From NCBI GenBank assembly GCA_023301025.1, contig JALZUR010000036.1:1-58505 (forward strand): a stretch of 58,505 bases of DNA. The letters are read 5' to 3'. Below are positions 1 to 58,505 of this stretch, in pieces. Both the position numbers and the translations under genes were made by a program. The notes under the pieces were generated by a model. That model did no database searches and was not told the DNA's origin. It saw only the letters and a program-made list of their open reading frames with translations. Within the stretch, counting starts at the first letter, position 1. Every line of letters begins with the position of its first letter. This DNA comes from Bdellovibrionales bacterium. GTDB lineage: Bacteria > Bdellovibrionota > Bdellovibrionia > Bdellovibrionales > UBA1609.

Positions 1-21
1 TTCTTCTTCTTCTTCTTCTTC
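1..21. repeat. (TTC)7 trinucleotide microsatellite coding poly-Glu
   Basis: Seven perfect TTC units start exactly at the window edge and read as consecutive Glu codons on the minus strand inside the antiporter gene. The array may continue outside the window. Unit changes would keep frame and only alter the length of an acidic loop. Confidence 0.9.
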
Positions 22-471
22 TTGTTTAAAGAGCATGTAAATAAAAACTGGTAAGGGCAGTAGCAGTAGTGAGCCTTCTAGTGAACTTATTCTTAAGTCT
101 CTTAAAAAAAAGATGATTAAAAAACTTGGAAGAAGTATCCATACCCAGTTGCTGTAATGCTGTTCTTGTTTTGAAAGTTTAAAAGGAAAAAACAAACACG
201 TGGCCATAACTAATGTTGAGTTAAATACATTTGATCCAATAATATTACCTGTAGTTAAGACGCCCTCACCAATTGAGGCGCTGTAAAAACTTGCAAAAAA
301 CTCAGGCGCTGAGGTGCCAAAACCCACCAAGACAGCTCCTATAAAGGCTTTTGATAGGTTAAATTTGGTAGCAATGCTTGATGCTCCTTTAACAAGTCGT
401 TCAGCTCCTAGGATCATGAGTAAAAAACCTGCTAAAATAATAGACAAATCAATTGTAAGTTGTGTGTTCAT
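1..471 (-). CDS. Na+/Ca2+ antiporter, YrbG/CaCA family, 3' end cut by window edge
   Basis: Inner-membrane cation exchanger that couples Ca2+ export to Na+ entry. The ATG at 469-471 opens a frame that runs off the window, so 157 residues are seen. They form hydrophobic helices and carry the alpha-1 repeat signature GFGTSAPEF near residue 52, followed by GNIIGSNVFN, both typical of the CaCA family. After about five helices the chain turns acidic (Q then seven E), which matches the place of the loop joining the two homologous halves. The second half should lie beyond the edge. It is transcribed away from the DksA-like gene. Family call is firm; ion specificity is inferred. Confidence 0.82.
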   Translation of the reverse strand, partial: MNTQLTIDLSIILAGFLLMILGAERLVKGASSIATKFNLSKAFIGAVLVGFGTSAPEFFASFYSASIGEGVLTTGNIIGSNVFNSTLVMATCLFFPFKLSKQEQHYSNWVWILLPSFLIIFFLRDLRISSLEGSLLLLPLPVFIYMLFKQEEEEEEE

Positions 472-615
472 GGATGAAAACTAACTTTAATTTTAAGGAT
501 AAGAAAGCCTATGAGTGGCGAAATATAGAAAATCATAAGCATCTTTTATATGTTAAATTAAAATTTTTTGAACAAATTACACGTTTTTTTGTTGCTTTTG
601 AAACACATGTTGTGG

Positions 616-665
616 GACCTTAACTAGGTCTTAAGATCTTTGGTTTGGTTTAAGATTAAAACCAA
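616..665. promoter_or_regulatory. Two short inverted repeats upstream of dksA-like gene
   Basis: The 251-base gap between the divergent antiporter and DksA-like genes holds GACCT-N5-AGGTC (616-630) and TTGGTTT-N7-AAACCAA (645-665). They could be operators or leader structure. No convincing -35/-10 pair was identified, and nothing else gene-like is seen in the gap. Confidence 0.3.
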
Positions 666-722
666 TAAAGATCCTCACGGATGTGGGTTACCAAGGCGCT
701 CAAATTGAGGGGGGATTTAATT

Positions 723-1097
723 ATGGGTGAGGTTAAGAAAGTATTGATAGAAGACTGCAAAAAACTACTTTTAGGGGCTAAAGAAGACATCCTAAATAGA
801 GTTGCAGACACTAAACAGCATTTAAACACTTCTAATGAAAAGGGTGGAGATGAAGGCGATCAAACTGTTCGCGCTTTAGCTGAAAATGAGATGCTAGGCA
901 TGCACAACCGTCTACGATCAAGATTGATGGAAGTTGAATACGCTCTAGCTAGAATTGAAGCTGGAAACTTTGGCTTTTGTGAAGAAACAGAAGAGCTTAT
1001 AGAAGAGGATCGCTTGCGTGCTATTCCGTGGACTCGTTTAAGCATTGAAGGTGCTGAGATCAGAGAGAGTCTTAAAAAAAGATTTGCTCATATCTAA
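723..1097 (+). CDS. DksA/TraR family RNA-polymerase-binding regulator, zinc cysteines lost
   Basis: Predicted to bind in the RNA polymerase secondary channel, as DksA does, and modulate transcription. The start chosen is the ATG at 723, just after a strong GGGGGG ribosome site; an upstream ATG at 681 lacks one. The 124-residue chain has a long N-terminal helical hairpin and a C-terminal segment NFGFCEET...RLRAIPWTRLS that aligns with the zinc-finger region. Of the four zinc cysteines of classical DksA only one remains (in FCEE), so this is a Cys-poor variant that probably does not bind zinc. It is monocistronic, followed by a hairpin terminator. Confidence 0.85.
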   Translation: MGEVKKVLIEDCKKLLLGAKEDILNRVADTKQHLNTSNEKGGDEGDQTVRALAENEMLGMHNRLRSRLMEVEYALARIEAGNFGFCEETEELIEEDRLRAIPWTRLSIEGAEIRESLKKRFAHI

Positions 1098-1117
1098 GTA
1101 AATCTTACTTCTATATT

Positions 1118-1150
1118 GGGTAGAGGCTTTTGCTCTCTACCCTTCAGATT
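1118..1150 (+). terminator. Hairpin terminator after dksA-like gene
   Basis: Perfect 8-bp stem GGGTAGAG / CTCTACCC with a 9-base loop, followed by a weak T-rich tract. It lies 20 bases after the stop codon. Confidence 0.6.
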
Positions 1151-1257
1151 TTACAGCTTTATAAGAAATTTAACGTTTAAAAGTTCCACAGCTTATAAGT
1201 TTTATAATTGTCTAATTTAATCTACAAGTTTGCCACCAGGCTGTTAGTCTCCCTCTC

Positions 1258-2295
1258 ATGTTTAGAGTTTCTGTATTTATATTCGTTTTATTCAACTGTT
1301 CTGTTAGTTTAGCTAACAATCATATTTTATATTCTGTAGAAAAAGATGGAAGAGTCTCGCACATTTTAGGGACCATGCACTCTGTTAATGCTGAGCTAGA
1401 TGTTGTTCACCCTCTTTTACCCAAAATAATTGATGAAGCTAGAGTCGCATTGGTGGAGTTGTATGGAAAGGGTGATTCTACACATAGTCGTTATAGCTCG
1501 ATAAGAGAGTTTACAAACAACCTAAGTAGAGACAATGCAAAAAAAAACAAAGGTATCTCTACAGGCGCAAAGAGAAAATTTAACCAACTTATTAAAGATT
1601 ATGAAATAAGCGAAGGTCGTAATGGTAAGCTAGATTTACTCTCAGCTTGGAACCATTTTCCTCCAGGCTTTGCTATTTTACTTCTAGAAATCATTAAGAA
1701 AGTAACTAAGCAGTCACTTTCAATTGATGCGGCAGAAAAATTACAATCAGTTATAGAATTTGGCTTAGACAGTAGAATCGAGCAAAGGCTGTTTGAGTTA
1801 AAGACTCCAGTTATCTCTTTAGATGCCAACAATCGTTATCTTCAAGCTTTTGTAGATGAAATCACTATAAAAGGTTTGTCTCAATATATTATGTCGGACC
1901 TAGAAAACTTTAATGATATTAAACCATTTGATGTTGATGATGAAAAGTTTGTGCAAACCCGCTTAAAAATGGAAGAGCAGTATTTTGATGATAACTTTGT
2001 AAGACCTTCTGTTAGCCGCGAACGCGATGGTGAGCAAGCAAGTGAGTCCAGGCGAGCTATGCTATCTGGAAGAAATAAACTCTGGGCTCCAGTAATTATG
2101 GATGAGGTTGAGGATGGTGATGCTTTAATTGCTGTTGGTATTGGGCATCTACATTATGAAAGTAAAACCTATGGAGATAATCTTTTAGATATTCTAAGAG
2201 ACAATGGCTACACTCTTAAAGCCCTTCCAAAAGCTGAATATACAAATGTAAAATCAAACTCTCTTTCATGCTCAAAGCAGTTAAGCGGCAAATAG
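1258..2295 (+). CDS. TraB/GumN family exported protein, copy 1 of 3
   Basis: Secreted or periplasmic member of the TraB/GumN family, for which a metallo-hydrolase type activity has been proposed. A signal peptide (about residues 1-19, ending SLA) precedes the family hallmarks: ILGTMH with His41, a Glu after a hydrophobic strand (VALVEL, Glu67), and the C-terminal GIGHLH (His297). Length (345 aa) is normal. No Shine-Dalgarno precedes the ATG; a weak -10-like TAGTCT ends 8 bases upstream. It heads a run of three paralogues that share the C-terminal motif NGYTLKALPKA. Substrate unknown. Confidence 0.82.
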   Translation: MFRVSVFIFVLFNCSVSLANNHILYSVEKDGRVSHILGTMHSVNAELDVVHPLLPKIIDEARVALVELYGKGDSTHSRYSSIREFTNNLSRDNAKKNKGISTGAKRKFNQLIKDYEISEGRNGKLDLLSAWNHFPPGFAILLLEIIKKVTKQSLSIDAAEKLQSVIEFGLDSRIEQRLFELKTPVISLDANNRYLQAFVDEITIKGLSQYIMSDLENFNDIKPFDVDDEKFVQTRLKMEEQYFDDNFVRPSVSRERDGEQASESRRAMLSGRNKLWAPVIMDEVEDGDALIAVGIGHLHYESKTYGDNLLDILRDNGYTLKALPKAEYTNVKSNSLSCSKQLSGK

Positions 2296-2328
2296 TTAAA
2301 TATTTATAAAAAATAAGGAAGACTTTAG

Positions 2329-3354
2329 TTGATTAAAGAATTGATAGTACTTTTATTTTTAACTTCATCAGTCTGTTTAGCAGATGATGATAGTAAACAT
2401 ATTCTTTACTCAATTAAAAAAGATGGAAAAGTCTCACATATTTTAGGAACACTTCATACGGTAAAGTCAGATGCAAAAACTGTGCATCCCCTTCTTCCTG
2501 ATTTGATTTCACAATCAAGAGTAGGACTTTTTGAAATAACGAATAAGCAAGACAGATTTGATGGTCTTGACGCTTTTCTTGAAGAATTTTATGGCAAAAG
2601 AGATCTTTCAGAAAGTTCTTTAGATTTTTCTGATGAGGTTAAAAAAAGACTTGAAGTTTTTGTATCAGAAATATCTTCTGAACATTCTCATTTAAAGTAT
2701 TGGCCGATGATGCTGCCGGGTATACTTTATCTTTCATTAAAGGAAGCAATTTTTAGCTTAAGCAAAACTTTAACACCTGAAAACAGTGACAGAATTACAT
2801 TTGATAGAAGGCTCAGAGTTATATTTAAGGAGCATAAAAAGCCTCTTATAGCTTTAGATGCTGATCAAAGGTACTTAAAAGCGTTCCATTATTTTATAAC
2901 GCTTGAAGGGTTATCGCAATTTATACTTAAGAAACTCCCAGAAGCTAGCTTTAATGCTGTTTTAGATAAAGCAAGGTTGATTTCAAACTCTAAAAAAGAA
3001 AGTACTCTAAAAATAGCTTTTGAAGTTATTAATGAAGAGAAGTACTTAGAAGATGATGTTGCAGGTCTATTAACAGAAGATTTTGAAGAAGGTATTGAAA
3101 GATCAGTAATTGAAATAGCTAATCTTTATGGAAGAAATGCAATATGGGCTTCTAAAATCCTAGAAGAGTTTGAAAAAGGCGGAGCATTTGTAGTAGTTGG
3201 ATTGGCTCACCTTCACCTGCAAAGCAAGTCAGGTAAGAGTCTTTTAGAAATTTTTATGGATAATGGCTACACTCTTAAAGCTCTTCCAAAAGCGAACTAT
3301 TCAAATGTAGGTTTAAACTCTGCTTCATGTTTTAAAAAGTTAACTGGAGAATAA
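2329..3354 (+). CDS. TraB/GumN family exported protein, copy 2 of 3
   Basis: Second tandem paralogue, 341 aa, starting at a TTG preceded by AAGGAAG. The signal peptide ends near CLA (residue 18). It keeps HILGTLH (His43), the acidic strand GLFEI (Glu69) and VGLAHLH (His294). Stretches of its DNA near both ends match the neighbours almost base for base (21 identical bases near 2395 against copy 3; the NGYTLKALP region against copy 1), so the array grew by local duplication. The gap to copy 1 is 33 bases and to copy 3 only 4, so all three are probably one transcript. Confidence 0.8.
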   Translation: MIKELIVLLFLTSSVCLADDDSKHILYSIKKDGKVSHILGTLHTVKSDAKTVHPLLPDLISQSRVGLFEITNKQDRFDGLDAFLEEFYGKRDLSESSLDFSDEVKKRLEVFVSEISSEHSHLKYWPMMLPGILYLSLKEAIFSLSKTLTPENSDRITFDRRLRVIFKEHKKPLIALDADQRYLKAFHYFITLEGLSQFILKKLPEASFNAVLDKARLISNSKKESTLKIAFEVINEEKYLEDDVAGLLTEDFEEGIERSVIEIANLYGRNAIWASKILEEFEKGGAFVVVGLAHLHLQSKSGKSLLEIFMDNGYTLKALPKANYSNVGLNSASCFKKLTGE

Positions 3355-3358
3355 ATTG

Positions 3359-4393
3359 ATGTTTACAAAAAATATTTTTTTTATATTAATTTTCTTTTTT
3401 GCTACAGATAGCTTCGCAAATAAACATATTCTTTACTCAATTGAGAAAGATGGAAATACTTCGCACATTTTAGGCACCCTTCATATACTGAAACAAGATA
3501 TCGCTGAAGTTCACCCTCTATTGCCTGATTTGATTTTAAATACGAGGGTTGCGCTTTTTGAAGTTGAAACTACTGGGGTTAGGCTAAAAGGGTTTGATAT
3601 TCTTTTACGAGATTTTTTAATCAATAGTCCTGTCTTTGGTAGATCGGTAGGTATTTCTGATGAAGCTAAAGAGCTGTTAACCGAATTTTTTGATCAAGTT
3701 TCTAAAGAATACAATTACGTTAAGTTTTGGCCGTTGATGCCGCCAGGAATAGTTTTGTTGTTGGTAGCACACCTTCGCAATCATCAGAGTGACAATTTTG
3801 AACACATAAGTGTATTAAACGATCAAATACTTTTGATAGATAGTGAAATTGCTCGCATGGTTAAAGCACTTCAAAAGCCTATAATTTCACTTGATGGAGA
3901 GCATAGATACCAACAGGCTTTTATCGAGAATATAGATGTTGAAGGTTTATCTCACTATCTTTTGAGTACACTGCCGCAAAAGCGATTTCAGGTGCTGGAT
4001 GAAAATAAGAGTAAATTAGAAAATCTTGTTGATGGTTTAAAAAAAACTTTAGAGCAAAAAATGGAAGAAAAAGCTTTGATTGGTTCTTACTTAAATGAAG
4101 ATGTTGAAAAAATTCTACTCGAATTTGATGAGCCTTTTTTAAAGAGATTTAGATATTATGATGCTCTACTTTTTGGAAGAAATGCAGAATGGGCTTCTAA
4201 AATTTTAGAAGAGCTTGAAAAAGGTGAAGCCTTAATTGTAGTTGGTTTGGCTCATCTGCATGTGCAACGTGAGTGGGGTAGAAGTCTTTTAGAAATCTTA
4301 GAAGAGAATGGCTATAAGGTTACAGCGCTTCCTAAAGTCGACTATATGAGCGTATCAAGCGGTGCTTTAAGTTGTAATTCCATTTTGCAATAA
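3359..4393 (+). CDS. TraB/GumN family exported protein, copy 3 of 3
   Basis: Third paralogue. The ATG at 3359 is preferred over the TTG just before it, because GGAGA (3346-3350, inside the end of copy 2) sits 8 bases upstream. Signal peptide to about residue 20 (SFA). Family motifs: HILGTLH (His42), ALFEVE (Glu68), VGLAHLH (His299). It has a longer charged helical stretch before the last motif than copy 2. It ends 32 bases before the convergent mlaD; no clear terminator is visible between them. Confidence 0.8.
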   Translation: MFTKNIFFILIFFFATDSFANKHILYSIEKDGNTSHILGTLHILKQDIAEVHPLLPDLILNTRVALFEVETTGVRLKGFDILLRDFLINSPVFGRSVGISDEAKELLTEFFDQVSKEYNYVKFWPLMPPGIVLLLVAHLRNHQSDNFEHISVLNDQILLIDSEIARMVKALQKPIISLDGEHRYQQAFIENIDVEGLSHYLLSTLPQKRFQVLDENKSKLENLVDGLKKTLEQKMEEKALIGSYLNEDVEKILLEFDEPFLKRFRYYDALLFGRNAEWASKILEELEKGEALIVVGLAHLHVQREWGRSLLEILEENGYKVTALPKVDYMSVSSGALSCNSILQ

Positions 4394-4425
4394 AATTAGA
4401 ATTAACATTACAGGTTTAAATATTT

Positions 4426-5199
4426 TTAATCTTGAATGGTTTTTTGGCCAAGCTCTTTAAGATAGCTTTCGGTGTTTTCTTTTTGCCCTAAAAAATTTTG
4501 AATTTTATTAAAAAGACTTGGATCATTGATAAGTTTTCCAAGGCTTCCTTGACCTTTATCAATTTTGTTCAAAACTGAATCTAGCTTTTTTAAAGACTTT
4601 TCATAGGTCTTATCTTTATTAAGACTTTTAAAAGTCTCTTTACTTTCTTTTAAAGTAAGCTTTAGTTCTTTTAAGTTTCCAGTAATACCTTCTTCTGAAT
4701 TGAGAGTGTCTATAAGAAGTTCAATTTTCTTAGATAATCTATCAAGATCAGGAATGCCGTTTAATTTATTTTCAACAACATTAAAGATATCCATAGATTT
4801 TTTTGAAAGGATTTCACCTTCGCCTGCTACAGATGGGCTTTCAGGAGAACCTTGTGAGATGTATACATAGCGATCCCCTAAAGCTCCTTGTGTTTTAAGC
4901 TGAGCATATGAGTCTTCTTTTATAAGATCTTTAAAGTTATCTTTTATAGTAAACGTAACTTTTAAAGCTTGTTTTTCACTTGAGTAGTTAATGTTTTGGA
5001 CATTTCCAATAGTTATACCAGAAAAAGAGACAACACTTCCAAACATCAAGCCTTGGGTTTCGTTAAAGTAAGAGTGAAGTTTCTTTTTATTTGTAAATAA
5101 ACCATCATCAGTACTTAAAATTTTAAAGGTGGCTCCAAATATAAGAATACCTACAAAAATAAAAACACCTGTTTTGAAATAGTTTTTTCTTGTATACAT
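4426..5199 (-). CDS. mlaD: MlaD-like MCE-domain substrate-binding subunit of lipid ABC transporter
   Basis: Inner-membrane-anchored MCE protein that carries phospholipid between the membranes for the Mla-type importer/exporter. One N-terminal membrane helix (about residues 8-28) is followed by a single MCE domain (about 37-115, with GSVVSFSGITIGNV and LGDRYVYI) and a long helical, Lys/Glu-rich tail (about 130-257) predicted to be coiled-coil. The tail is longer than in the short E. coli MlaD. The ATG shares its first base with the stop region of mlaF, so it is translationally coupled as the last gene of the operon. Confidence 0.88.
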   Translation of the reverse strand: MYTRKNYFKTGVFIFVGILIFGATFKILSTDDGLFTNKKKLHSYFNETQGLMFGSVVSFSGITIGNVQNINYSSEKQALKVTFTIKDNFKDLIKEDSYAQLKTQGALGDRYVYISQGSPESPSVAGEGEILSKKSMDIFNVVENKLNGIPDLDRLSKKIELLIDTLNSEEGITGNLKELKLTLKESKETFKSLNKDKTYEKSLKKLDSVLNKIDKGQGSLGKLINDPSLFNKIQNFLGQKENTESYLKELGQKTIQD

Positions 5200-5930
5200 T
5201 AGTTTTGTACTCCTTTGATAAACTCATACAAAGGGTGAGATTTATCTTTAAGTTCTTCAATTGTAGCCGTTAATTTTATTTTATTATCTTCTAAAAGCAT
5301 TATTCGATCACAAACTCTTAAAGCTGTCGACATGTCATGTGTGACAAGTATTGAAGTGTAGTCTGTTTTAGAAAGCTTACAAATAGCCTCCTGAATTAAA
5401 ATAGTATTTTTTGGATCAAGTCCTGCTGTAGGTTCATCAAAAAGTACAACTTCTGGCTTTAGCATTAAAGATCTAGCTAAGCCTACTCTCTTTTGCATTC
5501 CGCCTGAAAGTTCATTTGGGTAAAGATGTTCTGTATCAAAGAGGTCCAATTGGTTTAAAATTCGAATAGCTTTTTTCGTAATCTCTTCTTGTGTAAGTTT
5601 TGTGTGCCTAAGAAGTGGATAAGAGAGATTTTCTAAAACTGACAGAGAGTCAAATAAAGCACCGTTTTGGAAAACGTAGGCGATTTCTTTTCTTAAAGGG
5701 CGCCATTCAGATTCTGAAAGAGTGTGAACCTTCCTATTTTTATAATAAATTTCACCATCATCGGGGCGCTCTAAACCAACTAAAGCCCTTAAGATAACAC
5801 TTTTACCAGTACCAGAACCACCGAGTAAACCAAGACACTCTCCTCTAAAAAGTTCAAAGCTAGTGCCTTTATGAATCTCTTTTGTTCCAAAACTCTTATG
5901 AAAGTTTGAAACCTTTAAAACTGTTTCCAT
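5199..5930 (-). CDS. mlaF: MlaF-like ATPase of lipid ABC transporter
   Basis: Cytoplasmic ATPase that powers MCE-dependent phospholipid transport. All ABC motifs are intact: Walker A GGSGTGKS (37-44), Q-loop near VFQNG (87-91), signature LSGGMQKR (141-148), Walker B LFDEP (Asp165, Glu166) and the switch His in VTHDMS. The 243-aa length is typical. It overlaps mlaE by 16 bases at its start and touches mlaD at its end. Confidence 0.92.
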   Translation of the reverse strand: METVLKVSNFHKSFGTKEIHKGTSFELFRGECLGLLGGSGTGKSVILRALVGLERPDDGEIYYKNRKVHTLSESEWRPLRKEIAYVFQNGALFDSLSVLENLSYPLLRHTKLTQEEITKKAIRILNQLDLFDTEHLYPNELSGGMQKRVGLARSLMLKPEVVLFDEPTAGLDPKNTILIQEAICKLSKTDYTSILVTHDMSTALRVCDRIMLLEDNKIKLTATIEELKDKSHPLYEFIKGVQN

Positions 5931-6700
5931 GCTTCTATTATCCAGTACATTTTAGTCATAAAAAAGTCGCTAATAAATATAAGTATTGAACCTGTTACCA
6001 CAGACTTTGTTGTGGCTAATCCAACACCTTTCGTGCCTTCTCTTACATGAAATCCATAATAACAAGCAGGTAGGCATACACAAAGAGCAAAGATGTAGGA
6101 TTTAAAAAAACCTGAGTAAAACTCATGAAGTGTCACGGTGCTTATGATCTTTTGATAAAAGAAAAAAGGATCTAAACCAAGCTCTGTGGTGCTGACTACA
6201 CAAGAAGATATGAGAGCTAAAAAACTAGTAATAAGAGTTAAAATTGGAAATGAAATAAGACATGCAATAAGTCTTGGTGCTACAATCTCTTCAACTGGTG
6301 AATTACCAAGCACCCTAATGGCATCTAACTGCTGTGTTACTTTCATTGAGCCAACAACTGAGGCAATTCCAGCGCCTACTCGTGCCGCACACATTAAGGC
6401 AGTAAACACAGGTGCAATCTCCATAAATACCGACAAAGCCATTACTGCAGGCACGTAAGGCTTACCCCCATACTTTTCTAGGCCTAAACCAAACTGCAGA
6501 GTCATAACAAAACCTGTGCTTATTGCCGTGATTGAAATCAAAGGCAAAGATCTAATACCAATATCAATGATTTGATCTGTAATAGCGTGTAGTTTTATTT
6601 TTCCTTGAAAGGTTTTTACAATAGACTCAACTGATAACTCTGTACACTCACCGAGCATTTTAAAAAAGTAATAAACTTTTAATTGAAAAACTATTTTCAT
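5915..6700 (-). CDS. mlaE: MlaE-like permease of lipid ABC transporter
   Basis: Permease of the MlaFEDB-type complex (MlaE family). About five to six membrane helices are visible. Conserved family patterns include the amphipathic N-terminal helix, the segment CAARVGAGIASVVGSMKVT and the QLDAIRVLG box. The 261-aa length is normal. The first ATG (6700) has no good ribosome site, and an internal Met at residue 15 (MLGEC) is an alternative start. No MlaB-type STAS gene is adjacent. Confidence 0.9.
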   Translation of the reverse strand: MKIVFQLKVYYFFKMLGECTELSVESIVKTFQGKIKLHAITDQIIDIGIRSLPLISITAISTGFVMTLQFGLGLEKYGGKPYVPAVMALSVFMEIAPVFTALMCAARVGAGIASVVGSMKVTQQLDAIRVLGNSPVEEIVAPRLIACLISFPILTLITSFLALISSCVVSTTELGLDPFFFYQKIISTVTLHEFYSGFFKSYIFALCVCLPACYYGFHVREGTKGVGLATTKSVVTGSILIFISDFFMTKMYWIIEAWKQF

Positions 6701-6707
6701 GTAAATA

Positions 6708-7208
6708 CTACTGAAGAACTTTAAAATTATTTAAAAAGCTTTCAAAATCCTGATTCGTATTGTTTAGCAAATTAGCTTTTCCGTTGTGTGTGATTAAAAA
6801 CATGCAGTCATATTTTTTGAATCCAAGAATATCAAAGCCAGCAATAGTGCCTTCAATATCTATTGAGAATTTATAGCGCACAGCTTTTCTACTTTCAAAT
6901 GTTTGAGTGCTTTTGACTAAATTTTCAGTACCTGAATAAAATGAACCTACTAAATTTTCTAAAAAGTCTTCTACCGAAATTTTTGGTGCTGGGCACTCAC
7001 TTCTGTAAGAAATAATAGAGTTACCTGAAGATCTGTTGATCCATGCTTTGTCAGAGGTTGCAGATTTTAAAACAGAAAACTCTTTTGGTGATCTATAGCT
7101 AACATTTTTATATGTCTTAAGATCAGAACCGCCAGTAAGTGGAACCTGTATGCAGGAGCTAAAGACTAAGGAAAGTAGAGCAGTTGAGTATTGGAAGGTT
7201 TTTATCAT
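6708..7208 (-). CDS. Predicted lipoprotein leading the mla operon
   Basis: 166-aa protein with a lipoprotein-type signal (hydrophobic stretch then VFSSC, Cys near residue 19). No family is recognised. The fold looks mixed alpha/beta, with a motif FDILGFKKYDCMF near the end. Seven bases separate it from mlaE, so it probably belongs to the lipid-transport operon as an envelope partner. It has no similarity visible by eye to MlaA or MlaC. Operon membership is inferred from spacing and strand. Confidence 0.6.
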   Translation of the reverse strand: MIKTFQYSTALLSLVFSSCIQVPLTGGSDLKTYKNVSYRSPKEFSVLKSATSDKAWINRSSGNSIISYRSECPAPKISVEDFLENLVGSFYSGTENLVKSTQTFESRKAVRYKFSIDIEGTIAGFDILGFKKYDCMFLITHNGKANLLNNTNQDFESFLNNFKVLQ

Positions 7209-7264
7209 TGTGCTTTATTTTTAACTTTTTTAAAAATGATTGGCCAGGTAAAAGTTGTTTTTAG

Positions 7265-7293
7265 TAATAAAAAAGCCAGCTTAAGGGCTGGCT
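7265..7293 (-). terminator. Rho-independent terminator of the HU gene
   Basis: Read on the minus strand: stem AGCCAGC / GCTGGCT with a 6-base loop, followed directly by six T. It lies about 35 bases past the HU stop codon and separates that gene from the mla operon. Confidence 0.85.
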
Positions 7294-7328
7294 TCTTTAT
7301 TTTTATAGTCTTAGAAGACGTATAAAGT

Positions 7329-7610
7329 TTAGTTACAAAGAGATTTAAACTCAGAACCAGGTCTGAATTTTGGTACCCATGATGCAGGAATTTTTAATGG
7401 CTTACCAGTTTGTGGATTTCTACCCATTCTAGCTTTTCTTTTAGCTTTTGTAAAAGTACCGAAACCAACTAATTTGATATCGTGTCCTCTTTTAACATTT
7501 TTTTGAACTGTATCTACAAAGCAATCTAAAAATCTTTCAGCGTCAGCTTTTGTAGTGTTCATTTCTTTTGATAATTTTTCAATTAGTTGAGCTTTATTTA
7601 AGCTTCCCAT
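7329..7610 (-). CDS. hup: HU/IHF-family nucleoid DNA-binding protein
   Basis: Histone-like protein that bends and compacts DNA as a dimer. The 93-aa chain has the full HU fold: N-terminal helices (MGSLNKAQLIEKLS), the LVGFGTFTKAKRKAR core and the DNA-binding arm around GRNPQTGKPLKIPA. A four-residue extension with a Cys (SLCN) ends the protein. A strong ribosome site (GGGGGA) precedes the ATG. It is monocistronic with its own terminator. HU fits better than IHF because no strand-specific IHF features are obvious. Confidence 0.93.
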   Translation of the reverse strand: MGSLNKAQLIEKLSKEMNTTKADAERFLDCFVDTVQKNVKRGHDIKLVGFGTFTKAKRKARMGRNPQTGKPLKIPASWVPKFRPGSEFKSLCN

Positions 7611-7740
7611 ATGTATCCCCCTTCAGGTGATTGATTGTTTATAACAATTACAATTGGAAGACTTAAAATACAAATGGTCAAGCTTTTTAGAAAAAAAGTT
7701 TAAGTTTTAAAAATTAAAACCAACTTTATAAGCATTTTTT

Positions 7741-8409
7741 CTATTGAGTTATATAAAAAAGACCTGAAGAAAGTAGACTACCATTATAAGAAACACTTCC
7801 TCTAAAGTAAGAAGAGTATTTGTTTCCACTTTCTTTTGGAGCTGTAATTTGTAAGACATTTCCATCTTGATTTACAGTTATAGTCATATCTTTTTTAGAA
7901 CAATCAATCTTAGCATTTCTATATTGCATTCTTGCAGTTGGAAAACCTTGTCCACCACCTTGTGGCCATCCGTCACCGGTTGCATCAATAGTTACTACTG
8001 CAGAATTAGAATATCCTTTAACAAAGTTAACATAAACTTGCATTCCGTGTCTGTTCCAAAAGCTACATCTGTTTGTACCTTCATTAACTTCATATTGAAA
8101 AAGACCATTATAATTTTGAAAGCCATTTTCTTGTGTTGTGCAAATGCCATTGTCTTCAAGCATTGATGCTAAGCCGTTTATGTCGCGCATGCTTTTTAAG
8201 TCGCCGTAAAAGACTCTTTCACCTACGTTAATATCTGCACAATGATCTTCAGTATAAACTAAGTTGTCTTGTGAGTTTGGCTCAACAAATGGGGTGATTG
8301 GATCACCGTTTGAGTTGAACTGTTCAGGTGCTTGAACTGATGTGTAAATTGAATCCCCACATCCTGTAAAAGATGCTGCTAAAATAACTGTTAAAATTAA
8401 CTTTTTCAT
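7741..8409 (-). CDS. Predicted outer-membrane or periplasmic lipoprotein, unknown function
   Basis: 222-aa protein with a clear type II signal (MKKLILTVILAASFTGC, Cys17) and a good ribosome site (GAGGGA). The mature part has several Cys and Trp residues (CADINVGERVFYGD, CSFWNRHGMQVYV), is rich in aromatic and Gly residues, and is probably beta-rich. No family is recognised. It is divergent from dapF; the 103-base gap between them should hold both promoters. Confidence 0.62.
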   Translation of the reverse strand: MKKLILTVILAASFTGCGDSIYTSVQAPEQFNSNGDPITPFVEPNSQDNLVYTEDHCADINVGERVFYGDLKSMRDINGLASMLEDNGICTTQENGFQNYNGLFQYEVNEGTNRCSFWNRHGMQVYVNFVKGYSNSAVVTIDATGDGWPQGGGQGFPTARMQYRNAKIDCSKKDMTITVNQDGNVLQITAPKESGNKYSSYFRGSVSYNGSLLSSGLFYITQ

Positions 8410-8512
8410 TTTATTTCCCTCTACTACTACTCTTACATTTTTTATGCCAAAAACGAGACACCTGATCTCAAACTCATTGACAGTAAGGGCTCTTTAATAG
8501 TTCAAGGAGTGT

Positions 8513-9313
8513 ATGAGTGACCAAATTTTTTACACAGAAGGGGCTAAAAATTCCTTTTTTCTTAGCTTTTCTAAATCTATTGATTTTAAGGCACTTAGAT
8601 CAAAAGCACTAGACCTTGGTCTTGACCCTGATGGTTACATTATTGCTCCCAAAAGATCTCAAAATGAGGCAGATTTTGTCTTCTACAACAAAGATTCATC
8701 TTTAGTTGATTTTTGTGGCAACGCTTTAAGGGCCGTTGGGCTTTGTTTTTATGAGCAATTTAATGAAAAAAACTTAGTTTTAAATACCTCTGTAGGCCAG
8801 ATGAGGATAGAAGTTGTATCTACAATACAAATCGATAATCAAAATGAGAGTAATGCTCAGGTTAAAGCCCAAATGCCAGTGCCTCTATACAATGGCAAGC
8901 TTAACTTAGGTGAAGAATTAGGCGAATCTCAATTTGTTTTAGCAGGTGTTCCTCATCTTGTTTTTAATCTAAAGAACCTTAATATGTCTTATTTAAAACT
9001 CTCAGAAGTTAAAGATTTTTGTTTAAAAGTACGCTCTTTAAATTTTGAGGATTTAAGACAAACATTTAACCTTAGCTTTTATGAGTTAAAAGATAAAATA
9101 GTCGATGTTGTCACATTTGAAAGAGGTGTTGAGGATTTTACACAAGCTTGTGGTTCTGGAGCATTATCAGTGTACGCAGCTCTCAATAAAGATTATGATG
9201 AGTGTTGTTATTCTGAATTTAAAATGCCTGGTGGACGTCTTTCTATTCAACAAAAAGATGACATGTATTTTATGTTAGGACCAGCGCGTGTTATTAAAAG
9301 GATTATTGTATGA
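8513..9313 (+). CDS. dapF: Diaminopimelate epimerase
   Basis: Interconverts LL- and meso-diaminopimelate for lysine and peptidoglycan synthesis. Both catalytic cysteines are present in their motifs: Cys68 in DFCGNALRAVG and Cys213 in TQACGSGALS. The 266-aa length is normal and AAGGAG precedes the ATG. Sequence outside the motifs is diverged, so another member of the DapF/PhzF-like fold is possible, but the two-Cys arrangement argues for an epimerase. The stop overlaps the next start (ATGA). Confidence 0.85.
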   Translation: MSDQIFYTEGAKNSFFLSFSKSIDFKALRSKALDLGLDPDGYIIAPKRSQNEADFVFYNKDSSLVDFCGNALRAVGLCFYEQFNEKNLVLNTSVGQMRIEVVSTIQIDNQNESNAQVKAQMPVPLYNGKLNLGEELGESQFVLAGVPHLVFNLKNLNMSYLKLSEVKDFCLKVRSLNFEDLRQTFNLSFYELKDKIVDVVTFERGVEDFTQACGSGALSVYAALNKDYDECCYSEFKMPGGRLSIQQKDDMYFMLGPARVIKRIIV

Positions 9314-10434
9314 TGAGAGAAATGTATGGCTTAAAAGTTGTTGAAAAAACAGATGAAGCAAAAGATGCAGTCACTCTAGTTTTTGATGTCTCTGATAAAA
9401 GCTTAGAAGGGCGTTTTAATTTTAAGGCTGGGCAGTTTATAGGTATAACTCATAATATTAAAAGCGAAGTTGTACACAGAAGCTACTCCATATCATCTGA
9501 TCCTAACACAAGTGATCGACTGGCTGTTTCTATAAAAAAAGTTCATGAAGGTCGAATGTCTACGTTTTTAGTAGATCAAGTTAATATTGGTGATGAACTG
9601 ATGGTGACTCCACCTGCAGGAAATTTTTATAAAGAGCCTGAATCAAAAAGACACCATGTAATGTTTGCGGCAGGCAGTGGTGTGACGCCTATGATGTCCA
9701 TTATTCATCACCTATCTTTAAAAAAACCAGAAGATAGCATCACTTTATTTTATTGGAATCAAACTTTTGAATCTTCAATGTTTATAAAAGAACTTAAAGA
9801 ACTGTCTCAAACTAAAAAAAATTTTAATCTGTTCTTAGCTTTTACTAAAGAAAATCTTGAAGTAGATGAAGAGAGCAACATCTTTTCTTTAGAACGTGTA
9901 AATGATGAAAACTTAAAAACTTGCTATTACAACTGGTCTACGACAATTGATATGCCGCTTTTTTATCTGTGTGGTCCAGAGGCTTATATGAATAGTGTTG
10001 AGTCTTTTCTCAGTCGTAGAGGATTTGATGAAGTACAGATCAGAAAAGAAAGCTTTTTAATTGGTGTTAAGCCTACAAAATCAGAAAATACTACAACTGT
10101 AAGTGGTGAGGATGAACTTTTAGTGGGAGACACTGAAAATGCAAACACCTCTCGAGGTGGAACGTGTATAGCAACTTTTGATGATGAAACGGTTGAAGTC
10201 GTTGCCAAAAATGATGAGACTGTTTTAGAAGCTTTATTAAGTGCTGGTGAATCGCCTCCTTATTCTTGTATGGAGGGAACCTGTATGGCTTGTCAGTGTA
10301 AGGTGGTTGAAGGAGTTGCTGAAATGCCTACTGAAAGTTTTCTTTCTGATGAAGAGATCAATGAACGAAATGTGCTTTCATGTCAGGCTTATGTTAGGTC
10401 AAATATTTTAAAGGTAGATTTTGATGAGTTCTAA
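9310..10434 (+). CDS. FAD/NAD(P)H oxidoreductase with C-terminal 2Fe-2S ferredoxin domain
   Basis: Flavin reductase of the PaaE/Hmp-like class that passes electrons from NAD(P)H through FAD to a fused plant-type ferredoxin. Domains: FAD-binding barrel with RSYSISSDP (about residues 58-66), nucleotide-binding domain with AAGSGVTPMM (about 119-128), CGPEAYM near 222, then the ferredoxin domain with Cys320-x4-Cys325-x2-Cys328-x29-Cys358. Length is 374 aa. The partner oxygenase or acceptor is not encoded nearby. It is coupled by ATGA to dapF and overlaps the next gene by 11 bases. Confidence 0.88.
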   Translation: MMREMYGLKVVEKTDEAKDAVTLVFDVSDKSLEGRFNFKAGQFIGITHNIKSEVVHRSYSISSDPNTSDRLAVSIKKVHEGRMSTFLVDQVNIGDELMVTPPAGNFYKEPESKRHHVMFAAGSGVTPMMSIIHHLSLKKPEDSITLFYWNQTFESSMFIKELKELSQTKKNFNLFLAFTKENLEVDEESNIFSLERVNDENLKTCYYNWSTTIDMPLFYLCGPEAYMNSVESFLSRRGFDEVQIRKESFLIGVKPTKSENTTTVSGEDELLVGDTENANTSRGGTCIATFDDETVEVVAKNDETVLEALLSAGESPPYSCMEGTCMACQCKVVEGVAEMPTESFLSDEEINERNVLSCQAYVRSNILKVDFDEF

Positions 10435-10915
10435 GCCTTCCTATTTCAATAAAAAAACGCTTTGGCTAAATGCGCTGGCTTTTTTAAAAGTTCCACTTCT
10501 TTTTGCTACAGGGGCAAGAGTTGTTACGTTTGATGACAGTGAAACCACTGTGTATCTACCTTTTAAGCGAAAAAATAAAAACCACTTAGGCTCGTTGTAC
10601 TTTGGCGCTTTGGCTATGGGGGCAGAACTTTCAGTAGCACTGATGGCTATACAAGAAACGGCTAAGAGTGATAAAAAAGTATCTTTTATATTTAAAGACT
10701 TTAACGCTCAGTTTTTAAAAAGAGCTGATGCTGGAACGTACTTCTGTTGTAGTGAGGCAAGTGCAGTTAAAGAACTTGTAAAAAAAGCTGAAACATCTGT
10801 AGAAAGAGTTGAGCAAAAATTTAGTGGCTATGCTTATACTAATACATCAAGTAAAGAGCCAATCTTCACTTATGAACTTACTTTGTCATTAAAAGCAAAA
10901 AAGCCAGCAGTTTAA
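10424..10915 (+). CDS. DUF4442/thioesterase-like hotdog-fold protein
   Basis: 163-aa protein resembling the DUF4442 branch of the hotdog thioesterase superfamily. It has an N-terminal helix, KVPLLFATGARV, a strand TVYLPFKRKNKNHLGS and a helix GALAMGAELSVALMA, the layout of PaaI-like proteins. The ATG at 10424 is preferred over the TTG one codon before; AAGGTAG lies 6 bases upstream. It overlaps the reductase gene by 11 bases. Substrate is unknown; the superfamily suggests acyl-CoA or another acyl thioester. Confidence 0.65.
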   Translation: MSSKPSYFNKKTLWLNALAFLKVPLLFATGARVVTFDDSETTVYLPFKRKNKNHLGSLYFGALAMGAELSVALMAIQETAKSDKKVSFIFKDFNAQFLKRADAGTYFCCSEASAVKELVKKAETSVERVEQKFSGYAYTNTSSKEPIFTYELTLSLKAKKPAV

Positions 10916-10923
10916 AAAGTGTC

Positions 10924-11577
10924 ATGTTAAAAAAAGAACGTGCTCTTTTTATTTTAAAAGATTTAGAAAAAAGGTATCCAGAAACACCTGTGCCTCTAGA
11001 TCACAGCGATCCTTATACGCTTTTGATTGCTGTCCTACTTTCTGCTCAATGCACAGATGAAAGAGTTAATAAAATTACTCCTGCTCTTTTCAAAAAAGCT
11101 AATACACCTAAAAAAATGATTAAATTAGATGTATCTGAAATTCGTGAGATTATAAAACCATGTGGTTTAAGTCCTAAAAAATCAAAAGCAATCTTTGAGC
11201 TTTCACACATTCTTATAGATAAGTACAAAGGTGAAGTTCCAAAATCTTGTGAGCTTTTAGAAGAGCTTCCCGGTGTGGGGCACAAAACAGCTAGTGTGGT
11301 TATGAGTCAAGCTTTTGGAGAACCTGCTTTTCCTGTAGACACACATATACATAGATTAGCTCAAAGATGGAAATTGAGTGATGGCTCCTCTGTTGTTAGA
11401 ACAGAAAGAGATTTAAAAAAACTTTTTCCTATTGAGTCTTGGAATAAGCTTCATCTTCAAATTATTTTTTACGGCAGAGAGTACTGCCAAGCACGAAAGT
11501 GTTACGGTGTAACCTGTCCTATTTGCACTCATCTATTTCCAAAAAGAAAAAATGCTATAGAGACTAAAAAAGCCTAA
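10924..11577 (+). CDS. nth: Endonuclease III (DNA glycosylase/AP lyase)
   Basis: Base-excision repair enzyme that removes oxidised pyrimidines. The helix-hairpin-helix motif LPGVGHKTAS carries catalytic Lys121 and is followed by catalytic Asp139 in FPVDTHIHRLAQR. The C-terminal cluster region has four Cys (188, 193, 198, 201), but their spacing C-x4-C-x4-C-x2-C differs from the textbook C-x6-C-x2-C-x5-C, so the [4Fe-4S] site is a variant. It is the last gene of the dapF operon, 8 bases after the previous stop. Confidence 0.92.
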   Translation: MLKKERALFILKDLEKRYPETPVPLDHSDPYTLLIAVLLSAQCTDERVNKITPALFKKANTPKKMIKLDVSEIREIIKPCGLSPKKSKAIFELSHILIDKYKGEVPKSCELLEELPGVGHKTASVVMSQAFGEPAFPVDTHIHRLAQRWKLSDGSSVVRTERDLKKLFPIESWNKLHLQIIFYGREYCQARKCYGVTCPICTHLFPKRKNAIETKKA

Positions 11578-11653
11578 ATCTAACAAACTTAGCATAACCA
11601 GACAAAGGTCTCGCTATGAATACTGAGAGTTAAATAAAGACGGTTATTTAAGT

Positions 11654-11659
11654 CATACT
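11654..11659 (+). promoter_or_regulatory. -10-like element abutting ftsW start
   Basis: CATACT (4 of 6 to TATAAT) ends 7 bases before the ftsW ATG, with no Shine-Dalgarno between. No good -35 is visible. Transcription would begin at the start codon. Confidence 0.25.
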
Positions 11660-11665
11660 ACTAAT

Positions 11666-12775
11666 ATGACCACATATAAAAAACTTGATATCACTACACA
11701 GATTTCTATGGCCTACTTTTTTCTTTTGATACTTGGAGTTTTTCAAGTCTACTCGGCAAGCTCAATTTATGCCATGGATGTATATTTAGATAGTTGGTAT
11801 TTTGTTAAAAAACAGGCTCTATTTGCAGTTTTAGGTGCTGGAGTGTTTTTATCTTTTTCTAGAATCAAGATAAAGTGGTTTTTAATTTTTGGGGGTTTTG
11901 GTTTTTTTGTATCTTTTTTGGCTCTTTTGTTAACTCTTCACCCTTCAATAGGAAAAACTGCAGGTGGAGCTACTCGTTGGTTAGAGCTTTTTTCAGGATT
12001 TCGTATTGAACCTGGAGAATTTGTAAAGGTTAGTTTTGGCTTTTTAATCTTTTGGCTTTTAAGTTTTAGAGGCAAGTACTCGAGGTTTAGTTTTTGGTGG
12101 CCTTTTACAATTTTTTTCTTTGCAGTGCTTTTTGTTTTTATCAGGCAGCCTGATTTTGGATCGATTATTCTTTTAACGCTTTCAACTTTAGTTGTTATGT
12201 TTTTTCTTTTAAAAAAAGTGTGGCCTTTCTTAATTTTAGGAATTGTTAGTTTCTCTGGTCTGTCTTTTTTTGTAATGCAAAAAACTTACAGATACGAAAG
12301 GCTTTTATCTTTTCTTGACCCTTGGAGAGATCCACAGGGTAAAGGGTATCAAGTGATTCAAAGTCTTATGGCTTTTAGAAAAGGTGGTTTTCTAGGGGAG
12401 GGAATAGGTATGAGTGAGGCTAAATTCTTTTTTCTTCCAGAAGCGCATACAGATTTTACTCTAGCTGTTTTTGCAGAAGAGTGGGGTTTTGTCGGTGTTT
12501 TTCTTTTACTTCTTATACTGATGAAGTCGGCTTTTAACTTTTTAAAACTCTCAAAAGACTCTTACTTACAAGATAAGCAGCTTTCTCATTTGGGTTACTA
12601 CCTTGCTTGTTTATTTTTCTTTATTATTTTTATTAATTTTTCAGTAAACATAGGCTTACTGCCAACAAAAGGTTTGTCTCTTCCTTTTTTAAGCTATGGT
12701 GGAAGTTCTCTTTTGTCTGTAACTTTAATTTTCTCTTATTTTAAATCTTTAGCTCGACATTTGGAAAAGGGATGA
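11666..12775 (+). CDS. ftsW: FtsW peptidoglycan glycosyltransferase (SEDS family)
   Basis: Polytopic membrane enzyme that polymerises lipid II at the division septum. About ten membrane helices are seen. SEDS patterns include GGATRWLELFSGFRIEPGEFVKV, RQPDFGSI, FLPEAHTDFTLAVFAEEWGF and the C-terminal GLSLPFLSYGGSSLL. FtsW is preferred over RodA because the gene sits in the division cluster next to murG. The window holds only the distal cluster, with nth immediately upstream. Length is 369 aa. No ribosome site precedes the ATG. Confidence 0.9.
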   Translation: MTTYKKLDITTQISMAYFFLLILGVFQVYSASSIYAMDVYLDSWYFVKKQALFAVLGAGVFLSFSRIKIKWFLIFGGFGFFVSFLALLLTLHPSIGKTAGGATRWLELFSGFRIEPGEFVKVSFGFLIFWLLSFRGKYSRFSFWWPFTIFFFAVLFVFIRQPDFGSIILLTLSTLVVMFFLLKKVWPFLILGIVSFSGLSFFVMQKTYRYERLLSFLDPWRDPQGKGYQVIQSLMAFRKGGFLGEGIGMSEAKFFFLPEAHTDFTLAVFAEEWGFVGVFLLLLILMKSAFNFLKLSKDSYLQDKQLSHLGYYLACLFFFIIFINFSVNIGLLPTKGLSLPFLSYGGSSLLSVTLIFSYFKSLARHLEKG

Positions 12776-12816
12776 TAGTTTTAGATAAAATTGCTAAAAC
12801 TTAAGGTTTTTGATTA

Positions 12817-13947
12817 GTGTGTGATAAAAAAAATAAAACAATCTGTTTAACTGGTGGTGGCTCAGGCGGCCACATATATCCAGCTCTTGCAATAGCAGAA
12901 GAGCTAAGCGCTATTCATCCTGATGTAAAAATAGTTTTAATTGGGGCAAAAAGAGGTTTAGAAAAAACTATTTTTAAAAAGACATCGTATAAGAGTTACT
13001 TCTTGCCCGTTGGTCAGCTTCACTCATCTGTTGGTAGGCTCACACAAATGTGGTCTTTGGTTAAAATGCCTTATTGTTTTTTAAAGTCTTTTTTTATTCT
13101 TCTTAAACATCGCCCTTTAGCTGTTATGGGTGTTGGCGGTTACGCTTCTGGCCCTTTGTGTTTAACCTCTGTTTTTTTAAAGATCCCAACTTATGTTTGG
13201 GAGGGCAACGCCACACCTGGTGTGACAAATAAAATTCTTGGACGTTTTAAAGTTCTACCTTTTTTAGTTTTTAAAGAGGCTTCAAAGTATTTTAAAAAAG
13301 TAGAGCCTATCTTAACAGGAGTACCTGTTAGAAAAAACTTAGAAGAGACATCATTAAAATCAAAGCTTTTAGCAGAAGAGACGTCCTTAACGTCGGACAC
13401 GGCACCTCTTTTAGAAAACAAAAGGTTTAGAGTTCTTTTCGTCGGTGGGAGCCAAGGGGCTAGAATTTTTAATGAGACGCTTCCTGAATACGTTAAGACT
13501 TTTGGTCTTGATGGGTTTCATTTTACACATCAAACTGGTCTTAAAAATTTTGAGAGTGTAATGAAAAACTATTCAAAGAGCCCAAACCTTGATGTCTTAG
13601 CCTATTTGGATCCAATTGTTGATTACTATTTAAAAGCTGATCTTATTGTGAGTAGATCTGGTGCCGGCGCAGTGAATGAGTTTTCTCTACTTTCAAAAGC
13701 TTCTGTTCTTGTGCCTTTTCCAAAAGCTTCTGATAATCATCAATTAAAAAATGCTGAATCCCTTGTGAGTAAAAAATCAGCACTTATAATTGAAGAGTCA
13801 GATTTTACACCTCTTAGGCTTAATGCTGTTCTTTTGAAGCTTAAGTCGCAACCTGAGCTTATAGAAGAGCTAGAGACTAATGTTTCACAATCTTTAAAAA
13901 GAGGTGCTAGGCAAGAGATAGCTGCTCATCTTGCAAAGCATCTTTGA
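12817..13947 (+). CDS. murG: MurG, lipid II-forming GlcNAc transferase
   Basis: Peripheral inner-membrane enzyme that adds GlcNAc from UDP-GlcNAc to lipid I. The N-terminal glycine-rich loop GGGSGGHIYPALAIAEEL (about residues 12-29) and the C-terminal-domain loops VGGSQGAR and SRSGAGAVNE mark a GT-B MurG. The start is a GTG; TAAGG lies 11 bases upstream, and an in-frame stop just upstream excludes an earlier start. The 376-aa length is slightly long, with a linker insertion before the second domain. It lies 41 bases after ftsW. Confidence 0.93.
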   Translation: MCDKKNKTICLTGGGSGGHIYPALAIAEELSAIHPDVKIVLIGAKRGLEKTIFKKTSYKSYFLPVGQLHSSVGRLTQMWSLVKMPYCFLKSFFILLKHRPLAVMGVGGYASGPLCLTSVFLKIPTYVWEGNATPGVTNKILGRFKVLPFLVFKEASKYFKKVEPILTGVPVRKNLEETSLKSKLLAEETSLTSDTAPLLENKRFRVLFVGGSQGARIFNETLPEYVKTFGLDGFHFTHQTGLKNFESVMKNYSKSPNLDVLAYLDPIVDYYLKADLIVSRSGAGAVNEFSLLSKASVLVPFPKASDNHQLKNAESLVSKKSALIIEESDFTPLRLNAVLLKLKSQPELIEELETNVSQSLKRGARQEIAAHLAKHL

Positions 13948-14027
13948 GAAGATTTCATTCCTTTGTATTTGTCTATGCGTGAGAAAAACCCCTTTGATCA
14001 CGTATTTAGATTGAGCATTTTGTTAAC

Positions 14028-14047
14028 TTAATCTATCTATTAATCTA
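14028..14047 (+). repeat. 8-bp direct repeats upstream of murC
   Basis: Two exact copies of TTAATCTA spaced 12 bases start to start in the 161-base gap before murC. They could be a protein-binding site in the murC promoter region. Confidence 0.3.
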
Positions 14048-14108
14048 CTTTTTGGTCTGAATATTAATCAGTCTATCGTTGTGTCTAAACTAAAAAAAAG
14101 AGGTTGTA

Positions 14109-15497
14109 ATGACGTTTGAGTCCTCTAGAAGCCCGATTTTAAAATCAAAAGTTCACTTGATTGGTGTTGCTGGAATTGGTGTGTCAGGAATTGCTGAAAT
14201 TCTTTTAGGCTATGGTGCTGAAGTTTCTGGTAGTGATCTAAATCCCTCAGAACGAACAGATAGATTAAAAAACTTAGGTGCAAGGGTTTTTGACTCTCAC
14301 AAAAAAGAGCACGTTCATGGAGCTGATGTTGTTGTGTATTCAAGTGCTATTTCTTTAGATAATCCTGAACTTTTAGAAGCTAAAAAATTAAAGATCCCTA
14401 CTATACCAAGAGCTGAGGCTTTGGCTGAACTTATGCGTGCAAAAAGAGGGATTGCCATTGCTGGTGCTCACGGAAAAACCACAACGACTAGTATGTTAGC
14501 TTCTGTTTTTGATTCAGCAGGTAAATCACCAACTGTTGTCTCTGGTGGTGTGGTTGTAAAGCTTGGTACAAACGCAAAACTTGGAAGTGGCGAGTGGTTT
14601 ATTGCTGAGGCTGATGAAAGTGATGGGTCCTTTGAAAAACTTTCTCCAGTGATTTCAGTTATTACAAATATAGACAATGATCATCTAGAGCACTACGGAA
14701 GTTATGAAAAGCTTATTTCATCTTTTTTAAAGTTTGCCGATAGAATCCCTTTTTATGGAACTGTTGTTTACTGTGGTGATGATGAAGATTGCAGAGAGGC
14801 TTTTCAGACCATGACCAAGAAAACAATCTCTTATGGTTTTAACGAAACCAATGACTTTTGCGTTAAAAGGAAAAAGGAAAACATCTATGAAGTCATTTTT
14901 GAAAATAAAGTATTAGGATCTTTTTTGAGTCCGCTTCCCGGCGATTACAATGCTTTAAACTCGCTTGCTGCTATTGTTGTGGGCATGAGAGCAGGCATTA
15001 AGTTTGATGAGGTAAAAAAGGGAGTTGAAAGCTTTAAAGGTGTTAAAAGAAGGTTTGAAGTTAAATTAGATGATGAGCAAAAAGATATAATGATACTCGA
15101 TGATTATGCTCACCACCCTACAGAAATATCGGCTGTCTTAGGAGCCTGCAAGCAAAAGTATTTAGGAACAAAAATCAAATGTATTTTCCAGCCTCATCGC
15201 TACACCAGGCTTAAAAACTGTTGGGATCAGTTTTTAAATGCTTTTGATAAGTGTGATGAACTTTATATTTTACCAGTCTATGAAGCTGGTGAATCCCCAA
15301 TAGATGGCTTTGACTCAAAATCTCTAAAAGAAAGTGTAAACCATACTAATGCAAACTATATTAATGAAAATGATTTTGAGAGTATAACTTCTAAAATTTT
15401 TGAAAACCTAAAAACAGGGGATCTTTTGATTACTTTAGGGGCTGGTAATGTCTATAAAATAGCAGACTCTTTAGCTAAAAGAGTTCAAGCGAAATGA
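14109..15497 (+). CDS. murC: UDP-N-acetylmuramate--L-alanine ligase
   Basis: Cytoplasmic ligase adding the first amino acid to UDP-MurNAc. Motifs in order: Rossmann start LIGVAGIGVSGIAEI, ATP loop GAHGKTTTTSM (about residues 120-130), EADESDGS, and the C-terminal DDYAHHPTEI and FQPHRYTR boxes. The 462-aa length is typical. An AGAGG ribosome site precedes the ATG. The stop overlaps the murB start by four bases (ATGA), so translation is coupled. Confidence 0.96.
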   Translation: MTFESSRSPILKSKVHLIGVAGIGVSGIAEILLGYGAEVSGSDLNPSERTDRLKNLGARVFDSHKKEHVHGADVVVYSSAISLDNPELLEAKKLKIPTIPRAEALAELMRAKRGIAIAGAHGKTTTTSMLASVFDSAGKSPTVVSGGVVVKLGTNAKLGSGEWFIAEADESDGSFEKLSPVISVITNIDNDHLEHYGSYEKLISSFLKFADRIPFYGTVVYCGDDEDCREAFQTMTKKTISYGFNETNDFCVKRKKENIYEVIFENKVLGSFLSPLPGDYNALNSLAAIVVGMRAGIKFDEVKKGVESFKGVKRRFEVKLDDEQKDIMILDDYAHHPTEISAVLGACKQKYLGTKIKCIFQPHRYTRLKNCWDQFLNAFDKCDELYILPVYEAGESPIDGFDSKSLKESVNHTNANYINENDFESITSKIFENLKTGDLLITLGAGNVYKIADSLAKRVQAK

Positions 15498-16450
15498 GCC
15501 TTCCCGATTCTATAAGTTCTTTTACAAATGAAGATGTATGTTTAAAAAAATTTAACAGCTGGAAAGTGGGTGGAAAGGCCGATTATCTTGCACTTCCTAA
15601 AACTTTTGATGAAGCTAAAAAAGCTTTGCAGTGGGCTAAAAGTGAGAGTATTGAAGTTTCGTTTCTTGGATGTGGCAGCAATGTTCTTATAAGTGATCGT
15701 GGGGTTAAGGGCTTAGTTCTCTGCACCAAAAAACTATCTGCAATTGAAGACACTTCTTGCAATGAATTTTTTAGATTAAGGTGTGGGGCAGGGGCTTTAA
15801 AATTTAAAGTTATGAGACGATTTTTAAAAGAGTCATTAGCACCTGCTTTATTTTTATCAGGTCTTCCGGGGGATGTGGCTGCTGGTGTGGTTATGAACGC
15901 CGGCGTAAGTGAAAAAGAACTTCATCCAAAAGAGTTTGTTCAAGTGGTAGAGTCTATAAAAGTTTTAAAAGAAAAAGGCTCTGTTTTAGAAGAGTATCAG
16001 TTTCTAAATAAAGATATTGTTTGGTCCTATAGAAAATCTCAAGGCTGGGGCCCTGGTTTAATAACAGAAGTTACACTTGTTTGGCCTAAAAAAGATAAGG
16101 TGTCTGATATTTCTGAAAGAGTTTTGGAGGCGCAGAATCTTAGAAAGTCCAAACAGCCCCTAGATCTTCCAAGTTGTGGTTCTGTTTTTACTAATCCTTA
16201 CAATGACCCCAACAATACAGAAAAGAAAAGTGCTGGAGCTTTAATTGAAGCTGCTGGTTTAAAAGGCTATGAGTATGGTAGAGCTGAGATTTCTAGAAAG
16301 CATGCAAACTTTATTGTAAACAAAGGTGAGGCTTCAGCACTTGATTTACACTGCGCTCTTTCATTGGCTCAAGAAAAAGTTCGTCATATGTTTGATGTGA
16401 ACTTAGTCGCAGAATTCAGATACTTAGGAGATTGGGAGGGATTATTATGA
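15494..16450 (+). CDS. murB: UDP-N-acetylenolpyruvoylglucosamine reductase
   Basis: FAD enzyme that reduces the enolpyruvyl group to form UDP-MurNAc. FAD motifs LGCGSNVLISDRG and PGDVAAGVVMNAG, the catalytic Ser region LPSCGSVFTNP, the KGYEYGRAEISRKHANFIVN box and a C-terminal Glu in VAEFRYLG are all present. Length is 318 aa. It is coupled to murC and ddl by ATGA overlaps on both sides. Confidence 0.95.
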   Translation: MSLPDSISSFTNEDVCLKKFNSWKVGGKADYLALPKTFDEAKKALQWAKSESIEVSFLGCGSNVLISDRGVKGLVLCTKKLSAIEDTSCNEFFRLRCGAGALKFKVMRRFLKESLAPALFLSGLPGDVAAGVVMNAGVSEKELHPKEFVQVVESIKVLKEKGSVLEEYQFLNKDIVWSYRKSQGWGPGLITEVTLVWPKKDKVSDISERVLEAQNLRKSKQPLDLPSCGSVFTNPYNDPNNTEKKSAGALIEAAGLKGYEYGRAEISRKHANFIVNKGEASALDLHCALSLAQEKVRHMFDVNLVAEFRYLGDWEGLL

Positions 16451-17367
16451 TAGCAGTCTTGCAAGGGGGGCACCCTTCAGAAGCTGAAGTCAGCCGTATA
16501 ACATCAAAAGCCTTTCAAGAAAGTTTAGAGCGTCTTGGGTTTGAATATAAATGCTTAGAGTATGATGAAAACTTAATTCAAAATCTCAAAGAGCTTAAAC
16601 CTCAGTGTTGTCTTTTAGCTCTTCATGGAACGAGTGCTGAAGATGGTGTTGTTCAAGGTCTTCTAGAGTATTTAAAAATTCCATATACTGGAAGCGGCCT
16701 TTTGGCTTCAAGCCTTTCTTTTAATAAAGAACAGTCACTTTTTTTTGCTAAAAGTTTAGGTGTTCCTGTTTTACCAAATCTTAGCTGTGAGCGCTTCGAG
16801 AATATGTCAGAAGATCGTCTAAAAAAAATTAAAGGCGAAGTGTCTTCTTGGGCAAATGGATTTGTCATAAAGCCTGTATCTTCTGGTTCAAGCAGAGGAG
16901 TGGGGCTTTTTAACCCAGGGGATCCCATTGAGCTTGGATTAAAAGAAGCTTTTAAATGGGGGCATAAAGCTTTGATTGAAAAAAGAGTTAAAGGGCGTGA
17001 ACTTACAGTGGGTCTATTTAAAGGTGAGGCCTATGAGCCTATTGAGATCAAGCCAAAATCTGGCTTTTATGATATTAAGAACAAGTACACAGCAGGTGCT
17101 ACAGAGTATTTTATACCTGCAGATATTAGTGAAGATTTAAAAAAAGATTTAAAAAAAGATGCTCTAAAGATTTACAACTCCTTTGGTCTTAAGACCTACG
17201 GGCGAGTAGACTATCTTGTTGAAAATGATGAGTCTGAATATTTTTTTATGGAGGTGAACACACTTCCTGGGGGAACTCCCACATCTCTTTTGCCCATGTC
17301 TTTAAAACATTCAGGTGTTTCTTTTGATGAAATGATTTCGGCATTGATCGAAGAAGCTTTGGTTTGA
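16447..17367 (+). CDS. ddl: D-alanine--D-alanine ligase
   Basis: ATP-grasp ligase making the D-Ala-D-Ala dipeptide for peptidoglycan. The ATG at 16447 is chosen over the TTG at 16432, because GGGAGGG lies just upstream and the ATG overlaps the murB stop. N-terminal VLQGGHPSEAEVS, LHGTSAEDGVVQG, PYTGSGLLAS, and the C-terminal MEVNTLPGGTPTS (Mg and substrate site) are clear. Length is 306 aa. Confidence 0.95.
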   Translation: MIAVLQGGHPSEAEVSRITSKAFQESLERLGFEYKCLEYDENLIQNLKELKPQCCLLALHGTSAEDGVVQGLLEYLKIPYTGSGLLASSLSFNKEQSLFFAKSLGVPVLPNLSCERFENMSEDRLKKIKGEVSSWANGFVIKPVSSGSSRGVGLFNPGDPIELGLKEAFKWGHKALIEKRVKGRELTVGLFKGEAYEPIEIKPKSGFYDIKNKYTAGATEYFIPADISEDLKKDLKKDALKIYNSFGLKTYGRVDYLVENDESEYFFMEVNTLPGGTPTSLLPMSLKHSGVSFDEMISALIEEALV

Positions 17368-17448
17368 TTAAGATTAGCTTGTTTATGGGTTATATTTGAG
17401 AAGTCCTGCTTTAAATAAAAAAGTCTTCTCCTTAGCTGGGTTTTTGCA

Positions 17449-17454
17449 TAAAAT
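17449..17454 (+). promoter_or_regulatory. -10 element 7 bases before ftsQ start
   Basis: TAAAAT (5 of 6 to TATAAT) sits with a 7-base spacer before the ftsQ ATG, so transcription would start at the start codon; no ribosome site is present. A perfect TATAAT at 17454-17459 is only 2 bases from the ATG, too close to serve this start. Confidence 0.35.
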
Positions 17455-17461
17455 ATAATCT

Positions 17462-18142
17462 ATGAAGAATAAACTTTTTTATTTAAGCTCTTTTTTTATA
17501 CTTTTAGGTTTAGGGGGCTTGTTTTATTACAACAGTAGCCCTTCTGGTGCCGTAAAAGTTTTTTTGGTTAAAAATAAAGCTCTAAACCTTTATGGGCCAA
17601 AAGACTTAAAAAAAATCTATACATTTGTAAAAGATAAGCCTGAAGAGGCTGTAAACAACTTATCGTCACTGCCCTTTGTGGAAAGTGCGATACTCAGTAA
17701 GAGCTTATCTGGGCAGAGCAAGGTTGAGGTGTCTTTGCAAGAGCCAGTATTTGCGCTTGCTTCGGATGATATCTTTAAATTAGTGAATAAAAAAGGTGAG
17801 GTTTTTTCTGAAGTTCCACAGTACAAGTTGCCCAATATTCCCATTTTATCTGGGCGTTCTTTTTTGGTAAAGAAGAACAGAGTCAAGGCTATTCGTACAC
17901 TTGAGAAGATGCCGGAAAAAGGATTTGTCTCAAGAGAGAGTTTATCAGAAGTTTTATTAGAAGATGATTTATCTTATTTTTTTTCAGGTGTTGAAGGCAA
18001 AGTTTATATGGGGGAAGACGAAGTCAAAAGACGTTCGTTAAGACTTACAAAAGTTATTAAGTATCTTCGCTATCATGGTTTAAGAACAAAAGTTATTGAT
18101 GCAAGATTTAAAGATAAAGTTATTGTTTCGCTTAACGATTAA
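17462..18142 (+). CDS. ftsQ: FtsQ-type divisome protein
   Basis: Bitopic division protein linking early and late divisome parts. A short cytoplasmic N-terminus and one membrane helix (about residues 5-23) are followed by a POTRA-like region (about 50-100, LPFVESAILSKSL...VSLQEPVFAL) and a beta domain ending KDKVIVSLND. The 226-aa length is short but acceptable. Assignment rests on topology, the POTRA pattern and position between ddl and ftsA; FtsQ proteins diverge strongly. Confidence 0.82.
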   Translation: MKNKLFYLSSFFILLGLGGLFYYNSSPSGAVKVFLVKNKALNLYGPKDLKKIYTFVKDKPEEAVNNLSSLPFVESAILSKSLSGQSKVEVSLQEPVFALASDDIFKLVNKKGEVFSEVPQYKLPNIPILSGRSFLVKKNRVKAIRTLEKMPEKGFVSRESLSEVLLEDDLSYFFSGVEGKVYMGEDEVKRRSLRLTKVIKYLRYHGLRTKVIDARFKDKVIVSLND

Positions 18143-18176
18143 AAGCTTTTAATTTTTTTAAGCTTTGAAATTTTTT
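18142..18176 (+). terminator. Weak AT-rich hairpin after ftsQ
   Basis: AAAGCTT-N11-AAGCTTT directly after the ftsQ stop, followed by a run of six T. The stem is weak, so at best it attenuates read-through into ftsA. Confidence 0.35.
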
Positions 18177-18197
18177 AAGGCAAACTCGATAAAGGTC

Positions 18198-18221
18198 TAG
18201 ACATATAACAAAAGATGTCTA
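18198..18221. promoter_or_regulatory. Inverted repeat in ftsA promoter region (candidate operator)
   Basis: TAGACAT-N10-ATGTCTA, perfect 7-bp half-sites about 17 bases centre to centre, the geometry of a dimeric regulator site. It lies 27 bases upstream of a good -10 hexamer (18248) and 63 bases before the ftsA start. Confidence 0.45.
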
Positions 18222-18247
18222 CACTTTAACTTATGTGCACTATCATC

Positions 18248-18253
18248 TACAAT
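18248..18253 (+). promoter_or_regulatory. -10 element of ftsA-ftsZ promoter
   Basis: TACAAT matches the -10 consensus in 5 of 6 positions. A poor -35-like TTTAAC lies 17 bases upstream. The transcript would have a leader of about 24 bases carrying the AAGGGGG ribosome site of ftsA. Confidence 0.4.
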
Positions 18254-18283
18254 AGAGACTGCGAAGTCTAAAGGGGGTTTTAA

Positions 18284-19576
18284 GTGGAAAATTTAAACAC
18301 ATATAATAAGCCTAGAGTTGCAGCATTAGATTTAGGTTCATCAAAAGTTACCCTTTTAGTGGCAGAACTTACTGTTGATGGTTATAAAATTATTGGTCGT
18401 TCAACAGTTGAGCACACAAGTGTAAAGCAAGGTGCAATTGTTAATATTAGTAAAGCTACAGAAGCTTTAGCAAAAGCAAAACGTGAAGCTGAACTTAGCT
18501 CTGGCTTTGATATTCGCGATGTTTTTGTAAGTGTTGGTGGTTTAGGGATTCAGTCGTTTACGTCTAAGGGACTTGCCGCCGTTGAAGACAAAGAAGTTAC
18601 GGCAAGAGATATTTACAGTGTTTTAAAAACTGCAAAAGCAGTTTCGTTTCAAAGTGATCGACAGATTCTTCATTCTCTGCCTATTGAGTATCAGCTTGAT
18701 GGACAAGATGAGATTCAAAATCCAATGGGCATGTCAGGTGTGCGTTTAGAAGCTGATGTTCAACTAATCACAGCCTATAAAACAGTCTTTCCAAATCTAT
18801 TAACGTGCATTGAAGGTGCAGGTTTAAGAGTAAAAGAGTATGTATATCAGGCTTATGCCTCAAGTTTTTCAATTTTGTCTGAAGAAGAAAAAAATCTTGG
18901 TGTTTGTTTGGTTGAAATGGGTGGTGGCACCTGTGAATGGATCTCTTTTAGTGGAGGTGCTGTGACATCAACTGGTGCAGTTGGGGTAGGTGGCACAAAC
19001 TTTACAAATGATATTTCTTACGGTTTAAGAACGCCTTTTCAAGAGGCAGAAAAGATCAAGATCATGTATGGAAACTGCGTGCAAGTTGATCCATCTTTAG
19101 ATGCTGAAGCTGAAACTCCAATTGAAGTTACAGATGTTTCAGGCACTTCTAGCAGGACTCTTGATTTAGAGCAGTTAAATGAAATCATTACACCGAGAGC
19201 TTTAGAGACTTTAACGCTTGTACTTGAAGACATCAAAAAAAGTGTGGATGTGTCTCAATTGGCTTCAGGTATTGTGCTTACTGGTGGAGCCAGCCAGTTA
19301 AAAGGTCTTGAGACATTTATTAAGCAAAACTTTAGTGAAAATATTCGTATTGCATGTCCTGATCAAGTGACACAGGTGAATGAAAGCATTACGGACTCTT
19401 CTTTTGCTTGCTCTTTAGGTTTAATTGCTTTTGCAAAATCACAAAGCAATCTTCCTAAGAGAGAGTTTAAGTTTAGTAAACTTCGTTCTTTTAAAAAGAC
19501 AGAAGATAAAAAAGAGACAAGTGAAACAAAAGATATGACGTTCACACAGCAATTTAAAGAATTCATTGGTTTGTAG
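18284..19576 (+). CDS. ftsA: FtsA, actin-like FtsZ membrane tether
   Basis: Actin-fold ATPase that anchors FtsZ to the inner membrane. Phosphate-1 loop VAALDLGSSKVTLLV at the N-terminus, the 1C domain, VEMGGGTCEW and IVLTGGASQLKG are all present. The C-terminus ends in the amphipathic membrane-targeting helix TFTQQFKEFIGL. Length is 430 aa. It starts at a GTG behind AAAGGGGG. It has its own upstream region with a candidate operator, suggesting regulation apart from the mur genes. Confidence 0.95.
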   Translation: MENLNTYNKPRVAALDLGSSKVTLLVAELTVDGYKIIGRSTVEHTSVKQGAIVNISKATEALAKAKREAELSSGFDIRDVFVSVGGLGIQSFTSKGLAAVEDKEVTARDIYSVLKTAKAVSFQSDRQILHSLPIEYQLDGQDEIQNPMGMSGVRLEADVQLITAYKTVFPNLLTCIEGAGLRVKEYVYQAYASSFSILSEEEKNLGVCLVEMGGGTCEWISFSGGAVTSTGAVGVGGTNFTNDISYGLRTPFQEAEKIKIMYGNCVQVDPSLDAEAETPIEVTDVSGTSSRTLDLEQLNEIITPRALETLTLVLEDIKKSVDVSQLASGIVLTGGASQLKGLETFIKQNFSENIRIACPDQVTQVNESITDSSFACSLGLIAFAKSQSNLPKREFKFSKLRSFKKTEDKKETSETKDMTFTQQFKEFIGL

Positions 19577-19594
19577 CAAAGAGAAGGAGCGAGA

Positions 19595-21292
19595 ATGATC
19601 GAACTTGAAGATAACAAATCTGTAGGTGCAAGCATCAAAGTTATTGGTGTGGGTGGCGGTGGTTCAAACGCTGTTCAGACTATGATCGAAAATGGTTTAG
19701 AAGGTGTTGAGTTCACGGTTGCCAATACAGACACTCAAGCTCTTTCTGCTAATCCAGCAGAAGGTAAACTTAGATTAGGAAATGATTTAACAAAAGGTCT
19801 TGGAGCTGGAGCCAATCCTGAAATTGGAAAAAGGGCTGCAGAAGAGTCTTACAATGCAATTGTTGAAAGCCTTGAAGGTGCGGACATGGTTTTTGTCACT
19901 GCCGGCATGGGTGGTGGAACTGGAACAGGTGGAGCGCCTGTTGTTGCAAAGATTGCAAAAGAACTTGGGGCTTTAACTATTGGTGTGGTTACAAAACCTT
20001 TTTTGTTTGAAGGCAAAAAAAGAAGAAGACAAGCTCAAGAAGGCTTAGAAGAGCTTAAAAAAAATGTTGATACTCTTATTGTTATCCCAAATCAAAAACT
20101 TCTATCAATCTCCAATGAAAAAACTCCTCTTTTAGATACATTTAAAAAAGCTGATGAAGTCTTGTATCAAGCTGTTAAAGGGATTTCAGATCTTATTAAC
20201 ATAAGAGGTCTTATCAATTTAGATTTTGCAGATATTAGAACTGTTATGTCTTCTCAAGGCATGGCAATTATGGGCTCTGGTGTTGGAACTGGAGAACAAA
20301 GAGCGCTTGAAGCTGCCTCTTCTGCAATCTCGTCTCCTCTTCTAGAAAATGTTTCTATTGAAGGTGCAATGGGCATTATTATTAATGTTACTGGTGGACC
20401 TGATCTTACTCTATGGGAGGTTAATGAGGCCTCAACTCTTATCACTGAAGCTGCTCATGAAGATGCAGAAATTATTTTTGGTGCTGTTATCGATAATGAA
20501 ATGGGTGAAGAGATACGCGTGACAGTTATAGCAACTGGTTTCGGTGAGGAGCAACGAATAGAGCTTCCTCCTGTAAAAACAAAAGACGTAACACCGAAAG
20601 CTGTAAATAATGTTATCGGGCAAGGCCAAGCTTCTGTAACTCAAAACTCTCCCACTCAAGCAACAGCTTCAGGTGTTGGGACTTTAGAAGCTAATGCAAA
20701 CACTGTTGTTACGTCACAGACTCAAAATTTTCAGCCGCAAAATACTCAAACTCAGAATGCACAGGTTCAAAATACACAGACTCAGAACACACAAGTTATT
20801 GAAGTTGTTCCAAAGTCGATACTTGAAACTCAAAACGCACCGTCTGCAGCTTTAGAAAAGGCTCAAAAAATTATAGACTCCGCTCCCATGGTTGCCGAGA
20901 GTGCAGAGGGTGTTGAAACTCAAATAGAGTCTGACCCTAATCAACCAGAGCTTCCTTTTGAAATGAAAAGCCAAACAGAAGTGAATCAAGCTGAATCTGG
21001 AGAATCTATTCTTCCTATCAATCAAGAGTCTGTATCTGATTCTGTTTCACCTCGTGAGTCACTTCTTGCAAAAGCAAGAGCTTACAGGCTTGAAAAAGAA
21101 GCCTTAAGACTCAAACAAGAATCTGATCGTTTTGATGAAACTGTTCATAATGATTTAGAAGATCCAATGCAGATTGCAAAGCGAATGTCTAATGAGATTT
21201 TAGAGCAAGAGTCTAATAAATTAGACGAAACAGATGAGCTAGAAATACCCACGTATTTAAGAAACAAACACTCTGATGACTTAGGGGTTTGA
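19595..21292 (+). CDS. ftsZ: FtsZ, tubulin-like division GTPase with long Q/N-rich linker
   Basis: Polymerising GTPase that forms the division ring. The GTPase core has [13 protein letters not shown], the tubulin signature [11 protein letters not shown] (about residues 105-115) and [11 protein letters not shown]. After the core (about residue 320) comes a 230-residue variable linker containing a Gln/Asn/Thr repeat (about 375-401, units like TQNTQ), an acidic region and a basic helix. It ends in the conserved FtsA/ZipA-binding peptide IPTYLRNK. At 565 aa it is much longer than the usual 380-400. An AGAAGGAG ribosome site precedes the ATG. Confidence 0.96.
20717..20797 (+). repeat. Imperfect repeats coding Q/N/T-rich segment of FtsZ linker
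   Basis: CAGACTCAAAAT-like units recur with variations such as CAAACTCAGAAT and CAGACTCAGAAC, each reading as QTQN or a close variant. The segment looks built by slippage of a 12-15 base unit. Confidence 0.6.
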
Positions 21293-22059
21293 TGTTAGCC
21301 TTTGTTTCTGATGTGCATCTCACAGAGCCTCATACTAAAAAGTATGAGGTTTTTTTGTCTTTTCTTGAAAATTGTAAAGACAATAAAGATTTAGAGCAGC
21401 TCTTTTTGGTAGGTGATATTTTTGATGTGTGGCTTGGGCATAAAAGTTTTTTCTTAAAAAAACATGAACAGCTTTTGCTACTTTTACAAGAAATTGCAAA
21501 AACAAAAAAAGTACATATCTTTGAAGGCAATCATGACTTTCATTACAATAAAAACTGGTTTAAGAAAAAATCTATTCTCATACATAAAGATTCCTATGAA
21601 TTTGTATACGAGCAAAAAAAGTGGTTTGTCTGTCATGGGGATTTACTAAATTCAAAAGACTACGGTTATAGATTTTTTAGGGCTTTTATGCGCACAAGTT
21701 TTATAAAGCTTTTGATCTGGCTTTTACCGGGGCAGTTTTCATACAAAGTGGGGCGTATGCTTAGCTCTACTGATGCTAAGACACAAAAAGACTACTCTTC
21801 ATTCTCAAAAGAAGAGTTTATAAAAAAATGGAAGATATGGACGAGTCGTTTAAGACAAAAAAAAGACTTTGATGTGTTTGTGTGTGGTCACTATCATGTC
21901 CGCCTTACAGAAAATCTAATTTTTGAAAAAGAGGTGGCTCTTAATAATAAGCGTCAAAATACACTAGAGACGTATAACCTTGGCTCATGGCTTGGTAAGA
22001 GTTTTAAATATCTTCGAGTAGATAAAAAGAAATCAGAATTCATAACAATCAATAAATAG
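21292..22059 (+). CDS. lpxH: UDP-2,3-diacylglucosamine hydrolase (lipid A pathway)
   Basis: Calcineurin-like metallophosphoesterase that cleaves UDP-diacylglucosamine to lipid X. Metal ligands are in order: Asp7 and His9 (SDVHL), Asp42 (VGDIFD), Asn80-His81 (EGNHDF), His115 (CHGDLL) and the C-terminal CGHYHV. The ATG at 21292 overlaps the ftsZ TGA by one base, so it is coupled to ftsZ; a TTG one codon earlier is less likely. Length is 255 aa. LpxH is inferred over other phosphoesterases from the extra metal-site pattern and size. Confidence 0.78.
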   Translation: MLAFVSDVHLTEPHTKKYEVFLSFLENCKDNKDLEQLFLVGDIFDVWLGHKSFFLKKHEQLLLLLQEIAKTKKVHIFEGNHDFHYNKNWFKKKSILIHKDSYEFVYEQKKWFVCHGDLLNSKDYGYRFFRAFMRTSFIKLLIWLLPGQFSYKVGRMLSSTDAKTQKDYSSFSKEEFIKKWKIWTSRLRQKKDFDVFVCGHYHVRLTENLIFEKEVALNNKRQNTLETYNLGSWLGKSFKYLRVDKKKSEFITINK

Positions 22060-22062
22060 CTT

Positions 22063-23763
22063 TTATATCTGAGCTTCACACTTTTCATCAAGCAGTTCTT
22101 TTGCATGATTGATACTGGTTTTTGTTATGCTCTTTCCCGAAAGAAGCCTGGCAAGTTCACCAACACGCTCTTCTTTTTTTAAGGTGTTGAGATCAGTTTC
22201 TTGTCCTTTTAGACCAGAGCTTTTTTCAATTAAAAAATGATGATCTCCTAAAGCAGCCACTTGAGGTAGGTGGGTGATAGTGATCACTTGCTGGCCACAA
22301 GAAAGTCGTTTTAATTTTTGCCCAACCATGCCTGCTGTAAGGCCACTAACTCCACTGTCTATTTCATCAAAAAGATATGTTCTGGGAGCCTCTTGATTTT
22401 CTAGTGATGATTTTAAAGCGAGTAAAATACGACTTAGTTCTCCACCACTAGCGGCTTGTTTTATTGTTCGCTCTTGAAGGTTTTTCCTTCCGTGGCTGAG
22501 CCAAAATTCAAGAGACTCTTTTCCAAACTCTAAGTTGTCAGTGGCTTTAAATTTAACTTTTAACTTTAAGTCTTTCATGTTGAGTTCTTTTAAGTGTGAT
22601 GTGACTTCATTTTCAAAATCTTTTTTATGTTTTTTTCTAGAAAGACTTAACTCTTCTAATAAAGGATTTAAGTTTTCCATAACAGCATCAATTTCACTTT
22701 TAAGTTCTAATTTTCGTTCATCATAAAGCTCTAAATCTTCTCTTTGTCTTAAAAGGTCTTTAAATATCTGACTTAAACCTGAGGCATCAGTATTGTATTT
22801 TCTAAAAAGATGATTGTAAGTTTTTAACCTGTCTTTGATTTCATCAAAGCTTAAATCCACTCCTGATTGCGTCGAAAGAGTAAGTGATTTTGTAAGGTCA
22901 AGAGCCTCTTCACAAGAGTCTACAGCTTGGTTTAGGCTTTCTAAAATATCACTGTTAGGGTTCACTTTTTCATGTTCGTTAATTAGGGTATAAAGTTGAG
23001 ATAGTATTGAATCGCTTGCATTTTTTATACTAGAATTTGTAAGATGAATGGCTTGTTTAAAGTTTTCTTCTTTAAGTCTATTTTCTTTTAAAACTTTTAA
23101 GCTTTCAAAATCAGCTGAATCTGGTTTGAAGTTTTCCAGCTCGCTTAATTGAAAGTTTACAAAATCTAGTTTTTGTAAACGGTCAGATTCCTTTGATTCA
23201 AGTTCATTCAAAGATTTTTTATGTTCTTTTAGTAAAAAATTAAGTTTAGAAATCTCAAATCTAAGTTCTTTGTGTTTGCAGTAGCCATCAAAAAGATCTC
23301 TTTGATAAGAAGTTTCTTGTAAATTCTTATTGTCGTGTTGATTGGTAAGTTCAATTAAAGGCTCAGAGCTTCCAGATAAATCAATTAATGGTGAAACAAT
23401 AGATTTAAGTTCATTCAAAGATGCTAAAGACCCATTGATATAAGTTTTTGAACGACCCTTTGGACTTAAGATTCGTCTAACAAGTAATGTGTTTCCTTCT
23501 TCTGCACTGTAGCTTAAATCATTAAGTCTTTTTTTTATATCTACTCTGCTGTGTACAACAAAAAGCCCTTCAACAGTGGCGTCTTCAGAAAATTTTCCAG
23601 TTAGATTTTGGTGAGCTTTGGCCCCCATTAAAATCTGCAGTGACCTTAAAAGTAAAGATTTACCAGCCCCAGTTTCGCCAGTAATTACGTTTAGACCTTT
23701 ATCAAAGTGAACGCTTAAATCTTTAATCAGTGCAAAATTTTTAACTCTAAGTTCTGTAAGCAT
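22063..23763 (-). CDS. recN: DNA repair protein RecN
   Basis: SMC-like ATPase acting early in double-strand-break repair. Walker A GETGAGKS (29-36) and C-terminal signature ASGGELSRILLALK with Walker B YLFDEIDSGVSG flank a long coiled-coil (about 150-370). The 566-aa length is typical. Its ATG shares one base with the nadK stop (TGATG). It converges on lpxH with only 3 bases between stop codons, so no terminator fits there. Confidence 0.95.
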   Translation of the reverse strand: MLTELRVKNFALIKDLSVHFDKGLNVITGETGAGKSLLLRSLQILMGAKAHQNLTGKFSEDATVEGLFVVHSRVDIKKRLNDLSYSAEEGNTLLVRRILSPKGRSKTYINGSLASLNELKSIVSPLIDLSGSSEPLIELTNQHDNKNLQETSYQRDLFDGYCKHKELRFEISKLNFLLKEHKKSLNELESKESDRLQKLDFVNFQLSELENFKPDSADFESLKVLKENRLKEENFKQAIHLTNSSIKNASDSILSQLYTLINEHEKVNPNSDILESLNQAVDSCEEALDLTKSLTLSTQSGVDLSFDEIKDRLKTYNHLFRKYNTDASGLSQIFKDLLRQREDLELYDERKLELKSEIDAVMENLNPLLEELSLSRKKHKKDFENEVTSHLKELNMKDLKLKVKFKATDNLEFGKESLEFWLSHGRKNLQERTIKQAASGGELSRILLALKSSLENQEAPRTYLFDEIDSGVSGLTAGMVGQKLKRLSCGQQVITITHLPQVAALGDHHFLIEKSSGLKGQETDLNTLKKEERVGELARLLSGKSITKTSINHAKELLDEKCEAQI

Positions 23764-24611
23764 CAGTCTCTGTCTCCAAACTTTAGTTTTTCACGAAGAA
23801 GGCTAAAGTAATTGTGTGTGGGATCTTTTAAAACTTTGATACTGTGGTTTGATTTTGTGACAACAAGTTTGTGCTCAGAAGAAATTTCTTGGATATGAAT
23901 TCCATCTAATGTAACGCTTGCATTTTTAACATCTTTAAAAAGTTTTAAAGAAATTATGTGATTGTCTGGAAGTACCAAAGGTCTTGATGTTAAACTGTGA
24001 GGTGCCACAGGAGTTACTGCTAAGACTTTAGCTTCTGGGTAAATGATAGGGCCGCCTGCAGCAAGGTTGTAGGCAGTACTTCCAGTCGAGCTTGAAATAA
24101 CAACTCCATCAGCTTTTATGTCATAAATGAGTTGATCATTTGAATAAACATTAAGACGCACCAGCTGGGGTCTTGCTCCACGTTCAACACATAAATCGTT
24201 TAAGACTTTGTGTGTAGATATAAGGGTGTCGCCTTTGTAAAGTTGTACCTTTAAAAGGTCTCTATGAAAAACTTTGAGTTCGTTTTTTAAGACTTTATCT
24301 AGTGTTTTAAATACATCTTTACTTTTATGCTCAGTCAAAAAACCAAGAGAGCCAAGGTTTACCCCAACAAGTGGTATATCTAAGTTTACTAAAGCCCTTG
24401 AAGCTGAAAGATAAGTGCCGTCTCCACCAAGAACCACAACCACCTCAGGTAGGGGGTTTAGTTTTGAAAAGCAACCTTCGCTCAGCTCTGTTGAAGAAAA
24501 GGCGTAAATGTCCGTTAAGCCTTTATCTTCTAAGTAGCTTTTGACTTCATCACAAAGATTTTTAGCTTTTTGGGTGTCAGATCTAAATACCAAAGCTATA
24601 CTTTTTATCAT
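23763..24611 (-). CDS. nadK: NAD kinase
   Basis: Phosphorylates NAD to NADP. Conserved GGDGT (62-66), the NE/D-like box LNDLCVERG and the glycine-rich DGVVISSSTGSTAYNLAAGGPI are all present. Length is 282 aa. An AGAGG ribosome site precedes the ATG. It lies between the M3 peptidase (12 bases) and recN (1-base overlap), forming one minus-strand operon. Confidence 0.95.
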   Translation of the reverse strand: MIKSIALVFRSDTQKAKNLCDEVKSYLEDKGLTDIYAFSSTELSEGCFSKLNPLPEVVVVLGGDGTYLSASRALVNLDIPLVGVNLGSLGFLTEHKSKDVFKTLDKVLKNELKVFHRDLLKVQLYKGDTLISTHKVLNDLCVERGARPQLVRLNVYSNDQLIYDIKADGVVISSSTGSTAYNLAAGGPIIYPEAKVLAVTPVAPHSLTSRPLVLPDNHIISLKLFKDVKNASVTLDGIHIQEISSEHKLVVTKSNHSIKVLKDPTHNYFSLLREKLKFGDRD

Positions 24612-24623
24612 AAGGGACCTCTT

Positions 24624-26663
24624 TTAGTTTATGAGCTTATCTCTTTTTAAAAGAGCCTTAGTGTCAGGTTTTTGTCCTCTAAAATTAATATAAAGTTGAT
24701 CAGGATCTTCAGTGCCACCACGTTCTAAAATATGCTCTTTAAAAGAGAGTGCCACCTCTTTATTAAAAATTCCTTTTTCTTTAAAAAGTTCAAAGGCATC
24801 AGCATCAAGTACTTCAGCCCACTTGTAGCTATAGTAGCCGGCTGCATAACCTCCAGCAAAAATATGTCCGAAAGAGCATGAAAAGTTTGTGCCTTCTGTA
24901 GTAGGTAAAAGATTAAATTCTTTTGTCGCCTCATTTTCAAAATCAATCACATCAGTAATTTTTTCTGGATCAAGCGTGTGATAGAGCATATCTAAGGTTG
25001 CAAATCTTAATTGTCTTACACACCCGTAGCCACTTAGAAAGCTTTCAGCATTTTTAATTTTTGTAACATAATCTTTAGGAATGACTTCATCAGTCTTATA
25101 ATGTCTTGCGAATAACTTAAGAGACTCTTCTTCTAAGACCCAATTTTCCATAATCTGTGAAGGAAGCTCAACAAAATCCCAATACACATTTGTTCCAGAA
25201 AGAGATGTGTACGTGCACTGAGATAAAAGTTCGTGAAGGGCGTGACCAAACTCATGAAATAGAGTTCTAGTTTCATTAAAAGTTAGAAGAGAAGGTTTGT
25301 TATCTGTGGGCTTTGTAAAATTACAAACAATGCTAACGTGAGGTCTTTTGACTTCTCCACCTGTTAAGCCTTGCGATCTAAAATGTGTGCACCATGCACC
25401 GGAACGTTTGCTTGATCTTGGGAAAAAATCTGTAAAAAACAAACCTACAAAGCTTTGATCTTTTTTTGAGAAAACTTTGTAAACATCAACTTCTGGATTG
25501 TATGTCGAAACTTCTGTGGTTTTTTTAAACTCAACATCATAAAGTTTTTCAGCATGTAAAAATGCTCCATTTAAAACTTTATCAAGTGGAAAATAAGGTC
25601 GTATCTCTTCTTCGCTAAATGAAAAGCGCTCCTGTCTTAATTTTTCTGAGTAGTAGCTAAAGTCCCAAGCTTGAAAGTCTTCTAAGCCATCGTTTTCTTT
25701 AGCAAACTTTTTAACCTCTGCAACTTCTTTTTTAGCAGCACTAAGGCTGTGACCTTTTAAATCGTTTAAAAAATTAAAAACAGTTTCAGTAGACTTGGCC
25801 ATACGGTTTTGTAAAACAAATTCTGCGTAGTTTTTAAAGCCTAAAAGCTTAGCTTTCTTAGACCGTAGAGTTACTATCTCTTTGATAAGCTTTTGATTTG
25901 AATGTTCACCTGTGACAGCTTTTGTAGAGTTTGCTTTGTAAAAGTGTTCTCTTAATTTTCTGTCTTCACAGTATTTTAAAATGGGTAATAGACTTGGATG
26001 CTGAAGGGTAAAAAGGTAAGTGCCCTCAGGCAATTTTTTTTGTTTAGCCTCCATTAAAGCTGCGTTTAGTGCGCTTTCAGGAAGACCTTTTAGTTTACTT
26101 AACTCATTTGTAGTCCAAGAAAAACTATTGGTAGCATCAAGTGAATTTTTAGAAAATTGTGGGGATAGTCCTGAAAGTTTACTGTCGACATCTTTTAAAA
26201 GCTCTTTGTTTTCTTTAGAAAGTTCAGCCCCATTTTTTATAAAGTCTTTGTAATACTTTTCAGTTAATTTTTTATCCTCACCTTTGAGTGAATCAAGCTC
26301 GTCTTTAAACACCTTTTCAACTCTTTTAAAAAGATCTTCGTTTAAGACTATAGAGTTTGAGTAGGCTGATAAAAGTGGGGAGTACTTTTCAACAAGGCTT
26401 TGAACCTTTTCATTGGTCTCAGTGCCAAAAAGGTTAAATAAGACATTTAAAACTTTATCTAGATCTTCATCAGAAGTTTCTAATGCTAGAATTGTATTTT
26501 TAAAAGACGCTGTATCTTTTTGTTCAGTGATGTCTGATACATTTTTATAAGCTTTGTCTAGTGCGATTTGAACACTTTTATCAAGCTCTTCAATATTTAG
26601 ACTGTTAAAATCAAAGCTTCCGTCAGGGGTTTTATCTGAATTAAAGTATGAGTGTTGGTGCAA
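24624..26663 (-). CDS. M3-family zinc oligopeptidase (OpdA/PrlC-like)
   Basis: Cytoplasmic thimet-type metallopeptidase that degrades short peptides. The zinc motif FHEFGHALHE gives His470, Glu471 and His474, and the downstream helix with the third ligand lies near WDFVELPSQIMENWV. Length is 679 aa, typical for PrlC/oligopeptidase A. The start is a TTG behind GGAGG. No signal peptide. It heads the operon with nadK and recN. Confidence 0.92.
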   Translation of the reverse strand: MHQHSYFNSDKTPDGSFDFNSLNIEELDKSVQIALDKAYKNVSDITEQKDTASFKNTILALETSDEDLDKVLNVLFNLFGTETNEKVQSLVEKYSPLLSAYSNSIVLNEDLFKRVEKVFKDELDSLKGEDKKLTEKYYKDFIKNGAELSKENKELLKDVDSKLSGLSPQFSKNSLDATNSFSWTTNELSKLKGLPESALNAALMEAKQKKLPEGTYLFTLQHPSLLPILKYCEDRKLREHFYKANSTKAVTGEHSNQKLIKEIVTLRSKKAKLLGFKNYAEFVLQNRMAKSTETVFNFLNDLKGHSLSAAKKEVAEVKKFAKENDGLEDFQAWDFSYYSEKLRQERFSFSEEEIRPYFPLDKVLNGAFLHAEKLYDVEFKKTTEVSTYNPEVDVYKVFSKKDQSFVGLFFTDFFPRSSKRSGAWCTHFRSQGLTGGEVKRPHVSIVCNFTKPTDNKPSLLTFNETRTLFHEFGHALHELLSQCTYTSLSGTNVYWDFVELPSQIMENWVLEEESLKLFARHYKTDEVIPKDYVTKIKNAESFLSGYGCVRQLRFATLDMLYHTLDPEKITDVIDFENEATKEFNLLPTTEGTNFSCSFGHIFAGGYAAGYYSYKWAEVLDADAFELFKEKGIFNKEVALSFKEHILERGGTEDPDQLYINFRGQKPDTKALLKRDKLIN

Positions 26664-26713
26664 AGTAGGCCTCCATTAATTTGAAAGCCTTACCATACAC
26701 TCTTTTGAGGGGA

Positions 26714-26733
26714 AGGGCTTTAAATGAAGCCCT
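26714..26733. terminator. Hairpin between M3 peptidase and lipoprotein gene
   Basis: AGGGCTT-N6-AAGCCCT, a perfect 7-bp stem after the lipoprotein stop on the minus strand. No T-tract follows in either direction, so its role as a terminator is doubtful. Confidence 0.35.
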
Positions 26734-26756
26734 GAGTTGCATTATTTAGTTTAGAA

Positions 26757-27245
26757 TCAATTTGTGGGTTTAACACCTGATGGAGTACAACCTGTAATTG
26801 TCGGGTTGTACTGGCTTCCCACACAAGAACTTGTGTTGGTGCCATCATTTTGATCGGCATAAGCAGGGTTAGCTGTATCACAGTGATTAAAACGTCCATT
26901 TACAAATACTGGGATCTGGCCTGGTACAGGGCATACATTTTCCCAATCATTATCCCAACCAAAATCAATTCTATAACCAATACCTAAATTAAAATCCAAT
27001 TGGCTCTCAAAGCTTACGGTATAGTCTTGATAACCATAGTATGAGTCATACTCACCTTGATAAGGACATGCAGAGTTTCCTTTGATTCCTACTCCATATT
27101 GGTTCTTTTCTGCACATTCTGCAGGGTCGTAGTAGCTGTTAGGCTCTGGGTCTTGAGTGTTCACTCGTCTTGCTGAGTTGTCTCCGCAAGCGTTTAAAAC
27201 AAGTGATAAACTGATAAGTGCTAAAAATGCTCTAAAATTTTTCAT
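26757..27245 (-). CDS. Small Cys-rich predicted lipoprotein, unknown function
   Basis: 162-aa protein starting at the ATG at 27245, behind AGGAG; longer readings upstream have no ribosome site and would bury the signal. The signal ends LVLNAC (Cys near residue 20), so it is a lipoprotein. The mature part is acidic and Tyr-rich, with six more Cys (CAEK, ACPY, VCPV, HCDT, SCVG, GCTP) that could form three disulphides. No family recognised. Confidence 0.62.
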   Translation of the reverse strand: MKNFRAFLALISLSLVLNACGDNSARRVNTQDPEPNSYYDPAECAEKNQYGVGIKGNSACPYQGEYDSYYGYQDYTVSFESQLDFNLGIGYRIDFGWDNDWENVCPVPGQIPVFVNGRFNHCDTANPAYADQNDGTNTSSCVGSQYNPTITGCTPSGVKPTN

Positions 27246-27336
27246 TTTAAATCTCCTATAGTTAATATTACAAGTTTGATGCCACTCAAATGCGTTTAAA
27301 AGCTCTTTGAGTGTGTAAAAAATAAAATTTGGTGTC

Positions 27337-27353
27337 AAAAAGTGTCACTTTTT
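27337..27353. terminator. Palindrome after subtilase gene
   Basis: AAAAAGTG-T-CACTTTTT lies 22 bases after the subtilase stop on the minus strand. The symmetric A and T flanks suit a small bidirectional terminator; the stem is weak. Confidence 0.4.
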
Positions 27354-27374
27354 ATCTAATTTAAAAAATGTCGT

Positions 27375-28994
27375 TTAATCCAAATCTTTAATGGCTTGAT
27401 CTTCATTTAAAACACGTCCCATAGAGACAAACTCAGTCAGTTGGGCGTCTATTTTTGCAGTTTTTAAAATATGCTCTACAATCTGTATTGCTGACCATTT
27501 TGGTTTTTTGTGCTGAATTCGACCACAGACTCGTGTAACTTGAGGAGCTGCCATTGAGGTGCCACTCAGTTCTATAGGTGGGCCGTATGGCCATTGAGAA
27601 AGAATGTTTGAGCCTCTGGCTGCAATATTAACAATCGTATTGTTGTAGTTTGAAAAGTTAGAAAGTTCGCCAGATTCATCAATTGAAGCTACAGTAATCA
27701 CGTTTTTTAAAAGAAAATTTGCAGGGTATTGAGGCTTTTCATCGAGGTTGTCTGAATCGTTTCCTGCGGCTGCAACAAAAACCATGTCAGTGTTTTCAGA
27801 TATGACTTTTTCTAAAGCTTTTTTGTATTCTTTTGAAGACTCATCTTCGTCTGTAACACCAAAAGACATATTAACACATTTAACACCATGTTTTTTTAAG
27901 TATAAAATACTAGAGTTTATTTTTTCATAGATTTCATCTGAATTTACACTTAAGTCATAGGTCCCATCTCCACCAATCAAACGCATAGGAATAATTGCTA
28001 ACTCTTCCGTATTTTTTGTTGCAATACCAGCAACATGGGTTCCGTGTTGATGCTGAATTCTATAATCGATGGATCTCATTGAGAATGTAAAGTCGTCAGC
28101 ATAAAAGTCAAAAGGAAGTGTACCAGGATCTACCATGTCTAAACCTAAAAAAAGAACTTTAGAAGGGCTGAGGTTTGGCAGTAGTTTTTTTTGTATAGAA
28201 CGGTTGTTGTAATCAATCCCAGAATCTATAACTCCTATTGGGGTTTTAGTGCCTCTGTATTTTGTGTCTGCTTTAAAATTAACAATTCTTGGATTATCAA
28301 TAATTCTTTTAGCAGTTAAATCTTCACGAATTTCAACTTTTTCTATCAATTTTCCTTTTTTATTCTTTTTAGAAAAAGAGAAGTTGCTAACGATGCAGGA
28401 GTCTTTTCTAAGGTTTAAGTCCCACTTCACAGTTCGATCTTCAGATGTGTAGAAATAATTTAATTGGTTCACAAACGCATCATCCTCTGATTCTTCATAG
28501 CTATTGTGACTGTATATTTCTTTTGGCAGTTCTGTTTGACCATTATCTAAACACTTTTCTTGTATAAACCTCGGTAATGACTCTGGAATAATAGTAGCTA
28601 TAGTAGGAAGTTGTTTGTTGAATAAAAACCTTAAAATCGCAATTTCTTTTTTGGGTTGATTTGATAAAAGCTCTATCCACAGTGGAATAGGATCATCTAT
28701 GTGAAGACTCAGTTCCCCTTCAGATTTTACAGTGTCATATTTTCGCCCATACATAACTAAAACACTCTTAACAGTTGGATCTTTAAAGTTTGTTTTTGAA
28801 AGTGCATATTGATATTTATTTAAAACATTTTGATATCTTTGATCACTAACTTCTATGTCTATAACTTTACCATCTTCAGTAAACGGACTGCCTTCTGTCA
28901 GAACAACTCGAAATGTTGGTGCAGCATTAGAAGTTAGCGGCAATAAAAAAAATAATATTACAGTACAATAAGCTTTAGTCATTTTTAAATTCAT
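27375..28994 (-). CDS. Subtilisin-like serine protease (S8), exported
   Basis: Secreted protease. A signal peptide (residues 1-24, ending SNA) precedes a prodomain-like region of about 200 residues. The S8 triad is complete: Asp257 in GVIDSGIDY, His317 in HGTHVAGIA, Ser480 in SGTSMAAP, with the oxyanion Asn in VAAAGNDSD. Length is 539 aa. AGGAG precedes the ATG. The gene is divergent from the lipoprotein gene at 29197 across 202 bases. Given the large pro-region, self-processing is likely; target unknown. Confidence 0.9.
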   Translation of the reverse strand: MNLKMTKAYCTVILFFLLPLTSNAAPTFRVVLTEGSPFTEDGKVIDIEVSDQRYQNVLNKYQYALSKTNFKDPTVKSVLVMYGRKYDTVKSEGELSLHIDDPIPLWIELLSNQPKKEIAILRFLFNKQLPTIATIIPESLPRFIQEKCLDNGQTELPKEIYSHNSYEESEDDAFVNQLNYFYTSEDRTVKWDLNLRKDSCIVSNFSFSKKNKKGKLIEKVEIREDLTAKRIIDNPRIVNFKADTKYRGTKTPIGVIDSGIDYNNRSIQKKLLPNLSPSKVLFLGLDMVDPGTLPFDFYADDFTFSMRSIDYRIQHQHGTHVAGIATKNTEELAIIPMRLIGGDGTYDLSVNSDEIYEKINSSILYLKKHGVKCVNMSFGVTDEDESSKEYKKALEKVISENTDMVFVAAAGNDSDNLDEKPQYPANFLLKNVITVASIDESGELSNFSNYNNTIVNIAARGSNILSQWPYGPPIELSGTSMAAPQVTRVCGRIQHKKPKWSAIQIVEHILKTAKIDAQLTEFVSMGRVLNEDQAIKDLD

Positions 28995-29161
28995 AGTGAT
29001 CTCCTACCGCCAAAGATTTAGCAATTTACGTGCCATGGATTTAACAATGTATTATCAAGTGACTGGTGAGTAGCTCAGGTCAAATTTGTGTTATTTTATG
29101 ATATGTTTTCAAAATAGGAGTGGTAAAAGTTTTAAACTTTGGTTTAAAGGTCGTGTTCGTT

Positions 29162-29190
29162 TTGACTTATCTTTAGCAAAATCTTAGCCT
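29162..29190 (+). promoter_or_regulatory. Sigma-70-type promoter placing transcript start on the GTG at 29197
   Basis: TTGACT (5 of 6) at 29162-29167, a 17-base spacer, then TAGCCT (3 of 6) at 29185-29190. The usual 6-base discriminator puts +1 at 29197, the first base of the start codon. Confidence 0.4.
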
Positions 29191-29196
29191 TATTAA

Positions 29197-29958
29197 GTGG
29201 AAAAAAGAGTTTTTTTATTGTTTTTTACTTTGTTTTTAATCTCTTGTGGTGAGCGAGATTTTTCACGTCGAGGTGAGATGCAGTCTGCAGCAGAGGAACA
29301 GGACCAACAAGTACCAGATCTTTTTGTTCTCTTTTCTTACAGCACAGACAGTATTAGACTAACTTTAAGACAGATTTCAGAAGATGAAACCTCTGCATCT
29401 TTCACAAATATTACGATAAATCGCGCTAATGAAAGAGTTCTTTTTGATACAGGCAGTGTTGGCAGTATGGATGACTGCGAAACAGATGGGAATGCTAGTG
29501 TTTGTAAATTGGTTTTTTTCGCAAATTTAACTTCTGATAGTATTAATAATTTTATGGAAAAGTATGAACTTGTAAGAAAAGTAGAGCCTGCAGAAGCGTT
29601 TGTTTTTGATGATGCTCCAGCTGATTATTCTTCGAGTATATGTGATGCAAGTTTTGGTTCTAGTCTAATTGGTGAGAAAATAACAATTACTGTTAACGAT
29701 AAAGAAACAGACGATACACTTGTATCTTTTTTCTACAATGATTTTGGTTCTGCTAATCAAGGAAGGCTTTTACCACCGGCTGATCTTGAAAATGCAACTT
29801 TATATTATGGTCTTGATTTTGACTCTTTATTTGACGAAAACCCTTATGTTTTTTCAGGTGTAAGAAAAGAGCCAACGGATGAGATTTCATATCTTGAAGT
29901 TCAAGCTATTCAAGAAAACCCAACTTATCAAAGATCTTTGGTGTGCTTTAATGATTAA
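29197..29958 (+). CDS. Predicted lipoprotein, unknown function
   Basis: 253-aa protein beginning at a GTG with no ribosome site. The signal ends FLISC (Cys near residue 17), so it should be lipidated. The mature part is strongly acidic, with repeated Asp/Glu and a few Cys (DDCET, SVCKL, SICDAS, LVCF). No family is recognised. Its end overlaps the next gene by 8 bases, so the two are co-translated and probably work together at the cell surface. Confidence 0.6.
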   Translation: MEKRVFLLFFTLFLISCGERDFSRRGEMQSAAEEQDQQVPDLFVLFSYSTDSIRLTLRQISEDETSASFTNITINRANERVLFDTGSVGSMDDCETDGNASVCKLVFFANLTSDSINNFMEKYELVRKVEPAEAFVFDDAPADYSSSICDASFGSSLIGEKITITVNDKETDDTLVSFFYNDFGSANQGRLLPPADLENATLYYGLDFDSLFDENPYVFSGVRKEPTDEISYLEVQAIQENPTYQRSLVCFND

Positions 29959-30928
29959 AATACCTTTAAGTTTTTTCTTTTTTATATTCATTTTTGTTGA
30001 AACAACTTTTGCTGCAGATGTTTTTGAACCTAAGCCTGAAGACGTAGGTGTATACCCTAAAAAACTTTTAAGTACGTCTACTGTAAAAAAAGATATAAAC
30101 AAAGATATAAACAAAAACGCAGAAGAATTAATAACTACCACGACTGAAAAAAGTGCTTCGGAAAATAAGTCTGAAGATACTACTAAAGCTTTAAAAGCTG
30201 AGTCTGGCTTGCAGGAAAAGACTTCAGGAAAATCTGTGTTTTTAGGGCACCTTTTAAGTCCAACAACATACACACCTAAGAAAAACACATACACTTTAGG
30301 AACTCACATTATGGGCTACAGCCCTAATGACAATCTTCTTGTGGGAACTTCGTCTTTTTTACTTCTTTTTTACAACTCACCTAATATTTATTTAAAATAC
30401 GCTAAGCAAAAATCCAAAAGACAAAGGTGGGCCACTCAACTTATATATTTGAAATCAAATCTTTCGGTGGAGTTTTTTAGTACAGGTTACTTTATGGAAA
30501 CAGTAATGGGCTGGCTTATGTGGTCTTATGATGTCACATCTTTTTATACAGTACATGCAAATGTAAACTACATGTATTTTTTTAATGAAGGCAGACCTCA
30601 CTCTTTTAGAAGAGAGCCTTTTAACGATGATCCTTTTCAGATTTCATTTTCAACACTTCATGATGTTAAAATTTCTGAAAAATACTCGTTAGCTTCTGAA
30701 GTAGGAGTTCTTGGTGCGAGTTACAGAGTGCCTAACCTTCATGGGGCAGTTAGCTTTAGATACACGGCTAAAAACTTTTTTATTCAGGCTGGCTACTCTT
30801 TTGATTCTCATATTTTGGAAGGCTCTTTTGATCGAAATGACTATATTGAGAACAATCGAACTCTTGGCGCGGATCATACAAATGGGTTTGTAACCCATCC
30901 AGAAGTTGCGTTTCACTATTTCTTTTAA
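29951..30928 (+). CDS. Predicted outer-membrane beta-barrel protein
   Basis: 325-aa protein. The ATG at 29951 is chosen because a signal peptide (MIKIPLSFFFFIFIF...TTFAA) starts there; upstream in-frame codons lie in the previous gene. A Lys/Glu/Thr-rich low-complexity stretch (about residues 35-90) is followed by about 230 residues with alternating hydrophobic and aromatic strands. The chain ends in Phe (FHYFF), the usual signature for outer-membrane barrel insertion. No enzymatic motif is seen. Barrel assignment is inferred. Confidence 0.6.
   Translation: MIKIPLSFFFFIFIFVETTFAADVFEPKPEDVGVYPKKLLSTSTVKKDINKDINKNAEELITTTTEKSASENKSEDTTKALKAESGLQEKTSGKSVFLGHLLSPTTYTPKKNTYTLGTHIMGYSPNDNLLVGTSSFLLLFYNSPNIYLKYAKQKSKRQRWATQLIYLKSNLSVEFFSTGYFMETVMGWLMWSYDVTSFYTVHANVNYMYFFNEGRPHSFRREPFNDDPFQISFSTLHDVKISEKYSLASEVGVLGASYRVPNLHGAVSFRYTAKNFFIQAGYSFDSHILEGSFDRNDYIENNRTLGADHTNGFVTHPEVAFHYFF
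30089..30112 (+). repeat. Tandem 12-base repeat (2 copies) in barrel gene
   Basis: AAAGATATAAAC occurs twice in tandem, coding KDIN-KDIN in the low-complexity linker after the signal peptide. Confidence 0.7.
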
Positions 30929-31074
30929 TATTTTGTCTTTTAAATAAGCAAAATAACTCAATTAAGACTTTTAACCAAAAAATAATTTATGGCTTTAAAA
31001 AGCGGTTTAAGCGCAGTCTTATGAATATATGTATATTTTTCAAAAACCATTCAAGCTCTACTAGAATGCCCTAC

Positions 31075-31098
31075 AAATGTTAGATTTCAACATTTTTT
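31075..31098 (+). promoter_or_regulatory. Hairpin with T-run just upstream of hydrolase gene
   Basis: AAATGTT-N7-AACATTT followed by TTT, ending 14 bases before the TTG start at 31113. It may terminate transcripts from the upstream lipoprotein/barrel pair, or act as an attenuator in the leader. The rest of the 184-base gap shows no gene. Confidence 0.4.
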
Positions 31099-31112
31099 AA
31101 AAGGGATGAATT

Positions 31113-33620
31113 TTGATTAAATTTAAATTACAAGTTATTATCGTACTTGTTCAAACTTTATTTTATACCAGTGCCTATTCAAGCACTTGTCATGATAAGC
31201 TAGTACCAAGAGCAGAAATAAACATTGAGGCTAACCTAACAAGCCCTAAAACTTTACTTAGTTCTTCTTCAGCAGTAGCAACTCTTGAGTCTACAGAGGT
31301 ACTAAAAAACCCTCCACTTTCTATTCGCTACTTTTTAGACAGTGCTAGTGCAAAATTTAAAAGTCTTGAACTTCAACCAACGTTTATCAATCCTCGTAAA
31401 GAAGAAAGACTTTCTAAAAAGTGGGGAGGTACTACTGATGTACCACAAATGATAAAAGACACCTTAATAACTCAAAAAACCAGTACAGGATCTCACTCAA
31501 CATCTGTTATCGATTTTTCACTTTTAGCAGCTGATAAAGGAACTGTTAAGACAGCCACACCAGGTAGTTTTATAAGTTTAAGATGGAATGAACTTTGGAA
31601 TGGAAAAGATATGTCTACTAATATGGGTGTTTACGCACCTACTTTAGTAAAAGCTGCTATGGAAAAAGAGCATTCTTATCTTATATCTTCAGATGTAAAA
31701 GCTGTTTTTATATTTTTACACGGTGGAGGAACAGCCACTACTGGTCACCATGTGGCTAATTCAATTTCAAATTTTCTTGGTCCAAAAGGTGTTTCAGTTA
31801 TTTCTATCGATGCTCCTTTTCACGGTTATGGCCCGAGAGAGGAGATCTCTCCAGAAGATTACTATAGATATTTAAAAGACATACGATACAAGTTAGCCCC
31901 TTCAGACACCCCAGTGTTTATTGGTGGTCATAGCATGGGTGGTCTTCACGCTGACAACCTTATGAGAATGTCACAAGAGTTTGGCATTGGAGAAGCTTTT
32001 GAAGGTTTTATTTCACTTTCCACTCCCTTAGACGAAGCACCCGGGCAAGATCAAAAAACTAAAGAGGCTTCTGAGAAAAAAATCATGGAAGATCCAAAAG
32101 TCTTAAGTATGATTTTAGATTCAGAAGTAGACTTAAACGTAGATCTTTTTTTACAGGGTAAAATTGCACCAGGTGCAGGTATTTCAACATCTCACTTTTT
32201 TGATAAGTTGGATTGGACGATTCCCGAGCATAAAGGAGCAGATTGGCCAGAATCTTTATATCTAATGGGACGGTATGATGCTTTGTACTTAGGTAGAGAG
32301 GATAATTTCCAAAGATATGTTACTGATCTAGAAAATACAGAAGTTCATATAATGGATGAACGCATAGATCATTATGGTGCTCTGGTCAAAATAGGACATA
32401 TGATTTTTGATCACAGATTGCCTGATAGTGAAAGTCAGCCGGAGAGTTTCAGCCGTATTCGAGATTTTATTGGAAGAGTAATTGGCGAAGACCTTTCAGA
32501 AATTCCTAAAGATTATACTGTTGGTGAGCAAGGTTTAGCAACCAATATGATCATTGAATACTATACAAATTTAGCTTTTAGAGTCTATCTGTCTGAGTAT
32601 AAATTTTTTGAAGTAGGTACTTTTCCAGCAGTAAAAGCAATCAACGACCAAGCAAAAAAACTTGGCACAGAATCTAAGGTTACAAGAAATCTAATAAAAA
32701 AAGAACAAGATCCAGAAAAAAAAGCTGAGCTGGTAAAAAAACTTTCAAGTATTGAAGCAGAATTTAAAAGACTTAATTCATACCTGAGGCGTGTTTATGT
32801 TCCAGAATTAGGTTCTGGCAATCATGAATTTGCAATACAAAATATTGCTGATAGAGATGAGGCTGATGAAAACATAAATGCAACTACAAAAAGGCGTAAG
32901 TTTTTAAAACCAGAAATCTTAAGAGTGACTGAAGCTATTGTAAAAGCTAAAAAACAACTCGATCAAAACTCTCGTGAGATTCTTCGTTCTGAAAATTTAG
33001 AAGAAATATATAATTCTCAAGAATTGCAAGAAAAAGTAACTGAGTTGAATCAATTTACAGATGAGTTAGTTGAATTTTATTTAAGCATTGATGCTGAAAA
33101 TTCTGAATACGCAAGTGAACAAATTAAAAACAGATCCTTTAGTGTTAATCCGCCAGCAGAACTTATTGAAAAGTATGTAAAGCTTAAGGGTATGCACGGT
33201 AAGTACATTGAGTTAGAGAACCGTATTTTGGAATTGATTCAGTTAGTGATGTCAGAAGATAATGACCAAAATAAGCCTATATTAGCATTATATGGAAGTG
33301 CTAATGCTTTTAAAGAGGGTGTTCCGGAGCCTGAAAGTCTTTTAGCTCTTGAGCTGGATCTTGTGTCTGAATCAGAAAAGCTTATTTCAGAAGCTTCTAG
33401 GTATACAGATAGAAAAGCACTTTTGATAGACAAGTACATTAAAAAAATTCTTCCTGAGTACTACAGTTCATATCTAACATCTGGTCTTTTAAAGCTTGAT
33501 GTTCCAATAGAAGAGTCGGCAAGTATTGAAAAAACATTGGCTGTTATTTGGTCTAGATGGTACGGCAAAAGTGGTATTAGACGCGCAAGACCTCCTGAAG
33601 AGAAAACATCTCTTTATTAG
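31113..33620 (+). CDS. Exported alpha/beta-hydrolase with long helical C-terminal region
   Basis: 835-aa secreted protein with a signal peptide (about residues 1-22). An alpha/beta-hydrolase domain occupies about 180-450: oxyanion-type HGGG (203-206), nucleophile Ser274 in GGHSMGG, acid Asp389 in GRYDALY, and candidate base His420 (DHYGAL) or His429 (IGHMIF). Residues about 480-835 are Lys/Glu-rich helices, likely coiled-coil. A lipase or esterase role is plausible. The start is a TTG behind AAAAGGG. I know no family with this full architecture. It is followed 12 bases later by the papain-like gene. Confidence 0.72.
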   Translation: MIKFKLQVIIVLVQTLFYTSAYSSTCHDKLVPRAEINIEANLTSPKTLLSSSSAVATLESTEVLKNPPLSIRYFLDSASAKFKSLELQPTFINPRKEERLSKKWGGTTDVPQMIKDTLITQKTSTGSHSTSVIDFSLLAADKGTVKTATPGSFISLRWNELWNGKDMSTNMGVYAPTLVKAAMEKEHSYLISSDVKAVFIFLHGGGTATTGHHVANSISNFLGPKGVSVISIDAPFHGYGPREEISPEDYYRYLKDIRYKLAPSDTPVFIGGHSMGGLHADNLMRMSQEFGIGEAFEGFISLSTPLDEAPGQDQKTKEASEKKIMEDPKVLSMILDSEVDLNVDLFLQGKIAPGAGISTSHFFDKLDWTIPEHKGADWPESLYLMGRYDALYLGREDNFQRYVTDLENTEVHIMDERIDHYGALVKIGHMIFDHRLPDSESQPESFSRIRDFIGRVIGEDLSEIPKDYTVGEQGLATNMIIEYYTNLAFRVYLSEYKFFEVGTFPAVKAINDQAKKLGTESKVTRNLIKKEQDPEKKAELVKKLSSIEAEFKRLNSYLRRVYVPELGSGNHEFAIQNIADRDEADENINATTKRRKFLKPEILRVTEAIVKAKKQLDQNSREILRSENLEEIYNSQELQEKVTELNQFTDELVEFYLSIDAENSEYASEQIKNRSFSVNPPAELIEKYVKLKGMHGKYIELENRILELIQLVMSEDNDQNKPILALYGSANAFKEGVPEPESLLALELDLVSESEKLISEASRYTDRKALLIDKYIKKILPEYYSSYLTSGLLKLDVPIEESASIEKTLAVIWSRWYGKSGIRRARPPEEKTSLY

Positions 33621-33632
33621 TAGTTAAGTATA

Positions 33633-34244
33633 TTGTTTAAAAGTGCTGTAAATTTCTTATTATATTCCTTTTGTGTTCTGATTTTTTTAAGCAGTGCACA
33701 TGCTAATTTTACTGATCAAACTCGCGTTGCTTTTTTTATTGGAGTTGACGATCATACAGCTGAAAGAATTGAACTTATTCCAGGTGGTAAATACTTTCAT
33801 GTTGCAATTCAAATCGAGGGGATTTGGTACCATGCTTCGCCTTATAGTGGTGTTGAGCGCTTAGAATCTTTGTTTGATCTTTCAAAAGAAGGTATATTTG
33901 TAAGTGATGTTTTAGAACATATGCAAAATCTTGTCTTCTTTGATGATATAAAACCTTATATGGGCCAAGGTTTTGACTATATGTACGACTGGGAGTGTAC
34001 AGATAGAACAGATTGCACCAAGTATGTGTCAAAGCTTTTGGGTATTCCACCAACACTAGCAACTTTTGAAGGTGAGCATTGGCAAGCGAGCTACATCAAA
34101 CTAGATGAATCTTTAAGATATGGGGTATCTCCTGATGAGCTCTATGTAGCACTTTTAAAAAAAGGTTTTTATTCAGTAGATTTTAAAGATTACTTAAGAT
34201 CTACAGACGTTCAGCTCAGTTGTAAGACTTTATTGGTTAAGTAA
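33633..34244 (+). CDS. Exported permuted papain-like (YiiX/NlpC-P60-like) protein
   Basis: 203-aa protein with a signal peptide ending SAHA (about residue 24). The pattern FHVAIQIEGIWYHA (His in a strand), then a Cys in the segment TDCTKYVSKLLG at the start of a helix, resembles permuted NlpC/P60 (YiiX/LRAT-like) thiol hydrolases, where His precedes Cys. Such enzymes cut amide or ester bonds in peptidoglycan or lipids. The start is a TTG with a poor ribosome site; translation is probably coupled to the hydrolase 12 bases upstream. Family call is tentative. Confidence 0.55.
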   Translation: MFKSAVNFLLYSFCVLIFLSSAHANFTDQTRVAFFIGVDDHTAERIELIPGGKYFHVAIQIEGIWYHASPYSGVERLESLFDLSKEGIFVSDVLEHMQNLVFFDDIKPYMGQGFDYMYDWECTDRTDCTKYVSKLLGIPPTLATFEGEHWQASYIKLDESLRYGVSPDELYVALLKKGFYSVDFKDYLRSTDVQLSCKTLLVK

Positions 34245-34248
34245 TTTT

Positions 34249-36516
34249 TTATAAAATTTCAAGTCTTGCGTATTTAGCTACGAATTTTTTGATATGTTGG
34301 TTTTGGAAAAGGATTTTAACTTTTGTAAGTTCTCCTTCACCCTCGATTTCAGTTACAGACCCCACTCCAAAAACAGGGTGCCTAACCCGAGTTCCTTTTT
34401 TAAAAGGTGAATCTTCTATGATGTCGTCATCATCAAAAAAACTGTCACTGTCGTAATCAGGAAAAGGATCTGTATTTGCTTTTTTAAAGGATTCTGTCGA
34501 TTTTGTTCTCCATGAGTGGGAGTCTCCATAATCACTTGATCCAAAACTTTTAGATCTTCTATTAAATGAGCTTTTGTGAATTGTTATAAATTCTTCAGGA
34601 ATTTCATTAACAAATCTACTGGGGCTATTAGATTGATCTTGGCCCCACACCTTTCTAGATTGGCAATAAGATAAAGAAAGATTTTTCCTAGCTCTTGTCA
34701 TGCCAACATACATTAGTCTTCGCTCTTCTTCTAATTCACTTATGTCTTCTTCGTATTGATCTTGTCGAATACTTGGTAGAAGGCCTTCCTCCAAGCCTAC
34801 AATAAAAACCTGATCAAACTCTAAGCCTTTTGAAACATGAAGAGTCATTAGGTTTACTTGAGCTGCATCGAAATCGGCGCTGTCTATGTCAGAAATAAGA
34901 GCTGTCTCTTCAAGAAACTGATTGATATCCACTTCACTGCCTCTTTCTTGTTGAAAGTAGCTAAGAGCATTATCAAGCTCTTCGAGGTTATCAATTCTTG
35001 CATCAGCCTCTGATGTGTTTTCTGTCTTTAGTTTTATAACATAACCCGTAAGATCTAAAATTTCGTGATAAAAATTAGTAAGTGGTTGAGAGCTTTGCTC
35101 CATAAGTTTTTCTAAAACCTCAAGAAAAGATAAAACCTTTTTTCTTGGGCCTGGTTTTAGTAAAGGCTTAGTTTTAAGTTCAACTAAAGTTTTGTAAAGA
35201 CTAACCCCTTGTCTTCTAGAAAAATCTAGAAGGGTTTCAATCGTTTTTTTGCCAATACCACGCGCAGGCACATTAATGATTCTAAGCATAGAGATTTCAT
35301 CATCAGGATTGAGGCTTACCTTCATAAAAGCCAAAATATCTTTAATTTCTTTTCGTTCATAAAACCTTAAGCCCCCTAAAATTTTATGGGGTATGCCTTT
35401 CATACGAAGCTGCTCTTCTAACACACGAGATTGCGAGTTTAATCTGTAAAAGATTGAAACTTCACTAGGGTCTACACCTTGAGAGATCAACTCAGAAATT
35501 CTACTAGCAACAGATTTTGCCTCATCATACTCAGTGCCAGCCTCATAGGTTTGAATCTTTGAACCTTGTTCGTTGTCGGTTCTTAGAATTTTAACATTCC
35601 TAATGCTGTTGTTAGAGATTACAGCATTAGAGGCTTCAACAATTGTTTTTGTCGATCTGTAGTTCTGTTCAAGTTTTATTTTATAAGCTAAAAAGTCATT
35701 TTCAGTTTTAGTGATATTGGCAATATTAGCCCCACGCCAAGAGTAGATAGATTGATCTTCATCACCTACAACAAAAATATTTGCAGACTTTTCAGCAAGT
35801 AGTTTTACTAAATTATACTGAAGTTCATTTGTATCTTGATACTCATCAATAAGAATATGTTTAAATTGATCCTTATAGTTTTTTAAAACTTCAGGATATG
35901 ATAAAAGAAGATCATAAGTTTTGAATAAAAGATCTGAAAAGTCGAGAGCCTTTGATTCAAATAGACGCTTTTCATAAAGGGTGTAGATCTCTTGAAATTT
36001 TAAAATCCAAAAGGCTTCAAGTTTTTCAGTTTGGTGCGGGTATATTGCTTCACCTTTTGCTTTTGATATAGCCTCTCTTACAGATTTTGGGCTTAGAGCT
36101 TTGTCGTTGATATTTAAATCTTTTAATACACCTTTAATTACTTTTAGCTGATCGTCTCCGTCATAAATTGTAAAAGATGTGGGGTAATCTAGTAAGTGAA
36201 TGTATTCTCGAAGTATCTTTGCACCCATTGAGTGAAATGTAGAGACCCACATGTCTGGGGGTGGTGGAAAGCCCATGCTATCCAAAAGTTGATAGACCCG
36301 TTCTTTCATTTCAGAGGCTGCTTTGTTGGTAAAAGTGACAGCTAAAAACTCATGGGGTGAGATTTCACCTGTAGCTAAAAGGTGAGCTATTCGTCTAGTT
36401 AGAACTCTGGTCTTCCCAGAACCAGCACCTGCTAAAACAACCAATGCTGGGTGTTCAGATAAAACAGCTTCTTTTTGTTCAGGGTTTAGCTCTTCAGTTA
36501 AAAGTTCAATACTCAT
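34249..36516 (-). CDS. UvrD/PcrA-type ATP-dependent DNA helicase
   Basis: SF1A 3'-5' helicase for repair and replication restart. Walker A AGAGSGKT (29-36), motif II DEYQDTN, motif III VVGDEDQSIYSWRGA, motif IV EQNYRST, motif V LMTLHVSKGLEFDQVF and motif VI RRLMYVGMTRARK are all present. The C-terminal Tudor-like domain (GTRVRHPVFGVGSV) is the PcrA/UvrD polymerase-binding module. Length is 755 aa. The stop lies 4 bases from that of the convergent papain-like gene. A perfect -35 upstream suggests a leaderless transcript. Confidence 0.95.
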   Translation of the reverse strand: MSIELLTEELNPEQKEAVLSEHPALVVLAGAGSGKTRVLTRRIAHLLATGEISPHEFLAVTFTNKAASEMKERVYQLLDSMGFPPPPDMWVSTFHSMGAKILREYIHLLDYPTSFTIYDGDDQLKVIKGVLKDLNINDKALSPKSVREAISKAKGEAIYPHQTEKLEAFWILKFQEIYTLYEKRLFESKALDFSDLLFKTYDLLLSYPEVLKNYKDQFKHILIDEYQDTNELQYNLVKLLAEKSANIFVVGDEDQSIYSWRGANIANITKTENDFLAYKIKLEQNYRSTKTIVEASNAVISNNSIRNVKILRTDNEQGSKIQTYEAGTEYDEAKSVASRISELISQGVDPSEVSIFYRLNSQSRVLEEQLRMKGIPHKILGGLRFYERKEIKDILAFMKVSLNPDDEISMLRIINVPARGIGKKTIETLLDFSRRQGVSLYKTLVELKTKPLLKPGPRKKVLSFLEVLEKLMEQSSQPLTNFYHEILDLTGYVIKLKTENTSEADARIDNLEELDNALSYFQQERGSEVDINQFLEETALISDIDSADFDAAQVNLMTLHVSKGLEFDQVFIVGLEEGLLPSIRQDQYEEDISELEEERRLMYVGMTRARKNLSLSYCQSRKVWGQDQSNSPSRFVNEIPEEFITIHKSSFNRRSKSFGSSDYGDSHSWRTKSTESFKKANTDPFPDYDSDSFFDDDDIIEDSPFKKGTRVRHPVFGVGSVTEIEGEGELTKVKILFQNQHIKKFVAKYARLEIL

Positions 36517-36523
36517 AGGTCTA

Positions 36524-36553
36524 GACTTAGCCTTTCTTACGTAAAACTGTCAA
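36524..36553 (-). promoter_or_regulatory. Promoter of the pcrA/uvrD-like helicase gene
   Basis: On the minus strand a perfect TTGACA (36553-36548), an 18-base spacer and a weak TAAGTC (36529-36524). With a 7-base discriminator, +1 falls on the helicase ATG at 36516. The only SD-like AAAGG is 13 bases upstream. Confidence 0.4.
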
Positions 36554-36671
36554 ATTTTAGATAGCCGAGTGATGTTAAAGTGACTGGATCAATAGCTAAA
36601 TTGTAAGAATAAGTTCATTATCATCAACTTAAGTCAAAGTCTTTTCAACACCTAAGGCCTATGTTTCAAAT

Positions 36672-36687
36672 TGGCACAAGACTTGCC
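36672..36687 (+). promoter_or_regulatory. Sigma-54 promoter of the fliL-like/fliA operon
   Basis: TGGCAC-N5-TTGCC matches the -24/-12 consensus TGGCAC-N5-TTGCW in all but the last base, with exact spacing. The predicted +1, about 12 bases past the GC, is 36698, next to the ATG at 36699. Sigma-54 control is common for middle-class flagellar genes. Confidence 0.75.
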
Positions 36688-36698
36688 TTTATAATTAA

Positions 36699-37115
36699 AT
36701 GAGAAGTCTTATTTATTTAACTTTTGTAAGCTTATTTTTTGTATCTTGTGATTTACAAAAGAATTCTAATACAGCTCATGAAAATGTTAGTAATAATGTT
36801 TCACAATCGTATGAAAAATTTGTCGACGAAAGTCTTACACTTACACTTCCTCACGAAGGCTTAGATATTCCTCCAGCAATTGTAACTCTAGATATTTCTT
36901 ATGTTGGTAAAGAAGGAGTAGAGAACGTTTTCAAAGAAAATGAAAATCTTATCCTAAACCTTATTAGAACTAAGATTGTTAATTTTTCTTTAAAAGATCT
37001 TAAGCGAGGTGATGGCTTAAGTAGATTAGAGATAGAAATTTTGGATTCAGTAAATGGTTTTGTTGCAAATGATATGTTTGTAAAAGTTCAAGTTTCAAGC
37101 GTTAAGGAAATATAA
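36699..37115 (+). CDS. FliL-like lipoprotein
   Basis: 138-aa protein. A lipoprotein signal (MRSLIYLTFVSLFFVSC, Cys17) replaces the usual single membrane helix of FliL. The domain (about 38-138) follows the FliL pattern: a strand LTLPHEG, a long helix with ENLILNLIRTKIVNFSLKDL, then IEILDSVNGFV and a final strand VKVQVSS. FliL surrounds the stator and supports flagellar torque. It heads the operon ending in fliA, directly behind a sigma-54 promoter with no ribosome site. FliL identity is inferred from pattern and context. Confidence 0.6.
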   Translation: MRSLIYLTFVSLFFVSCDLQKNSNTAHENVSNNVSQSYEKFVDESLTLTLPHEGLDIPPAIVTLDISYVGKEGVENVFKENENLILNLIRTKIVNFSLKDLKRGDGLSRLEIEILDSVNGFVANDMFVKVQVSSVKEI

Positions 37116-37118
37116 AAA

Positions 37119-37430
37119 ATGCAAGAGCTAAGTTATATTATTCCTGGTGCAGCTTTATGTGTTTTGTCTTTAGTTTTAATTGCGACAGTTATTTTAAGAA
37201 AAAAATCAAAGTTAAGTTTAGTAAGTGAGGTCAAAGTGAATGATAAATCATTTTATGCTGTTAGATTAGAAGGTGAAGACTTTTTGTTTTTAAAAGATGA
37301 AACTTCAGTTAAATTTATAGATAGTTTAGATGAAGTAGAAGATTTTGCAGTTTTAAACCTATACGATATGCAAAACCCTAAAATCAGTGATGAAACATTA
37401 GAAATTCCAGATCATGAAAAAGCCTCTTGA
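37119..37430 (+). CDS. Small single-pass membrane protein in flagellar operon (FliO-like)
   Basis: 103-aa protein with one membrane helix (about residues 6-26, IIPGAALCVLSLVLIATVIL) and a basic stop-transfer followed by a soluble beta-rich part. Size and topology resemble FliO of the flagellar export apparatus, but no diagnostic motif is seen, so FliO is only a suggestion. It starts 3 bases after the FliL-like gene. Confidence 0.5.
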   Translation: MQELSYIIPGAALCVLSLVLIATVILRKKSKLSLVSEVKVNDKSFYAVRLEGEDFLFLKDETSVKFIDSLDEVEDFAVLNLYDMQNPKISDETLEIPDHEKAS

Positions 37431-37432
37431 AT

Positions 37433-38134
37433 ATGAAAAATTGGGTTGAGGCAGTACACTTTTTAAGAGCAGAAGGTTTTAAGGATATTTCAATTAACGA
37501 AGTCTTAGACGAAATTCGTGGTATAGGCATGCATCATACACACAGTGTGAGTGCTGCTGTGTTTGAATACATTCAAAAAGTAGTTATTTCTGTTGATAAG
37601 AACATTGATACGCCTCTTAATCTTTATGTTAGACCTTCTGAGAACTCATTAAAATCTGTTAAAAAGATTATTTTTTCACTTTTAGAAGAAAAAAAAATTA
37701 TTAATATAGACAATTCAAATTTTGAAAAAATATACACTGATAACCCTGGTAAACTTAAATCTGTACTTGGTGAAGACTTTATAAAAGCATTTCACTTAGA
37801 TATTTCAAAAGATTTTAAAGGGTCAAATTGTAGAATTTCTTTTGGTTATAAAGTTTTTGAAGATGGAAGAAGTTACTTACTTGCACATGAACATGAAATT
37901 TTAACAGATAAAGAAGTTTCGTTTTATAAAAAGCTTTCTTGTAATTTAATGATTGTTGCAAGTTTAGAGTCTTCGATTGGCTCTAGAGTAAAGCTATCCA
38001 TTGAAAGCAAGCTTCCGCTTTTATGTGAAATTTTTGAAGAGACAAATTTTTTAGATAAGTTTTATTACTCTGATCAACTTTTAATTGAGTTAAAAGAAAA
38101 ATCTGGAGCTTTAAACTACAGAGAGGCTATTTAA
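37433..38134 (+). CDS. Unknown protein in flagellar operon
   Basis: 233-aa soluble protein, not recognised. The ATG at 37433 is preferred over the TTG at 37427, which overlaps the previous stop. The N-terminal 60 residues look helical, with a His-rich turn GMHHTHS. The middle is mixed; the end is amphipathic. No signal peptide or membrane helix, so it is probably cytoplasmic. Position between a FliL-like gene and fliA suggests a flagellar assembly or regulatory role, which is inference only. Confidence 0.55.
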   Translation: MKNWVEAVHFLRAEGFKDISINEVLDEIRGIGMHHTHSVSAAVFEYIQKVVISVDKNIDTPLNLYVRPSENSLKSVKKIIFSLLEEKKIINIDNSNFEKIYTDNPGKLKSVLGEDFIKAFHLDISKDFKGSNCRISFGYKVFEDGRSYLLAHEHEILTDKEVSFYKKLSCNLMIVASLESSIGSRVKLSIESKLPLLCEIFEETNFLDKFYYSDQLLIELKEKSGALNYREAI

Positions 38135-38137
38135 TTG

Positions 38138-38248
38138 ATGAAACTATTTTGCAACATTCGTAAAGGATTTGGACAAATCAGTGTTATCGATGAAAAGTCA
38201 GTAAAATCAGTAGCATATAGAGTTTTACTAAAAAAAATAGAAAAATAA
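38138..38248 (+). CDS. Possible 36-aa small protein
   Basis: Short frame starting at an ATG 3 bases after the preceding stop: M-K-L-F-C-N-I-R-K-G-F then a basic helix ending LLKKIEK. Strongly basic. No clear ribosome site, but the tight spacing would allow translational coupling. It fills the space between the unknown flagellar-operon gene and the fliA promoter. Could be chance. Confidence 0.38.
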   Translation: MKLFCNIRKGFGQISVIDEKSVKSVAYRVLLKKIEK

Positions 38249-38278
38249 AAAGCTAAAAATTTTTAAAACGGCTTAAAT

Positions 38279-38287
38279 TGATATAAT
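38279..38287 (+). promoter_or_regulatory. Extended -10 promoter in front of fliA
   Basis: TGATATAAT (TGN plus a perfect TATAAT) lies 27 bases before the fliA ATG. No good -35 is visible, as usual for extended -10 promoters. It would give fliA its own expression besides sigma-54 read-through. Confidence 0.5.
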
Positions 38288-38314
38288 TTAATAGATGGGC
38301 AAGAGGGGTTTATT

Positions 38315-39115
38315 ATGGGGGAGAAGAAAGTGGCTAAGATATCACTTATTAAAAAGTTAAAAACTGAGAATAATGGTAAGCTTACCTTAGAACAAAAAAA
38401 TGTAATCATTGCTGAGTACGCTCCATTAATAAAATTTATTGCACAAAGAATTTCAATGCGTCTTCCTGCTAATATTGAGCTGGATGATCTTATCTCTTGC
38501 GGCGTTATTGGTTTAATGGATGCTATTGATAAATATGATGAAACTCGTGACAACAAATTTAAGACTTACGCTGAATTTAGAATTAGAGGTGCAATTTTAG
38601 ATGAACTAAGAGCACAAGATTGGGTGCCTAGATCTGTTAGAGATAAAGCGAAACTTTTAACTAGAGCTGGTGCAAAACTTGAAGCAGAGCTTGGTAGAAT
38701 TCCTGAAGACCATGAACTTGCTGATTATATGAAAATTAGTATGGATGAGTATTACAGTTTAGTTAATCAAGCAAAACCAGTGAGTGTTTTATCAATTGAT
38801 GAGCAGGCCACTTACAGTGCCGGAGATAAAAAATCTCTTATGAATTTGGTTGATGGTGTAAAGTCGCAAAACCCTTTTATGCATGTGAATGATAAAAAGG
38901 TTAAGAAAAAGATTTCAAAATGTATTGAAGCTCTTCCAGAAAGACAGAGGCTTGTCTTATCTCTATACTATTACGAAGAGCTAAATCTAAAAGATATTGG
39001 TGAAGTTTTAAAAGTTACAGAAAGCAGAGTGTCTCAACTTCATGCTCAAGCTGTTACAAGGTTAAAAGATCGGCTTACGCAGGTCTTTGATGAGCCTGAG
39101 CGAATAGCTAGTTAA
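38315..39115 (+). CDS. fliA: Flagellar sigma factor sigma-28
   Basis: RNA polymerase sigma factor for late flagellar and motility genes. Region 2 (LDDLISCGVIGLMDAIDKYD), the FliA-typical IRGAILDELRAQDWVPRSVRDKAK, region 3, and region 4 with helix-turn-helix NLKDIGEVLKVTESRVSQLHAQA are all clear. Length is 266 aa. Ribosome site AGAGGGG. A sigma-28-like promoter is found elsewhere in this window (48531). Confidence 0.93.
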   Translation: MGEKKVAKISLIKKLKTENNGKLTLEQKNVIIAEYAPLIKFIAQRISMRLPANIELDDLISCGVIGLMDAIDKYDETRDNKFKTYAEFRIRGAILDELRAQDWVPRSVRDKAKLLTRAGAKLEAELGRIPEDHELADYMKISMDEYYSLVNQAKPVSVLSIDEQATYSAGDKKSLMNLVDGVKSQNPFMHVNDKKVKKKISKCIEALPERQRLVLSLYYYEELNLKDIGEVLKVTESRVSQLHAQAVTRLKDRLTQVFDEPERIAS

Positions 39116-39171
39116 AAGTGCATCAAATCTATATCAAGGCTGTTAAGGCCATTTAAACCTGATCAAAAGCG

Positions 39172-39202
39172 CTATTTTAATGCATTTTTTAAATTAAAAT
39201 AG
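39172..39202 (+). terminator. AT-rich hairpin after fliA
   Basis: Perfect 10-bp inverted repeat CTATTTTAAT / ATTAAAATAG with an 11-base loop, 57 bases past the fliA stop. Stem is long but A/T-only inside, and no T-run follows, so terminator strength is uncertain. Confidence 0.4.
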
Positions 39203-39300
39203 TAAGCTTTATAATCTCAATCTTTTAAGCTGTCCTCAAAATCTTAATATGATAGCCCTGATACTTTGTACGATAGTTATTTAGTATGGGATGTGGTGCT

Positions 39301-42159
39301 ATGCGGTTAAGATTTAAATTTATTTTTATTGGTGTATCGATTCTTTTTTTGACGTCTTGTAAATATGATTTTAGCCAAAGAGCTGAAGATATTTTTGCAT
39401 CAAAAAAATGGCCTCAAGCCATCGAAAAATTGGCAAATCCTAAGCCTGACAAACTTCAAACCGAAAGAATACTTAAGCAAAATAAAAAAGGAATGCTACC
39501 AGTAGCTGTTATTGATAATGGCACAGACCCATACCACCCAATGCTTTTTGATCAGATAGACTGGCAGACTGATAACGGTGAAGTTACAGGTTTTGGCTTT
39601 GATATTTTAGGCAATGATTCATGGGCGTTTCCGAGTATGATAAATCCAAGTCTTTTTGCCTTTGGTGCAGAAGGCTTAGACAAGGACGGCCGAATAGTTG
39701 GAGAGCTAAATGACCCTCTAGCTTTTATGAGTCAGATCAATGAACGTTTTATTGAACTTTTAGTTAGCGCCATTAATAAAACACCCTCTTTAAAAGAAAG
39801 TGTCTTTACTAAACTGAATCGTGCAAACTTTAGTATTTTTGGTGCTTACTTAGTAGTTCTGGAATTAGAAGAATCACCCTTTAATTTAAAAGAATACGAA
39901 AAATACTTTAAACGTGGAAACATCTTAAAACCTGCAGATCTTAAAAAAGAGTTCTTCGAAGAGAGGCCTCCTAGTGAAACTTTAGGATTGCAGGGTTTAT
40001 ACAACTACTTTGACATCGAAGGCCCTTGGAATGCTATGGATGAAAAAGGTCATCCTTCGGTATCGTTTATAAGTTACTACTCAGCTTTTGAAATGCCAGA
40101 AGAGATGTATGCAAGCTTTGGTGCACCTGACTTTCTTAACATTTTAGAACAGGTATTTTCTGAAGTGGATCAAGAGTTTTCTTTTGTTAAAGCCTTTGAC
40201 ACCTACATGAATTTTATAGATTTGAACAGTTCGGGAAGAGGAGTACTAAGAATTTTTGATCGAAAGGTTTCAAGTTTAGAGACGCTTCAAACCTCTTGGT
40301 ATAAGTACTATACAAATTTTACTTCAATGGATCCTTTTAGAGAGTTGATGAATTTAGCAGCTATTCAACTTGATCCATTAACTTGGGATCAGCTTATAAA
40401 AGGTGAAGTGTCATTCGACGAACTTAAAAGTATCGAAGTATTGCTTTTAGAAGAGTTCGACAAGGCTTACGCCTTTAACACCTTTGCATTAGAAAGACCT
40501 GAATTTAGTTTTAGTACAAAGGCTTTAGTTAGAAAAAACTTAAAAGATTTTGAGGTCTATAAAAACCAGGCACTTTCTTATATAAGGCAAAGAGATTTTG
40601 GTGAGTTGAGAAGAATTTTAGATGTTGATTTTGAATTTAAATCTTTAAAAGTTGGTGAGGCGTATTCTAAAATTGGTGCTACACTTACTCACCCTTTTAT
40701 TGATGGGTCGGATCTTCCGGGTGATGATATTGACTACAGTCGTAGTTTAACTAAAAAAGTTCAGGGTGATTTTGACAGTCATGGCACTCACACAGCATCT
40801 ACAATTGCTTACTACAACGATAAAATTTTAATCACTCCAATTCGTGTGGTGACTGTGGGGCAAAAAAGAACATCAGCCTATCTAGAAACAGCTAGGTCAA
40901 GATTTCAAGTCTACTTTAAAAAATGGTTAGAAAATGAAGCTGTCCTGCAGGGAGTTTTTGATCTTTTAAAGCCTTTTTTTAAAGATCAAACAGAGACTTT
41001 AGCTACAGATGTTAGGTCTATGAGTTCCAAAGAAAAAAACGCCGTAAAGCAAGAAATTGAAGATATTGCATTTGTGGACTTAAAAAAATCAAGTGGAGGT
41101 ATTTTTTTAAGTTTAGAGTTTTTTGAACAGATTTTAGAATCAATTGAAGTGGTTGGTGAAAAAAAGATACCCTTAGCTAACATCTCACTTGGTGAAGATT
41201 TTGATCAACCTCCAGCTATTCCTAACATGGAAGACACTGAAGCTCTTAAGAAAAATGCTTTTGAGTTTTTAAAATATGAGATGTTTAAATCTCTTATTGC
41301 TGAAAGAGTTACGGAAAAAGCTCCTGGAACTTTATTTTTTGTTGCAGCTGGAAACGAGGGGCAATGGATAGATGCACGGTCTAAGTCTTTTTTACCAGCA
41401 GTCATCTTCTCCCCTTATTTCAAAACTTATGAAGATCGTGGCTACCCAAAAGTAGCCAACAATCATGTTGATAGTATTCTTGTTGTGGGAAGCTTGCAAA
41501 AAGATACAGAAAATCTTTCATCTTTTACAAATGTAATTGTAAGAAAGGGTCTAAACTTTGTCTTTGCTGTTGGTGAAGATGTTGAAGCTGGTGTTCAGTC
41601 TCTAGACCAAGAGGGTGCTCTTTTAGAGTTTGATAAAACCTATAAATCTAGAGTAAGACCTTTTTCTGTTCCTGGTGAAGTTGAAAGTGAAGATTTTTTA
41701 AGAGCTTTAGGTCAAGGTGATGTGATAGACAGTTTACCAGCAGATAAAAAACGACCTGCATTAGAAACACTTAGAAATGACTTTGAGACTAATCTTACAG
41801 CCATTGCACTTTATCCAATGTCTGCTTTAAGAACTGAGTACTGTGCGAGAAGCACTAACTGCACTATGCCTATGAATGGAACTTCTATGGCTACCCCAAA
41901 TGCTCTTGGAGAGTTTTCGGATTATCTAATTTCAGAATTAAAGTCTGAAGCAATGGAGTGGAATAAGGATCTTTATAATAAAGAGGGTTATAAGCCTTTA
42001 GATCTATCTGTAAAATTATTAGATATAACTGTTCCATTAGATGAAGGTTTGAATTTAAAAGGCGAAAGGCTTATTAGTAATAAAACACTTACGGTTAAAC
42101 CTGAAAGAGAAGCTTTAATCCCTGCGAGTAAGGTGACTTGTAATGAACTTCTACATTAG
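39301..42159 (+). CDS. Giant subtilisin-like lipoprotein protease (S8) with large insertions
   Basis: 952-aa protease starting at the ATG at 39301 (an in-frame ATG at 39286 is possible). A lipoprotein signal ends FLTSC (Cys20). The triad is complete: Asp72 in AVIDNGTDP, His494 in HGTHTAS, Ser862 in NGTSMATP, plus the oxyanion Asn in FVAAGNEG (near 683). About 420 residues separate Asp from His, against roughly 30-60 in ordinary subtilases, and over 360 separate His from Ser. The inserts look helical and acidic. Likely surface- or periplasm-anchored; target unknown. Confidence 0.88.
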   Translation: MRLRFKFIFIGVSILFLTSCKYDFSQRAEDIFASKKWPQAIEKLANPKPDKLQTERILKQNKKGMLPVAVIDNGTDPYHPMLFDQIDWQTDNGEVTGFGFDILGNDSWAFPSMINPSLFAFGAEGLDKDGRIVGELNDPLAFMSQINERFIELLVSAINKTPSLKESVFTKLNRANFSIFGAYLVVLELEESPFNLKEYEKYFKRGNILKPADLKKEFFEERPPSETLGLQGLYNYFDIEGPWNAMDEKGHPSVSFISYYSAFEMPEEMYASFGAPDFLNILEQVFSEVDQEFSFVKAFDTYMNFIDLNSSGRGVLRIFDRKVSSLETLQTSWYKYYTNFTSMDPFRELMNLAAIQLDPLTWDQLIKGEVSFDELKSIEVLLLEEFDKAYAFNTFALERPEFSFSTKALVRKNLKDFEVYKNQALSYIRQRDFGELRRILDVDFEFKSLKVGEAYSKIGATLTHPFIDGSDLPGDDIDYSRSLTKKVQGDFDSHGTHTASTIAYYNDKILITPIRVVTVGQKRTSAYLETARSRFQVYFKKWLENEAVLQGVFDLLKPFFKDQTETLATDVRSMSSKEKNAVKQEIEDIAFVDLKKSSGGIFLSLEFFEQILESIEVVGEKKIPLANISLGEDFDQPPAIPNMEDTEALKKNAFEFLKYEMFKSLIAERVTEKAPGTLFFVAAGNEGQWIDARSKSFLPAVIFSPYFKTYEDRGYPKVANNHVDSILVVGSLQKDTENLSSFTNVIVRKGLNFVFAVGEDVEAGVQSLDQEGALLEFDKTYKSRVRPFSVPGEVESEDFLRALGQGDVIDSLPADKKRPALETLRNDFETNLTAIALYPMSALRTEYCARSTNCTMPMNGTSMATPNALGEFSDYLISELKSEAMEWNKDLYNKEGYKPLDLSVKLLDITVPLDEGLNLKGERLISNKTLTVKPEREALIPASKVTCNELLH

Positions 42160-42170
42160 GCTATCGATTT

Positions 42171-42204
42171 AAAAATTCTACCTAAAAACTTTTTAGTAGA
42201 TTTT
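42171..42204. terminator. Bulged hairpin between convergent subtilase and rpoH
   Basis: AAAATTCTACCTAAAAA pairs with CTTTTTAGTAGATTTT with one or two bulges, in the 43-base convergent gap. A- and T-runs on both sides suit a bidirectional terminator. Confidence 0.4.
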
Positions 42205-43120
42205 AATCTAAGAAAGAAGCTTTGATTTTTTTTATAAGTCTAGCTTCAGTTTGCCTAGCTGCTTCTCTAGAAACTCCCCACTCTTTTCCAAAATCACTAA
42301 GTTTTTTTGGGCTGTCTGATAAAAGTCTTTCTTTTAAAATAAGCTTTTCTCTATCATTCAATTGATTTTTTATTTTTTCTAAGGTTTCAGAAAGTCTTCC
42401 GATATTTTCTTTTAATTCTATATTATCATCTAAAACTTCGTGGTAAGAGTCTTTTTGAAGATCGATAAGTCGTAAGCTTTCACTTTCATTAAGGGGTTGA
42501 TCTAGGCTTATATCTTTTCCACCTAAGCGTGTTTCCATTAACTCTACATCTTTTTCACTCACCCCTAAGCGAGTGCTTAAAAGTTTTACCGAAGGCTCTT
42601 CACCTTCTATTAAGAGCTTATTTTTTTCTTTTTGTAGATTGTAGTAAAGTTTTCTTTGAGCATTGGTTGTGCCAATTTTTACCATTGAGTGCTGTTTCAT
42701 TAAGTAGTCTTGAATGTATCCCCTAATCCACCAAACAGCATAAGTGATAAGCTTTACGTCTTTGTAGGGATTAAACTGTTTAACGGCTGTCATTAAACCC
42801 ATATTTCCTTCTTGGATGAGGTCGATGACTTTTGATCCAAACTTAGAGTACTCAGTTGCAATTTTAACAACAAATCTTAAATTTGAAGTTACGAGTCTTT
42901 GAGCAGACTCAGGGTTTTTGGTTTCATAGTAGTCTTTTGCAAGTATTTGTTCATCTTCTCTTGAGAGCAGTGGGTACTTTTTGATTTCATCAAGATAAGA
43001 CTGGAGCGGGTCTGTTTTTGCAAGTGGTCCACTTTTTATTCTATCTTTGATTTTTGAAGGGTTGGAATTACCAAGTGCAGGACTGCTTTTGGGTTTTTTT
43101 GTATTTTTAGAAGATGTCAT
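42203..43120 (-). CDS. rpoH: RpoH-type (sigma-32-like) sigma factor
   Basis: Group of sigma factors controlling heat-shock genes. After about 35 Lys/Ser-rich residues come region 1.2 (DPLQSYLDEIKKYPLLS), region 2 (LRFVVKIATEY, DLIQEGNMGLM, ITYAVWWIRGYIQDYLM) and the RpoH-box-like NAQRKLYYNLQKEK. Region 4 ends with a helix-turn-helix (KLSDFGKEWGVSREAARQTEARLIKKI). Length is 305 aa. No ribosome site; a -10 element abuts the start. Confidence 0.88.
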   Translation of the reverse strand: MTSSKNTKKPKSSPALGNSNPSKIKDRIKSGPLAKTDPLQSYLDEIKKYPLLSREDEQILAKDYYETKNPESAQRLVTSNLRFVVKIATEYSKFGSKVIDLIQEGNMGLMTAVKQFNPYKDVKLITYAVWWIRGYIQDYLMKQHSMVKIGTTNAQRKLYYNLQKEKNKLLIEGEEPSVKLLSTRLGVSEKDVELMETRLGGKDISLDQPLNESESLRLIDLQKDSYHEVLDDNIELKENIGRLSETLEKIKNQLNDREKLILKERLLSDSPKKLSDFGKEWGVSREAARQTEARLIKKIKASFLD

Positions 43121-43127
43121 GACGATT

Positions 43128-43133
43128 ATTAAA
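43128..43133 (-). promoter_or_regulatory. -10 element abutting rpoH start
   Basis: On the minus strand TTTAAT (5 of 6 to TATAAT) is followed by 7 bases and then the rpoH ATG, so +1 would be the start codon. The -35 is poor. Confidence 0.35.
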
Positions 43134-43151
43134 GCTATTCGTAAAAAGTCT

Positions 43152-43463
43152 TCAGCTTAAGCCCTCTAGCTTATCTTGTAATCTTTTCTCAACAACGCCT
43201 TTAAAAGGGCTAAGCATAAGAGGTAGAGACAGAACAATATTGATGGTTGATAGACCGTCAGCGTCTTCTTTAATTTCAAAATCTCCACTTATTCTTGAAC
43301 CCATAACTTGGCCTTTTATGCCTTCTTTAGTTTCTTTGGAGTTCAGGCTAAGCTTTGGTTCAAGAGCTTTAACTTCTCGGTCATTTTCTAAAACACTTTG
43401 AACCGTTTCAAAAAGTTTTTTGGCTTGCATATTAAGAGTTTTTTCTATTTTAACTTTTGGCAT
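43152..43463 (-). CDS. Small SRPBCC/PHA_gran_rgn-like protein
   Basis: 103-aa soluble protein. A helix (LNMQAKKLFETVQSVLENDREV) is followed by beta strands (GIKGQVMGSRISGDFEI, LSTINIVLSLPLML) and a C-terminal helix ending VEKRLQDKLEG. This resembles small polyhydroxyalkanoate-system (PHA_gran_rgn) or START-like proteins. Function here is unknown. It lies 31 bases upstream of rpoH on the same strand and is divergent from aspS. Confidence 0.5.
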   Translation of the reverse strand: MPKVKIEKTLNMQAKKLFETVQSVLENDREVKALEPKLSLNSKETKEGIKGQVMGSRISGDFEIKEDADGLSTINIVLSLPLMLSPFKGVVEKRLQDKLEGLS

Positions 43464-43503
43464 CTTAGGGTAATACTACACGTAAAGATCAAAGGAGCCA
43501 ACT

Positions 43504-45303
43504 GTGCAAAACAATCAAGGCTGGAAAAGAGACTATTATTGTGGAAAAATTGATAAAAGCCACGTTGATAAAACGATATGGATTTGTGGATGGTGCGCTG
43601 CAAGGCGTGATCATGGTGGTTTGGTCTTTATAGATCTTAGAGATCGCGAAGGACACGTTCAGGTGGTGCTTGATCCAAACACTCTTCCAGAAGCTAAAGA
43701 TCTAAGATCAGAGTTTGTTGTTGCTATTGAGGGTAGAGTTAATCTTCGTCCTGAAGGTATGATCAACAAAAACCTCTCTACAGGTGAGGTAGAGATTGAG
43801 GCACTAAAGCTTGTAGTTTTGTCTGAGTCAAAAACACCGCCGTTTGTGCTAAATGATCTTGATAAAGCAGGGGAAGCTATTAGACAAAAATATCGCTACC
43901 TTGAGCTCAGGAATCCTAAAAAAATGGGTGCGCTAAAGCTTAGACATGATGTTATGCAGATCACAAGAAACCACTTAAGTGGTCATGGCTTTTATGAGGT
44001 TGAGACCCCGGTTTTGTACAAAAGTACACCTGAGGGAGCTAGAGATTTTTTAGTACCTTCAAGACTTCATGCAGGGGATTTTTACGCTCTTCCGCAAAGT
44101 CCACAAACTTTAAAACAACTGTTGATGATAGCTGGAATGGATAAGTACTTTCAAATAGCAAAGTGCTTTAGAGATGAAGACTTAAGAGCTGATAGGCAGC
44201 CTGAGTTTACTCAAATAGATGTTGAAATGTCTTTTGTAACTGAAGAACAGGTCATGGAGCTTACTCAAGGTTTAGCTGAAAAGATTTGGAAAGATGTTAA
44301 AGGCACATCTTTAGGTGAGGTTCCTGTTTTAAGTTATCATCAAGCCATGGATAGATTTGGTTCTGATAAACCGGACATGCGTTTTGAAATGGAGATCATA
44401 GATTTAAGTGAAGACTTTAAAGGCTGTGAGTTTAAAGCCTTTACACAAGTTATTGATCAGGGTGGGCATGTGAAAGCTTTGGCTTTAAAAGATAAGCTTC
44501 CTTCAAGAAGTCAGGTGGATAAGTGGACAAAGCTTGTTCAAAGCAGAGGGGCAAAAGGTTTAGCATGGATAAAGCGTGATGAGACAGGTAAGTTAAATTC
44601 ACCTGTTTTAAAGTTTTTAGGTGAAGACCTTTGCAATAAAGTTTTTAATAAGCTTTTAGGCTCAGACAGTGCTTTTGGAACATTATTTTTAGTGAGCGAT
44701 ACATGGTCTGTATCTTGTGAGGCTTTAGGGTATTTAAGACTTGAACTTGCAAAAGCTTTCTCTCTTATCGACACAAATGTTGATAAGTTTTTATGGGTTA
44801 ATAGATTTCCACTTTTTGATTTTAATGCTGATGAACAAAGATGGCAGTCTGTGCATCACCCATTTACGGATCCTATTGAAGAGCATAAAGAGATTCTAAT
44901 CTCAGACAGTGCAGATACAAAAGCTTTTAGTGATTTAAAGTCAAAAGCCTACGACTTTGTTTGTAATGGCAGTGAAACGGCGGGAGGAAGCTTAAGAATT
45001 TTTCAACCCGTTGTTCAGAAAAGTGTTTTTAAAGCCTTGGGTCTTAGCCCTCAAGAGATTCATGAAAAGTTTGGCTTTTTTGTAGAAGCCTTAGAGTACG
45101 GAACCCCTCCACATGGTGGTGTGGCTTGGGGACTTGATCGTTTGGTTATGCATTTAGCTGGTGTTGATAGTATTAGAGATGTAATGGCATTTCCAAAAAC
45201 AGCGAAGGGTATTGACCCTATGTCTTTAACCCCTTCTTCTGTCAGTTTAGATCAGCTTTTAGAACTTGGATTAAAACTCCAAAAGCCAGTGGCAGATGCT
45301 TAA
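43504..45303 (+). CDS. aspS: Aspartyl-tRNA synthetase, bacterial type
   Basis: Charges tRNA with aspartate. N-terminal OB-fold anticodon domain (ICGWCAARRDHGGLVFIDLRD), class II motif 1 region (GFYEVETPVLYKSTPEGARDF), QSPQTLKQLLM, motif 2 FRDEDLRADRQPEF, a bacterial GAD insertion (about 290-420) and motif 3 GVAWGLDRLVMHL. Length is 599 aa. It starts at a GTG behind AAAGGAG. It ends 13 bases before the convergent cpaF-like gene. Confidence 0.96.
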   Translation: MQNNQGWKRDYYCGKIDKSHVDKTIWICGWCAARRDHGGLVFIDLRDREGHVQVVLDPNTLPEAKDLRSEFVVAIEGRVNLRPEGMINKNLSTGEVEIEALKLVVLSESKTPPFVLNDLDKAGEAIRQKYRYLELRNPKKMGALKLRHDVMQITRNHLSGHGFYEVETPVLYKSTPEGARDFLVPSRLHAGDFYALPQSPQTLKQLLMIAGMDKYFQIAKCFRDEDLRADRQPEFTQIDVEMSFVTEEQVMELTQGLAEKIWKDVKGTSLGEVPVLSYHQAMDRFGSDKPDMRFEMEIIDLSEDFKGCEFKAFTQVIDQGGHVKALALKDKLPSRSQVDKWTKLVQSRGAKGLAWIKRDETGKLNSPVLKFLGEDLCNKVFNKLLGSDSAFGTLFLVSDTWSVSCEALGYLRLELAKAFSLIDTNVDKFLWVNRFPLFDFNADEQRWQSVHHPFTDPIEEHKEILISDSADTKAFSDLKSKAYDFVCNGSETAGGSLRIFQPVVQKSVFKALGLSPQEIHEKFGFFVEALEYGTPPHGGVAWGLDRLVMHLAGVDSIRDVMAFPKTAKGIDPMSLTPSSVSLDQLLELGLKLQKPVADA

Positions 45304-45316
45304 GTAGGTTTTATAG

Positions 45317-46279
45317 TTAAGTGTTTTCATAGAGATCATGAATAAGAAACCCGTGATCTTCTAGGCCTTCTATTCTAGAAACTTTTGAAATACATCTGTT
45401 GCCATCTGACGTACGTCCCATTGAGATTATAAAATTAAGAGAGCTGTAAATAAGCTGTCTAACAGTTTGTAAGTTCCAGTTTGTACCACCCATTTGTATC
45501 AGCATCTCTAAGCGTCTTAAAGCATCATGGGCATTGTGTGCATGAAGAGTGGCTCCACTTCCTCTGTGTCCGGTAGATAACATCAGTAAAAAAGAAGCAG
45601 CCTCTTCGCCTCGCATCTCACCCATCATAAGTCTATCGGGTCTAAGCCTTAGACTTGCCTTAATAAGATCGTGAAGTTCAATATCATTAAGCTCATCAGA
45701 CGTAGCACTGTAGGTTTTTAAGTGAGTTGAGAAGTTATTTACTTTTGGAAGTTCTGGAGTGTCTTCTAAACAGACTATACGATCATTTCTACAAAAGCTT
45801 AAAAGTAAAGACTTTAACAAAGTTGTTTTACCACAACCCGTAGGCCCTATAATCAAAAAATTTTCTCTCTCGAATTTTACTTTTTTTTCTAAGAGGTGAG
45901 TGAGTTCAGGCCGCGCTTGCCAGTCTTGATGATTAAAGCTCTTAAAATCACTTTCATCTGAAAGTCGTCTTAGCTGAATCAAAAGCCCTTTGTGTATCAC
46001 TGGAGGAGCTATCACCTGAAGTCTAAAGTTTTTCCATATACCAGAGCAGATAGGATGCTCATAGTTTGGAGCTCTGGGTAGGGCTTCAATCATTTTAGCA
46101 ACTAAAGCCTTTGCATCCACAGTTTTCCAAATCTTAGAATCTATAAATTTTAACTCTCCATTAAATTCAAAATTTAAAAACCCTTCAGGATGAAAGATAA
46201 TTTCTGTGATTTTTTTGTTGTTTAGAATAGAAAATAAATCATTCATTGTAGGGTGTTGTTTTATAGTGCTGGTATTCAT
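45317..46279 (-). CDS. cpaF: CpaF/VirB11-family secretion ATPase
   Basis: Hexameric ATPase that drives Tad/Flp pilus or type II/IV-like secretion. An N-terminal sensing domain is followed by Walker A GPTGCGKT (145-152), Asp box EDTPELP, Walker B LRPDRLMMGEMRG, and HAHNAHDALRRLEML with the His box. The 320-aa length is short for CpaF (usually over 400), so the N-terminal extension is missing. Overlaps the secretin-like gene by four bases (ATGA). No inner-membrane platform (TadB/TadC) or pilin gene is adjacent. Confidence 0.85.
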   Translation of the reverse strand: MNTSTIKQHPTMNDLFSILNNKKITEIIFHPEGFLNFEFNGELKFIDSKIWKTVDAKALVAKMIEALPRAPNYEHPICSGIWKNFRLQVIAPPVIHKGLLIQLRRLSDESDFKSFNHQDWQARPELTHLLEKKVKFERENFLIIGPTGCGKTTLLKSLLLSFCRNDRIVCLEDTPELPKVNNFSTHLKTYSATSDELNDIELHDLIKASLRLRPDRLMMGEMRGEEAASFLLMLSTGHRGSGATLHAHNAHDALRRLEMLIQMGGTNWNLQTVRQLIYSSLNFIISMGRTSDGNRCISKVSRIEGLEDHGFLIHDLYENT

Positions 46280-47385
46280 ATTGTGTTTGGATTCAAAAGT
46301 TTGAGTTTAAGCCAGAGTTCTTTTTTTTGAAGGCTTTTAGATTTTGAATTTAACCCAAGAAAAGACCAGAGAAAGAGGGGAGATGTTTTTTGCTGATCTT
46401 TTGTAGACTGAGAGTAAGAAAATAATCTTATCCACTTTCCAAGTTCAAGTTGATTTTGTTTTTTAAAAGATTCTTTTTTAAAAACGTTTGTTTTTCCAGT
46501 TAAACTAGATTTATCAAGTTCTATCTCAATAAGAGCTTGCTTGTCGTTACTCTTTAAAATCTTCAAAAAAATTTTACTAGTAATATTTTTCCAATCTATG
46601 GGTGTTCTTGAAAAAACAGCATTGTTTTGAACCCCAACCTCTAAACCATTGGTAAAAGTTAAGCTCTCAGTTTCTGAAAGTCTTGCGCTAAAACTCATCT
46701 CACCTTTTGAGCGCTCTTTTGACTTAAAGGCCTTAAGCTCTCCAGAAATCTCTTCTAGTCTTAACTGTCCTTCACTTGATCTGGTCCATAAAAGCCCTCC
46801 AGGACCACCAAGATTTAAGCCTTTGTTTTTTAGGCGTGCGTGATCAACTAACATAAGATCAACAGAATACTCTTTTAAAGAGTTTAAATACCCAAGGCAT
46901 GATGTTATCTCCTCACTTGGATTTTTAGTTTCTAGGTCTAATAGAATCTTTGTAGTTTTTTTTTCTTTGCACCTTGCAAGTAAAAAATCATAAAGCTCTT
47001 TTGAAGCTATAGGCCCACTGAGTTTTAGTGTTTGATTACTTACACTCCATGATAGTGAAGTGTTTAAAGTTAGCCATAAAACCTCTTTTAAATACTCGTG
47101 TTGTTCTTTAGATAAAATTAGATGTATGTGCTGCTCTTCACCTGCTCTGTAGGTAAGCTCTCCTTGTTTTAAGCCGATAAAAAATCTATCGTCTGTGTTA
47201 TTAACATGAACGGCTACAAGGTTTGGATCAGAAAAGTGATATGACTTTTCTTTTTTAAGGTAGACCTTTTCACCTAGAACAGAGAAATGAATTTCTTTGT
47301 CATTTTCTTTAGCTTGCGTAGATGCCCTGGCTCTAAAAGAAAAGATATAAAGTAATACTGATACATAAGACAAGGCTCTAAACAT
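46276..47385 (-). CDS. Short secretin-like protein (CpaC/RcpA type)
   Basis: 369-aa exported protein with a signal peptide (about residues 1-21, ending ARA). The N-terminal part resembles the pilus-formation domain (VLGEKVYLKKEKSYHFSDPNLVAV). A BON/N1-like part follows (ASKELYDFLLARCK). The C-terminal half follows the secretin pattern: LTFTNGLEVGV, LELGKWIRLFSYSQ, PLFLWSFLG, KKELWLKLKLL. It is shorter and more diverged than CpaC. Translational coupling to the CpaF-type ATPase supports a joint secretion role. Confidence 0.62.
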   Translation of the reverse strand: MFRALSYVSVLLYIFSFRARASTQAKENDKEIHFSVLGEKVYLKKEKSYHFSDPNLVAVHVNNTDDRFFIGLKQGELTYRAGEEQHIHLILSKEQHEYLKEVLWLTLNTSLSWSVSNQTLKLSGPIASKELYDFLLARCKEKKTTKILLDLETKNPSEEITSCLGYLNSLKEYSVDLMLVDHARLKNKGLNLGGPGGLLWTRSSEGQLRLEEISGELKAFKSKERSKGEMSFSARLSETESLTFTNGLEVGVQNNAVFSRTPIDWKNITSKIFLKILKSNDKQALIEIELDKSSLTGKTNVFKKESFKKQNQLELGKWIRLFSYSQSTKDQQKTSPLFLWSFLGLNSKSKSLQKKELWLKLKLLNPNTI

Positions 47386-47434
47386 GCTTTATGAGTGCAA
47401 AAGTTAAAATTCTTTTAGAGAGGGCTTGGTATGT

Positions 47435-48457
47435 TTATTTTAAGTGGTTTTCTAAATTTATTCGAACTTCGAACTTTTTTCCAGTTTTAAAGGAGACTTC
47501 AAAGCCAAGTTTATTTAAAATTAGACTTGATATAGAAAGACCAAGGCCTAAGCCTTTACTGTGGTTAAAAGACTCTTCATGAATTTCAAAAGGTTTTAGA
47601 ATTAGATTGATATCTAGTGGTTCTGAAGATCCTATTGTATTTTCAATAATAAGTACGCTATCTTTTACATGAACTTTAACTGAAGTAGAGGCTTTTTTAT
47701 GATCGTTTGCATTTTTTAAAAGTCTTTCAAAAGCCTCTTTAAATAAAGTCTTGTCTGTTTTAATTTTCATTTCACTCAGATCTTTATGAATATCTTTAAG
47801 TGATAGATTTTGACTTTTTAAATCTGTTTTTTCTTGAAGTTTTAAGAAGAAGAGAATCTCTTCAACTAAAGTTTCCATTTTTTCTGTGCCACCAATAGAT
47901 TTGTTTAAAAGCTCTGTTTGTTCTTTTTCTTTGATCTCTTCTGCTAAAAGTTCTAGATATGATTTTTGAATGGTTAAAGGGCTTTTAAGTTCATGATTTA
48001 TGAGCATCATAAATTTATTTTTAAGTTTGTCTAAAGACTCTAGCTCTTTATTTTTAAGCTCTAGTTCATTTACAAGATCATATTTCTTTTGTGCCTCTAG
48101 AAGAGTTTGCTTTAAGTCTAAACGTTCCCAGGGTTTTGGGATAAATCTATAGATTTCAGCGTCATTTATGGCGTTTATTGTAGATTCTAAATCTGCATAG
48201 CCTGTAATTATAATTCTTATGGGTCTTGGATTTATAAGTTTGCAGGCGTTTAAAAAGTCTACTCCACTCATGCCTGGCATTCTTTGATCACTTACGAGTA
48301 GACTTATGTCTTGATGCTTTTCAAAAAGATCTAGACCTTCTTCACCACTAAGAGCTGTATAAACAATAAAATCTTTTTTAAAGACTCTTTTAAAAGCTCT
48401 TAGATTTTCTTCTTGGTCGTCTACATAGAGTAGCGATGACCTTTTCTTTGTGAACAT
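47435..48457 (-). CDS. Response-regulator receiver fused to histidine kinase
   Basis: 340-aa cytoplasmic two-component hybrid with REC first and kinase second. REC (about 8-122) has phospho-acceptor Asp57 (SDQRMPGMSG) and Lys108 (FIPKPW). A coiled linker leads to the HisKA helix with His155 (INHELKSPLT). The ATPase domain has an N-box (LLKNANDH) and a G-box (GLGLGLSIS). No membrane or sensor domain, so the input probably comes through REC. It lies 49 bases upstream of the secretin-like gene on the same strand and may be co-transcribed with it. Confidence 0.9.
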   Translation of the reverse strand: MFTKKRSSLLYVDDQEENLRAFKRVFKKDFIVYTALSGEEGLDLFEKHQDISLLVSDQRMPGMSGVDFLNACKLINPRPIRIIITGYADLESTINAINDAEIYRFIPKPWERLDLKQTLLEAQKKYDLVNELELKNKELESLDKLKNKFMMLINHELKSPLTIQKSYLELLAEEIKEKEQTELLNKSIGGTEKMETLVEEILFFLKLQEKTDLKSQNLSLKDIHKDLSEMKIKTDKTLFKEAFERLLKNANDHKKASTSVKVHVKDSVLIIENTIGSSEPLDINLILKPFEIHEESFNHSKGLGLGLSISSLILNKLGFEVSFKTGKKFEVRINLENHLK

Positions 48458-48530
48458 CTTATCTTTCCTTATTCCTGTAATTCATTATATCGTCCAAAGT
48501 CTTGATTATCTTAAGGCCCTTTTTAAAGTG

Positions 48531-48558
48531 TAAAGTCTTTGGTCTTTTTAGCCGATCT
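48531..48558 (+). promoter_or_regulatory. Sigma-28 (FliA)-like promoter
   Basis: TAAAGTCT at 48531 and GCCGATCT at 48551 resemble the enterobacterial FliA consensus TAAAGTTT-N11-GCCGATAA, with a spacer one base longer. It lies about 40 bases before the start of the secreted Gly/Asn-rich protein; fliA itself is in this window. Confidence 0.6.
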
Positions 48559-48596
48559 TATTATGAGACTGAAACACATAACTGTGGGAGGAGCCC

Positions 48597-50366
48597 TTGA
48601 AGGCCTTGGCTTCTAATTTTTTTATTTTCTTTTTGTCAGCTACAACAGCTATGGCGCATAGCCCAGGTACAGGAGCTGCTTCAAATTTTGATTATTGTAA
48701 CTACAATGCGGATCCTATCAGAACTTACAAACCTTCAAATGTAGCACGTGCAGAAAAATCTTTAAGTGAAGCTCAAGAGGCTTTAGATGCTTTAGAAAAA
48801 GAATATGAAAAACTTAACAAATGTACAGATACTTGCAAAGATGTAGTTCAAAGAGTTTTTGATTTAACAATTAATAGAACTTACCACGAAAATTATATTG
48901 AATATTTAAAAGGGGACAGCAACTATTGCCAAAATGTCGCTGATACCAATGTAAGAAAATACAATCTCTATGCTTCTTTAAATGACTGGTCTAGAATTGA
49001 AAATGAAAAGTTAAAAAACTATAAAAGACCAAGTCGTATGATTGCTGAAGATCGTCCGCAACCAAAACCTCCTGGTGGTGGAACCATCACTGTTCCTGAT
49101 GCATCACCAGAGTTAGGTGCACCTTCAAGACCTAGGCCAACAGCACCTCAAGTGGTTAGACCTGCGCCATCAGCTCAGTCGTGTGAGTACACTACAGGTT
49201 CAGAGTATAAACTTGATGTACAGATTTGTGAAGATGCTAAAGAAAAAGGTTTATCAGCAAAAGAGTATGTAAAATGCAGAAGCTGTTTAGGTCCTGTAAA
49301 TAAATACGGAAAGTGCTTACAAGATCTGTCTAGAATAGATCAAAGATTTGCTGAGGCTGAGTATTTAGTTGAACAAAGACTTGAAGAACTTGAACATGCA
49401 AAAGCAAATCCTGAGTCTAGCACTACGTGTACAGATTGTGTTCAAGACACACGGTCGTGGTGGTCAAAGTGGGGACCAATGGCTGCAGTTGGAGCACTTG
49501 TCAGTGTTCCAGCCTACTTCGCTTACAGACAAGACAGAAACAGTTACAAACATTATAGAGATGTTATTCATGAAAATAACAATAGACTTGGCTATCCTAC
49601 TGAACCTAGAGAAGATTTAAGTGGATACAGGTTAGCAGCAATGCTACTCAACGGAACACCTGCAATTGTAAATACAGGACTGGCCACTGGAGCCTTCGGG
49701 TGTGCAGGCAGCGGCTTGTACGGAACAGGTACGGTTTTAAGTGGTCTACTAACAGGCACACAAATAAATGGAGCAGGTGGAATAAACGGCCACACCCTTG
49801 GTCAACTTTCTGGAAATGTTAATGGTGGTGTAAACGGAAATCTCGGTGGTGGCTTAAGTGGCGGTGGAGGTACTTTCGGGACGAATCAACCTAGTAGTGC
49901 ACAAATTCAAGCGATGTTAGAGGCTGAAAGACAAGCTGCTGCTGAAAGCCAAGCTAGGCTTCAGTATCTTAATGAGTACAACTCATACTATCAGTCTAGA
50001 GCTCAAATTGAAGCCGATGCTTTAGCACGAATTAATGCTCTTGGATCAGTGCCTTCAAGCAACGGATCTTTTAATGGCTCAGCTAATGGTTCAGTAAACG
50101 GTCAGCTTAATTATAACGGTGCTGGTGGTGTTGGCGGTTTTGGTAATACAGCTTACGATCCATTAAATGGAAGCTTTTTTAATAATGGTTTAGCAGTTGG
50201 TGGAGTAAGTATTAGTGGTCAAGTTAATACATACGGACAAGCAGGTTTTCAAGGACAAAGTAATTTAAATAGCCCGCAGTTTGTACAACCTGGTGCAAGT
50301 TCAAACAACAATATAGTCGTTCCAAGCAATCATCAAAACAACAGTGGGCAAGGGCTTCCGCTGTAG
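48597..50366 (+). CDS. Secreted Gly/Asn-rich protein, unknown function
   Basis: 589-aa exported protein. A signal peptide ends TAMA (residue 20). Then a helical, Cys-containing part (CTDTCKDV, CRSCLG, CTDCVQ), a Pro-rich linker (about 155-190), a hydrophobic segment (about 291-308) and a Gly/Asn/Ser-rich C-terminal region (about 395-589) with NG and NGS repeats such as NGSFNGSANGSVNG. No family recognised. It starts at a TTG behind GGGAGGAG. The FliA-like promoter suggests expression with motility genes. It might be a surface or appendage component. Confidence 0.65.
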   Translation: MKALASNFFIFFLSATTAMAHSPGTGAASNFDYCNYNADPIRTYKPSNVARAEKSLSEAQEALDALEKEYEKLNKCTDTCKDVVQRVFDLTINRTYHENYIEYLKGDSNYCQNVADTNVRKYNLYASLNDWSRIENEKLKNYKRPSRMIAEDRPQPKPPGGGTITVPDASPELGAPSRPRPTAPQVVRPAPSAQSCEYTTGSEYKLDVQICEDAKEKGLSAKEYVKCRSCLGPVNKYGKCLQDLSRIDQRFAEAEYLVEQRLEELEHAKANPESSTTCTDCVQDTRSWWSKWGPMAAVGALVSVPAYFAYRQDRNSYKHYRDVIHENNNRLGYPTEPREDLSGYRLAAMLLNGTPAIVNTGLATGAFGCAGSGLYGTGTVLSGLLTGTQINGAGGINGHTLGQLSGNVNGGVNGNLGGGLSGGGGTFGTNQPSSAQIQAMLEAERQAAAESQARLQYLNEYNSYYQSRAQIEADALARINALGSVPSSNGSFNGSANGSVNGQLNYNGAGGVGGFGNTAYDPLNGSFFNNGLAVGGVSISGQVNTYGQAGFQGQSNLNSPQFVQPGASSNNNIVVPSNHQNNSGQGLPL

Positions 50367-50377
50367 TTAAATCTTTA

Positions 50378-50403
50378 ATGCTGTTTTGATCTCAAAGTAG
50401 CAT
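50378..50403. terminator. Hairpin between convergent genes
   Basis: ATGCTGTTTTG pairs with CAAAGTAGCAT (11 bp including two G-U pairs) around a 4-base loop, in the 54-base gap between the Gly/Asn-rich and cupin genes. A-rich sequence follows on the plus strand. Confidence 0.4.
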
Positions 50404-50420
50404 CTTAAAAAAATAAAAAA

Positions 50421-50723
50421 TTAACTAACCTTTGAAGCGTAAAGGCTTTTAGCTGGGCCTTTGTGACACTTGATTGTGTGTTTGGTGTTTGAAGGGATCA
50501 TCACGCGGTCTCCTTCTTTTAATAAAACTTTATTACCGACAATGTCTAGAATGATTTCACCTTCTGCAATAATTCGTACTTCATCAAAAGGAAATTTTCG
50601 TTCTTTTGTAGTTTGATTCTCTTCTAAAATCTCTTCATGTGGCTTCAAACCTTCTAAAAAAAACATCTGACGAATCTGCTTAAGGTCAGGGGTTACTGGT
50701 GCTTGCCAACGTCTAATTATCAT
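50421..50723 (-). CDS. Small cupin-domain protein
   Basis: 100-aa single-domain cupin. The two cupin strands are seen around EVRIIAEGEIILDIVGNKVLLKEGD and RVMIPSNTKHTIKCHKG. The second-motif His is kept, while metal ligands of the first motif are incomplete, so metal binding is uncertain. AGAGGCG precedes the ATG. A sensor or small enzyme role cannot be chosen. Confidence 0.7.
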   Translation of the reverse strand: MIIRRWQAPVTPDLKQIRQMFFLEGLKPHEEILEENQTTKERKFPFDEVRIIAEGEIILDIVGNKVLLKEGDRVMIPSNTKHTIKCHKGPAKSLYASKVS

Positions 50724-50883
50724 ATCAATACGCCTCTAAAAGTTTAAAAAAACAGGTTGAAACAATTTACACCTGCTTATTAGCAAAGTAGATAAAACTC
50801 TACACAAAAAGAATTAACATTTTCCCACTTTAAAACAACAAAAGATTAAATACTATATTTTGAGCTAAGTTGAAACACGACCA

Positions 50884-50937
50884 GGGCCAGACTATGCCTT
50901 AAAAACTTAGGCTGCCCCTTAAAGTCATCGATATAAT
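50884..50937 (+). promoter_or_regulatory. Nested hairpin and TATAAT just before gene at 50942
   Basis: GGGC (50884-50887) pairs with GCCC (50914-50917) around an inner GCCT / AGGC pair (50896-50912). A perfect TATAAT sits at 50932-50937, only 4 bases before the ATG. No ribosome site and no good -35 are visible. Confidence 0.3.
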
Positions 50938-50941
50938 ATTT

Positions 50942-51421
50942 ATGGAAAATAGTTCGTCTACACTTAAACAGATTGCTGATTTTATAGAGAGTGAGTCTAC
51001 GTTGACTCTTGATTCTCTATCAGATTCAGGTCTTACACTTATACAGAATGTAGATGGCAAGAGCTTAGAGATCTTAACTTCTGGGGTTGATGAGGTGCTT
51101 ACACGTAAGGACTCAGCTGGAAAACCCTTTTTACAAGTTAACTTTATTGAGGGCACAAAAATATTGATTACAAGGTCTCTAGTAGGCTTTAAACCTGCAA
51201 TTTTTGAGGGTATTGATCCCACACGGATTCCAAATGTTGTTACAACTCCTGATCTTTTAAGTATTGTTGAAGCCTTAGCTGACTTTGATTTTGAAGAAGA
51301 TTACGAAGAGTACAAAGCTTTAAGACGAATGTACTATTCTATTCTGCATGGTGCTGAAGCTGTTGGTTTTGAAATAGACAACGAACGCCTTTGGGTAAGC
51401 CAAGCAAAAGCAGTCGCTTAA
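50942..51421 (+). CDS. Hypothetical protein
   Basis: 159-aa acidic soluble protein, not recognised. An N-terminal helix (TLKQIADFIESES) and a two-strand region (LTLIQNVDGKSLEILT) lead to a helical C-terminal half with FDFEEDYEEYKALRRMYY. No signal peptide or membrane segment. The start lacks a ribosome site. It is monocistronic, upstream of tRNA-Ala on the same strand. Confidence 0.55.
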   Translation: MENSSSTLKQIADFIESESTLTLDSLSDSGLTLIQNVDGKSLEILTSGVDEVLTRKDSAGKPFLQVNFIEGTKILITRSLVGFKPAIFEGIDPTRIPNVVTTPDLLSIVEALADFDFEEDYEEYKALRRMYYSILHGAEAVGFEIDNERLWVSQAKAVA

Positions 51422-51471
51422 GTATTGCACTGCAGTAATTTAAATACATCTAAATAAGCCCCTTAAAACTC

Positions 51472-51499
51472 TTGACCTTAGAGAGCATAATAGTAGTTT
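51472..51499 (+). promoter_or_regulatory. Likely promoter of tRNA-Ala
   Basis: TTGACC (5 of 6) at 51472-51477, a 16-base spacer and a weak TAGTTT at 51494-51499. The predicted +1 is about 20 bases before the tRNA 5' end. Confidence 0.35.
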
Positions 51500-51525
51500 A
51501 ACATTTCAAATATTAGACCTTTTGT

Positions 51526-51601
51526 GGGGGCATAGCTCAGTTGGGAGAGCACTTGATTTGCATTCAAGAGGTCGCAGGTTCGATCCCTGTTGCCTCCACC
51601 A
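51526..51601 (+). tRNA. tRNA-Ala (anticodon TGC)
   Basis: 76-base tRNA with encoded CCA. The acceptor stem GGGGGCA / TGCCTCC contains the G3-U70 pair that defines alanine tRNA. D-arm AGCTCAGTTGGGAGAGC, anticodon stem-loop CTTGA-TTTGCAT-TCAAG with anticodon TGC, and T-arm CAGGTTCGATCCCTG all fold normally; A73 is the discriminator. Confidence 0.97.
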
Positions 51602-51721
51602 TTACGAAAGCCAGCCAACATTTTTTTCTTTCAACAGCACAGGAAGGTCTTTTTAAAAGACAATCTTTAGTCCTTAGTACTTTTTAGTGCTGGTTTGATG
51701 AGACTTGTGTTCTCAGTAGGG

Positions 51722-52123
51722 TTACTGTTTTTCCAGATCAACCAGTGCCATCTCGCAAAATTTTCCTTTTCGCCCCCTTTTCATGGCCTTGTCTATAAGC
51801 CTTTGGCTCACAGTAATTGAATCTTCTATAAGATTAAGATTTCGTATTTAATAGTACACATTGAAGTCTAATTTACCTTCTCTAAATTGTTTAATATTCT
51901 CTTTGTTTCCAAGAATATTATTGAGTTTAATGAGGTATTCTCTTTGAACGACTTCACCGCTTTGGCTTTTTTAAATCAATGCCTTCGACTTTTGAGGCGA
52001 CAGAGATGTGATGAGCATCCATTGAAGATTCATTTTGGTAACCTAAATTTAGTTCTTCACTGAACAGATACAGGTCAGTTTTCCGTTTTTTGAAGAAATA
52101 CCAACTTTATTCGGAGCCCCTGT
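51722..52123 (-). pseudogene. Decayed gene remnant downstream of tRNA-Ala
   Basis: The 682 bases between the tRNA and the next gene hold no intact gene. The minus strand keeps protein-like segments broken by at least two frameshifts and one nonsense codon. In order they read APNKVGISSKNGK, then DLYLFSEELNLGYQNESSMD and VASKVEGIDLKK, then (after a frame change in an A6 run near 51967) GEVVQREYLIKLNNILG ending NVYY-stop. The same frame then continues NLIEDSITVSQRLIDKAMK to FCEMALVDLEKQ-stop at 51722. The family is not recognised. Position next to a tRNA suggests remnant acquired DNA. Confidence 0.6.
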
Positions 52124-52142
52124 TCAATTCACTTATGAGCTT

Positions 52143-52170
52143 TAATTACTATAACTTACGTAATTACTAT
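52143..52170 (+). repeat. 10-bp direct repeats
   Basis: TAATTACTAT occurs twice, 18 bases start to start, about 110 bases before the FG-GAP gene. It could be a regulator site or leftover of the decayed element. Confidence 0.45.
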
Positions 52171-52283
52171 GCTTTAAGGCTGCTCCTCAAAGAGTTTAAT
52201 ATCAAGAATAACCAAAATTAAATAGAGTGTTTTAAGCTCCTGTGGTAATGGTGTTATAACTTCTTTACTACAAAAGGATTGAT

Positions 52284-53888
52284 ATGAGACTTGCAATAAT
52301 TATTAGCTCATTACTCTTAGGGGCTCAGGCCATCGCGTTTAACACAGTCTATACGCCGCCAGTCCATCACAACGTTCCCGACGAGAGCACCAGAAACAAA
52401 AACATCCCATTCACTGAAGTTTCCACTCAGGTAAAGCATAACTATGTGGGGCAAGTCGCTCATCCCTTAACGGGGGCCGCTGTTGTTGATTATGACAACG
52501 ATGGAGTCTATGAAATTTTTTATGGAGGAGGGTTTAATCAAGAAGACTCGTTACTCAGTTACAAAAACGAAAGCTTTCATGACGTAATAGGTGACACTGG
52601 TCTCTCTAGCACGACAGCAACTTACGGCGCTACTGCCATCGATATGAATGATGATGGGTTTACAGACCTTTTAATCGCAAGAAATGACGGAGCCTATTTA
52701 TATCTTAATAATGGCGATGGTACTTTCAAATCAATGAGACTTCCTTTGAGCTTCGATGATGAGGAAGTTCCCGTGAGTATTTCGGTGGCTGACATTGATC
52801 AGGATGGAGACCCTGACCTTTATGTGAGTGTTTTTGTTTCAGTTCCATTTTTTAGAAGCCCAGTATTTAATGACCCTGAACACGCAAAAGCCAATTATTT
52901 ACTTTTAAACAAAGGAGATTTGAATTTCGTTGATATAACAAGTGCATCTGGAACTGCTGGAATGCAGAATACATTTTTCTCAACATTTGCTGACTTAAAT
53001 GACGATGGTTTACAAGACCTTATTGTTTCTCAAAATACGGGTCGAGTAGAAATTTTTGAAAATAATGGTGACTCTACGTTTGCACCTATTGATTTCAAAA
53101 GTCCCCTTGGTTTTTGGATGGGTATTGGAATTGGGGATATTGATAATGATGGCGATCTAGATTTACTCTTCTCTAATGCTGGTAACACGATTCCCGCATT
53201 TGCTATCAGAATTGCTGCTGATCTTAAAAAAGGTCAAAAGCTCAAGCAAAATTGGTTGCTGCTACAGAATGAAGGTCATTTTAAGTTCAGAAACGTTACT
53301 AAGAAGTACCGTCTAAAAGGGAAGGGTTTTGCCTGGGGTGCTATTTTTGAAGATCTAAACCTTAACGGGGACCTTGATTTATTGATTGCCAGAAACTATG
53401 TGAAGTTCCCATCGCTCATCAAAAAACTTCGAACTTCTGGTCAGACTGTTTTTAGGATGACGGAATACAAAGGTCAGCCGAGATTTAAACCGGATAACAA
53501 ATGGAACTTAAACAACTCTCACTATGGTATTTCTCCTTTAATCGTTGATTTTAGTGGTGACGGAAAGCCAGACGTTTTGTGGTTAAACATTGATGGACCT
53601 CTAAGAGCCTTTGTTAATAATAGTGATAATGATTTTATGACTTTTAGAATTCCTGACAAAGTAAGTTATTTAGGAGCCAAGCTTGAGTTGATCAGTGAGA
53701 ACGGACGCTCTTACTCGAGAGAAATCTTAGCAGGGCAAGGTCTTTTGACAGATAACTCTCCGGACATCACCTTTGGGTTGGGTAAAGAGAGTAACGTTAA
53801 ATTCCTGAAAATCACTTTTCCAAACGGCGAAGTTAAAACGATTTCTGATTTAACACTAAATACTGTTAATAAGATTAATCTCAACTAG
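52284..53888 (+). CDS. Exported FG-GAP/VCBS-repeat protein with ASPIC/UnbV domain
   Basis: 534-aa secreted protein. A signal peptide (about residues 1-18) precedes a beta-propeller of about seven FG-GAP/VCBS blades with Ca-binding D-x-D/N-x-D-G loops, e.g. DYDNDGVYE, DMNDDGFTDLL, DIDQDGDPDLY, DLNDDGLQDLI, DIDNDGDLDLL and DFSGDGKPDVL. A C-terminal ASPIC/UnbV-type domain follows (LELISENGRSYSREI...ITFPNG). Such CRTAC1-like proteins bind ligands at the cell surface. AAAGGA precedes the ATG. Its codons look richer in G/C than its neighbours, hinting at transfer. Confidence 0.88.
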   Translation: MRLAIIISSLLLGAQAIAFNTVYTPPVHHNVPDESTRNKNIPFTEVSTQVKHNYVGQVAHPLTGAAVVDYDNDGVYEIFYGGGFNQEDSLLSYKNESFHDVIGDTGLSSTTATYGATAIDMNDDGFTDLLIARNDGAYLYLNNGDGTFKSMRLPLSFDDEEVPVSISVADIDQDGDPDLYVSVFVSVPFFRSPVFNDPEHAKANYLLLNKGDLNFVDITSASGTAGMQNTFFSTFADLNDDGLQDLIVSQNTGRVEIFENNGDSTFAPIDFKSPLGFWMGIGIGDIDNDGDLDLLFSNAGNTIPAFAIRIAADLKKGQKLKQNWLLLQNEGHFKFRNVTKKYRLKGKGFAWGAIFEDLNLNGDLDLLIARNYVKFPSLIKKLRTSGQTVFRMTEYKGQPRFKPDNKWNLNNSHYGISPLIVDFSGDGKPDVLWLNIDGPLRAFVNNSDNDFMTFRIPDKVSYLGAKLELISENGRSYSREILAGQGLLTDNSPDITFGLGKESNVKFLKITFPNGEVKTISDLTLNTVNKINLN

Positions 53889-53899
53889 GGTACCTTTTA

Positions 53900-53927
53900 A
53901 AAGAAGCTGCTTAGCAGTAGCTTCTTT
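53900..53927 (+). terminator. Terminator of FG-GAP gene
   Basis: AAAGAAGCT-N10-AGCTTCTTT, a perfect 9-bp stem 11 bases past the stop codon, followed by AGTTT. It separates this gene from the convergent lipoprotein. Confidence 0.6.
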
Positions 53928-54023
53928 AGTTTAAAAAGTTTTGATTTTTTAAAAGCAGAGATCTTATTTAGTATAACTTGTGTGAATTGGCTTGCACTTG
54001 CGGTAGAATAATTTTTGACCCAA

Positions 54024-54518
54024 TTAGTTTCGTATTACTGTAGCCTCTAAAACACTAGATAGAGCAAAATAGTTATTTGAATTTAATAGGTAGATATAAG
54101 CGATATCATTATCTGATGAGTCTTTCGCAATCAAAACACTATTAATTAAAAGATCAATATCAATATCAAGGCTATTTAAGTCTACAGGGTTTCCAGAAAG
54201 TCCTAAGTTTAGTTCATCTCCGATATCAGAAACTAAACTCCAGTTTGATACAACAAGTGTACCACTTGCACTATTTGGAATTTCAATTATTAAATTATCG
54301 GTATCTTGTTCAACTAAAACTTTAAATTTAGAAGCATTAGAATTTAAGTTTATAGATTCTAAAAGACTGCTAAATTCATCAGAAAGACTTTGAGATGTGG
54401 CTAAAGGGGCATTTGGATTACCGTCTTCAATAGTTTTACTTTGAAGTTGTGAAGAGCAATTTTGAAATACGATAAAACTTGTTAATAAAAAAAATATTGG
54501 AACTGCAACTTTTAACAT
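54024..54518 (-). CDS. Small predicted lipoprotein, unknown function
   Basis: 164-aa protein with a lipoprotein signal ending VFQNC (Cys21). The mature part is Ser/Asn/Leu-rich and acidic, with probable beta strands (ASGTLVVSNWSLV, DLNSLDIDIDLLIN). No family recognised. AGGAG precedes the ATG. It lies 112 bases downstream of the SASA lipoprotein on the same strand and may be read with it. Confidence 0.6.
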   Translation of the reverse strand: MLKVAVPIFFLLTSFIVFQNCSSQLQSKTIEDGNPNAPLATSQSLSDEFSSLLESINLNSNASKFKVLVEQDTDNLIIEIPNSASGTLVVSNWSLVSDIGDELNLGLSGNPVDLNSLDIDIDLLINSVLIAKDSSDNDIAYIYLLNSNNYFALSSVLEATVIRN

Positions 54519-54630
54519 AAAGAATCTCCTCTTTAAGAAACTTTCTTTAGAGTAAGATGTTTTTATGTAGGAGCCAAAGTGCTAACATTAGAAAAGTGCA
54601 TCTAGCCAGACTAAAGACCTAAGGTTTTTT

Positions 54631-56007
54631 TTAATTTCCTCTTAAGTTTTTATAAACTTGAAAATAACGCCTACCTATCTCTCTGTAGGCTCTTGCGCCA
54701 AAATGAACACAACTTCCTTCACCACAAGGAAAAGCCGGAGGAACTAAATCATCGTGATTTGAAGTGCCCGAGTTGTTTAAGTAAGTGCTTACTTGAGTTT
54801 GCGCTTCATAAATTAAAAGCTCTCGACTGTTTAAAGTAGAAAAATCCCCTCTGTCATCTCTTCCTCTAGAGTTTGTCCCAACAATAATGGGTACATCTGA
54901 AGTGTTACCCCTTGCACTGGCTCCTCTAATGTCAGGCGCAATTTGGCTTCTAAAAGAGTTCATCAACTGTTCTAAGTTTGTACGATAGGCTTGAGCACAA
55001 GGATCAGTGAAGGTGTCACGCTCTCCTTGTTGCCATAAAATACCTCTTAGGATTCCACCGGACTCTTGAAGTGCAATATTTGTTCTTTGTATAGCTCTTC
55101 TAAAAAGTCCAGTGCCTCCAAAGTTTACGTCATTTCTTTCAACTGCATTCCATGCATAGAGTGGAAACTCATCTATAACACAAAATCCAGTACTTCCCAT
55201 TGCTGTTGGAACAAGTATAATGTCTTGATTTGTAATTTCTAGAACAGATTTTGCAAAACTTAAACCAAGTCCAATGGTTGTTCCAGTTGATCCATTAACA
55301 TGAAGAGGGTCTTCAGCTTGAATGATTCTAGGCTCTAAAACAACTTTATCGACATTTGAAAACTCTTCTGTAGAGTTAAAATCATTAAAGTTATTTGAAG
55401 TGACGTTTAGCTTAAAGATTTTAGGGTGAGGCTCATCAAGACCGCCTGGGGCAGCATTTTTTGCATCTTCTATTGTAGGGGCATTATCCCTAGATAAGCT
55501 TGTACCAACCATATTAGACTGACCAGCCAAAAGAAAAACATTTGGAGCTTGAACAGGCGTTAGGTCAATTTCTAAGAAATGACTTTTAGATTCATCACCT
55601 CTTTGCATATTAAAAACTATGGTTGTTTTTTGTCCCTTAAAAGGCAAAGGGCCAATATTTAAAGCTATATTAAAAACTGCACTTAATTGATTGTTTGAAA
55701 GATTCTGTGACAAGGGGCGAACTGAAAAATAAGAAGCTAGGTTTGAAGCCACAGGAAAAAGTGAAACTAAAATGTCTTTATCAGTTTCAAAAGCACTGAG
55801 TTCAACTCTAATAGACACGTCATCACCACCTTCTACTAAAGAAATTTCGTCTGGTGTAAAGCTTACTTTTATGTCACTAAGTTTTGTATTTGTAAGAGTA
55901 ACTTCAGGGGCTTCGTCTTTTGTAGTATTTGTGTTTTTACTACACGCCTGATTAATAGTGATTACAACTAAACCCACTGTAATTATTAAAGCTATTTTTG
56001 CCTTCAC
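54631..56007 (-). CDS. Lipoprotein with SASA-type carbohydrate esterase domain
   Basis: 458-aa lipoprotein; the signal ends INQAC (Cys22). Residues about 45-150 are beta-rich and Ig-like. The C-terminal domain (about 155-458) follows the sialate O-acetylesterase/CE6 (SGNH-like) pattern: nucleophile Ser in LLAGQSNMVG, GILWQQGERDT, and a C-terminal catalytic His in CVHFGARAYREIG. It probably removes acetyl groups from surface or prey polysaccharides. The start is a GTG behind AAAAGGA. Substrate unknown. Confidence 0.82.
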   Translation of the reverse strand: MKAKIALIITVGLVVITINQACSKNTNTTKDEAPEVTLTNTKLSDIKVSFTPDEISLVEGGDDVSIRVELSAFETDKDILVSLFPVASNLASYFSVRPLSQNLSNNQLSAVFNIALNIGPLPFKGQKTTIVFNMQRGDESKSHFLEIDLTPVQAPNVFLLAGQSNMVGTSLSRDNAPTIEDAKNAAPGGLDEPHPKIFKLNVTSNNFNDFNSTEEFSNVDKVVLEPRIIQAEDPLHVNGSTGTTIGLGLSFAKSVLEITNQDIILVPTAMGSTGFCVIDEFPLYAWNAVERNDVNFGGTGLFRRAIQRTNIALQESGGILRGILWQQGERDTFTDPCAQAYRTNLEQLMNSFRSQIAPDIRGASARGNTSDVPIIVGTNSRGRDDRGDFSTLNSRELLIYEAQTQVSTYLNNSGTSNHDDLVPPAFPCGEGSCVHFGARAYREIGRRYFQVYKNLRGN

Positions 56008-56152
56008 GAAATATCCTTTTTTAGTATTTGAGCGTTAAATATGTAAATCTTAACTTATAAACTATTATAAATTTAAACACTGTAAAAAGACTATTTTAAT
56101 AAATTTAAAAGCCAAACTAAAGGCCGTATTGTATAGAAAAAAGAGCTAGATT

Positions 56153-58505
56153 TTATCTTTCAATTTCTGATTCACTATCAAAAACAAGACCGTCATAAGA
56201 AAGAGCAATAAAAATTTTCATCCTGTTGCTAAGAAAACCACTGAGTTGTCGCTCAGCCGGAGTTGATCCATTTAAATCCACGGTGTAAGAATTGGTTTTT
56301 AAGTTTTCTAAGTCTATGACAAGTTCTGCAAGATTTTTAAATGTTGTGTCTTGTCTAGCAACATCTTCTTTAAAAGAAATTTTTAAAAAACCATTAAAAT
56401 TATTTTTAAAATCAAATTTAATTTTCGATCCAAGTATTCCAACATTTTTAATATGTTGTTTATTAATTATATTAAAATCTGACTCTCCTCTAACGACTTG
56501 ATCAATCTTTGATTGAAATAAAAATCCTCTCCCAAAGTTTGAAGCTCTAGGAAAAGCAAAATCTCTATATTCTAAATTTAAAAAGATATTCGAAAAAGAT
56601 ATATTTATTTTTGGAACTATGTCAGAGGCTAGTAACATGTATTTAAAAAGGTAGGCGTAGCTGTCTGAAGCCTCAGGGTTTATCAGCATTTCAATCAGTG
56701 CTTTAGAAGATTCAGAGGCTTGTTTTTGAGAATCTTTAATATTTAAAGCAGTCAGAAGCTTTCGTTTGTTGAGTATAAAAGACTTAAAAGAATTTTTAAC
56801 TTTTCTTTTGATTTTAAAAGACCAATCTTCAGGATCTTGTCTAAGTAATTTTGCTTTTCTACGTTTAGTCATCTTAAAGCCTAAAAAGCTTGATCTACGT
56901 GCCATCTCTTCAATCAATACAGCTTTTAACTGTGCTTCACTAAACTGACCAATGGCTTTGATGTCAGACCTTGTAAAGTAGAACTCCATTAAAGCTCTTG
57001 TACGTTCAAAATCGTAAACACCTTTTGGTTTTGCAATTTGTATGTCACGGCCGGTCTTTGTAAATCTATTAAAGGCCTTTATATGATCAGATAGTTCATC
57101 AACTTGCACTTCTTTATTTTTTTGATTGATCGTGATCAAAGTCCGTTCATCATTAAGGCTTTTTCTAGCAACAAGTACAATATCACTTGGCAAGCTTACT
57201 GCCTCAGGCCCATATTCTTCGTATGCTTGAATTTCAAAACGTTTTTGTTTGTCATCTAAAAGAACGGAGCGAGAGTCGTAGCTGTTTAATAAAATTCCGC
57301 CAGAAATTAAAACATCCCTATCTTCAAAAGAGGCTTTACTGTCATGATATGTTTCAGATGAAAGACGTGTAGTCTTTTTATAAGTTAAGAACTGAAATTT
57401 TTTTTGAGAAGCTGATGTGGTTACTTTACTTTTTAAATTTAGAATAAGATCAATTGTAGAGTCCTTAAATTTTTTTAAGATGCTGCTGGCTTTAGAGATG
57501 TCTTGAATGGTAAAGACTTCAAAAAGTGAAAAGTTGAAATCACTTAAAGCCTCATCGTAAATTTTTCGATCGACAGAATTAGATAAATCAATTTCATATA
57601 CAGAGTTAAACCTGTGTTCTTTGATAAACTCTTTTGATGCGTCATAAGTGATAATTGTTAAGTCATCAGGAATATAACTTGGTAAAGCCTGCTCAACAAT
57701 TATATCAATATTTGAGCTTACTTCAACGCCCCAACTGGTTTTAAAAGAGTCTTTTATGTCACTTCTGATTTGTCTTATAGAGAATAAAAGTTTATCTACT
57801 TTAGTTTTTACAATTATTAGTTCAAATTTTCCGGTTCTTATCACTTTGTTTAATTTAAAATAGGGCTTAATAGAAAAAGACTTTTCTTGTATCAAGTCAA
57901 AAATAACTGAAGGTCCAAAACTTGCAGCCCCGTCGTAAACAAAAGAGTAACCTTCACCGACATTCATTTTATCAGCCATTTTAACATTTAAAGGAAAGCC
58001 TGTTATTTCTGAATCTGTTAGTGTGTTTGATTTAGGTGCTAAGGTAAATCGCGTAAGCCAGTCGCTGTATCTGGCAAAGCCTTCAGGACTTAAGTTAAAA
58101 CCTGGGGATATTTCAAAGTATTCGGTGTTCATAAAGTAGAGAAAATTTGTATCTTGTGGGCCAGGGTAGCTTACATAATCATTATTTTTTGTACGTCTTC
58201 TATCTGCTGCAGGCGAAATGAAAAAACGCTTTAGGCTTGGTTTGGCAGCCCCTTGAATACTAAAATTAAAGTTCATTTTTTCTTTAATTTTTTCAAAAGC
58301 ATTTAAATGAAAGCTGGCACTAAGCTCAGTTTCATCTGAGACTAAAAAATCACCACCACTAAGCGGAAAAATAAGTCTAGAGTTTGTGTAACCTACACTA
58401 AAATATTTATTGATTTTTTCATTAAAACTTATCGTTTCTTGAATCTCTATAGCAAGCTTTGCTAAAAACCGTCTAAGCTCTGAAGGTTTTGAGTTATTTT
58501 GATTG
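56153..58505 (-). CDS. Large unknown protein, 5' end beyond window
   Basis: The frame is open from the window edge, so the Met at 58274-58276 is internal and the gene extends upstream; 783 residues are visible. The sequence alternates beta-like segments (FFISPAADRR, YFEISPGFNLSPEG, SFVYDGAASFGPS) with Lys-rich helical parts. A basic stretch sits near MTKRRKAKLLRQDPEDWSFK. There is no enzymatic motif and no family is recognised. It might be a large envelope-associated or matrix protein. It lies upstream of the SASA lipoprotein gene across a 145-base gap. Confidence 0.55.
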   Translation of the reverse strand, partial: NQNNSKPSELRRFLAKLAIEIQETISFNEKINKYFSVGYTNSRLIFPLSGGDFLVSDETELSASFHLNAFEKIKEKMNFNFSIQGAAKPSLKRFFISPAADRRRTKNNDYVSYPGPQDTNFLYFMNTEYFEISPGFNLSPEGFARYSDWLTRFTLAPKSNTLTDSEITGFPLNVKMADKMNVGEGYSFVYDGAASFGPSVIFDLIQEKSFSIKPYFKLNKVIRTGKFELIIVKTKVDKLLFSIRQIRSDIKDSFKTSWGVEVSSNIDIIVEQALPSYIPDDLTIITYDASKEFIKEHRFNSVYEIDLSNSVDRKIYDEALSDFNFSLFEVFTIQDISKASSILKKFKDSTIDLILNLKSKVTTSASQKKFQFLTYKKTTRLSSETYHDSKASFEDRDVLISGGILLNSYDSRSVLLDDKQKRFEIQAYEEYGPEAVSLPSDIVLVARKSLNDERTLITINQKNKEVQVDELSDHIKAFNRFTKTGRDIQIAKPKGVYDFERTRALMEFYFTRSDIKAIGQFSEAQLKAVLIEEMARRSSFLGFKMTKRRKAKLLRQDPEDWSFKIKRKVKNSFKSFILNKRKLLTALNIKDSQKQASESSKALIEMLINPEASDSYAYLFKYMLLASDIVPKINISFSNIFLNLEYRDFAFPRASNFGRGFLFQSKIDQVVRGESDFNIINKQHIKNVGILGSKIKFDFKNNFNGFLKISFKEDVARQDTTFKNLAELVIDLENLKTNSYTVDLNGSTPAERQLSGFLSNRMKIFIALSYDGLVFDSESEIER

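Follow-up and report, generated by a model that had tools for sequence, protein, structure and literature searches.

In the 58.5-kb window (the whole stretch of DNA that was analyzed), a sigma-54 promoter stands so close to a fliL-like gene that its predicted transcription start nearly coincides with the start codon. We consider it quite likely that this promoter is functional, that its transcript begins within about 1 base of the fliL ATG and is either leaderless or led by a single nucleotide, and that the arrangement arose by loss of a leader and is one case of a class present in the phylum. The observations that carry this reading are the sequence itself, the geometry of promoter and start codon, the conservation of their spacing, and the enrichment of the same layout in a class of genes.

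Promoter and start codon of the fliL-like gene

The site TGGCACAAGACTTGC occupies positions 36672 to 36686 of the plus strand and is composed of a −24 element, TGGCAC (36672 to 36677), the spacer AAGAC, and a −12 element, TTGC (36683 to 36686); it keeps the 10-bp distance between the GG and GC dinucleotides of the consensus TGGCAC-N5-TTGC. It is directly followed by CTTTATAATTAA and then by the ATG at 36699 to 36701 (plus strand); that is, after TTGC come a C, 11 bases (36688 to 36698), and the start codon. We defined d as the position of the start codon's first base counted after the C of the −12 element (36686), which gives d = 13 for fliL. Transcription from sigma-54 promoters begins about 12 bases after the −12 element. 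This geometry, together with the edge of start-codon positions in the family (see below), places the predicted plus-strand transcription start at 36697 to 36700, most likely at 36698 (give or take 2), one base before the ATG; the leader length predicted from the promoter geometry is 1 nt. The first-pass annotation had described the site and its 11-base gap to the ATG and had argued that the +1 falls on the start codon. Rereading the sequence confirmed both the coordinates and the spacing reasoning, and the geometry is in line with a predicted +1 on the ATG or one base before it.

No Shine-Dalgarno (SD) motif occurs in GACTTGCCTTTATAATTAA, the bases 5′ of the fliL ATG, as had been claimed. The codon at 36696 to 36698 (plus strand) is an in-frame TAA that abuts the ATG, so that an upstream start is excluded, and the frame holds no further ATG, GTG, or TTG up to the lipobox, which upholds the earlier view that a downstream start is unlikely. 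The TATAAT at 36690 to 36695 was weighed as a possible sigma-70 −10 box and rejected: no properly spaced −35 element was reported, and transcription set by such a box would begin on the start codon or beyond it.

The window's own genome (G000; 2.03 Mb, 34.6% GC, 97.5% complete) encodes RpoN (PF04552, E = 2.7 × 10−66). The exact 15-mer pattern was found at two sites in the window (36672, plus strand, and 29021, minus strand) and at 10 in the genome, compared with 0 for the reversed pattern and about 1.2 expected genome-wide from base composition (an estimate from 34.6% GC). When up to two mismatches were allowed, the number of matches (38) was what chance would give (32 expected); weight is therefore carried only by the near-perfect site, and loose matches were set aside. 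These results make the site at 36672 to 36686 a credible promoter. Start codons at d = 13 follow 2 of the 10 genomic sites, those of fliL and L008, and a conventional leader that includes an SD is found at several of the remaining sites. The second perfect site in the window (29021 to 29035, minus strand) has such an ordinary leader, a short one, and an SD (GTAGGAGATCACTATG): it precedes a secreted subtilase gene (27375 to 28994, minus strand) whose ATG begins at base 27 counted from the −12 C. L008 (G000:C22:66299-66328, minus strand) combines a perfect sigma-54 site and an ATG at d = 13 with a 270-aa predicted lipoprotein that has a protease-like HExxH stretch. Elsewhere in the window, positions 1258 to 4393 hold three tandem paralogous secreted genes, each of about 345 aa, with HILYS...HILGT in common near the N terminus.

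In G000, an SD-like motif is missing from about half of the gene starts that were called with confidence (sample loci L242 to L282). A TANNNT motif six bases 5′ of SD-less starts was enriched in a first 433-kb sample (12 of 75), unlike in a second one (3 of 75). A general leaderless class, which had seemed clear in the first sample, thus failed to replicate, and the evidence that G000 makes general use of leaderless translation is weak.

We also found an imperfect GTCAA-N4-TTGAC palindrome with 2 mismatches, GTCAAATTTTAGAT (36549 to 36562, plus strand), which precedes the T of the −24 element of the fliL promoter by 123 bp. The motif was noticed in promoters of genomes that lack FlhA and was then tested on 29 fliL promoters of flagellated relatives, where its mismatches summed to 61, compared with 94.9 ± 3.8 in shuffles (minimum, 84). 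Moreover, 10 of 23 matches lay at −105 to −130, where 2.8 were expected. The palindrome is thus a candidate activator site at a conserved position, possibly bound by an enhancer-binding protein.

A remnant of the fliL-to-fliA cluster

The fliL-like gene (36699 to 37115, plus strand) encodes a 138-aa predicted lipoprotein with a lipobox near FFVSC. FliL (PF03748) is a flagellar stator-associated protein. The window protein matched no Pfam or NCBIfam family profile and fell below the curated PF03748 cutoff, and a direct tblastn search with it against 59 relatives found nothing; fliL orthologues were instead located by synteny with fliA. In the resulting alignment, 6 of 9 members matched the Pfam FliL family (best E = 5 × 10−10), the window member being without a match, and the orthologue L062 passed PF03748 with 39.3 bits (cutoff, 24.6). 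The AlphaFold model of the window protein was of moderate confidence (mean pLDDT, 66.5), and its best PDB matches were FliL chains (6ahq, 6ahp, and 7sgn; E = 7.5 × 10−4, TM up to 0.53/0.66). Orthologue profiles and fold overturned a reading as "not FliL," which had followed from the negative Pfam FliL search of the genome itself, and together they identify the window protein, as modeled, as a divergent FliL homologue and predicted lipoprotein outside the Pfam membership. It has in common with FliL the fold (6ahq/7sgn) and the family match of 6 of 9 alignment members; it differs from the usual FliL in its predicted lipoprotein form, which would replace the membrane anchor, in its genome, which is without FlhA, and in lying below Pfam detection. 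At 13 to 21% identity to its orthologues, it is fast-evolving.

Three further genes follow on the plus strand. The second (37119 to 37430) encodes 103 aa with one membrane segment and is FliO-like by position only, with no Pfam or NCBIfam family. The third (37427 to 38134; 235 aa) has no family match and is a possible remnant of the flhF region, with unnamed genes at the equivalent place in the relatives G015 and G002. The last flagellar-type gene of the cluster headed by fliL is fliA, encoding sigma-28 (38315 to 39115; TIGR02479, E = 4 × 10−82; 73% identical to that of G015), which has its own SD. Flagellated relatives carry these genes in the order fliL-fliM-fliN-fliO-...-flhB-flhA-flhF-flhG-fliA; the window cluster no longer contains fliM, fliN, fliP-R, flhB, or flhA. 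Judged by gene order, the window operon is the remainder of the fliL-to-fliA cluster of flagellated relatives, with fliA kept. A second sigma-70-family gene (42203 to 43120, minus strand) lies downstream of fliA in convergent orientation, and many flagellated relatives have a minus-strand gene of similar appearance after fliA.

FlhA was absent from G000 and likewise from G002, G015, G020, G017, G014, G013, and G001 (sister genomes up to 99% complete). The organism is probably aflagellate. The promoter had been called a sigma-54 flagellar promoter: the sigma-54 part of that description stands, whereas it is flagellar only by descent. A single event of flagellum loss was unsupported, as the FliA tree implied about 2 to 4 changes of export-gate label at low resolution. 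In B. bacteriovorus, FliA has been proposed as a global attack-phase regulator (PMC3627812), and by analogy such a role could be a reason for the retention of fliA without a flagellum. The gene also stands beside a fliL homologue in FlhA-less relatives, where the reduced flagellar-type set may serve another role.

Probable loss of the leader and competing explanations

We read the fliL upstream region in 29 flagellated relatives. All 29 had a sigma-54 site before fliL, and 28 had a plausible leader and SD at the chosen start, mostly with d = 38 to 132; in G048, d was 23 with an uncertain start, and in G040 the automatic start call was wrong and was left uncounted. Among the FlhA-less genomes, G015 has TGGCATCTCAATTGC at its fliA locus, with a GTG at d = 13, and G002 has TGGCCTTAAAATTGC at its fliA locus, with an in-frame GTG at d = 13. 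In G020 the start is a GTG at d = 14 or an ATG at d = 17. The would-be fliL transcripts of these three genomes contain no SD. The distance was 17 in G017 and 16 in G014, the latter with a weak −12 element. Exceptions in the FlhA-less set were G013 and L149, which retain a leader with an SD, and G001, in which an SD is present but a sigma-54 site is not. At two loci, L042 (4874 to 5302, minus strand) and L068 (6033 to 6425), GTG starts at d = 13 would yield leaderless GUG initiation, provided that transcription proceeds as predicted.

The window, G015, and G002 formed one clade on the FliA tree (support, 98/93), and the d = 13 state is therefore most simply taken as inherited. Within this clade the start codon varies between ATG and GTG, whereas the 13-base spacing is fixed, identical across three genera despite FliA branches of 0.13 to 0.52 changes per site. 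Comparison of the promoter-to-ATG distance in related genomes, which the first-pass annotation had put forward as a check, had a divided outcome: the nearest kin share d = 13, as its reading would have it, while the flagellated relatives are leadered and carry an SD in 28 of 29 cases, so that what it had named as refuting, a leader and ribosome site conserved in orthologues, does apply to the flagellated relatives. In our reading of these sequences, the latter leaders show that a leader was lost in the window lineage and are no proof of a leader here. The leader was likely lost from a leadered fliL ancestor, perhaps more than once.

Of the other explanations, the one that fares best, though we think it improbable, is that fliL is expressed mainly from another upstream promoter (within 36517 to 36671 or by read-through), which would give it an SD-less leader and leave the sigma-54 site to produce a minor leaderless form. 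The 155 bp of intergenic DNA (36517 to 36671) leave room for such a promoter, and given that about half of the confident starts have no SD-like motif, SD-less leadered mRNAs may be common and SD-less initiation on a leadered fliL mRNA is also possible. However, scanning of the plus strand from 36400 to fliL gave no sigma-70-like promoter, the neighboring upstream gene is divergent, and the sister clade conserves the exact 13-base spacing and no leader sequence. Still less probable is that the locus is a relic, an operon decaying after flagellum loss in which selection acts on neither the promoter nor the spacing to the start codon. The absence of FlhA from G000 and its relatives, the flagellar genes missing from the cluster, and the divergence of FliL all fit such a history, and the fast evolution of FliL makes a decaying locus possible; yet the promoter is fully consensus, the open reading frame (ORF) is intact with its signal and lipobox, the spacing has stayed the same in three genera along long FliA branches, fliA, a proposed attack-phase regulator elsewhere (PMC3627812), is kept downstream, and many nonflagellar genes have similar layouts.

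In principle, rare codons such as ATT can serve as starts, and ATT is the fifth codon of fliL. Translation from there or from another downstream or noncanonical codon is nevertheless very improbable, since a later start would delete the export signal and the frame, bounded by the upstream TAA, offers no ATG, GTG, or TTG ahead of the lipobox. The reading that we prefer thus remains a leaderless or 1-nt-leader fliL mRNA.

Abutting sigma-54 promoters across the Bdellovibrionota

In a family-wide scan of sigma-54 sites, ATG was overrepresented at d = 12 to 15. In the fetched loci of the window's own family, the ATG opened an ORF of 60 aa or longer in 35 of 46 cases at d = 13 to 17 and in 3 of 36 at d = 5 to 12 (Fisher P value = 3.5 × 10−10); as the loci were picked by ATG distance, these counts measure ORF support per offset and not the leaderless share of sigma-54 genes. 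The matches came from 22 of the 26 genera of the family, and genomes within a genus are not independent. The ATG excess at base 12 was rejected as a set of start codons, almost none of which opens an ORF in the family. The left edge of functional start codons is sharp at d = 13, as expected if a start codon can coincide with the +1 and cannot precede it, and this edge supports a +1 at base 12 to 13.

With the other families of the phylum included, 41 sites with such an ORF were found, and in 33 of these the protein had a signal-type N terminus placed for the abutting ATG and no alternative start preceded by an SD. A few sites, among them L177 and L179, have a later start with an SD and are probably leadered. 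The products in Bdellovibrionota are mostly exported proteins. L180 (G059, d = 15) and L181 (G013, d = 14), a homologous pair from one genus, also have sigma-54 sites that abut the start codon; their product, M[RQ]SWLEYL.FLSWQN, is without a signal peptide, and the class is therefore not confined to exported proteins. The first-pass annotation had considered a leaderless mRNA from a sigma-54 promoter unusual. The layout is recurrent in the phylum and not a one-off. In the open-licence literature we found no account of leaderless genes with sigma-54 promoters as a class.

Sigma-54 promoters and leaderless mRNAs are each well known. In the portions of the sources available, leaderless promoters of Campylobacter (PMC3847290) and Bradyrhizobium (PMC4842269) are of the sigma-70 type with a −10 box, and leaderless ORFs of Deinococcus-Thermus adjoin a −10 region (PMC12340547). 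As these reports present them, the leaderless genes of all three groups resemble the window fliL in that the promoter core abuts the start codon and no SD is present, and differ from it in that the window promoter is of the sigma-54 type. In the available parts of a report on Leptospira interrogans (PMC5243855), leaderless mRNAs are abundant and sigma-54 sites lie before lipoprotein genes, the latter as in the window genome, and the two facts are not linked; those of a Sinorhizobium report (PMC3616915) likewise give leaderless mRNAs and sigma-54 sites unlinked. The window promoter has in common with sigma-54 flagellar operon promoters the TGGCAC-N5-TTGC core and an upstream palindrome at a distance compatible with an enhancer-binding protein; in contrast to the fliL promoters of flagellated relatives, with leaders mostly of 38 to 130 nt and an SD, its predicted +1 nearly coincides with the start codon, and its genome is without the flagellar export gate.

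A sigma-54 promoter requires an ATP-driven activator. We infer that an enhancer-binding protein near 36549 to 36562 would activate RpoN-RNA polymerase held at the −24/−12 element and that transcription would begin at about 36698, giving 5′-(A)AUGAGAAGU. The ribosome would accept the 5′-terminal AUG with no need for SD pairing, and translation of the genes further along the operon would rely on their own SD sites. The ancestral fliL leader, mostly of 38 to 130 nt in flagellated relatives, would have been lost in the same lineage as the flagellar export gate.

For the phylum as a whole, the balance leans toward a leaderless, activator-gated sigma-54 class in Bdellovibrionota, mostly of exported proteins, in which the promoter would set the first nucleotide of both the mRNA and the ORF and into which leadered genes could be converted by leader loss, as with fliL. 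Leaderless genes are usually linked to sigma-70-type −10 boxes, and a sigma-54 class would differ from these. The start-codon edge 13 bases after the −12 C offers a sequence-only estimator of sigma-54 start sites, and the fliL genes, which share their promoter but have a leader in flagellated genera and are predicted to be leaderless in the FlhA-less clade, amount to a natural experiment on leader loss. If the reading is true, leaderless translation would be coupled to promoters that stay silent until an ATP-driven activator fires, with a possible link to developmental switching in predatory bacteria.
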